DNA from: Pseudomonadota bacterium
Lineage (GTDB): Bacteria; Pseudomonadota; Gammaproteobacteria; Pseudomonadales; Azotimanducaceae
Length of the DNA: 34,230 nucleotides
Direction of reading: 5' to 3'
Assembly: GCA_022571865.1 (NCBI GenBank)
Contig: JACZXA010000015.1
Coordinates: forward strand, 1 to 34,230
In this document: positions 1-34,230 of the stretch, one piece after another
Position numbering within the stretch: position 1 is the first letter of the stretch
Layout of the letters: the number at the start of each line of letters is the position of its first letter
Translations under genes and position numbers: made by a program
Notes under the pieces: generated by a model
The model's database searches: none
What the model saw: the letters and a program-made list of their open reading frames with translations, nothing else
Told to the model about the DNA's origin: nothing

Positions 1-411
1 GTGGTGGACGTGACCGTGACCGAGGGTAGGGTGCGGGTCGATCGGGTCGTGTGTGCCGTCGATCCTGGTTTTGCGGTGTCGCCGGACGGCCTCGTCGCGC
101 AGATGGAATCTGGCATCGTCTATGGGCTGACAGCGGCTCTGTACGGTGACATTCAGGTTAAAAATGGTGCGGTGGTACAAAGCAACTTCCACGATTACAA
201 GATGTTGCGGATGGACGAAGCGCCTGTGATCGAAACTCATATTATCAACAGCGGCGCGGCATGGGGCGGGGCAGGCGAGCCTGGTACGCCCGCGATTGCG
301 CCAGCGTTGACCAACGCCATCTTTGCCGCGACCAGGACCCGCGTTCGGCAGCTCCCGGTAAAGAACTACGATCTCCGGTATCGGATTGAGGAACCGGAAG
401 AGGTGATATAG
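1..411 (+). CDS. Xanthine dehydrogenase-family molybdopterin-binding subunit, C-terminal part
   Basis: The gene enters from outside the window, so only the last 136 residues are visible. The fragment contains the typical end of the large molybdopterin-cytosine-dinucleotide subunit of the xanthine dehydrogenase / isoquinoline 1-oxidoreductase family: a DPG turn near residues 21-23, a QMESGIVYGLTAAL helix, a SNFHDYKMLRM stretch and the GAGEPGTPAIAPALTNA signature. In this family the Glu of the G-E-P motif (residue 93 of the fragment) is the catalytic base beside the molybdenum. The enzyme would hydroxylate an aromatic heterocycle or aldehyde together with a [2Fe-2S] subunit, which would lie upstream and is not seen. 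The FHDYKMLRM form favours the isoquinoline oxidoreductase (IorB) branch over true xanthine dehydrogenase. The substrate cannot be told. It ends 26 bases before the LLM oxidoreductase gene, so the two may be co-transcribed. Confidence 0.85.
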   Translation: MVDVTVTEGRVRVDRVVCAVDPGFAVSPDGLVAQMESGIVYGLTAALYGDIQVKNGAVVQSNFHDYKMLRMDEAPVIETHIINSGAAWGGAGEPGTPAIAPALTNAIFAATRTRVRQLPVKNYDLRYRIEEPEEVI

Positions 412-437
412 GCTACCAGCGCTGTTTGGAGACCGCC

Positions 438-1490
438 GTGGGCGTGGAATTCATCGGTATGATCGGCGTCTCCCCGGAGGGAGGTAGTGCCCGCGTGCAC
501 GTCATCGACGGTGGTATCTCGGCAGACTTCATCAAGAAATTTTCTCGAGTGCACGAAGCGGCCGGGTTCGATCTGGTGTTGGTGGGTTATACCTCCGGTG
601 CGGCCGACGGGCTGGCGGTTGCTCAACATGCGGCATACCAGACGACTTCATTGCGTTATCTCATCGCGCATCGGCCCGGGTTTGTGGCACCAACGCTTGC
701 CGCCCGCAAGTTTGCAACGCTCGATCAGCTCACGGGTGGTCGGGTCGCGGTACATATCATCACGGGAGTCTCGGACAAGGAGCAGGCGGGCGATGGGGAT
801 TTTCTGGCCAAGGACGATCGTTATCGGCGCTCTTCGGAGTACATAGACATCATGCGCCAGTCCTGGACGGCGGCCGCACGATTCTCTTATGAGGGTGAGT
901 TCTATCGTGTGGAGGATGCGTTCTCACAGATCAAACCGGTGCAGCAACCTCACCCCCCGGTATTTTTTGGTGGCTCTTCTGAGTTGGCAACCCGAGTTGG
1001 CGGAGCCAAGGCGGATGTGTACGCGCTATTCGGCGAGCCGCGTACAGCGCTCAAAGAGAGGATGAATGAAATCCGCCAGATCGCGGTTGAGCACGGCCGA
1101 ACCATCGATTTCAGCGTCTCTGTGCGGCCGATCATCGCACCATCGGAGTCCGCAGCCTGGGCGAATGCCAGGCACGTCCTTCGGGAGATCGAGGATGACA
1201 ACCCATATTCCGGAAAGCCGCTCGATAAGAGCGGGGCCCGGATGATGGGTCATGCCGAATCCGCGGATGTACACGACGAGCGGCTCTGGATGGGTATCGC
1301 GCGTGTTACGGGTGCTGTGGGAAACACCTCGTGCCTTGTGGGTACGCCCGAACAGGTGGCGCAGTCTCTGGCTGCCTACCATGACCTCGGTGTGAAGTAT
1401 TTTCTGATCCGGGGCTTCGATCCGGTCATTGACGCCATGGAATACGGGAAAGAACTGATTCCGATGGTGAAATCGCTCACGGCGCGATAG
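438..1490 (+). CDS. LLM-class flavin-dependent oxidoreductase, SsuD-like
   Basis: This is a luciferase-like (TIM-barrel) FMNH2-dependent monooxygenase of about 350 residues, the usual size of the alkanesulfonate monooxygenase SsuD group. Visible hallmarks are the early EAAGFDLVLVGY segment, TLDQLTGGRVAVHIITG, the AGDGDFLAKDDRYRRSSEY motif that corresponds to the SsuD AGDG..L..DERY block, PVFFGGSSE, and a C-terminal GTPEQVAQSLAAYHDLGV. I chose GTG at 438 because a GGAG ribosome-binding site sits at 428-431 with good spacing; an in-frame TTG at 426 would overlap that site. The family oxidises sulfonates, sulfones or related small molecules with reduced flavin from a separate reductase, which is not seen here. 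It may share a transcript with the molybdenum enzyme upstream. Its 3' end overlaps the convergent hydrolase gene by 14 bases. Confidence 0.85.
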   Translation: MGVEFIGMIGVSPEGGSARVHVIDGGISADFIKKFSRVHEAAGFDLVLVGYTSGAADGLAVAQHAAYQTTSLRYLIAHRPGFVAPTLAARKFATLDQLTGGRVAVHIITGVSDKEQAGDGDFLAKDDRYRRSSEYIDIMRQSWTAAARFSYEGEFYRVEDAFSQIKPVQQPHPPVFFGGSSELATRVGGAKADVYALFGEPRTALKERMNEIRQIAVEHGRTIDFSVSVRPIIAPSESAAWANARHVLREIEDDNPYSGKPLDKSGARMMGHAESADVHDERLWMGIARVTGAVGNTSCLVGTPEQVAQSLAAYHDLGVKYFLIRGFDPVIDAMEYGKELIPMVKSLTAR

Positions 1491-2454
1491 CGAGGTGCTG
1501 CCAGGTTTCTGGTTGGAGCTTCTTTTCGAAAAAAGCGGATGCGAAATGATCGAGCCAGCTTGCCGAACGGCGGTTGTCGACAAAGCCGCAGTGGCCACCG
1601 TGGGCCATCTCGATCAGCTCAATCCCTTTGGGCAGATTTCTGAAACCTCGTGTTGGGATTACCGGATCATCCGCCGCCATGACGATGGTGGCTTGCGTAC
1701 CGGTCAGTGTGTCACCTGTCAGGGTGTAGTGCGCGAGATAGTCGTGGGTATTTTCAAACGGCGTGTACCGGGTGACAAACAGGTCCGTCAGCGTTGCCAC
1801 GGAGCGTAGGTTAAAGGCTTGACCGAAATCGAACTGGTCTGGAAACGCCTGTTGCTTGGACCACAGAGCCCGATGCCACTTGCGCACGAAGTACCAACGA
1901 TAGCCGATCCAGCCGTTGTCGATGGCGACCATCGTAGCGGTCGGGTCAATGGCGGGACAGACGGCAAGGGTTGGTAACCCGGTAGCTTTACCTATCCGTA
2001 ACGCGAAGTTACCACCCAGCGAAAACCCTAATACCCCACAGGGCTCGGGGGCGTTGTGATCACAGATTTGGCGCACTGCATCGACCACCTCCCTGGTGCG
2101 AGCGGAATGGAAAAGATCTTTGTTCAAATGCGCGGTGTCGCCGTGATCACGCAGGTTCAATCGCGCTACGTTGAAACCGGACTTCCAGAGTTCTGCGCTT
2201 GCAGAAAGCACGTAGCTCGACTCGGCACTCCCGAGCCAGCCGTGAATGATGATGACCGTCGGCGCCGCGCCGGGCCGGTCACTCAACCAGGCCTGCAGAC
2301 GTACCCCGTCCGTGCACTGGAGGATTGTTTCGCGCGCCTCGGTGATGACCTCGTGTGCTCGTCGTCGTGCCCAGGATTTGCGACCGAGACTCGACATCAG
2401 CGTCTGGACGTGAGGGCTCCGTAGCCCCCAGGGCGGGTTAAAGGACTCGACCAC
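1477..2454 (-). CDS. YheT-family alpha/beta hydrolase
   Basis: The 325-residue protein is an alpha/beta-fold hydrolase of the YheT/EMB8 family (COG0429), cytoplasmic by lack of a signal peptide. It opens with FNPPWGLRSPHVQTL, the family's typical N-terminus. It then carries the oxyanion-hole motif HGWLGSAESSY (from His71), nucleophile elbow GFSLGGN with Ser145, acid motif AADDPVIP near residues 260-267, and catalytic His289 in HGGHCGF. The triad is therefore complete. The family contains esterases of poorly known substrate. Translation appears to begin at a GTG; the ribosome-binding site is weak. The gene converges with the LLM oxidoreductase, and their 3' ends overlap by 14 bases. It lies downstream of the SDR gene on the same strand and could be co-transcribed with it. 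Confidence 0.88.
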   Translation of the reverse strand: MVESFNPPWGLRSPHVQTLMSSLGRKSWARRRAHEVITEARETILQCTDGVRLQAWLSDRPGAAPTVIIIHGWLGSAESSYVLSASAELWKSGFNVARLNLRDHGDTAHLNKDLFHSARTREVVDAVRQICDHNAPEPCGVLGFSLGGNFALRIGKATGLPTLAVCPAIDPTATMVAIDNGWIGYRWYFVRKWHRALWSKQQAFPDQFDFGQAFNLRSVATLTDLFVTRYTPFENTHDYLAHYTLTGDTLTGTQATIVMAADDPVIPTRGFRNLPKGIELIEMAHGGHCGFVDNRRSASWLDHFASAFFEKKLQPETWQHLAIAP

Positions 2455-2503
2455 TAACCGGGTCCACTAACGGAGTCCGCATTGATGCGAGCAATGCCCC
2501 GCC

Positions 2504-3220
2504 TCAAGGGAGCAAGGCTCCGCCATCAACGTCAATGGTCGAGCCGGTGACAAAATCGTTGCTGATTGCGAAGAGAATTCCGGAGGCGACCTCCTCGGCG
2601 GTACCCGCACGCTCGAGTAAATGGCCGGCCGTTGCCTGGGAGAGAAATTTCTCGCGCGCTTCACCCTCCATGGGAAACATGGGTGTGTCGATGATTCCGG
2701 GAGAGACGACATTGATTCGTCTTGGTGCGATCTCCACCGCAATTGCACGGCAAAACCCCTCCACGGCGTTGCCCACTGAGGAGATTGCGGACATTCCCGG
2801 CCTGCACTTGCGGGCCGGTGAGCCGCTGACCAGGACGATACAGCCATCGTCGGTAAGCAGCGGTATGACCGCGTGTACGGAGTTGACGTACCCCCAGAGT
2901 TTGCGGAAGGAACCCTGAAAGCCATCGAGATCCATCTTCTCGAAGGGACCGGTTGCCCGTGAGCCACCGGTGGCTGCATTGACTAGAATGTCGACAGGAC
3001 CAAGCTCCGCGAACGCGACACCCATGGAGTCTCGATCCAGTACATCCTGCGCAACGACTCCCACCCCGTCGCCCAGCACTTCGGTTGCGTTCGCGAGGTT
3101 CTGCGGGCTGCGGCTCATCACCGTAACGTTTGCTCCCTGATCTCTTAAGCCAAGCGCGGTGGCGAGGCCGATGCCCGAGGTACCCCCAAGGACGATTGCC
3201 GTTCTACCATCGATGTTCAT
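2504..3220 (-). CDS. SDR-family protein lacking the YxxxK catalytic pair
   Basis: The protein has a Rossmann-fold short-chain dehydrogenase/reductase of about 240 residues. The cofactor-binding GGTSGIG motif is at residues 13-19 (numbered from the GTG), DVLDRDS follows beta-4, and VNAATGG replaces the usual NNAG. The C-terminal half has NVVSPGIIDTPMF and GSTIDVDGG. A Ser is kept near residue 133 (LVSGSPARK). By alignment with canonical YSASKAAVEG, however, the local sequence SAISSVGNAVEG puts Ile at the catalytic Tyr position (147) and Gly at the Lys position (151). An SDR subfamily with this loss is known to me from other proteobacteria, so it is not a sequencing fault. It may bind NAD(P) without ordinary reductase chemistry. 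An AGGA ribosome-binding site lies 8 bases before ATG 3220; GTG 3223 directly upstream is also possible. Confidence 0.88.
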   Translation of the reverse strand: MNIDGRTAIVLGGTSGIGLATALGLRDQGANVTVMSRSPQNLANATEVLGDGVGVVAQDVLDRDSMGVAFAELGPVDILVNAATGGSRATGPFEKMDLDGFQGSFRKLWGYVNSVHAVIPLLTDDGCIVLVSGSPARKCRPGMSAISSVGNAVEGFCRAIAVEIAPRRINVVSPGIIDTPMFPMEGEAREKFLSQATAGHLLERAGTAEEVASGILFAISNDFVTGSTIDVDGGALLP

Positions 3221-3241
3221 CACCTGATTCCTGTTTTACGG

Positions 3242-3320
3242 TTAACCCTGATGTGGCAATAATGTGCGCGCGCGAGCCGTAGGCGGTCTGCGCCGTGGAT
3301 TATTGTCACATCAGGGTTAA
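3242..3320. repeat. 79-bp palindromic element (22-bp inverted repeat, 35-bp spacer)
   Basis: The arms at 3242-3263 and 3299-3320 are inverted copies of each other with one mismatch (G at 3256 against the A expected from the other arm). Each outer end begins TTAACCCTGATGTG when read inward. The GC-rich spacer holds alternating CG runs and a possible small inner stem. On the minus strand the TAA stop of the TraB/GumN gene is formed by the outermost bases of one arm, and the SDR start lies about 20 bases beyond the other arm. It could be a strong terminator for the TraB gene, although no U-tract follows, or a small mobile palindrome of the REP/MITE kind. No second copy was noticed in this window. 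Confidence 0.8.
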
Positions 3321-4468
3321 ATCTGTTCGTCGGACATAACCCGTTTGCCGTTGATGCCCTGCTGTTTCAACAGGCTGACGATACTGGACTCTCCGATGAA
3401 GTGGGCAACCCCCGCGAGAACAAAGTAGGTTCCGACGGTATCCAGATATTGTCCGATGGTTTTGGCCATGGTGACGTTGCGATCATCCAGAATACGTTTA
3501 CTGAATGCCTGGCTAAGTTCGGAAGTGCCTGACTGTTGCAGGATGAGCGCTAAGAGATCCCTGTCGTTACCCGCGAGCCAGGCACCGACCATGTCGGCTA
3601 ACACAGGTTCGATCTCATGCTCCAGTTCCAGCGTGTCGGTGAGAAGCTGAATCTGCAGGTCGAGCGGCTGATTGAACAACACGTCGAGCTGCATATCGAT
3701 GGACTCGAGCTCGAGTATCCGTTTATCGTTTAGCTTTGCTCTGAAATGTTGTTCGAGGCCGTACTCAGGCAGGTAACCGAGCGTCATCAGACGCAGCACC
3801 ACAAGCTGATTCATCACCATGGCAGGTTTGAACTGGGCAATTTGTCGAGTATTGATGCCGTAACGGGCCAGGCTTTCGTTCAAGCGATCCAACACAGCCG
3901 GATCCAGCACCTTCTTCAATGTCTGCCCGTCCTGCAGCAGGCTGACCTCCATCATCCTGCGCTGCATCTCGGCCAGTGAGTATTTTTCGGTGTCCACTTC
4001 GAGTACCAGCAGGTCAGACTGCTCGAAGGCTTTCTCAAGCTGCGGGGCCAGTGGGTAGATGGTTGATTTCAGGATGTGAATGGATCCTGCCAGATAAACC
4101 GTCGCCGTGGCCGAGGTATATCGCCACAGGTACAAGGGGTGTGGCTTGTCGGGTATCTGCGCACGAATCTCGGCGCCTGTGGTGATGAGTTCCTGGTTGA
4201 GATTCACCACCTCGCAGGTTTGCGCGGGCGTGGGTCCAATCTCGGTGTGTTCGGCAAGTTTTCGCTGACATTCCTGCAGAGCCGAGGCGGCCGCGCCGAT
4301 GTCGCTTGATTGCGAATGGCCGATTCCATAGATGCTATCGGTGAATCCGGGAACGATAGCCATCGCCTTCCTTCCTGGTAGGCTTGCATAGTCAGCGGGA
4401 GTTTCTGCAATGAGCGGAATTGCCAGGAACGTGAATAACAGTATCGGTAGACGTTTCATGTCGATCAT
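3317..4468 (-). CDS. Secreted TraB/GumN-family protein with DUF4189-like N-terminal segment
   Basis: The N-terminus is a signal peptide (MKRLPILLFTFLAIPLIAE), so the protein is exported. Residues about 30-75 (AIVPGFTDSIYGIGHS...AASALQEC) resemble a DUF4189-like repeat. From about residue 112 the TraB/GumN fold begins: LYLWRY, VYLAGSIHILK with the GxxH motif at 128-131, ELESIDMQLDVL, DDRNVTMAKTI, and a second GxxH (GVAH) at 353-356. The paired GxxH motifs are the metal-binding signature shared with animal TIKI proteases, so a metal-dependent peptidase-like activity is plausible but not shown for bacterial members. The first ATG (4468) overlaps the stop of the CinA-like gene in an ATGA; an ATG three codons later (4459) begins directly at the signal peptide and is a good alternative. 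The stop codon lies inside the palindromic element. Confidence 0.87.
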   Translation of the reverse strand: MIDMKRLPILLFTFLAIPLIAETPADYASLPGRKAMAIVPGFTDSIYGIGHSQSSDIGAAASALQECQRKLAEHTEIGPTPAQTCEVVNLNQELITTGAEIRAQIPDKPHPLYLWRYTSATATVYLAGSIHILKSTIYPLAPQLEKAFEQSDLLVLEVDTEKYSLAEMQRRMMEVSLLQDGQTLKKVLDPAVLDRLNESLARYGINTRQIAQFKPAMVMNQLVVLRLMTLGYLPEYGLEQHFRAKLNDKRILELESIDMQLDVLFNQPLDLQIQLLTDTLELEHEIEPVLADMVGAWLAGNDRDLLALILQQSGTSELSQAFSKRILDDRNVTMAKTIGQYLDTVGTYFVLAGVAHFIGESSIVSLLKQQGINGKRVMSDEQI

Positions 4469-5220
4469 CCAGCCTTTATGTCTTCGGGAACTTCGCCCGC
4501 TGCAACAATGGCGGCTTTCACCTCCTCGAGCATGGTCTCCAGGGCGGATTCATCGATACCGCGCATCACCAGTGAGGTGCCGTAACGATCGTTCTTGAAA
4601 AACGGATAGCTGCCAAGATCGATCTCCGGGTGATCCAGCTGAATGGTACCGAGTGCGGCTGCGATCTGGCTTTCACCGAGATAGGCGGTGACGGACCGGA
4701 ATCTCACCACGGGTCCTGATTTGAGCTTCCCTTCCAGACTGCTCAACATGGCGCGCATCACGGTGGGTATTCCCGCCATCACAAACACGTTTTCGATACG
4801 AAAACCCTGGGGTCCACCGGTCGGGTTGTCGATCAACGTGGCGCCATGGGGTATCCGTGCCATCCGCATGCGGGCTTCCATGACGGGTGGTGGTGCGGAC
4901 CGCTGCCGGATAATGGCGGCAATCTCCTTACTCTCCACCAGATCGACGCCAAAAGCGGTGGCGATGCAGTCTGTGGTGATGTCATCGTGGGTGGGACCTA
5001 TGCCGCCTGTGGTGAAGAGATAGTCGAAACGCGCGCGAGCCTCGTTCACTGCCACAACGATGTCTTCTTCCACATCGGGAATCACTCGCGCTTCGCGAAC
5101 TTGAATACCCCAGCCTCCGAGAGTCACGGCGATGTGGTTCAGATTGGTGTCCTGAGTACGTCCGGACAGAATTTCGTTGCCGATAACGAGCACACAGGCG
5201 GTAACGGCGCGTTGATTCAT
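4465..5220 (-). CDS. CinA N-terminal (molybdopterin-binding-like) domain protein
   Basis: This is a stand-alone protein of about 250 residues with the MoCF-biosynth fold of COG1058. Characteristic blocks are VLVIGNEILSGRTQDTN near the start, DYLFTTGGIGPTHDDIT, ATLIDNPTGGPQGFRIENVFVMAGIP, and RSVTAYLGESQIAAAL. Full CinA proteins carry an extra C-terminal nicotinamide-nucleotide deamidase domain, which is absent here. The N-terminal domain is linked in other bacteria to pyrophosphatase activity on ADP-ribose or CoA-type compounds. I placed the start at the ATG at 5220, where MNQRAVTACVLVIGNE fits the family. The longer upstream in-frame extension has no family character. The gene is translationally coupled (ATGA) to the downstream TraB/GumN gene. 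Confidence 0.85.
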   Translation of the reverse strand: MNQRAVTACVLVIGNEILSGRTQDTNLNHIAVTLGGWGIQVREARVIPDVEEDIVVAVNEARARFDYLFTTGGIGPTHDDITTDCIATAFGVDLVESKEIAAIIRQRSAPPPVMEARMRMARIPHGATLIDNPTGGPQGFRIENVFVMAGIPTVMRAMLSSLEGKLKSGPVVRFRSVTAYLGESQIAAALGTIQLDHPEIDLGSYPFFKNDRYGTSLVMRGIDESALETMLEEVKAAIVAAGEVPEDIKAG

Positions 5221-5504
5221 ACAGCATGCCTTGGATGGTAATTCATCGAATTGGACCGCAGTCAGGTCGGTGATCCTAACATTTTCAGACGCTAAGTAGC
5301 CCGTAAGCGGCTTTTTCCCCTGCTGCGAAGGCTGATGTCCATTTAGTTGTTCGGTCCAAGTTATCCACAATTCATATAGGTATTTCGGGGAATGTGTTGT
5401 AACTGATTGAAATAGATGGAAAGAGCTTTGGTCTTCTGATCGGTGCGATCAATCAGTGTGCTAACGATTTTTTTAAGGGGTCCGACTTGGCCTTTACATG
5501 TAAT
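5221..5504. other. Divergent intergenic region, no gene seen
   Basis: This stretch separates the leftward CinA-like gene from the rightward lipoprotein gene and should hold promoters for both. It is more AT-rich than the flanking genes. A perfect 9-bp inverted repeat (ACTGATTGA at 5402-5410 and its complement at 5449-5457) is separated by 38 bases; that length can arise by chance. No convincing sigma-70 pair, riboswitch or small RNA could be assigned by eye. Confidence 0.4.
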
Positions 5505-5651
5505 TTACCTGAAGGTAGAGTTCGCGGGTTGAACAAGAACCCGAACGTGCTTTCCCGTAGTCTGGAGCATATGAAGAGCCGCTGTTGCACCGACGTCTTC
5601 ATGCTCCAAGGGTGTCTGGCCATCCTCCCCCAGGACTTTGGACCCAGATAA
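5505..5651 (-). pseudogene. Possible C-terminal remnant of a medium-chain dehydrogenase/reductase
   Basis: About 48 codons on the minus strand read GSKVLGEDGQTPLEHEDVG, then AALHMLQTTGKHVRVLVQP, and end at TAA (5505-5507). The pattern TPLE...A..hM...GK.VRVLV.P resembles the last helix and strand of quinone oxidoreductase or crotonyl-CoA-reductase-type enzymes (PLE..A.AH..M....GK.vvlv). No Rossmann fold or catalytic domain precedes it; farther upstream the frame runs into the signal peptide of the opposite-strand lipoprotein. If real it is a relic of a deleted gene. The match is from pattern memory over a short segment and could be chance. Confidence 0.3.
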
Positions 5652-5665
5652 CCAAGCAGTCTTTA

Positions 5666-6502
5666 ATGAAGTATTGGCGTAGCTTAGTACCTTTGCTGCT
5701 GACGATTTCCGTTGGTGCATGCAGTGGGGAAAGCAATCAGAGAACCGTGGTTAAGAACTCGGCATCGGCCGCTCCGGCCAGTGTCAGTCTTTTCGCGTCT
5801 GCGACCGTTGTGGAGCCGGGTGCCTCCGTCACCCTTACCTGGCGCTCATTCAACGCGACCGAGTGCCAATCGTCGGGTGGCTGGTCGGGTGTCAAAACCC
5901 TCTCTGGCTCTCAGACCGTCGCGAATATCACCCGGGATACCCGCTTCAGACTGAGCTGTTCGGGTGCTGGCGGTGGCGGGTTGGCAGAAGTCATGGTGAA
6001 CGTTGCTAATTCCGACGGCCCGAACGTCACGTTGAGAGCTTCTCCTGCAGAGGTTGCGGTCAATGGAACCAGCACGCTGACGTGGGATTCGGCGAATACC
6101 AGCACTTGCACGGCCGGTGGAGGCTGGTCAGGTACTCAGCCTTCTTCAGGTGACTTTAGTACCGGCGCACTGACCGAAGACACGACCTACCGGCTTACCT
6201 GCGAGGGTCCCGGGGGTAGTGCCGTTGCCCTCGTGACCGTGCGAGTATTGAGTAAAACGATTCGCTGGCAGGCGCCGACCCAGAACGTGGATGGCAGCCC
6301 GCTGACCGATCTTGCCGGATTCGTCGTGTATTGGGGCACCCAGAGCCGCAATTACACGGGTAGCTACACCATCAATTCTCCAGGAATTACCCGGTGGGAT
6401 GTCACGGTATCTCCCGGTTCATACTACTTTGCGCTCACCGCCGTGGATTCAGATGGCAATGAAAGTCGGTACTCGAACCAGGTCCTGAAAACCATTCCCT
6501 AG
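5666..6502 (+). CDS. Lipoprotein with two Ig-like repeats and a fibronectin type III-like domain
   Basis: The 278-residue product begins MKYWRSLVPLLLTISVGACSG, a lipoprotein signal peptide with lipobox VGAC, so it should be lipid-anchored at the cell envelope. After a short linker come two repeats of about 70 residues. Both share the pattern V.G.S.TLTW.S.N...C...GGWSG....SG......T..T.YRLTC.G.GG, with a Cys pair per repeat, typical of bacterial Ig-like (PKD-type) folds. The last 80 residues (IRWQAPTQNVDGSPLTDLAGFVVYWG ... YYFALTAVDSDGNESRYSNQV) resemble a fibronectin type III module. The ATG at 5666 was chosen because the signal peptide starts there; upstream codons in frame do not look like protein and the ribosome-binding site is weak. 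A 12-bp perfect palindrome (6495-6506) covers the stop codon. It is paralogous to the next gene and probably has a surface-binding or matrix role. Confidence 0.85.
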   Translation: MKYWRSLVPLLLTISVGACSGESNQRTVVKNSASAAPASVSLFASATVVEPGASVTLTWRSFNATECQSSGGWSGVKTLSGSQTVANITRDTRFRLSCSGAGGGGLAEVMVNVANSDGPNVTLRASPAEVAVNGTSTLTWDSANTSTCTAGGGWSGTQPSSGDFSTGALTEDTTYRLTCEGPGGSAVALVTVRVLSKTIRWQAPTQNVDGSPLTDLAGFVVYWGTQSRNYTGSYTINSPGITRWDVTVSPGSYYFALTAVDSDGNESRYSNQVLKTIP

Positions 6503-6691
6503 GGAACATCTCTCTCATACACGTTTAAAACGTCCAAAGAATTGTGTGCTGTGTCGCACAATGGAAAAGAATTCCCAATTTGTCGAATCCTTCACAGGAA
6601 ATATGACCGCGCTGCCCGAGACTCCAGAGTTGTAGTACTCCGACTGCATAGGGACATGCAGAAAGGAGGTTGAGTCAAGGAGCGAGAGACG

Positions 6692-7369
6692 ATGACAGCA
6701 AGCGCCGCGTGGGTAGCACCGCAGAGGGTCCTCTGGGCACTGATCTTGATTGTTGTAGCGGCATCACTGGGTGCCTGTTCAGGGGTAATTGAAACAGACT
6801 CGTCCGATGATCCGGTGCAAGTCGTACCGGATCCAGATCCGATGCCAGACCCTGATCCCGATCCCGACCCGGGCTCTGCACCCACCATCAATTTCTCCGC
6901 CAGCGACTCGGTCGTGAATGCGGGTGACAGCACGACGCTGACCTGGTCGACTCAGAATGCCAGCAGCTGTGTAGCAAGCGGGGGCTGGTCCGGAAGCAGG
7001 GCGACCTCAGGATCCGAGCTCGCCGGTCCGCTATCGGCTAACACCACCTATACGCTCACCTGTACCGCATCATCCGGTGGCAACGCATTGGTGATGACAA
7101 CCGTATTCGTCAATGGTGTCGTTCAGTTGAGTTGGGTTGCTCCGACAGAAAACGTCGACGGTAGTGCCCTAACAGATCTCGCTGGATTCAAAATATACTT
7201 CGGCCTCCAGTCGGGCGGTTATCTCGATTCGATTGATGTCAGCGGCTCTGCCATTACCCAGTTTGATCTGACCGTTCCGATGGGTACCTATTACCTGGCG
7301 ATGACCGCGCTGGATGCAGATGGGAACGAGAGTGCGTACTCTAACGAGGTCGTCAAGAACTCCATTTAG
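6692..7369 (+). CDS. Lipoprotein with Asp-Pro linker, one Ig-like repeat and Fn3-like domain
   Basis: This 225-residue protein is a shorter paralogue of the upstream lipoprotein. It has a signal peptide ending in lipobox LGAC, then an unusual (DP)n linker at about residues 48-61 (nt 6835-6872) that should act as a stiff acidic spacer from the membrane. One Ig-like repeat follows (VVNAGDSTTLTWSTQNASSC ... TYTLTCTASSGG). The C-terminal Fn3-like module (LSWVAPTENVDGSALTDLAG ... YYLAMTALDADGNESAYSNE) is nearly superposable on that of its neighbour, so the pair arose by duplication with gain or loss of one Ig repeat. An AAGGAG ribosome-binding site precedes the ATG by 9 bases. Position directly before prsT suggests a role in the exopolysaccharide or surface system, but no function is proven. 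Confidence 0.84.
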   Translation: MTASAAWVAPQRVLWALILIVVAASLGACSGVIETDSSDDPVQVVPDPDPMPDPDPDPDPGSAPTINFSASDSVVNAGDSTTLTWSTQNASSCVASGGWSGSRATSGSELAGPLSANTTYTLTCTASSGGNALVMTTVFVNGVVQLSWVAPTENVDGSALTDLAGFKIYFGLQSGGYLDSIDVSGSAITQFDLTVPMGTYYLAMTALDADGNESAYSNEVVKNSI

Positions 7370-7459
7370 GCATTTTATTTCGCACTTGCTCCCCTTTTCG
7401 GAAATCAGCCATTCGAAATTCCTATAGAATTGCCTCCGTGGTTAGCGGATGGACGAGTT

Positions 7460-10210
7460 ATGACCCTTTTTAGCAGGATCTGCCGTGGTTTGGTCTTGGG
7501 AAGCATCTTGGTGCTTATCGGTTGTGACAGCACCACACCGGTGCAGCACTATGAGAACGCTCAAGGGTATTTTCTCACCAATCAGGTCCGAACCGCCGTC
7601 ATCGAGCTGAAAAACGCATTGCAGAAAGCGCCCGATTTTGCGGATGCGCGATTATTGTTGGCCCGGTCTCACGCCAAACTCGGCGATTTCCCCAGCGCGT
7701 TGAAGGAGTACGAGCGTAGTCTGGATCTCGGGCTGGATACCGAAGAAGTCAAAGTGGGTCTGCTGCGAACCAAGGTTCGCCTTCGACGCCACCAAGAGGT
7801 CATTGGTGAACTGGAAGGCACCGGGCTGTTGAGTCCTGAACTCGCCGTGGTCCTTGGTGATGCTTATCTTTCGGGCGCTGACGTCGATAGAGCGAAAGTC
7901 CTGTATCAACAGGGTTTGCAACTCGCTGACGGCAATCTGGGGCTTGCGGTAATCGCATTGCGCCAGGGAGATCTCATGAGCGCTGAATCGTATCTCGACA
8001 AAGCGATACAGATAGATCCGGACCACCGTGAAAGCTGGGTGCGCCAGGGAGAGTTAGCCCTTGCCGACAGCGATTGGGCGGGCTCCGTTGCTGCCTTTGC
8101 AACCGTACGCGATCTTCCTGGCGGCGAAGTGCTCGGCCGCGTGGGGCTGGCGCGTGTTTACCTCGCTCAACAGGATCATGCGGCTGCTACCGAAGAGATT
8201 AATCACGTATTGCGGCTGGCACCGCAGTTTCCCCTCGGCCACTACCTCGATGCGCTCGTCAAATTCCAGCAACTGGATACGGATGGCGCGGAGGCGGCGT
8301 TGCGTGAAGTGCAGCGTTCGGTGCCGGATCATGGACCCAGTTTGTATTTGATGGGCGTGGTCAAGTACCAGCAAAAGCAGTTCAGTCAGGCCAAAGCCAA
8401 TTTGCAGAGATTTCTAGCCCGCAATAGGCTCAACGAATCCGCACGAAAATTGTTGGCCACCATCTATTTCGAGGAAGAGAATTTTGCCGATGTCATAGAG
8501 ACCCTCGAACCTATCGTGTCGGTGACGAGGGATCCGCAAGTTTACGCGTTGATAGGCACCTGTGAGATGCGACTGGGTCATCCGGCGCAGGCGGCGGCGG
8601 CATTGGAACGTGCGGTGGAATTGGCGCCGGACATGGCGCCGTTTCGCAATCAACTGGCTTTGAGTCTGTTGTCCGCCGGTGAAAACGAGCAGGCCGAAGC
8701 AATGCTTGCCAGTGCAATCGACGTGGATCAAAGCCAGTTTCAAAGTGATTACCTGATTGCGATGATGCGCCTGCGCGAGCGAAATTTCGACGCGGCAGCC
8801 GAAGCCGTTGAAGCTATTATTCGCAAGAGTCCGGATAACCCGCTTGGTTACAACCTCAGGGGTGCGGTAGCCCTGGGTCGGGATGATTCCAGTGGCGCCA
8901 AATCAGCGTTCTCCGAGGCGCTCGTTCACGACCCTGAATTCCTCCCGGCTGCAAGCAACCTGGCCCGTTTGGCCGAGCGCGAAGGCGATCTCACCCTGGC
9001 GGTATCCTACTACCAGGATCTGCTCATTCTCCTGCCCGGCAACGAAGACGCGCTGATAGGTATTGCCGAGCTTGCGATCAAGCAGTCGAACGTAGCTGGC
9101 GCGATTGAATACTTGAGCCAGGCGATCGCTGACAATCCCGAGTCGATTCGCGCGAGGGTAGGCTTGTTGCGTCTGTATCTGTTGCAGAACGAGGTCGAGA
9201 AAGCAGATCGACTTGCAGATCAGGTGATGTCGATTGTTCCCAACAACCCGGATTTAGGGGTATTGAGAGTACAGGTCGATTTGCGCAAGGGCGATGTAGC
9301 CGCGGCCAAAGCCGGGGTTGATAAATTGCAGGCGATGACGGCCGGTCAGCGAGACAACGTGCGGTTTCGGTTTGCCGTTGGACAACTCCAATGGCAAGTG
9401 GGTAATCAAACGCTTGCCAGGAGTAATTTCGACCACGTACTGGACCTGACGGATCAACAGCATGTTGGCGCTTTGCGCGGATTGGTACGGCTTGATTTGC
9501 GAGATGACGCGACGTCTCGAGCAGAGCAACGGCTGAAACGGCTCGGGACGCTGGGTGATGCTGGATCTGAATACGACCTGTTGACCGCGGACGTCATGGC
9601 CGCACGAGGGAAAACGGCCGAAGCGGCTTTAGCTTACGAAACGCTGGCTCGAAACGATGTGCGAGCCGGAGCGATGCGCCTCGCGTTGGTCAGACTACGA
9701 ACGGGGGAGTGGACGGAAGCGGCAGGCGGTTTGCGGCGCTGGCTTGCACGCCATGAAAATGATCTCGGAGCTCAGTTGATGCTCGCCGATAGCCTCATGC
9801 GTGCACCCGACAAGTCAGATGCTATCAGCCAATATGAATTGTTGCTGAGTACCGACAATCCCGTCGTGCTCAACAACTTGGCCTGGCTCTATATGGAACG
9901 AGGAGACGCGCGCGCGGTCGACATGGCGAGGCGAGCAAACGAGATTGCGCCCAACAATCCTGACATTGCCGATACTCTGGGCTGGATACTGGTGCGTAAT
10001 GGCGAATCGGAAGCGGGTCTCGACTACCTCAAGCAAAGTGTGCAGCTGAACCCGAACAACCCGTCGGTTCACTACCACCTTGGTGTGGCGTTTGCCGGGC
10101 AGAATCAGCCTGCTTCGGCGCGAGGCGCATTTGCGCAGGCGTTGAGTATTGCGAACAACTTTCCCGAGGCGCAGCAGGCTCGAGATGCGATGGCGGGGTT
10201 GACGGACTAA
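7460..10210 (+). CDS. prsT: PEP-CTERM/EPS-system TPR-repeat lipoprotein (PrsT family)
   Basis: The product of 916 residues starts MTLFSRICRGLVLGSILVLI with lipobox IGC followed by Asp, and continues as tandem tetratricopeptide repeats to the end. It matches the length and look of the PEP_TPR_lipo family (TIGR02917, PrsT): HYENAQGYFLTNQVRTAVIE, LKNALQKAPDFADARLLLAR near the N-terminus and a final ADTLGWILVRNGESEAGLDY region. Family members occur in exosortase/PEP-CTERM exopolysaccharide loci and probably scaffold secretion or assembly of the polymer. An Asp follows the lipid-bearing Cys, which in Enterobacteria favours inner-membrane retention; that rule may not hold here. ATG 7460 fits the signal peptide with GGA upstream; an earlier TTG (7430) adds ten residues of no family character. 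It converges with the beta-barrel gene, leaving six bases. Confidence 0.9.
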   Translation: MTLFSRICRGLVLGSILVLIGCDSTTPVQHYENAQGYFLTNQVRTAVIELKNALQKAPDFADARLLLARSHAKLGDFPSALKEYERSLDLGLDTEEVKVGLLRTKVRLRRHQEVIGELEGTGLLSPELAVVLGDAYLSGADVDRAKVLYQQGLQLADGNLGLAVIALRQGDLMSAESYLDKAIQIDPDHRESWVRQGELALADSDWAGSVAAFATVRDLPGGEVLGRVGLARVYLAQQDHAAATEEINHVLRLAPQFPLGHYLDALVKFQQLDTDGAEAALREVQRSVPDHGPSLYLMGVVKYQQKQFSQAKANLQRFLARNRLNESARKLLATIYFEEENFADVIETLEPIVSVTRDPQVYALIGTCEMRLGHPAQAAAALERAVELAPDMAPFRNQLALSLLSAGENEQAEAMLASAIDVDQSQFQSDYLIAMMRLRERNFDAAAEAVEAIIRKSPDNPLGYNLRGAVALGRDDSSGAKSAFSEALVHDPEFLPAASNLARLAEREGDLTLAVSYYQDLLILLPGNEDALIGIAELAIKQSNVAGAIEYLSQAIADNPESIRARVGLLRLYLLQNEVEKADRLADQVMSIVPNNPDLGVLRVQVDLRKGDVAAAKAGVDKLQAMTAGQRDNVRFRFAVGQLQWQVGNQTLARSNFDHVLDLTDQQHVGALRGLVRLDLRDDATSRAEQRLKRLGTLGDAGSEYDLLTADVMAARGKTAEAALAYETLARNDVRAGAMRLALVRLRTGEWTEAAGGLRRWLARHENDLGAQLMLADSLMRAPDKSDAISQYELLLSTDNPVVLNNLAWLYMERGDARAVDMARRANEIAPNNPDIADTLGWILVRNGESEAGLDYLKQSVQLNPNNPSVHYHLGVAFAGQNQPASARGAFAQALSIANNFPEAQQARDAMAGLTD

Positions 10211-10216
10211 ACCTCG

Positions 10217-11500
10217 CTAACGACGCGAACCCAATAGCGCATAAGACACGCCAAACCTGGCCAACCACTCGTCATAGTCCCGAGTGCCGAGTGTATCGGC
10301 TTCGCGCTCTTCGTACGCAACGCCAATGGATACGGTGAGACGGCGGCCAGCGCGCCAGACGAGTTGTACGTTTCCGCGTACCTCGTCTAATTCTTCGTTC
10401 TCGTCGTCGAATTCCCGGGTTCCCACTTCGATGCGTGCGCTCAATGTGGTCAGGGGCGTCAGATCGCGACCAAACGTCAGGCCAACGCCGGTGCGATCGT
10501 TGTCGCGCAGCACATCCTCGTAGTCTTCCTGCACTGCGAATACTCGGATACCGAGCCGTGATCGACCAAACGTCCGGGTGAGGGAAATTTCGGCCATAGT
10601 CTCGGTAAACACTTCGTTGAGATCCGAATTCGCATCAACCGAATCTCCGAAATCACTCGTTCCTGCCCTGAGGGCCGAGGATCGGTCGTCAATCCGGCGG
10701 CTGCCCGAGATACCGAGGACGGTGTTGGGGCTCGCCTGCCAGGTTAAGTCGAGATCGAATATCGGACCATCCACGTCGTCCAGACCACTAGATCTGCTGA
10801 CGCTGGTGTATCCCCCTGTCAGCGAAAGCTCGGTGTTGCTTCCGGTCTGTGCGAGGGTTGCCGAACCTATCCAGATATCCAAATCCGGGGCGGCTGAGTT
10901 GTCGAATTCCACCTGGCTGCTGCTGGCTTCGAACGTCAGTGATCGAGTGGCGGAAAATGCCACGATGTAGCGAGCCGTGCCGGTATGCCGCTTGCTGCTG
11001 GTTTGCGTTTCGGCGTTTACATCGGTGTAGAGATACGACAGTTGAAACTCGTCGTTACCGCGAGTGCGAAATCGCAAAGTGGGACCCGCTTCGGTAGTGG
11101 AAACGACCTGCCGGTTGTCCTGGGTAATTGCTTCGATCGATCTCCTGGCGGATTCGGTTCGCGAATTGCGAACGACAAAATCGAACCGTTCGGGGACCAC
11201 GTGCCACAGCAACTCCGCACTGCCGGTGGTGACGCTATCGTCGTCGAAAAGATCCTCTTCGTAGATGCGCCGTTCGAACTGGTAGCCACCGCTCAGCTGC
11301 AGATTTGGTCCGTCATGTTCGGCGCCGACGCTGATGCCCGGCTGGTGAATCCACTCGTCGATCTCGTTGTCGGTGGTTCGTGCTGTGTTGGTGGTGTGCA
11401 GGGCTGTATAATTCACCGCCAGATCCCATTCCACAGCCCAAGTGGGAGTTGCCAGCAGGGCGCCCATCAACGCAGATAAGCCAAAAATTTTGTTACGCAT
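10217..11500 (-). CDS. Outer-membrane beta-barrel protein, PEP-CTERM/EPS-system associated
   Basis: A cleavable signal peptide (MRNKIFGLSALMGALLATPTWA) is followed by about 400 residues of alternating polar/hydrophobic strands rich in Asp, Arg, Ser and Thr, for example ELSLTGGYTSVSRSSG, DLDLTWQASPNTVLGISGS and VQLVWRAGRRLTVSIGVAYE. This is the pattern of a large outer-membrane barrel. Length and location next to the export lipoprotein and PrsT match the PEP-CTERM system-associated outer-membrane family (TIGR03016-like) and other EPS beta-barrel proteins; the match is by context and pattern, not by alignment. The last residue is Arg rather than the Phe usual in outer-membrane proteins. It lies 16 bases downstream of the export gene and is probably co-transcribed. 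Likely role: polymer export pore or surface anchor. Confidence 0.78.
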   Translation of the reverse strand: MRNKIFGLSALMGALLATPTWAVEWDLAVNYTALHTTNTARTTDNEIDEWIHQPGISVGAEHDGPNLQLSGGYQFERRIYEEDLFDDDSVTTGSAELLWHVVPERFDFVVRNSRTESARRSIEAITQDNRQVVSTTEAGPTLRFRTRGNDEFQLSYLYTDVNAETQTSSKRHTGTARYIVAFSATRSLTFEASSSQVEFDNSAAPDLDIWIGSATLAQTGSNTELSLTGGYTSVSRSSGLDDVDGPIFDLDLTWQASPNTVLGISGSRRIDDRSSALRAGTSDFGDSVDANSDLNEVFTETMAEISLTRTFGRSRLGIRVFAVQEDYEDVLRDNDRTGVGLTFGRDLTPLTTLSARIEVGTREFDDENEELDEVRGNVQLVWRAGRRLTVSIGVAYEEREADTLGTRDYDEWLARFGVSYALLGSRR

Positions 11501-11516
11501 AGGGTTCCCGTTAGTC

Positions 11517-12131
11517 TTAGAAAAATCTTTCTGGAACCGCCAAGATGTCTCCAGGAGAGAGAGTGTAGTTGGTACTCATGTCTCCTTGCCTGAGGATACG
11601 ATCCAGGTTCACATTCAGTCGTTGGCCATCGGCGCGGAACAGTTTCGTTTTCGCCGGATTGGCAAATTCGTTGACCCCACCGGCTTCGAGGATCACATCC
11701 AGCACCGTCATTCCCTCCCGGTGCGGAATGGATATCGGATTCATGACAGCGCCGGTGACTCGAACCCTGCATCGGTAGGAGTTGGCGGCCATGCTGACGA
11801 CGATGACCGTGACGTAGGGATCTCGAATGTAAGTTGCCAGCCGTTCGACGATGGTATTCCCGACCTGTTCGGGAGTCTGGCCTCCGACCAATACATCCCC
11901 CGCGAGCGGCACGGAAATTTTGCCATCGGGTCGTACGGGCACGGTTACGCTGAGGTCGTCGTTACGCCAGACATTGATGTTGAGCACATCGCCTACACCG
12001 ATACGATATTCATCGCCACAGCTCGAAATGTCGGCCCTGTCCGCGGGAGGTGCTACGCCACCCGTTGCACAACCGATGAGTAAACCAAGTGCGCCCAACG
12101 CGAACAAGTTGACAAAACGTAGCAAACTCAT
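11517..12131 (-). CDS. Polysaccharide export lipoprotein (Wza/EpsD-like, PEP-CTERM type)
   Basis: The 204-residue protein has a lipoprotein signal peptide (lipobox IGC after LLRFVNLFALGALGLL). The Poly_export domain begins YRIGVGDVLNINVWRNDDLS and continues VPVRPDGKISVPLAGDVLVG and GQTPEQVGNTI. An SLBB-type segment follows (RVTGAVMNPISIPHREGMTV, LDVILEAGGVNEFANPAKTK), and it ends in LSPGDILAVPERFF. This is the small Wza relative (about 200 residues, one SLBB domain, no C-terminal outer-membrane helix) usual in exosortase/EPS loci (TIGR03027-like). It should form the periplasmic part of the export channel, probably together with the beta-barrel protein encoded next. No polymerase, flippase, glycosyltransferase or chain-length regulator is within the window. 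Confidence 0.9.
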   Translation of the reverse strand: MSLLRFVNLFALGALGLLIGCATGGVAPPADRADISSCGDEYRIGVGDVLNINVWRNDDLSVTVPVRPDGKISVPLAGDVLVGGQTPEQVGNTIVERLATYIRDPYVTVIVVSMAANSYRCRVRVTGAVMNPISIPHREGMTVLDVILEAGGVNEFANPAKTKLFRADGQRLNVNLDRILRQGDMSTNYTLSPGDILAVPERFF

Positions 12132-12196
12132 TGATCTGGTCCAAAGTTGATTGTTGTCAATTCTCGGATGATAACCGCTTTGGAATCGCTTTGGTC

Positions 12197-12214
12197 AGCG
12201 TCTTAAAAGACGCT
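12197..12214. promoter_or_regulatory. 8-bp perfect inverted repeat upstream of the export gene
   Basis: AGCGTCTT and AAGACGCT flank two A bases, giving a near-perfect 18-bp palindrome 66 bases upstream of the polysaccharide-export start codon. It could be a dimeric regulator's operator for the export operon, or a hairpin. No T-run follows on either strand, so terminator function is doubtful. Confidence 0.35.
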
Positions 12215-12246
12215 TACATTTAACTACACTCATCAAACAGACAGGA

Positions 12247-12296
12247 ACCCCGATTTCGTAGAAAGTCGTCATCGGAGGGCGTGCTTTCTTCGGGGT
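12247..12296 (-). terminator. Possible terminator hairpin after the crotonase gene
   Basis: On the minus strand, 11 bases past the crotonase stop, ACCCCGA pairs with TCGGGGT (12290-12296 with 12247-12253). A second helix inside it joins GAAAG and CTTTC. The sequence after the stem is pyrimidine-rich (TCCTGTCTGTTT) but not a clean U-tract. It would end the MaoC-lyase-crotonase transcript before the export operon on the same strand. Confidence 0.35.
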
Positions 12297-12306
12297 GTGG
12301 CTGGTC

Positions 12307-13113
12307 TCACCGGCCTGAGAAATCTGGGGTTCTTTTCTCCTTAAAAGCACGTCTTCCTTCTTGATAGTCTGAGCTGTCGAAACACTCGTCCACCAGCATC
12401 CGCACCGCGTTAAGATCCTGCTCACGCCCACCCCGCTCCCAGGCGTCAATTGCCGCCTTCGCAGCCTTTACCGTCAGCGGCGCGTTTCCGGCGATTCGGT
12501 GCGCATAGTCAACCACCTCCTGCTCTATGGATTCCCGGTCGACGATGAAATTGATGAGACCCATATCCAGTGCTTCGTCTGCCTCGATAAACCGCGCCGA
12601 GAACATGATATCCCGTGCACGCGCAGGGCCAACGATGCGGGCAAGCTTAGCCAGACCCTGGTAGTCGTAACCCAGTCCCAACTTTGCTGCGGGTATGGCG
12701 AAGGTTGAGTCCGGAGAGGCAAAACGGATGTCGGCGGAAAGTGCGGTGGCGAGCCCGCCGCCGATGCAGTACCCCTCGATCAGAGCGATGAGGGGTTTTT
12801 CGAAGGTTGCCAACCATCGGCTCGCATGGCCCGCTATTTTGCCATAGGCTTCTTTCTGTTCAGCGCTCGAACGTTTGGTGTCGAATTCAGATATATCTGC
12901 GCCTGAAACAAACGCTTTTCCACCCGCGCCGCGCATAACAATACAACGTACGGAATCATCCTGGGCAAAGTGCGACAGGATGTCGCTGATGCCTTGCCAC
13001 ATCTCCAGCGCCAGTGCGTTGTGCCGTTCTGGATGGTTGAAAATCATCCAACCAATACCGTCTTCGCTGTGTCCGAGCATCCAGTCGGTTTCGAGTTTCA
13101 GTTGTCGGCTCAT
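12307..13113 (-). CDS. Enoyl-CoA hydratase/isomerase (crotonase)-family protein without the usual Glu pair
   Basis: A 268-residue crotonase fold with the two oxyanion-hole segments AFVSGADI (about 67-74) and CIGGGLATALSADIRFAS (about 116-133). In classical enoyl-CoA hydratase two glutamates act on water; by alignment their places are Ala122 (GGG-L-A) and Ala142 (FAIPAAKLGLGY), so ordinary hydration is unlikely. The IPAAKLGLGY form is recurrent in a proteobacterial subgroup, so the change is probably real. Other crotonase chemistries (isomerisation, hydrolysis, C-C cleavage) use different residues, and an Asp in LGLGYD may serve. The start overlaps the lyase stop by four bases (ATGA), so it is the last gene of the MaoC-lyase-crotonase operon. 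It acts in the cytoplasm on a CoA thioester of unknown identity. Confidence 0.88.
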   Translation of the reverse strand: MSRQLKLETDWMLGHSEDGIGWMIFNHPERHNALALEMWQGISDILSHFAQDDSVRCIVMRGAGGKAFVSGADISEFDTKRSSAEQKEAYGKIAGHASRWLATFEKPLIALIEGYCIGGGLATALSADIRFASPDSTFAIPAAKLGLGYDYQGLAKLARIVGPARARDIMFSARFIEADEALDMGLINFIVDRESIEQEVVDYAHRIAGNAPLTVKAAKAAIDAWERGGREQDLNAVRMLVDECFDSSDYQEGRRAFKEKRTPDFSGR

Positions 13114-14006
13114 GTTTTTTTCCGTATTTCTTCCGCTCGCGCAACTAATTTCCGAGCCCGGGTCAGGTGTGGCACGTCTACCATCTTACCTTCGAAGCGC
13201 ATTGCCATCCGCCCGTCTGCCTGGGCTTCGGCGAACGCGGTGATCAGCCGTTGGCTCTCGTCGATTTCCGCATCGGTCGGAGTAAAGGCGGTGTTGACTA
13301 TGTCGATCTGGCTGGGGTGAATCGTAATCTTACCTGTGTAACCCATCCAGGCGGCTTCGGTAGATTCGCGTTTGAGTCCCTGCTCGTCGTTGATGTCGAC
13401 GAAAACCGTATCGAGAGGTTGTACACCGCCCGCTGCTGCGCACAACAAGGTCTGGGTTCGACAATGCCGATACAGGTCGAGAAACGTGTTGTCATCGAAT
13501 CGATTGCGCGGCGCACCAAGCGCGGCGGACAGATCCTCCGCACCCCACGACAACGCAATGACCCGCTTACATTGTGTGAAAGTTGGCAGGTTGAGGACAC
13601 CCTCGGGGGTTTCGGTGGAAACCAGGATCAATCCGACTTTTCCCGGTGGATGGTCGAACTCGAGCTCGAGTGCCGTGAGCTTGTCGTCGATGGTCTCCAG
13701 TTCAACCAGGGTCGATACCTTGGGCACCACGTAGGCATCAGGCGGGTGCTCCATAGTCGCCTCGAGATCCGCGAGCCCCCAGGGCGTATCCAGGGGGTTC
13801 ATGCGTACCGTGCGTTCCTGCTTGCCGAAATCCACATCGCGTAGCCAACCTGCAACCGCTTCTCTGGTTGTTTTTTTTCGCTCTGGGGTAACCGCATCCT
13901 CGAGATCCAGGATGAGACTGTCGGCCGCGGTGGTCAGGGCTTTCTGGAGCATCCTGTCATTCGCCCCGGGTACAAAATGTGCGGAGCGCCTGAGCCGGTT
14001 GCTCAT
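13110..14006 (-). CDS. CitE/HpcH-family CoA-ester lyase
   Basis: The 298-residue protein is a TIM-barrel lyase of the HpcH/HpaI-citrate lyase beta family. It shows RSAHFVPGANDRML, the metal-binding LDLEDAV block (Asp34, Glu36), TVRMNPLDTPWG, PKVST, the second acidic site STETPEGVLNLP, GAEDLSAALGAPR, and the GKITIHPSQIDIVN signature. Relatives cleave malyl-CoA, methylmalyl-CoA or citramalyl-CoA into acetyl-CoA or propionyl-CoA plus a keto acid, with Mg2+. The start overlaps the preceding MaoC stop and the stop overlaps the crotonase start (both ATGA), so the three are co-translated. A MaoC hydratase feeding a hydroxyacyl-CoA to this lyase is the natural reading. The exact acyl group cannot be told. 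A related lyase (20615-21526) serves the second operon. Confidence 0.9.
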   Translation of the reverse strand: MSNRLRRSAHFVPGANDRMLQKALTTAADSLILDLEDAVTPERKKTTREAVAGWLRDVDFGKQERTVRMNPLDTPWGLADLEATMEHPPDAYVVPKVSTLVELETIDDKLTALELEFDHPPGKVGLILVSTETPEGVLNLPTFTQCKRVIALSWGAEDLSAALGAPRNRFDDNTFLDLYRHCRTQTLLCAAAGGVQPLDTVFVDINDEQGLKRESTEAAWMGYTGKITIHPSQIDIVNTAFTPTDAEIDESQRLITAFAEAQADGRMAMRFEGKMVDVPHLTRARKLVARAEEIRKKT

Positions 14007-14458
14007 GAGGTGATGGTGCGCATCATCATCGCATCCCTGATGCAGGAGCAGACTATCTCACCGCGCTGGTTCATTCCCTGATGTTCGAACGTCACGATTC
14101 CCCGGTCTGGTTTGGTGCGGCTCTCCCGCTTGTCGAGTACGGTCGTTTTGGAGTAGAGGGTGTCGCCAAGGAATACCGGGTTGGGGAATGTGGTTTTGTC
14201 GAACCCCAGGTTCCCAAGCGTCGTGCCGAGCGTGGTATCTCCAACGGAAAGTCCAATCACCAGGCCCAAGGTAAAGATACTGTTCACCAGGATCTGGCCA
14301 TGTTCGGTGGACGCGGCAAATTCCCGATCCAGATGCAGTGGCTGTGGGTTGAGCGTGAGCGTGCTGAACAGGAGATTGTCGGTTTCCGTGACCGTTCGAC
14401 CCGGGAGGTGCTCGAACTCCATGCCGACCTCGAGTTCTTCGAAATATTTTCCTGTCAT
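14003..14458 (-). CDS. MaoC-like hot-dog dehydratase/hydratase
   Basis: A 151-residue single hot-dog domain. The hydratase motif is TLTLNPQPLHLDREFA, keeping His42 while the usual Asp of the D-x-N-P-x-H motif is changed, a form common in mesaconyl-CoA- and itaconyl-CoA-hydratase-like proteins. Other blocks are TVTETDNLLFS, FPNPVFLGDTLYSKT and GIVTFEHQGMNQRGE. The start at 14458 has an excellent ribosome-binding site (GGGGAGAGGG); the in-frame region farther upstream overlaps the divergent dehydrogenase gene and is not family sequence. It is the first gene of a three-gene operon coupled by ATGA to the lyase. It shares a 114-bp divergent promoter region with the acyl-CoA dehydrogenase at 14573. 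It probably adds water to an unsaturated dicarboxylyl- or branched acyl-CoA. Confidence 0.88.
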   Translation of the reverse strand: MTGKYFEELEVGMEFEHLPGRTVTETDNLLFSTLTLNPQPLHLDREFAASTEHGQILVNSIFTLGLVIGLSVGDTTLGTTLGNLGFDKTTFPNPVFLGDTLYSKTTVLDKRESRTKPDRGIVTFEHQGMNQRGEIVCSCIRDAMMMRTITS

Positions 14459-14572
14459 ACCCTCTCCCCTTCCCCAAGAGGTTTGTTGAAAGAACAAGTT
14501 AACCGCTAGCTGGTGCAAGCGCGAGGCAAATAGCGGAAGATCGAGGTTTTCGAAACACGGACGGGGAAGCAT

Positions 14573-15739
14573 ATGGATTTCGAGCTCACCGGCGAGCAAC
14601 AACTGATTCGCGACACGGTCAAGAAAGTGTGTGCAGAATTCCCGGACGAGTATTGGGCGAAGTGTGACTCGGAACATCGCTTCCCGTGGGATTTCTATAA
14701 CGCCATGGCTGCTGGGGGTTGGCTCGGTATTGCCATACCGGAAGCTTACGGTGGCAGCGGGCAAGGGATCACCGAGGCAAGCCTGGTGCTTGAAGAGGTT
14801 GCATCCTCCGGCGCCGCCATGAACGGCGCGAGCAGCCTGCACCTGTCGATTTTTGGCATGCACCCGGTAGTACGACACGGCTCGGAGGAGATGAAGCAGA
14901 CCTATCTACCGCAAGTGGCAACAGGAGAGTTGCACGTGGCGTTCGGTGTTACCGAACCTGACGCAGGCACAGACACCACCTCCATCACCACCACCGCACG
15001 CAGGGAAGGCGATCACTATATCGTCCGCGGGCGCAAGGTGTGGATGACGAAAGCACTGGATTCCCAGCGGGTATTGCTTCTTGTCAGAACTACGCCGATC
15101 GAAAAAATTGCAAAACGCACCGATGGATTGACCTTGTTGCTGGCAGAATTGCAGCGTCCCGAGGTGACCATATCTCCGATAGATAAAGTGGGGCGCAACG
15201 CCGTAGCCAGCTGTGAAGTAGTTTACGACGATCTTCCGGTGCTCGTGACGGATCGTGTGGGAGAGGAAGGCAAAGGTTTTCGTTACCTGCTCGATGGTCT
15301 GAACGCGGAACGCATACTGGTTGCCGCCGAAGCGCTGGGGATCGGTCGAGCGGCGATAAACAGAGCCGTGAACTATGCCAACGAGCGGGTGGTGTTCAAT
15401 CGTCCAATCGGGCAGAACCAGGGCATAGCCTTTCCGTTAGGCGAAGCGCATATGCGCCTGGAAGCGGCTGAGATGATGATCCGTAAAGCGTCGTGGATGT
15501 TGGACGACGGCCAACCCTGCGGTGCTGAAGCGAACATGGCCAAATGGTTGGCCGCCGATGCAGCCTGCCAGGCAGCCGATCAAGCCGTACAGACACACGG
15601 TGGATACGGTTATGCCAAGGAGTATCACGTGGAGCGTTACTGGCGAGAGGCCAGAATGACCCGCCTCGCACCCATCTCTCAGGAAATGGTCCTGAACTAC
15701 GTGACAGAACATGTGTTGGGACTGCCGCGTTCGTATTAA
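14573..15739 (+). CDS. Acyl-CoA dehydrogenase with altered active-site base
   Basis: A 388-residue FAD-dependent acyl-CoA dehydrogenase. Visible parts are MDFELTGEQQLIRDTVKKVC at the N-terminus, IAIPEAYGGSGQG, the flavin-contacting AFGVTEPDAGTDTTSI and RKVWMTKA, NAERILVAAEALGIGRAA, RVVFNRPIGQNQGIAFPLGE, and HGGYGYAKEYHVERYWREAR. At the site where medium-chain enzymes have the catalytic Glu (YEGT), this protein has LAPISQEM with Pro367. The base must therefore come from elsewhere, as in isovaleryl-CoA dehydrogenase, or the enzyme does something else. The ending HVLGLPRSY is typical of a proteobacterial subgroup. It is transcribed away from the MaoC-lyase-crotonase operon and probably acts in the same pathway. 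The ribosome-binding site GGGGAAG precedes the ATG. Confidence 0.9.
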   Translation: MDFELTGEQQLIRDTVKKVCAEFPDEYWAKCDSEHRFPWDFYNAMAAGGWLGIAIPEAYGGSGQGITEASLVLEEVASSGAAMNGASSLHLSIFGMHPVVRHGSEEMKQTYLPQVATGELHVAFGVTEPDAGTDTTSITTTARREGDHYIVRGRKVWMTKALDSQRVLLLVRTTPIEKIAKRTDGLTLLLAELQRPEVTISPIDKVGRNAVASCEVVYDDLPVLVTDRVGEEGKGFRYLLDGLNAERILVAAEALGIGRAAINRAVNYANERVVFNRPIGQNQGIAFPLGEAHMRLEAAEMMIRKASWMLDDGQPCGAEANMAKWLAADAACQAADQAVQTHGGYGYAKEYHVERYWREARMTRLAPISQEMVLNYVTEHVLGLPRSY

Positions 15740-15908
15740 CAGGGTACTTGTTATTAACGTCGAATAGTGATTAGAACCTGTTTTCAATAGCCGCCGCGTA
15801 GCCGTGCACCCGACCTGACTCTCGCTTGGGAGATGATGTCGGTTGACGTGACCACGAATCCCACGTTTCGGGCGGGGGCGCCACGAGCAAAAACCGGGCA
15901 TCTCGTTC

Positions 15909-17909
15909 TTACCTGGCCAGGCGCTTACGCTTGTTCTGAACGTAATCTACGAGAATGTATTCTCCGAGCTTCTCGGGGGAGGTGTAGAACACCCGGCCAC
16001 CGTTGATTTTGGCGATTTCGTCCATGAATGCTTTGAGATAGTAGCTGGTATCCAGCATAAAGGTATTGATCGCTATTCCGCGTCTGGTGCAATGTTTCAC
16101 GGCGCGGAATGTGGCACGAATGGTCTCAGGCGTCGGCGGGTAAGCAAACTGCGCTTTGCCGTTTTCCAGATGCGCGGTGGGCTCGCCATCGGAGATCATG
16201 ATGATCTGCTTATTGCCGCCTTGATGTCTGGCGAGGAGTTTGTCGGCGAGCAACAGCGCGTGCTGCATATTCGTTCCCAGCTGATACTCGTCCCACTGCA
16301 GGTAAGGCAGATCTTGGGGTTTCAGTTCTTTGGCATATGCCGAGAAACCGATGATGTAAAAACTGTCTCTTGGATACTGCGATGTGACGAGGTTGTGCAA
16401 CGCGAGCGCAACTTTTTTGGCGGCCTGAAACGATCCACGCAAAGCCATTGACCATGACAGGTCGACCAACATGGCGGTGGCTGTCGAGGTAATCAGTTCG
16501 CTTCGATAAACCTCAAAGTCTTCTGGTTTGAGATGCAACGGCGTTTGCGGTCCCTCCCGGTCTATGGCGTTGCGGATCGTGCGAGGCATATGCAGGTGAA
16601 ACGGATCGCCATATTCGTAGCGTTTGGGTTCTTCCAGGCGCTCGCCGAAACGCCCTTCCTCGGGCAATGCATGATTGCCGAGATCCTGTCGTTTCAGACG
16701 CGCATAGATTTCGCCCAGGGCTTTTTGCCCGATCATACGGGAGCCTCGTGGGGTGAGTTCCCAACGATCGCCATCGGTCGGGCGGACGTAGCCGGCCTCT
16801 TCCAAAGCTTTTTGCAGCTTGTCGAGCGCCTCGAGATCCTCCGCCGCATCGTCGCCCATGAGCTCTTTCAGCAGATCGCGGTCGATCCGGTCCATATCAC
16901 CACCGCGTTCCGCATCCTGTATCTGGGCGATGAGATCGTCCAGGTCATGCATCTCGTTCATGAGGTTCATGGCTGCGTCCAGATCCAGCTTCTCGCTACC
17001 GCCAAAACGATACTGGTTGCCGTCTGGATTCAGAAACTCCATTTCTTTGGCGAGCTTGCGCAGCTCCGCATCGAGTTCGGGGTCATTGAAGCGACCCGAC
17101 ATCAAAGACTGAAGTTGTTGCCGCTGTTCGGGAGACATCGAGTTCAACAGCGATTGCGCGGCAGCCATCTGCCTGCGCATCTGCTCGAGTAGTTCATCGA
17201 GGGTTTGTGGTGGGTTGTCACCAAACATGTCACCGAACTTCGCCATGAACTCATCGAATTTCGGATCTTCTCCGGCGATCTTCTTGACCAGCATGTCGTT
17301 CAGCGCGCGCATCATCTCCTTCATGCGTTCGATATCGCCGTCGGAGAGATTGTTGACCATATTTTCTATGTCTTTGAAAAAAGTGTTGGTCATGGCGCGG
17401 CGTAGTTCGTTCAGCAACTCCAGAAATTTGCGTTGCGCATCGGGGTTGAGGAACTCGTATTTCTCGAGTTGCTTGACCTGCCCGGCTACATCTTCCGGTA
17501 GATCGTCGAGTTGCTGCTGATTGTTCTTCGCGATGTTCTTGAGCACTTCGTCGGAGAATTCTGTTTTCTCCGAGTCTTTGCTGAGCCAGGATTCGATCGT
17601 GTCGCGCTCCATCTGTACGATCTCATCCAAACGTTCGCGAAAGTCCTCAAAGATGCTGGATAGGTCGAAACGTTCGAGTTGTTCCCGCCGTTGGTCGCGT
17701 AACTGCTTCAGCATGTCCCGCAATCCCTGCAGGTAGCCGCCTTGCGGAATCGGCATGCCGCGCGACATGAGGTTGCGCATGGCCCAACGCAGGTCGCCGT
17801 ACTCCATGAGATCTTCGGCGAGCGCTTCCATGATCTCGTCGGGTCCGAGACCGAGTTCCTGGGAACCGTCCCAAATAGAAAATCGATGGCGGGAGAAGAG
17901 TTTCCGCAT
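15909..17909 (-). CDS. Large von Willebrand factor A-domain protein, partner of an AAA+ ATPase
   Basis: A 666-residue protein. About the first 330 residues are highly charged and helical with likely coiled coils (DMLKQLRDQRREQLERFDLS, DIERMKEMMRALNDMLVKKI). A possible winged-helix-like segment follows (AGYVRPTDGDRWELTPRGSR). The C-terminal VWA domain has a complete MIDAS: DLSWSM at 483-488 (DxSxS), Thr546 in QLGTNM, and Asp574 in MISDGEP. No signal peptide or membrane segment is seen, so it is cytoplasmic. Its start lies three bases after the stop of the AAA+ gene, so both belong to one transcript. The arrangement parallels Mg-chelatase BchI/BchD and RavA/ViaA pairs, in which the ATPase and the MIDAS protein remodel or metallate a client. 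The client here is unknown. Confidence 0.87.
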   Translation of the reverse strand: MRKLFSRHRFSIWDGSQELGLGPDEIMEALAEDLMEYGDLRWAMRNLMSRGMPIPQGGYLQGLRDMLKQLRDQRREQLERFDLSSIFEDFRERLDEIVQMERDTIESWLSKDSEKTEFSDEVLKNIAKNNQQQLDDLPEDVAGQVKQLEKYEFLNPDAQRKFLELLNELRRAMTNTFFKDIENMVNNLSDGDIERMKEMMRALNDMLVKKIAGEDPKFDEFMAKFGDMFGDNPPQTLDELLEQMRRQMAAAQSLLNSMSPEQRQQLQSLMSGRFNDPELDAELRKLAKEMEFLNPDGNQYRFGGSEKLDLDAAMNLMNEMHDLDDLIAQIQDAERGGDMDRIDRDLLKELMGDDAAEDLEALDKLQKALEEAGYVRPTDGDRWELTPRGSRMIGQKALGEIYARLKRQDLGNHALPEEGRFGERLEEPKRYEYGDPFHLHMPRTIRNAIDREGPQTPLHLKPEDFEVYRSELITSTATAMLVDLSWSMALRGSFQAAKKVALALHNLVTSQYPRDSFYIIGFSAYAKELKPQDLPYLQWDEYQLGTNMQHALLLADKLLARHQGGNKQIIMISDGEPTAHLENGKAQFAYPPTPETIRATFRAVKHCTRRGIAINTFMLDTSYYLKAFMDEIAKINGGRVFYTSPEKLGEYILVDYVQNKRKRLAR

Positions 17910-17912
17910 GGG

Positions 17913-19316
17913 TTATTCCGTGTAGGCCGTAACGCCCGCGTACTCGTGTTTGTTGAGTAGCTTGTGCAGGTGCAATCCCTCGAGAATGAATTCGATCGTG
18001 GCTGCGCGTTCAGCGTCGCTAACCTCTTGAGGATTGACGAAAACGTCGCCAAGAGCCGGAATCTGCTCGATGATTTTGGCGTAATCGGCGGCTTTGATAT
18101 CGTCTCCGGTTTCGACCGACAAGCCTTCGTTGAACGATGTAGCCACTGATTCCAGGTCGTTTAGGTCGTAATAGCGATCGAAGACGGCCTTGACGGCCCC
18201 ATTCAGAATCCGATTGGTGATCTTGTCTTCCTGGCCATCCTCCATCGCTTCGAACTCCAACTTGCCCTGCAGGGAGGGGACTACGAAAGGGAGGTCGGAA
18301 ATCCTCGGCACCACCTCGCTTTCGTCGAGTCTGAGAGCCCGCCGAAACGCGTTCGCTACCAGTGCTTCGTAGTTGGCGATGGAGGTGCGCACCGAGACGC
18401 CGGAGCGCTGGTTGATATCGGGAGAGCGGCGCGCGTGATGGGTGATCTCTGCGATGATTTCGCGCATGAAGGGTGGCACCTTGACCCGGTAGTCGCCCAT
18501 ATCGAGAACTGCGGCTTCCTGATCGACAATGGCGAGTTCCTGTTCGATCTCTTCTGGGTAGTGGGTGCGAATCTGGGCGCCATATCGATCTTTCAACGGT
18601 GTGATGATGCGCCCACGGTTGGTGTAATCCTCTGGGTTTGCCGTGGCGATGACCAGGATGTCCAGTGGCAGACGTACCTTGTGACCGCGAATCTGCACGT
18701 CGCGTTCCTCGAGTACGTTCAGCAACCCCACCTGGATTCGTTCTGCGAGATCGGGTAATTCATTGATTGCAAAGATGCCCCGATTGACTCGCGGCACCAG
18801 ACCATAGTGCAGGGTCAACTCGTCGGACAGGTAGCGACCTTCAGCAATCTTGATCGGATCGATCTCACCGATGAGATCGGCAATCGTGATATCGGGTGTC
18901 GCGAGTTTCTCCGCATAACGCTCATCGCGATGCAGCCATTTGATCGGGGTGCCGTCGCCGTGTTCTTCGATGAGGCTGCGGCCTTGTAAGGTGATGGGTT
19001 GATACGGATTCTCCGGTATCTCCGTGCCTTCGATTATCGGCGTCCACTCGTCGAGCAACGACGTGAGGCTGCGCATGATGCGTGATTTCGCCTGTCCCCG
19101 TTCGCCCAGAAGGATAATGTCCTGAGATGCGAGCAGCGCATTGGTCAACTGCGGGATGACCGAATGGTCGTAACCCATCACACCCGGGAACAGGGGTTCC
19201 CCGGCACGCAGCTTGTTGATGAGGTTGCGCCTTAGCTCCGCTTTTACCGGGAGCACCTGATAGCCGGAAGATTTCAGCTCGCCAAAAGTCTGCGGTAACT
19301 CGGCAACGTCGGTCAT
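17913..19316 (-). CDS. Mg-chelatase/MoxR-type AAA+ ATPase
   Basis: The 467-residue ATPase has Walker A GERGQAKS at 71-78, a Walker-B segment RGIFAINELPDL with Asn185-Glu186 where most AAA+ proteins have Asp-Glu, and sensor-like IATANPEDYTNRGRIITPLK. Helical domains such as RSGVSVRTSIANYEALVANA follow. The overall plan (helix-2 insert VRLPLDILV, arginine-rich PLKDRYGAQIRTHYP) is that of the magnesium-chelatase ChlI/MoxR clade. Asn in place of the Walker-B Asp seems normal for this subgroup from memory, but it would affect Mg2+ handling. It is the first gene of a two-gene unit with the VWA protein and should form its hexameric partner. Its role beside CoA-catabolism operons is not evident; activation of a metal- or cofactor-dependent enzyme is one inference. 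Confidence 0.88.
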   Translation of the reverse strand: MTDVAELPQTFGELKSSGYQVLPVKAELRRNLINKLRAGEPLFPGVMGYDHSVIPQLTNALLASQDIILLGERGQAKSRIMRSLTSLLDEWTPIIEGTEIPENPYQPITLQGRSLIEEHGDGTPIKWLHRDERYAEKLATPDITIADLIGEIDPIKIAEGRYLSDELTLHYGLVPRVNRGIFAINELPDLAERIQVGLLNVLEERDVQIRGHKVRLPLDILVIATANPEDYTNRGRIITPLKDRYGAQIRTHYPEEIEQELAIVDQEAAVLDMGDYRVKVPPFMREIIAEITHHARRSPDINQRSGVSVRTSIANYEALVANAFRRALRLDESEVVPRISDLPFVVPSLQGKLEFEAMEDGQEDKITNRILNGAVKAVFDRYYDLNDLESVATSFNEGLSVETGDDIKAADYAKIIEQIPALGDVFVNPQEVSDAERAATIEFILEGLHLHKLLNKHEYAGVTAYTE

Positions 19317-19399
19317 CGATTCCTTCCTCGAAGCTTCAGTGTCGTAAGCTTGGTGGAGATCATAACGCCAATTGGTGCTCGGCTGTTAAACGGATGGCT

Positions 19400-20584
19400 T
19401 TAGCTCGTCGCGCGATGGGTCGGTTTGCCCAACAACCGATCCGAGATGATACGTAGCTGGATCTCGCTGGTGCCTTCGAAAATCTTAGTCAGGCGCGCAT
19501 CGCGCCAGTAACGTTCCACGGCGTGCAGCTTGGTGTAACCGGCACCGCCGAATATCTGCAGAGCGTCCGATGTCACGCGTTCCGCCATTTCACTGGCGAA
19601 CCATTTGACCATGGCCGCTTCCCGGTCGGCCTTTGCACCGGCATCCATGCTGGTTGCGACGGAATACATCAGTTGCCTGGCGGCCTCGATGTCGCTTGCC
19701 ATGCGGGCGATCTTGAAGCGGGTTTCCTGAAAATCGCTGATGGGAACGCCGAACTGCACTCGCTCCTGAGAGTAGGCCATCGCGTCTTCCAACGCACCGC
19801 GGGCAAGACCGATGGATCTGGCCGCGGTGTGGGCACGCGCCACATTGAGGAAGTTGACCGTGTTCTTGAAGCCTTCTTCGTTGCCGCCCGTGATGATATT
19901 TTCTTTGGGAATCCGACAGCCGTCGAAAGCGAGTTCATAGGTGTTCCAGCCGAAGTAGCCGATCTTCGGAATGGGTGATCCCGAACAACCGGCAGGCAGT
20001 TCGCCGCGCGGTTTTTCGATGATGAACGAGCGTAAGCCGGTGTGACGTGATTCGGTGTCCCCAGGAGTTTCCACCCGCGCGAGCAGCTGGATGTAGTCCG
20101 CGCCATCGGCGAACGTACACCAGTACTTGTTGCCGGTGATGACCCACTCGTCACCTTCGAGAACCGCGCGGCAGCTGACGGAAGCGAGGTCCGATCCCAC
20201 ATCGGGCTCGGACAACGAGATTGCAGCGAGGTATTCACCCCGGGCGGCTTTGGCGGTCAACTCCTCGCGTTTCGCGAGCGACCAACCGCCGACACCCATC
20301 AGCGACGCTGCGCGGGCGATGATGCTGGCGACACTCATCCAGCCACGAGCCAGTTCTTCGGCGATGAGACAGTACTCGAAGACCCCCAAACCCATGCCCC
20401 CGTGAGCTTCGGGCATGCGGATGCCGAAATAGCCCATTTCGCCCATCTTGTTACGCAGGTCCATGGGAATCTGGCCCTGTATGGGGTCGAGCTCGTTGGC
20501 GATGGGAAGCACTTCTTTTCTGGTGAACTCCCGGGCGACGTCCTGGATCATCAGTCGCTCGTCGGTCAAATACGGTTCGGTCAT
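19400..20584 (-). CDS. Acyl-CoA dehydrogenase, canonical active site
   Basis: A 394-residue FAD-dependent acyl-CoA dehydrogenase. It has IRMPEAHGGMGLG, AISLSEPDVGSDLASV, GNKYWCTFADGADYIQLLAR, KIGYFGWNTYELAFDGCRIP, GFKNTVNFLNVARAHTAARS, ERVQFGVPISDFQ and IFGGAGYTKLHAVERYWRDA. The motif IFEGTSEIQ supplies the expected catalytic Glu, unlike the enzyme at 14573. The KIGYFGW...P.EN region resembles methylsuccinyl-CoA or related branched-chain dehydrogenases, but assignment to one acyl group is not safe. It is the last gene of the PrpD-MaoC-MaoC-lyase operon, 30 bases after the lyase stop. It would feed electrons to an electron-transfer flavoprotein not encoded here. Confidence 0.9.
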   Translation of the reverse strand: MTEPYLTDERLMIQDVAREFTRKEVLPIANELDPIQGQIPMDLRNKMGEMGYFGIRMPEAHGGMGLGVFEYCLIAEELARGWMSVASIIARAASLMGVGGWSLAKREELTAKAARGEYLAAISLSEPDVGSDLASVSCRAVLEGDEWVITGNKYWCTFADGADYIQLLARVETPGDTESRHTGLRSFIIEKPRGELPAGCSGSPIPKIGYFGWNTYELAFDGCRIPKENIITGGNEEGFKNTVNFLNVARAHTAARSIGLARGALEDAMAYSQERVQFGVPISDFQETRFKIARMASDIEAARQLMYSVATSMDAGAKADREAAMVKWFASEMAERVTSDALQIFGGAGYTKLHAVERYWRDARLTKIFEGTSEIQLRIISDRLLGKPTHRATS

Positions 20585-20614
20585 ATTGGGTCTACTTCCA
20601 TGGTGCGAACGTCA

Positions 20615-21526
20615 TCACATGCCGACCAGGTCGGCGCGGTCGATCAGATTCTGTACGATGCGAATGCTGGCGGCGTCCACCATCACACCGTCGACGTTGA
20701 TGGCGCCGAGACCCTGCTCGAGGGCTTCGGCGTAGGCGGATTTCTGTTTGCGGGCGGTTTCCAGCGCTTCCGGGTCCGGGGTGAAAACCTGGTTCGCAAG
20801 TTCGATCTGGCTCGGGTGAATGGCCCACTTGCCCACCATGCCGAGCGTATTGGCGCGTTCGGCTTCCCTGGTATACGCTTGCGGATTACGGAAGTTGGCA
20901 TAAGGTCCGTCTACTGGATCGATACCGTTCGCACGGCAGGCGATCGTCATCTTGTAGCGAGGGTAATGCCAGAGGTCGGGCGGGTAGCTGCCCGAGCTGC
21001 CCACGGAACCAATCTGTATCTGCTGACTGGCGGAATAATCGCCCATGCCGAATATGAGGCATTCCAGCCTGTCGGAGCAGGCGGCTATCTCCTCGACGTT
21101 CATCATCCCTTCCACTTCCTCGATGAGGCACTCGATGCCGATCCGATTGGTCAGCTTCAGTTTCTGTTCGAGCTGGTCGAGCATCAGGTGCACGAACATC
21201 ACGTCGGCCGCACTCTTGGCCTTTGTCAGCATGATCGTATCGAGCCGCGCACCCGCACCCGAGACGACCTCGATGATGTCATCGTGGCACCACTCGGTTG
21301 CCACATCGTTGATGCGTACGCAGACCGTTTTTGGAAGCCATTCGAGGTCATTGAGTGCGTCCACGATCATGCCGCGTGCGGCAGGTTTGGCGTTCGGCGC
21401 TACGGCGTCTTCCAGATCGAGAAAAACGTGATCGAGAGTGAGGCCGGCCGCTTTGTTCATCATCTTTTCGGAACTGCCGGGTACGGAAAGCTGGCAGCGC
21501 CGTGCACGTCTGGGGTGTTTGATCAT
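20615..21526 (-). CDS. CitE/HpcH-family CoA-ester lyase (second copy)
   Basis: The 303-residue lyase shows RRARRCQLSVPGSSEKMMNK, the metal-ligand motif VFLDLEDAVAPN, TVCVRINDV, the acidic site IECLIEEVEGMMN, GMGDYSASQQI, and KWAIHPSQIELAN. It belongs to the same family as the enzyme at 13110-14006 but is clearly divergent, with a longer insert between the active-site strands (SVGSSGSYPPDLWHYPRYK). Members split malyl-, methylmalyl- or citramalyl-CoA. The gene follows the MaoC gene after 20 bases and precedes the acyl-CoA dehydrogenase. The operon order hydratase-lyase is what is needed to hydrate an unsaturated dicarboxylyl-CoA and cleave the product. Confidence 0.9.
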   Translation of the reverse strand: MIKHPRRARRCQLSVPGSSEKMMNKAAGLTLDHVFLDLEDAVAPNAKPAARGMIVDALNDLEWLPKTVCVRINDVATEWCHDDIIEVVSGAGARLDTIMLTKAKSAADVMFVHLMLDQLEQKLKLTNRIGIECLIEEVEGMMNVEEIAACSDRLECLIFGMGDYSASQQIQIGSVGSSGSYPPDLWHYPRYKMTIACRANGIDPVDGPYANFRNPQAYTREAERANTLGMVGKWAIHPSQIELANQVFTPDPEALETARKQKSAYAEALEQGLGAINVDGVMVDAASIRIVQNLIDRADLVGM

Positions 21527-21546
21527 CCTGGTAACCTGATTGTTTT

Positions 21547-22026
21547 TTATAGAAAGTGACTCTTACGTTTGATGAGCACGCGACGCTCGCCTTCGAACAC
21601 CACTTCGTCTTTCTGATTGACTCCATAATGCTTGAAGGTCACGACGCCTGCGTCTTCACGATCGGCATCTTCGGTCTGCAATACCTCGGTGTATGCGTAG
21701 AGGGTATCACCGTGGAACACGGGAGACTTCAACCGGATCTTGTCCAGGGCAAGCTCGCGCAGCGCGTTCTCACCCGTGTCCTGCATGGCCAAACCGATGA
21801 CCATGGCGATAGTGACACCACCGAACTGCAGCCGCCTGTTCCAGCCGGAACGACCCATGGCGTTTTTTTGCATGATGTCTTCGTTGAAGTGGCCTTCCGC
21901 CGTATTCAGCACCTGCAGGGTGATGCCGACGTTGTCATGCTCGCACATCGTTTTACCACGCGCGTGTTTGAGTACCTGGCCAACCTGGAAGTCTTCGAAG
22001 TAGTTGTTCGTGCCGGTCAGCGACAT
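21547..22026 (-). CDS. MaoC-like hydratase subunit (keeps catalytic His)
   Basis: A single hot-dog domain of 159 residues: NYFEDFQVGQVLKHARGKTM, the active-site segment LQVLNTAEGHFNED with His46, then LKSPVFHGDTLYAYTEVLQ and GVVTFKHYGVNQKDEVV. The start overlaps the stop of the next upstream MaoC gene by one base (TGATG), so the two should be made in equal amounts. Because its partner lacks the His and this one has it, a heterodimer with one working site is likely; large mesaconyl-CoA hydratases contain two hot-dog domains in one chain, and this pair could be the split form. The substrate is presumably the same as that of the lyase encoded downstream. Confidence 0.88.
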   Translation of the reverse strand: MSLTGTNNYFEDFQVGQVLKHARGKTMCEHDNVGITLQVLNTAEGHFNEDIMQKNAMGRSGWNRRLQFGGVTIAMVIGLAMQDTGENALRELALDKIRLKSPVFHGDTLYAYTEVLQTEDADREDAGVVTFKHYGVNQKDEVVFEGERRVLIKRKSHFL

Positions 22027-22520
22027 CAGGGCTTCCTCCTTCGCACCAGGTTGGTTCGGTGAAAATCGATGACCTGGACGTTATTCTGATTGAACCCCTG
22101 AGTTTGCCAGGTCACGATGCCGAATCCGGGCTGAGTTTTGGAAGTCCGTCGGCTGATGACGGTACTTCGTGCGGTGAGGGTATCCCCGATATACACGTCG
22201 ATAAGAAACTGACAATCGTCAACGCCAAGAAACGGCCCGCCACCTTCACTGAGATCTTCGACGGAAAGACCAAACACCGTATTGAATACGAGCAGCGGAT
22301 TCACCAGGATCCGTGGATGCCCCAGGGCTTTTGCATAGGGCTCATTGAAGTAGAGCGGGCAGAAGGACAACGTCTGGGTGGTGAATGCCGCATTGTCGCC
22401 AGCGGAAATCGTACGCCCCCAATGATGCTCGAAGACACGGCCTGCGGTCATGTCCTCGTAGCGATTACCTTTGCGAACGACAATGGCACGCGCACGGAAA
22501 TCTGTGTCTGCGGCGCTCAT
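22026..22520 (-). CDS. MaoC-like hot-dog protein lacking the catalytic His
   Basis: A 164-residue hot-dog domain with NRYEDMTAGRVFEHHWGRTI, TLSFCPLYFNEPYAKALGHP, FGLSVEDLSEGGGPFLGVDD, VYIGDTLTARSTVISRR and GIVTWQTQGFNQNN. Where active MaoC hydratases have N-P-x-H, this protein has CPLYFN, with Tyr57 in place of His. It is probably a structural or substrate-shaping subunit for the neighbouring MaoC protein. The start at 22520 is coupled to the PrpD stop by a one-base overlap (TGATG), and its own stop is coupled in the same way to the next MaoC gene. The longer in-frame upstream extension lies inside the PrpD gene and is not family sequence. Confidence 0.86.
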   Translation of the reverse strand: MSAADTDFRARAIVVRKGNRYEDMTAGRVFEHHWGRTISAGDNAAFTTQTLSFCPLYFNEPYAKALGHPRILVNPLLVFNTVFGLSVEDLSEGGGPFLGVDDCQFLIDVYIGDTLTARSTVISRRTSKTQPGFGIVTWQTQGFNQNNVQVIDFHRTNLVRRRKP

Positions 22521-23902
22521 CAAGTCGACCCCGTCGCGGTTACTGGCGCGCTCAGTAAACAATAGAATTCGCTGAGGTCGTCGTATTCGTCCAGAGTTTT
22601 GCAGTATTTGACGAGGTCGTCTGCGACTTCGGAACCCAGCCGGGAATCGACCAGCGTATGAAATTTGCGTTCGAGTTTCTCCCACTGTGCATTGAGATCG
22701 GTCATCGGAATCGCAACGTTGACGGCTTCCGTGTGAGTCTCTCCGTTGAGCAGAGTCAGGGTGACGACGCTCTCCGGTTTGGGGGAAGCGTGGGCCGTGA
22801 CTCGAACCTTGTCGGCTAAGGCGATCAGCTCCGGTTGTTGGGTGAGTTTGTCTGTGAAGATACTGATGCTGGAGGTGTCTATCCCGGCCATGGCCATCGC
22901 TGCGGTGAAACGCAGGCTGAACTTGGCCTCGAGACCCGTAGTCGGCTTTTCAATGTTGCACACGTCGAAATGGCCTGCGTTGACGCGGATCTCGACCGAT
23001 TCGATGTCCCCAGGCGCAAAAAGGTTTGCGTGACATAAGCTGGAGACGGCTTCGATCGATGAATGGGTCAGGTAGCATGCTGCGTGATACTTGAAGCAGA
23101 TGTTCTGAGCAAAGGCCGGGTTGCTTAACGCCTCTGAGAAGCGCTCCTCGGAGACGCTCTCACTCTGGGTAGACATGAATCCCTGGTTTGCTTCGAGGAT
23201 GTCGAGTCGAGAGGAAAAGTCCCGGCTTGCCAGGCTTGCCGCCTGAACCCCGGTGGCTGCCGCATGCCCTGCATGCAGCGGTTTACACATGGTCCCGAAT
23301 TGAGATTTCAGACCCGCAGCCTGGGTACCGGCGATACCGAGCGCCGCGGCCGTCGTGGGGGTGTCGAGTTTCCGTAATATCGATGCGGCGGCGGCGGCGC
23401 CGAATGTGCCGAGCGTGCCTGTCGCGTGCCAGCCCTTGGCGTAGTGCGAGGGTCCAGCATAACGTCCGAGGATGCACTCGACGTCCACGCCAGCGATAAA
23501 TGCCGTGAGCAGGTCCGACCCTGAACTGTCGAGATGTTCGCCCAGAGCGAACACCACTGGAGCGACGGGCACCGTCGGGTGACCACCCATATTGATATGC
23601 ACGTCGTCATAGTCATGTGCATGTCCCGCCGAACCATTGATCAGCGCCGCCTGCTGGACGTTGGCCCGCGAATTCGAACCGATAATCGTTGCCTGGGGGT
23701 GCCCGCCCGCCTCTTCCGCTTCCGCGATGAGAATCTGACTCAGCGGCTCCTCCATGCCGGCGATCGTCACACCGATAAAGTCCATCAGTGCTTGTTTGCC
23801 AACTTCGAGAGCGGGCAACGGAATATTGGCGTAGATCGCGCTCGAGATGCGTTGGGCCAGTTGCAGCGTTGGCGAACTCGCGCTGGACGGTATGTTCGAC
23901 AT
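22520..23902 (-). CDS. MmgE/PrpD-family dehydratase/decarboxylase
   Basis: The 460-residue protein has the two-domain MmgE/PrpD architecture shared by 2-methylcitrate dehydratase, iminodisuccinate epimerase and cis-aconitate decarboxylase. Visible blocks are LINGSAGHAHDYDDVHINMG (active-site Asp/His loop near 91-104), HYAKGWHATGTLGTFGAAAA with His159, and FGTMCKPLHAGHAAATG with Lys207. Also present are KYHAACYLTHSSIEAV and, in domain 2, IRVNAGHFDVCNIEKPT. His159 and Lys207 carry the same numbers as key residues of mammalian cis-aconitate decarboxylase (from memory). Specificity in this family cannot be read from motifs. A GGGAGGATAAG ribosome-binding site precedes ATG 23902. It is the first gene of a five-gene operon with two MaoC proteins, a CoA lyase and an acyl-CoA dehydrogenase. 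Confidence 0.9.
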   Translation of the reverse strand: MSNIPSSASSPTLQLAQRISSAIYANIPLPALEVGKQALMDFIGVTIAGMEEPLSQILIAEAEEAGGHPQATIIGSNSRANVQQAALINGSAGHAHDYDDVHINMGGHPTVPVAPVVFALGEHLDSSGSDLLTAFIAGVDVECILGRYAGPSHYAKGWHATGTLGTFGAAAAASILRKLDTPTTAAALGIAGTQAAGLKSQFGTMCKPLHAGHAAATGVQAASLASRDFSSRLDILEANQGFMSTQSESVSEERFSEALSNPAFAQNICFKYHAACYLTHSSIEAVSSLCHANLFAPGDIESVEIRVNAGHFDVCNIEKPTTGLEAKFSLRFTAAMAMAGIDTSSISIFTDKLTQQPELIALADKVRVTAHASPKPESVVTLTLLNGETHTEAVNVAIPMTDLNAQWEKLERKFHTLVDSRLGSEVADDLVKYCKTLDEYDDLSEFYCLLSAPVTATGST

Positions 23903-23981
23903 CGTTCTTATCCTCCCTCACGGATACGCTAGCGATAACCCTGCTCGTTTGCAAAGGGAGTTTCTTCGATAAGAAATCCTA

Positions 23982-24739
23982 TCAGGAGGATTTGTCGTAG
24001 TCGTACCCTGGATAGATTTCCGCAAAACAAGTCGGGCACACCGAATGGGAAAATTCGACTTGCGAGTGTTTGCCCATATAGTCTTCAATTCGATGCCAGC
24101 GACCATCGTCAGCTCTGATGTTTTTGCATTTGGCACAGATAGGTAGCAGCCCGCTCAACGTTTCGATTTTTGTGCCGCCCCCTCGAGCTGGGCTCGGTAA
24201 GCATCCTGGCGCAACTGATATTCACCTAAGCGCCTGGCTGACCTCAGCCTGAGGGTGTAGAAAAAGAAACAGAAAATTACCGAAGTGACCCACAAAAGTC
24301 CCTCTCTTGCTATCAATATCGCGATGTCATTGGTCCAGGGCGCGAACATCCAGGACGCGGACAACCTGATGACGGAGGCGAGAATCCAGGGTGTAGTGGT
24401 AAGAAATATCCCGGTACTCATGATCATGATGAATACGCCGAAGCCGCTCATGATGTCCTGAGTCAGAATCAGGAATGCCATGCCATCCGCCTGCAGGATT
24501 CCCAGTTCGACAAACGACAGGTGGTTGGTGTAAGTCGCGGCGTAATCTTTGAACTTGTGAAAAGCGGATAACATGAAGAAAACGATGGTGACAGAGACAG
24601 CCAGCAGGGTTGTTGACAGGCGAATCTCGTCGAGCATCGTCGTGTAATTGATCAAGGCGAACAGCAGGTAGAATAATCCGACCAGCAAGGACCGCGCTGA
24701 TATCAGGTCCCGATGTATTGCATCCAGAGAGGACGACAC
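23982..24739 (-). pseudogene. Frameshifted multi-pass membrane protein with C-terminal CxxC signalling motif
   Basis: From a GTG at 24739 the frame encodes 194 residues with about five or six hydrophobic membrane segments (SARSLLVGLFYLLFALINY, LLAVSVTIVFFMLSAF, MAFLILTQDIMSGFGVFIM, LLWVTSVIFCFFFYTLR). It then has a charged helix ending AQLEGAAQKSKR and TGA at 24155-24157. In the -1 frame, starting at a run of five A bases (about 24167-24171), the reading goes on KIETLSGLLPICAKCKNIRA, then DDGRWHRIEDYMGKHSQVEF and SHSVCPTCFAEIYPG, stopping at 23982. That second part is the well-known tail (LSGLLPICa.CKkIRdd.GyW...E.Y...hS...FSHgiCP.C) of many sensor kinases, cyclases and regulators. A sixth A would restore one protein of about 250 residues. 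It is thus broken by a 1-base deletion, a sequencing error, or a programmed frameshift. The partner signalling domain is not known. Confidence 0.8.
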
Positions 24740-24959
24740 CTGAGCCTGCAGAGCTTTGGGGGATATTGCGATCTCAGCAGGTATGGGTGGAGGTGCCGCC
24801 CTTTACTAAGGTGCTCACGAAATGTCCTTTTTTCAGTATCCCAGGCAGTAAGCATAACTCGACTCGCGAATGAGCAAAACGATGGCTCAGCGCAATGCCT
24901 GTCGTGCTGTCTTTGATTCTGGTTCAATGCGGACTTCGTTTCCGGCTGATAGGTGTAAC

Positions 24960-25835
24960 GTGAGCGAAAGAAGTTATTGCAGCGAGTTGGCAATCGACCA
25001 GCCGATGTGGGGTACCGCGGAAGAGGTGGATGTCTGGTTGCTGCTCGAGTACAAACCGAGTTGGAACGCCAAGGCCGTAACCGATAACACCTTGGACGAT
25101 GCGAGCAAGAAATGGCTCGAACAGACCATCACAACCGTCATGGCGAAGGGTTTGAAAATTCGCGTGCAGTTCATGCGGCAACCCGATATAGATGGGGATA
25201 CCACCTGCCTCATGGTCGCGTTTGAGGATCGGCTGTGGGCATACCGCGGCGTGGGCTACGAGTTCCTCCAGGAAGTGGATGTCGCAGCGGCGCTTGACGA
25301 GCCTGGGCAAGTCGATCTGGTTGCCGAGCCGCAATATTTTGTGTGCACCAATGGCCAGCGGGATCTCTGTTGCGCCCGGTTTGGGCTTCCGGCATATGAG
25401 CGGTTGCGCGAACGGGTGGGTTCCCGGGTATGGCAGACGTCACATCTGGGCGGACACCGGTTTGCGCCCAATGTGCTTGCCCTTCCCCAGGGCGTACTTT
25501 ACGGACGGGTTATACCGGAAGAGGTCGATTCTTTTATTGCCGAGGTGGACGGTGGCGGCCTTTCCTTTTCGCATCTGCGTGGTCGTTCGCGTTATCCCCA
25601 ACTGGTTCAGGCAGCCGAAGCTATCGCAGCGCAACCGCTGCTGAAACTCCTGCACGTGGACGAACTCCAGCGTATGGGCGATGAAGTAAGTCACGCGTCA
25701 GTTACCTTCGCGAGCCCCAACGAGACTGTGCAGGTTTCTGTGCAGATGAGTGTTGAGCCCGTTGACGTTTTAACAAGTTGCTCAGCTGATGAGTTGAAAC
25801 CCGTGTACTCGTTTCAAAAAGGTTACGCAAACTGA
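24960..25835 (+). CDS. Sucrase/ferredoxin-like family protein
   Basis: The protein of about 290 residues matches the sucraseferredoxin-like (Suc_Fer-like) family of thioredoxin-fold proteins. Visible motifs are an early CSELAIDQPMWGTAEEVDVW block and LLLEYKPSWNAKAV. The presumed iron-sulfur or redox motif is FVCTNGQRDLCCARFGLP, followed by SHLGGHRFAPNVLALPQGVL and YGRVIP. I chose GTG 24960 (weak AGGTG before it) because family proteins begin shortly before the first Cys; an ATG at 24870 would add 30 residues without family character. The N-terminal half is diverged, and the C-terminal half ends in a strand-rich extra segment. Function is not established beyond predicted [2Fe-2S]-type redox. 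A terminator-like hairpin follows the stop. It is divergent from the membrane protein gene, sharing about 220 bases of intergenic sequence. Confidence 0.82.
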   Translation: MSERSYCSELAIDQPMWGTAEEVDVWLLLEYKPSWNAKAVTDNTLDDASKKWLEQTITTVMAKGLKIRVQFMRQPDIDGDTTCLMVAFEDRLWAYRGVGYEFLQEVDVAAALDEPGQVDLVAEPQYFVCTNGQRDLCCARFGLPAYERLRERVGSRVWQTSHLGGHRFAPNVLALPQGVLYGRVIPEEVDSFIAEVDGGGLSFSHLRGRSRYPQLVQAAEAIAAQPLLKLLHVDELQRMGDEVSHASVTFASPNETVQVSVQMSVEPVDVLTSCSADELKPVYSFQKGYAN

Positions 25836-25857
25836 CTTAACACCCTGGCGATATACG

Positions 25858-25883
25858 TTTGGGGGTATGGATACATCCCCAAA
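25858..25883 (+). terminator. Terminator-like hairpin after the sucrase/ferredoxin-like gene
   Basis: TTTGGGG (25858-25864) pairs with CCCCAAA (25877-25883), and GTAT pairs with ATAC inside, with a two-base bulge. It begins 22 bases after the stop codon. Only a few T residues follow, so it may be a weak intrinsic terminator or mRNA-stabilising stem. Confidence 0.5.
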
Positions 25884-26030
25884 TAACTAATATTCATAGC
25901 GAGGGCTCAACCATCCTCACTGCAAAGCGGACATGGAGTTGTGCACTGCACGAGGCCCACAGCGGCTATTCGGTCATTTGACGCGCTCCCCTGGAACTGA
26001 GATTCTCGCTTCGCGTTAAGGGAGCTTCCA

Positions 26031-28073
26031 TTGGAAAAACCTTTTCCAGCCTACAAGGGTGATGAACCCTATGTCTTTGTGTGTTACTCGCACGAGGACA
26101 GCGAGGTGGTATATCTCGAGCTGGAGTGGCTGCATCGACAAGGCGTCAACATCTGGTACGACGAGGGAATCTCGGCTGGCCGAATCTGGCGCAAAGAAAT
26201 AGCCGAAGCCATCCAGGGTGCTTCCAAGTTCCTATACTACATTTCCAAAGCTGCACTCGCGTCGGATCATTGTAATCGCGAAGTCGATTACGCATTAGAC
26301 AAAGCGTTCGAAGTTGTGCCGGTCTTTTTGGAAGAGATTCAACTCACTCCTGAGCTGGATCTCGCGCTCAATCGGGTGCAAGCACTACACCGTAAAGTTG
26401 ACTCAAGTTATCAACAGCATTTGCTGGATGCGGTTGGGGGTGCCATCGCGGTGGAATTGCAACCCGTGGATCGCTCGGAACCCACCACTCGTTTTGGCGG
26501 CCGTAAACTTGGTTTCATCGCTTCTGGTGTGCTTGCGTTCGCATTGGTTCCGTTTGCAGTGGATAGGTATCTTTTACTTTCGGATACGCCTCCGGCGGCC
26601 GATTCTGCAGAAGAGATCGTCGTTAGTAATGCGCAACAGTCAATCGCCGTGCTGTCGTTCGTCAACATGAGTGATGATCCTGCCAACGAATACTTCTCGG
26701 ATGGTCTGTCTGAAGAAATTATGATCCTGTTGGCAAAGATTTCAGGACTCAAGGTGATCGGTCGAACTTCCTCTTTTGCTTTCAAAGGAAAGAAAGAAGA
26801 TTTACGCGTCATCGGAAAGACGCTTGGAGTGAAGACTGTGCTCGAAGGCTCGGTAAGCAGATCGGGAAACCAGGTACGAATCATTGCGCGATTGGTCGAT
26901 GTCGTAGACGGAGCGCAGATCTGGTCCGGAACCTACGAGCAGACGATGACCGATATTTTCAGCGTTCAGGATGAAGTCGCAACAGCCATCATTGATGCAC
27001 TGCAGATACACGTTGCCAGCACCCCTACCCGCGGGCAACCGACCGAAAACTTCGACGCTTATGCGCTGTTTCTCAAAGCGAGGGGGGCAGCCAACCTGCT
27101 GGATTTTCGGACTGCCGAAGCGCTCGCAAAGGAAACCACTCAGCTCGACCCGCACTTCGCGGAAGCCTATGAATTGCTGGCCTTCACCTACTGGCAGATG
27201 GCGGGAATAGAAATTCATCCAGCCGAAGCACAAGTACTCGCAGGTGAAGCATCTGCAAGAGCATTGGCTATCGATCCCGATCTGACTTACGCAGAAGCTC
27301 TAAATAAGGCAGCAACCTTTGGACCAAAACTGCGCTTAAGAAAAATTCAGGCGTTCGAGCAGGCTGCGCGAGAACAGCCGAACAATCTCCAGGTTATGGA
27401 CGCTTTGATTATTCTTCTTTCCGAACATGGTTACCTCGAAGAAGCCCTTCGTCTAGCTGAGCGGTATGTTGAACTTGACCCTTTGTCGTTGCTTGCGAAT
27501 TTTCATTTATCAACCATGTTGTACGCGGTTGGACGCACGAATGAAGCAATTACCGCGCTAGAATTCACGGAACAGATGAATCTCGATCCTAACTTTTGGC
27601 AATGGACACTGGTAGGTATAAACCTGGTGGAGGGTCACAATGATGAAGCCATCGCCTACTTCGAACCCTGGTTAGAGAAAAACAACTATCCCAATCCGAA
27701 CTGGTTCAGGGACTTGGTGACTGCGGCCCAGGATGCTGAATCTGGACAGCTGTACCTCGATAAACATATCCCGCAAATCATAGCCGCAATGCCGGAGGAT
27801 GAACTCGACTGGAAATATGGATTGACAGTTTCATATTTGTATCTCGGATTCCTTGACCGTTTTTTCGAACTGATTTATGACACCGGACCAACAGATGCGA
27901 CTTGGGGAGGAGGTCTTTATATGGAGATAGGGACCATTTTCCGGCGACAAGGTTTCACTGCACATCCAGACTATCTCAAAGTCGCAGGCTTACTCGGCAT
28001 TGTCGACACCTGGGAGGAGCGCGGGCCACCGGACTTCTGCGATAAACTCGAAGGCCAGTGGGTCTGTGAATAA
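26031..28073 (+). CDS. TIR domain - transmembrane - TolB-like - TPR protein
   Basis: A 680-residue multidomain protein. Residues about 11-140 form a TIR domain: YVFVCYSHEDSEVVYLELEW, GVNIWYDEGISAG, and SDHCNREVDYAL with Glu84 at the place of the NADase catalytic glutamate. A single membrane segment follows (GFIASGVLAFALVPFAV, about 161-180). Residues about 203-330 are the TolB-like/FlgO-type domain seen after adenylate-cyclase or winged-helix domains in proteobacteria (SIAVLSFVNMSDDPANEYFS, KVIGRTSSFAFKGKKEDLRV, TVLEGSVSRSGNQVRIIARL). The remainder is TPR-like helices. Translation starts at TTG with a strong AAGGGAG site 7-8 bases before it; no ATG is near. The TIR domain should be cytoplasmic and the rest periplasmic. 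It stands alone, flanked by unrelated genes. It could be a sensor or NAD-cleaving effector; this is inference. Confidence 0.9.
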   Translation: MEKPFPAYKGDEPYVFVCYSHEDSEVVYLELEWLHRQGVNIWYDEGISAGRIWRKEIAEAIQGASKFLYYISKAALASDHCNREVDYALDKAFEVVPVFLEEIQLTPELDLALNRVQALHRKVDSSYQQHLLDAVGGAIAVELQPVDRSEPTTRFGGRKLGFIASGVLAFALVPFAVDRYLLLSDTPPAADSAEEIVVSNAQQSIAVLSFVNMSDDPANEYFSDGLSEEIMILLAKISGLKVIGRTSSFAFKGKKEDLRVIGKTLGVKTVLEGSVSRSGNQVRIIARLVDVVDGAQIWSGTYEQTMTDIFSVQDEVATAIIDALQIHVASTPTRGQPTENFDAYALFLKARGAANLLDFRTAEALAKETTQLDPHFAEAYELLAFTYWQMAGIEIHPAEAQVLAGEASARALAIDPDLTYAEALNKAATFGPKLRLRKIQAFEQAAREQPNNLQVMDALIILLSEHGYLEEALRLAERYVELDPLSLLANFHLSTMLYAVGRTNEAITALEFTEQMNLDPNFWQWTLVGINLVEGHNDEAIAYFEPWLEKNNYPNPNWFRDLVTAAQDAESGQLYLDKHIPQIIAAMPEDELDWKYGLTVSYLYLGFLDRFFELIYDTGPTDATWGGGLYMEIGTIFRRQGFTAHPDYLKVAGLLGIVDTWEERGPPDFCDKLEGQWVCE

Positions 28074-28308
28074 CAGCAATAAATGTCGTTTGCGGCTGGG
28101 TGATGATTCAGCCCGTTCCCTCAACGCAGATTATGATGCGTCGAATTGAATTTCCCAGTTGAAAATGCCAATGAAATCTACTCGATAGAAAAGACCTGTA
28201 ACTAAGGGTACGAGTGAATCTGATGACGATTCCACCGTGGACTGCCTGCCTTGAAGGGTTGTGGATTCCGAAAATGACTTCTCGAGGATCTATCCATACC
28301 CATGGTAT

Positions 28309-29079
28309 TTATTCACAGATAAAATCCACCACCACACGATCGAAGTCGCCAGGTGTTTCCATGTTGACCCCATGCCCGGCGGAAAGCTCTGCTACGTTCA
28401 GATTTGGCATGTTTGCCTGCAGAAATTCGCGGTGTGGCTGGAAGCGTTTTTCCCGAGTTCCGCATACCAATAACGCGGGTTTCGAGTTCCCCGCCAGCTC
28501 GTAGCGAACGGAGACTTCCGGCGTCGTATAACGCAACGTGTTGGCGATGCCGAGTGGTTGGAGTAGCTCGGCGTCAGTCATGAGCGCTGCGTAAACTGGC
28601 TCTGGGAGCCTGCGCGCATGTCGTGGATGGACGGCGATGCGGCGCATTGCCCTTTGCCCGCCAGACAAGATGTTTGCGGCAGCCTGCACACTGTTCTTGC
28701 GCCAGACATCCGACTGCTTTTTGGCAGCGAGGGCAGAAATCGAGTTGGTAAAAAGGTGTCTTGTGATGCGGTCAGGGTGGGTCATGGCATAGCGAATAGT
28801 CAGCCCGGCACCCAGCGAATATCCGAGTAGATTCCATTTTTTTGCGCCGAGCTCGATGCGGATTCGTTCGAACTGTTCCAGGTAGTGTTGAGGCGTATAA
28901 CACGCCGGATCTTCCGGGCTTGGCGAACGACCATGACCCCACAACTCGACCGTTACCGGCTGGCATACCTCGCTGAGCGCGGCAAGATTCAGCATCCACT
29001 GTGCCTGGCTCGTCAAGAAGCCGTGCACTAGAAGCAGATAAGCTCCCTCACCGGGGTGCAGTTGCCAATGTAGCCGCAT
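28309..29079 (-). CDS. Alpha/beta hydrolase
   Basis: A 256-residue alpha/beta hydrolase with oxyanion motif LLLVHGFLTSQAQW, GHGRS after strand 4, nucleophile elbow GYSLGAG, and catalytic His in SAGHGVNMETP. The acid position is in LVCGTREKRF, where Glu or Arg replaces the common Asp. It resembles MhpC/BioH-type carboxyl esterases; substrate unknown. No signal peptide is present. Its start overlaps the stop of the dienelactone-hydrolase-like gene by one base (TGATG), so the two are co-translated. The stop lies next to an AT-rich 235-bp region that separates it from the convergent TIR gene; that region holds no recognisable gene. Confidence 0.88.
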   Translation of the reverse strand: MRLHWQLHPGEGAYLLLVHGFLTSQAQWMLNLAALSEVCQPVTVELWGHGRSPSPEDPACYTPQHYLEQFERIRIELGAKKWNLLGYSLGAGLTIRYAMTHPDRITRHLFTNSISALAAKKQSDVWRKNSVQAAANILSGGQRAMRRIAVHPRHARRLPEPVYAALMTDAELLQPLGIANTLRYTTPEVSVRYELAGNSKPALLVCGTREKRFQPHREFLQANMPNLNVAELSAGHGVNMETPGDFDRVVVDFICE

Positions 29080-29909
29080 CAGCCGCCTAGCGTGCGGCCG
29101 AGGTAAGCCTTCAGTCGCCGCCAGGCGTCGAGCGCCGGACCCGTGTTGATTTCCGGATTGCGATCAACGTGCAACCAGAACCCGTGGCTGATCTCATCAT
29201 AGATATGCACGTCGTTTTCGATGCCCGCATTGCGCAGGGTTTCGACGAAGGCGTTGACGGATTCCACGGGAATACCGCTGTCGTTGCGCGCGAATGTGCC
29301 GTAGACCTCGTGATTGATTCGACTCATTTGTTCCGGGTCACCCAACAAACGGCCGTAGAAGATTGCGGTCGCATCGTGATGTTCGCCACCGAGTGCAAAA
29401 GACAACGCAACGCCGCCCCCGTAGCACCAGCCGATGGCTGCAATTTTCCCCGAGGTGTCGCTGCGTTCGCGCAAATAGCTGGCCGCCGCATTCAGGTTGG
29501 CGATGATGGCTTCCGGGTTTGCCAGCGTTTCTCGTACCAGCGCCATATTCTCCTGGGGGTTCGCGCCGGTACGGCCACTATACAAATCCGCCGCGAGCGC
29601 AACGTACCCTTCCGCCGCGAACGCATCCGCCGTTTCCTTGACGCGCTGCACCAGTCCGTTCCATTCATGAATGAGTATCACCGCGCCATGAGGTCCTTCG
29701 CCGTCGGGAACGGCAAGATAACCCTGCACCTGGTCGTCTGCGGAAAAATAACCCAGCATTTGCCCTGAGAGTTCAGGTGCTTCTCCGACAATGGCTGGAG
29801 GCAGCGCATCGTCGGCCGTCGCGCTCAATGTCATCTCGGCGTTAGCCGTCACAGCGACGAAGGCGAATAACAGGAATGGTAGAGATAGGTTCAGGCGATC
29901 GATCTTCAT
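29079..29909 (-). CDS. Exported dienelactone-hydrolase-family protein
   Basis: The 276-residue protein begins with a signal peptide (MKIDRLNLSLPFLLFAFVAV ending near ANAE), so it is periplasmic or secreted. The mature part is a dienelactone-hydrolase fold: GYLAVPDGEGPHGAVILIHE, DLYSGRTGANPQ, the nucleophile motif IGWCYGGGVALSF with Cys, the acid loop FARNDSGIPVE and HGFWLHVDR for the His. The triad Cys-Asp-His is thus complete. ATG 29909 is chosen because AAAGGGG lies seven bases upstream; an in-frame TTG at 29927 includes that site and is unlikely to be used. It is the first gene of a two-gene operon with an alpha/beta hydrolase. Members of this family cleave lactones or esters; the substrate here is unknown. 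Confidence 0.88.
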   Translation of the reverse strand: MKIDRLNLSLPFLLFAFVAVTANAEMTLSATADDALPPAIVGEAPELSGQMLGYFSADDQVQGYLAVPDGEGPHGAVILIHEWNGLVQRVKETADAFAAEGYVALAADLYSGRTGANPQENMALVRETLANPEAIIANLNAAASYLRERSDTSGKIAAIGWCYGGGVALSFALGGEHHDATAIFYGRLLGDPEQMSRINHEVYGTFARNDSGIPVESVNAFVETLRNAGIENDVHIYDEISHGFWLHVDRNPEINTGPALDAWRRLKAYLGRTLGG

Positions 29910-30015
29910 GGAGATTTCCCCTTTCAACTTCCCTCACTATGCCGCATTTGCATAGTTTTTTCGCGCGGTCAGCGAGTTGTCGTCCCGAATTTCCGGCTCT
30001 CGGAATTTTGCCAGG

Positions 30016-31095
30016 CTACGGCATATGTATGCCAAGCCGCTGTGCTGTGGCGGCACAGAACTCCAGCGTAGATGCTGTGCCGTTCTGGTCCGGCGTCAGA
30101 TGTTTGCCCTCTGCGTAAACGCTCGCAACCGCTCCCTGAAGGCGAGCGGCAGCGTCGCCGAAGCCGAGGTACTCGAGCATCATGCAGGCGGACAACAGCG
30201 TTGCGGTCGGGTTGATGATCCCTTGGCCTGCGATGTCAGGGGCGGTGCCGTGGGCGGGCTCGAAGTATGCGTAATCCTCTCCGTAACATCCGCTGGCCGC
30301 CAAACCGAGGCTACCGACCAGGCCGGCTGCGCCATCGGAGAGGATATCGCCGTATAGATTCGGCATGACGATCACGTCGAAATGTTGCGGTTGGATGATC
30401 ATCCGGCAAGCGAAGTCATCCACGATAAAAGTCTCAAAGTCGATATCGGGGTATTGGCTGGCAATCTCCCGGGCAATTTCGAGGAAGTAGCCGTCTGTGG
30501 CCGGTAACATGTTGTGTTTCTGGGTGCTGGTCACCCGCTTTTGACCACCACGGGTGCGTGCGAGTTCAAAAGCAAAGCGGATCACCCGCTCACTTCCCTG
30601 GCGGGTGATGACTTTTATCGCATACCGGCCTTCACCGAGTTCGTGTATCGGCTTGCGGATGGTCCTGCCAACCAGGTTGAGAGGGGTGAGGTCTGCCAGG
30701 GGGCCTTCAACGCCGACGTACAGGTCTTCGAGATTTTCCCGGACGATCACGAAGTCGATGCCTTCGGGGTGGGCGAGCGGGCTCGAACAACCCGGCAGGT
30801 GCAGGCACGGCCGCACGTTGGCGAAAGTCTGTTTTCCCCAGCGTAGATAGAAAAGTGAGGCGCCTGAACTGCCACTGCTGGAACCGAAAAGCGTCGTATC
30901 TGCTTCGTCGATCATGACCCGGCTGACGTCCGGAAACGACTTGCCGGTCTCGGCTTTGGCAGCTTCTCCCACCGCAGGATATGTCCAGTTGATCCCGAGA
31001 TTCATTTGATCGATCAATTCCACGGCAGGCTGGATCACTTCGGGTGAGGCATCATCGCCCTCGATGACGGCCACGGTTTTGCTGGTTTCACTCAT
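30016..31095 (-). CDS. Isocitrate/isopropylmalate-type NAD(P)-dependent dehydrogenase
   Basis: A 359-residue beta-decarboxylating dehydrogenase of the IDH/IPMDH family. It shows VIEGDDASPEVIQPAVELID, LFGSSSGSSGASLFYLRWGK, the substrate arginine region FANVRPCLHLPGCSS, DFVIVRENLEDLYVGVEG, and KRVTSTQKHNMLPATDGYF with the active Lys. Asp ligands are in FETFIVDDFACRMI and MPNLYGDILSDGAAGLVGS, and the cofactor loop is EPAHGTAPDIAGQ. VRENxEDLY is more like NAD-isocitrate dehydrogenase than isopropylmalate dehydrogenase, but homoisocitrate, tartrate or methylmalate enzymes share the fold. A GGGGGAG ribosome-binding site precedes the ATG. It is divergent from the asparaginase-like gene with only 71 bases between the starts, and ends about 106 bases before the dienelactone-hydrolase start on the same strand. 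Confidence 0.9.
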   Translation of the reverse strand: MSETSKTVAVIEGDDASPEVIQPAVELIDQMNLGINWTYPAVGEAAKAETGKSFPDVSRVMIDEADTTLFGSSSGSSGASLFYLRWGKQTFANVRPCLHLPGCSSPLAHPEGIDFVIVRENLEDLYVGVEGPLADLTPLNLVGRTIRKPIHELGEGRYAIKVITRQGSERVIRFAFELARTRGGQKRVTSTQKHNMLPATDGYFLEIAREIASQYPDIDFETFIVDDFACRMIIQPQHFDVIVMPNLYGDILSDGAAGLVGSLGLAASGCYGEDYAYFEPAHGTAPDIAGQGIINPTATLLSACMMLEYLGFGDAAARLQGAVASVYAEGKHLTPDQNGTASTLEFCAATAQRLGIHMP

Positions 31096-31166
31096 GGTGG
31101 ATCTCCCCCTTCGGCTGTCGATACGAGTACTCTAATGACATCGTCGCACCGATTCGAGGAGGCGCT

Positions 31167-31652
31167 TTGGAACCCATCCTGGTAATTACCACGGGCGGCA
31201 CCATCGACAAGGTCTATTTTGACGCGAATAGCGATTTCGAAGTAGGCGATTCGGTGGTGGGCGATCTGTTGCGCCAGGCCAATGTGAACCAGCCGTTCGA
31301 GGTGCTCGGTGTGCTCAGAAAGGACAGTCTGGAGTTCACGGATGAGGATCGGGGTCTGGTCAGGGACGCCGCGGCTGCAAGGCCTGAAACACGTATCGTG
31401 GTTACCCACGGCACGGACACCATGACCGAAACCGCAAAAACACTGACCGCACTTGAAGGCAAAACCATCGTGCTCACCGGCTCTCTCGCCCCCGCTCGTT
31501 TCGCACAGACCGATGCCACCTTTAATGTGGGCATGGCATTTGCCGCTGTTCAGACGCTCGCGGCTGGTGTCTACATCGTCATGAACGGCCAGGTTTTCGA
31601 AGCAGACCGGGTGAAAAAGGATCGAAGCAAAAACGTGTTCGTTCGATGTTAA
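31167..31652 (+). CDS. Asparaginase-domain protein, half-length
   Basis: The 161-residue protein carries only the N-terminal catalytic domain of the L-asparaginase family: ILVITTGGTIDKVYFD with the nucleophile Thr, VLRKDSLEFTDEDRG, and IVVTHGTDTMTETAKTL with the second Thr-Asp, followed by KTIVLTGSLAPARFAQTDA. Full-length enzymes are about 330 residues with a C-terminal domain that helps to form the site in the tetramer; this one ends cleanly at a stop. Small asparaginase-domain proteins of this size are known, so it is likely intact. Translation starts at TTG with a strong GAGGAGG site. The next gene, a D-aminoacylase-like amidohydrolase, follows after 25 bases, so both probably act on amides. 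Confidence 0.85.
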   Translation: MEPILVITTGGTIDKVYFDANSDFEVGDSVVGDLLRQANVNQPFEVLGVLRKDSLEFTDEDRGLVRDAAAARPETRIVVTHGTDTMTETAKTLTALEGKTIVLTGSLAPARFAQTDATFNVGMAFAAVQTLAAGVYIVMNGQVFEADRVKKDRSKNVFVRC

Positions 31653-31677
31653 ACTCAATCCCTGAGGGAGAAACACC

Positions 31678-33369
31678 ATGACATACGATCTGCTGGTCAA
31701 AAATGGCACGGTAATCGACGGTTCAGGCGGCGCACGCTATCGGGCCGACGTTGCGGTCAAGGATGGCCGAATTGCCGCCATTGGCCGAATCAACGAAAAA
31801 GCGTCGTCTGTGATCGACGCTGAAGGTCATGTGGTATCTCCCGGGTTCGTGGATGGACATACCCATATGGATGCCCAGGTGTTCTGGGATCCGATCGGTT
31901 CGTGCTCTTGTTATCATGGGGTAACGAGTGTGGTGATGGGTAACTGTGGTTTTACCCTGGCACCCTGCCGGGAATCCGAAGCCGATCTCGTATTCCGCAA
32001 TCTGGAAAGGGCGGAAGACATTTCCCGCGAAGCCATGCTTGCCGGTATCGATTGGAGTTGGGAAACGTTCCCGGAGTTTCTCGACGCGGTGGATGCGTTG
32101 CCAAAGGGTATCAACTACGCCGGATATATCGGTCACTCGGCCCTGCGCACCTATGTGATGGGGGAGCGGGCATTTACCGACCCCGCAACCGACGACGACC
32201 TCAAGAAGATGTGTGCCGAAGTGCAACAGGCGGTGATTGCTGGAGCTGTCGGGTTTTCGACCTCACGCACTCGCAATCACCTCACCACAGACGGTCGTCC
32301 AGTTGCAAGTCGCATAGCAGAATGGGAAGAGGTGCGTGCGATTGTCAACGCGGTGGGCGAAACCGGTAAAGGGATATTCGAGTTGGCTGGAGAAACACCC
32401 GGGCGCAAACCGGAACGGATTCGTGATTATTTCGGCCGCTTGAAGGATCTAGCGGTTGAGTCAGGGGTTACCCAGACCTGGGGCATGTTCAGCACCCGCG
32501 TCGCGCCTGACTTGTGGCGTCCCTATTTTGACCTGCTCGACGAGACCGCGGCCGCGGGTGGGAGGATGATTGCTCAGGTGCATAGTCGTGCACTGAACGT
32601 GCTGCTCTCTTTCAAAGCTCATACGCCGTTCGATAACTGGGACGTGTGGAGAGATCTGCGGGTACTGCCACTCGAAGAGCAGAAAGCGAAGCTGGCTGAC
32701 CCGGAATTCAAAGCCAAGCTCGTTGCCGTCGCGAGCCGGGAGTACACGGGTCCCCGTGCGGTGGGTGCAGAAGCAAGACCGCCGAACTGGGATTGGGTGT
32801 TCCCCATGTCGAACATGGATCCCGATCAGATGAGCATGACGGAAATGGCGGCTCAGCGCGGCGTACACCCCGTGGAACTCATGATTGATCTGTCACTCGA
32901 GCATGACTTCGAGATCTTTTTCCGCCAGCCGATCGCAAACGAAGATCAAGATCATGTGTTGGAGATGATGAAACACCCCCGCTCGGTGGTGACCTTCTCC
33001 GATTCCGGCGCCCATGTCTCACAGATAATGGACAGTTCGTTGCAGACTCATCTGTTGAGTTATTGGGTGCGCGAGAAAGAAGCAATGACCCTCGAAGAAG
33101 CGGTTCGCCAGATTACCTACAACACGGCAACCCTGTGGGGTTTACATGATCGAGGGCTCATCCGCCGAGGTATGGCGGCTGACCTGGTCATATTCGACCC
33201 GGAAACTGTCGGCGCGCGGATGCCGGAGGTTGTGCAGGATCTACCCGCGGGTGGGAAGCGGTTGAAACAGACGGCCGTCGGCATCAAGCACACGGTCGTA
33301 AACGGCGAAATTCTGCTTTCTGACAACGAGCATTCGGGTGCGGCTCCGGGAAAACTGCTACGGTCATAA
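31678..33369 (+). CDS. N-acyl-D-amino-acid deacylase-family amidohydrolase
   Basis: A 563-residue metal-dependent amidohydrolase of the D-aminoacylase family: LLVKNGTVIDGSGG, the metal motif HTHMD at 61-65, VVMGNCGFT with metal-ligand Cys90, YIGHSALRTYVMG, RMIAQVHSRA, and FSDSGAHVS with the catalytic Asp. The C-terminal small beta-domain returns as GLIRRGMAADLVIFDPETVG and KHTVVNGEILLS. The family removes acyl groups from N-acyl-D-amino acids, or acts on related D-hydantoins and dipeptides. The ribosome-binding site is GAGGGAG upstream of ATG 31678. It sits 25 bases after the asparaginase-domain gene and is the last protein gene of the GC-rich part, followed by tRNA-Arg. Confidence 0.92.
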   Translation: MTYDLLVKNGTVIDGSGGARYRADVAVKDGRIAAIGRINEKASSVIDAEGHVVSPGFVDGHTHMDAQVFWDPIGSCSCYHGVTSVVMGNCGFTLAPCRESEADLVFRNLERAEDISREAMLAGIDWSWETFPEFLDAVDALPKGINYAGYIGHSALRTYVMGERAFTDPATDDDLKKMCAEVQQAVIAGAVGFSTSRTRNHLTTDGRPVASRIAEWEEVRAIVNAVGETGKGIFELAGETPGRKPERIRDYFGRLKDLAVESGVTQTWGMFSTRVAPDLWRPYFDLLDETAAAGGRMIAQVHSRALNVLLSFKAHTPFDNWDVWRDLRVLPLEEQKAKLADPEFKAKLVAVASREYTGPRAVGAEARPPNWDWVFPMSNMDPDQMSMTEMAAQRGVHPVELMIDLSLEHDFEIFFRQPIANEDQDHVLEMMKHPRSVVTFSDSGAHVSQIMDSSLQTHLLSYWVREKEAMTLEEAVRQITYNTATLWGLHDRGLIRRGMAADLVIFDPETVGARMPEVVQDLPAGGKRLKQTAVGIKHTVVNGEILLSDNEHSGAAPGKLLRS

Positions 33370-33432
33370 CGCGGGCTGGGCACAAGCTGGCATAGCTTCG
33401 TCGAATCTGCTGGCTTAAACTGCCCGTTCTGC

Positions 33433-33509
33433 GCGCTCCTGGCTCAATTGGATAGAGCATCGGGCTTCGAACCCGAGGGTTGCAGGTTCGAGTCCTGCGG
33501 GGCGCGCCA
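33433..33509 (+). tRNA. tRNA-Arg (anticodon UCG)
   Basis: The 77 bases fold as a standard cloverleaf. The acceptor GCGCTCC pairs with GGGGCGC (one G-T pair), the D stem is GCTC/GAGC, the anticodon stem TCGGG/CCCGA has loop CTTCGAA, and the T arm is GCAGG-TTCGAGT-CCTGC. The 3' CCA is encoded. The anticodon TCG (33467-33469) reads the Arg codon CGA. The gene lies about 60 bases after the deacylase and just before the composition change. tRNA 3' ends are common integration sites, but no second copy of the 3' segment is seen in the window. Confidence 0.95.
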
Positions 33510-33588
33510 TATCCGTCCTTGTCCAGTTGTTTTGTGCCCCCAATGCGGTCATTGACTTAATGAATTAATGAGTATTTCTTCGAGTTGA
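33510..33588. other. Composition boundary between GC-rich genome and AT-rich tail
   Basis: Between the tRNA and the first foreign codons the sequence becomes AT-rich. A 7-bp inverted repeat (GCGGTCA at 33545-33551 and TGACCGC at 33586-33592) frames an AT-rich palindromic core. No gene, integrase or att-like repeat is recognisable. The true joint lies somewhere between about 33,510 and 33,610 and could not be placed to the base. Confidence 0.5.
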
Positions 33589-33813
33589 CCGCTAATCCAC
33601 ATCAACGGAAATCTGCTCGACATACTTAATTCCTTAAAAAGTTCTATTGATGGGCTTTTTGTAGTTCCAGAAAAGGATCTTGTTGAATTAGCAAAATCAA
33701 AAAAACCTTACGTTATTTGTTTTGTGGGGATTAATGGCAGCGGAAAAACAACAAGCATTGCTAAAGTCACTAAGCTATTCAAGGATAATGGCTTAAGTGT
33801 TGTTATTGCTGCA
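33589..33813 (+). pseudogene. ftsY: ftsY fragment (SRP receptor GTPase), archaeal-like
   Basis: This open frame has no start codon and about 75 codons. It contains NLLDILNSLKSSIDGLFVVP, then KKPYVICFVGINGSGKTTSI and AKVTKLFKDNGLSVVIAA. This is the start of the NG domain of the SRP receptor FtsY: the P-loop is GINGSGKTT, and the PYVI-FVG lead-in with VVIAA fits archaeal-type FtsY, in which SDTFRAGA normally follows. Instead the frame passes directly into a SecE-like tail. All downstream GTPase motifs (DTFRAAA, DTAGR, TKLD) are missing. The codons are AT-rich, unlike the rest of the window. It is a gene fragment, either from an assembly joint or from a real deletion. FtsY would dock ribosome-SRP complexes at the membrane; this piece cannot. 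Confidence 0.7.
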
Positions 33814-33873
33814 TTTTTGGGTGCCGCTGACTATGGCCTTAATAATCTGTTAGAGTTTTTGCTAGCTATTTAA
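33814..33873 (+). pseudogene. secE: 3' end of a secE-like gene, fused in frame to the ftsY fragment
   Basis: The last 19 codons before TAA read FLGAADYGLNNLLEFLLAI. This resembles the end of the single C-terminal membrane helix of bacterial SecE (FLGA.DYGL..LL.LL). It stops one base before the nusG start, and secE-nusG is the canonical bacterial order. The rest of secE is absent; the preceding codons (VVIAA, 33799-33813) could belong to either ftsY or secE and are the probable joint. The match is short and from pattern memory, but the position supports it. Confidence 0.55.
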
Positions 33874-33874
33874 T

Positions 33875-34230
33875 ATGCCAAAGCAAACTTCTAATCTTGG
33901 CAAGCGATGGTATGTGCTGCATACTTACTCTGGATACGAGGAAAATGTAGCGCGCAACTTAAAGCAGCGAATTGAATCACTTGATATGGGTGATAAAATT
34001 TTTGATGTGATTGTGCCGACCGAAACTAAAATTAAGATTAAGAATGGAAAGCGCTCTACGGTCACCGAGAAAATCTATCCAGGATATGTAATGGTAGAAA
34101 TGCTCGTAACTGATGACTCTTGGTATGTGGTTCGCAATACCCCGAATGTTACTGGTTTTATTGGAACAGGGACAACTCCAACACCAATCGCAGAAGAAGA
34201 AGTAGCGTCCTTGCAAAAACGAATGGGCAT
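33875..34230 (+). CDS. nusG: Transcription elongation/antitermination factor NusG, N-terminal part
   Basis: From ATG 33875 an open frame of 118 codons runs off the window end. It reads KRWYVLHTYSGYEENVARNL, KIFDVIVPTETKIKIKNGKR, KIYPGYVMVEMLVTDDSWYV and VRNTPNVTGFIGTGTTPTPI, which is the NGN domain of bacterial NusG in full. The C-terminal KOW domain would lie beyond the edge. NusG binds RNA polymerase and couples it to Rho or to the ribosome. Low GC, many AAA/ATT codons, the short insert-free NGN domain and the lack of a ribosome-binding site all recall Patescibacteria (CPR) rather than the proteobacterial genes to the left. No shared promoter or gene context with them is seen. Confidence 0.88.
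   Translation, partial: MPKQTSNLGKRWYVLHTYSGYEENVARNLKQRIESLDMGDKIFDVIVPTETKIKIKNGKRSTVTEKIYPGYVMVEMLVTDDSWYVVRNTPNVTGFIGTGTTPTPIAEEEVASLQKRMG

Follow-up and report, generated by a model that had tools for sequence, protein, structure and literature searches.

Host DNA, an ftsY piece and a secE-nusG piece of CPR type joined at the end of a gammaproteobacterial metagenome contig: a very probable assembly artefact

The right end of contig C208 carries, behind a D-aminoacylase-like gene and a tRNA-Arg gene, fragments of ftsY, secE and nusG that follow one another within about 700 bases. The window, that is, the whole stretch of DNA analysed here, is this entire contig (G000:C208:1-34230, 34,230 bases), and the odd stretch is therefore a true contig end and not the edge of an excerpt. 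C208 belongs to a metagenome-assembled genome of 4.56 Mb in 315 contigs, which is 93.31% complete with an estimated contamination of 0.41%, an estimate that gives no sign of a foreign tail in C208. The features are as follows.

31678..33369, + strand: amidohydrolase gene (D-aminoacylase-like) of the host; PF07969, E 4.3e-35, with relatives in the same family
33433..33509, + strand: tRNA-Arg (tcg) gene of the host, called by ARAGORN; it adjoins the same gene in four of 16 relative loci
33517..33600, no strand: interval that would hold the first joint, from host to ftsY piece; the similarity of relatives ends at 33516/33523, and an in-frame stop lies at 33586-33588
33601..33813, + strand: part of FtsY that lacks both ends and covers the P-loop and the N-terminal side of the GTPase domain, probably of archaeal type; TIGR00064 and a PDB ranking with control
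33790..33813, + strand: word of 24 bases coding for GLSVVIAA, which fits FtsY and SecE and is the likely place of the second joint
33808..33873, + strand: SecE C-terminus of CPR type, stop codon included; 72.7% identity with locus L029 across 22 aa
33875..34228, + strand: first 118 codons of a nusG of CPR type, the rest of which lies beyond the contig end; PF02357, E 2.5e-30, and 86% to L029

FtsY-like, SecE-like and NusG frames are thus all present past the tRNA-Arg gene, as the original prediction had read them. It had also placed a drop in GC directly after the tRNA gene. The drop is real, from about 0.57 to 0.39 (by 500-base steps, 0.576 in 33001-33500 against 0.388 in 33501-34000), but it does not fall exactly at the tRNA end, as positions 33510-33550 still have a GC of 0.54. 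In order to see how unusual such an end is for this genome, the terminal 700 bases of 61 contig ends were fetched and 60 were scored, C204 being dropped because it was N throughout. These were both termini of every contig from C1 to C20 (20 starts and 20 ends), the starts of 18 contigs among C200-C218 (the window's own start included), the end of C79 and the end of the window, so that both window ends are within the 60. The right end of the window came last, with a GC of 0.390 and a likelihood z of -5.2, while the runner-up reached -2.9. The background consisted of 167 inner tiles of 700 bases from the same genome, the lowest GC among which was 0.464; these tiles also trained the likelihood model, which makes the background slightly tighter than the real one. 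As only one of the 60 scored ends looks foreign, foreign ends are no general fault of the host assembly, which counts somewhat against an artefact.

The aminoacylase gene was matched to 16 loci of relatives (L010-L025). The tRNA-Arg (tcg) gene is adjacent in four of them (G019, G022, G013 and G011), there is no tRNA within the fetched flank of the amidohydrolase gene in ten, and in two, from G001 and G002 of the host's own genus, the sequence stops within the amidohydrolase gene; 12 of the 16 loci were unusable for comparing downstream genes. In blastn searches of 33300-34230 against the relative loci, similarity extended no further than 33516 (G019) or 33523 (G022). Together with the GC of the bases just past the tRNA, this places the first joint between about 33517 and 33600. 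All four relatives that have the aminoacylase followed by tRNA-Arg carry other genes in the 1.2-1.5 kb past the tRNA. Going by names read from translations, these genes differ among the four, except for a RibB-like gene common to G013 and G011. The original prediction had called the order of genes abnormal, and only part of this stands: the aminoacylase with its tRNA-Arg recurs among relatives, but the foreign continuation is absent from all four usable ones, which is where the proposed search for the same arrangement in related genomes has led. From the share of loci with the tRNA and the point where similarity ends, tRNA-Arg beside the aminoacylase gene is an arrangement already present in the family, and the sequence that follows it in C208 is not. 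Four genera of the family (L010, L013, L014 and L015; window 33433-33523) have the tRNA-Arg (tcg) gene next to that of the aminoacylase, and the DNA beyond varies. The true host continuation was not found by way of two homologues of genes that follow the tRNA in relatives: neither the C86 locus, homologous to the gene past the tRNA in G019 (YdbL-like by its translation), nor the C276 locus, homologous to the RibB-like gene of G011, has a tRNA.

The clearest part of the tail is its last part. The NusG frame scored 105.2 bits against PF02357 (cut-off 22.2), and against TIGR00922 it reached 124 bits over positions 1-104 of the 172 of the profile, below the cut-off of 135.7 because the contig ends inside the gene. 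Among the loci listed, the best match was a Komeilibacteria locus (L029, MHKO01000011.1), with 86% identity over 118 aa. We kept 80 of at least 556 confirmed NusG matches; 72 of the 80 bear the titles of lineages that we take to be CPR and eight are titled just 'bacterium'. The last 24 or so residues before nusG correspond to the end of SecE and share 72.7% identity over 22 aa with the L029 SecE. The SecE call comes from this comparison with CPR loci, the Pfam SecE model giving a weak match below its cut-off on that frame (E 0.08). The order secE to nusG is also that of L029, but about 270 bp lie between the two genes there compared to 1 bp in C208, indicating that the tail comes from a different species than L029. 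The NusG of the host, on C79, is 39% identical to that of the tail. That host nusG (G000:C79:17318-17611) is incomplete too, as C79 ends within it. Judged by protein similarity, the stretch from about 33,790 to 34,230 comes from a Komeilibacteria-like CPR bacterium and comprises the last part of its secE and the first part of its nusG.

The ftsY piece has a different affinity. Its frame (33601-33810), bounded upstream by the in-frame stop at 33586-33588, matches TIGR00064 with E 2.5e-14 and 53.2 bits over positions 68-114 of 279, far from the 260.7 bits at which the curated model calls a complete FtsY GTPase domain. Against the PDB, 3dm9 came top (48 bits), followed by 5l3s (44.9), 5l3w (44.6) and 6cy1 (44.2), and FtsY structures of E. 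coli type scored about 29 bits. We take 3dm9, 5l3s and 5l3w to be archaeal FtsY, 3dm9 from Pyrococcus furiosus, and 6cy1 to be that of the bacterium Legionella. The same 69-residue stretch of the host FtsY, used as a control, ranked E. coli-type FtsY top with 51.9 bits, with 6cy1 at 35.1 and 3dm9 at 32.7. The piece shares with 3dm9 the pattern KPYVI.FVG.NGSGKTT.IAK around the P-loop, although it holds only about 70 residues and is cut at both ends. The residues after the P-loop are IAK in the piece, whereas all ten host-phylum FtsYs inspected (host and L112-L120) have IGK. An ftsY query matched 98 of 100 genomes of the host phylum, host included, the best other match reaching 41.5 bits, and the host's own FtsY is encoded on C270. 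On the strength of the PDB ranking against the host control, the residues after the P-loop and the best other match, we hold that the ftsY piece is not the host's. An archaeal origin is likely, but the label is weak for a piece of 69 aa in which Legionella 6cy1 (44.2) follows close behind 3dm9 (48). The 'CPR- or archaea-like' character given to the tail beforehand fits both pieces, secE-nusG being of CPR type and ftsY probably of archaeal type. Viral contigs yielded no confirmed relative of either the ftsY or the nusG piece.

Could both pieces nevertheless come from one genome? Our data argue against this. A sample of 145 genomes from the phylum to which L029 belongs gave no match to the ftsY query and matches to nusG in 140, which makes the two pieces no natural neighbours. 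The FtsY model was above its cut-off in none of 13 CPR genomes (weak matches in three) compared to all 14 control genomes. With ftsY missing in both samples, a fusion of ftsY to the secE seen here is not the usual order in that lineage. Moreover, 17 of the 19 CPR loci examined have a full-length secE frame upstream of nusG, with its own N-terminal part; in an 18th, L029, the full frame appears in a longer stretch, and in L051 none was found.

No component of the signal recognition particle (SRP) was convincingly found in the same 145 genomes (G038 and G150-G293). Besides the absent ftsY, PF00448 (SRP GTPase) matched in 46 of the 145 at E up to 0.001 and exceeded its cut-off in three, with short, weak matches of 22.7-24.5 bits. 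Under strict filters that recovered small SRP RNA in 11 of 14 controls, none was found in the 145, nusG in 140 serving as positive control. An excerpt from PMC8080830 describes two SRP subunits as absent in many CPR bacteria, and as far as that excerpt goes the absence of SRP parts in this phylum is already known in outline.

The way in which the ftsY and secE pieces meet suggests that they were joined at a short word common to both. The translation across the second joint reads ...KDNGLSVVIAAFLGAADYGLNNLLEFLLAI and then a stop. The SecE of L029 reads VIGVSLAVAAFLGAIDYGFN at this place, and host-phylum FtsYs continue there as AAGDTFRA (nine of ten) or GAGDTFRA (one of ten), so that GLSVVIAA fits both proteins. 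For 1e8 distinct bases, a simple estimate gives about 1,100 21-mers shared by chance and 4.4 for 25-mers. The reading frame is kept across the junction of ftsY and secE, as it would be in a third of random joints; this counts somewhat against an artefact, but would be explained if the shared word codes for the same residues in both parents.

Of the accounts that place the tail in a living cell, one would have a mobile element integrate at tRNA-Arg and bring foreign DNA with it. The change in composition that starts just past the tRNA gene and the DNA that differs beyond it among the four relatives are what such a transfer would leave. However, no element genes were seen: by eye there is no integrase among the listed open reading frames of 31500-34230, three proteins having been scanned against families and the far side of an insert lying off the contig. 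Furthermore, the tail consists of fragments of housekeeping genes, of two affinities, that run into each other, and the host retains its own nusG and ftsY. We consider tRNA-directed transfer very unlikely, because it would have to deliver two unrelated, fused gene fragments. A single foreign source for the whole tail, CPR or other, with ftsY directly before secE, was likewise tried and rejected. It would account for the continuous frame from ftsY into secE and for the similar GC of the two pieces (0.33 and 0.41), but it is contradicted by the ftsY counts in the 145 and the 13 CPR genomes, by an ftsY that is cut after its P-loop and by the N-terminal part with which CPR SecE normally begins, and we give it hardly any weight. 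That an uncultured organism truly carries the hybrid frame, an FtsY of archaeal type whose P-loop start leads into the last SecE helix directly upstream of nusG, is less credible still and borders on the negligible.

A more serious competitor is another kind of artefact, in which the three sources were joined in chimeric DNA molecules that arose in amplification or library preparation, rather than by a walk through the assembly graph. Two joints within about 300 bases would fit such molecules, and the word shared at the second joint, known here only from C208, may cover fewer than 24 bases in the true parent sequences. On the other hand, two independent events would be needed in one short stretch, along with enough reads to assemble, and the 24-base word at the second joint fits both proteins. 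This origin of the joints seems to us possible but rather unlikely. In either case we infer that the joints were made in library making or in assembly, not in the cell.

The tail is by far best explained as a chimeric contig end, since its composition is foreign, its genes have two affinities and are truncated to either side of an internal joint, the contig ends about 700 bases further on inside nusG, and the host copies of nusG and ftsY lie elsewhere, on C79 and C270; the stretch sits at a contig end, in an arrangement absent from relatives. The original prediction of a misassembly is borne out, and its assignment of the last 650 or so bases to another organism is right as to their foreignness, in GC and gene affinities, though not as to one source, there being at least two. 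We are thus highly confident that the last 640-720 bases or so are an artefact of metagenome assembly, with host sequence to about 33,516, a probably archaeal ftsY and then a Komeilibacteria-like CPR secE-nusG, and that contig C208 combines at least three sources. C208 would be correct until just past tRNA-Arg and would then have been extended by way of a short ftsY piece, probably from an archaeon, into secE-nusG, an operon of a Komeilibacteria-like CPR bacterium, ending inside nusG. The second joint probably lies in or next to the 24-base word, most likely as a walk of the assembly graph through this short shared word, and such a walk would yield exactly this in-frame hybrid. Chimeric contigs in which sequence of several genomes is linked through shared k-mers are described in an excerpt from PMC7299287. 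C208 resembles these interspecies chimeras in mixing several genomes in one contig, but those treated in that excerpt join mainly related species, whereas distant lineages meet in C208.

The tail is an ordinary artefact, no real feature and no biological discovery, and its relevance is to curation only: cutting C208 from about 33,517 removes the problem. If C208 stays untrimmed, gene prediction could credit the host genome with a hybrid of FtsY and SecE and with an additional NusG, and these could be mistaken for cross-domain gene transfer.
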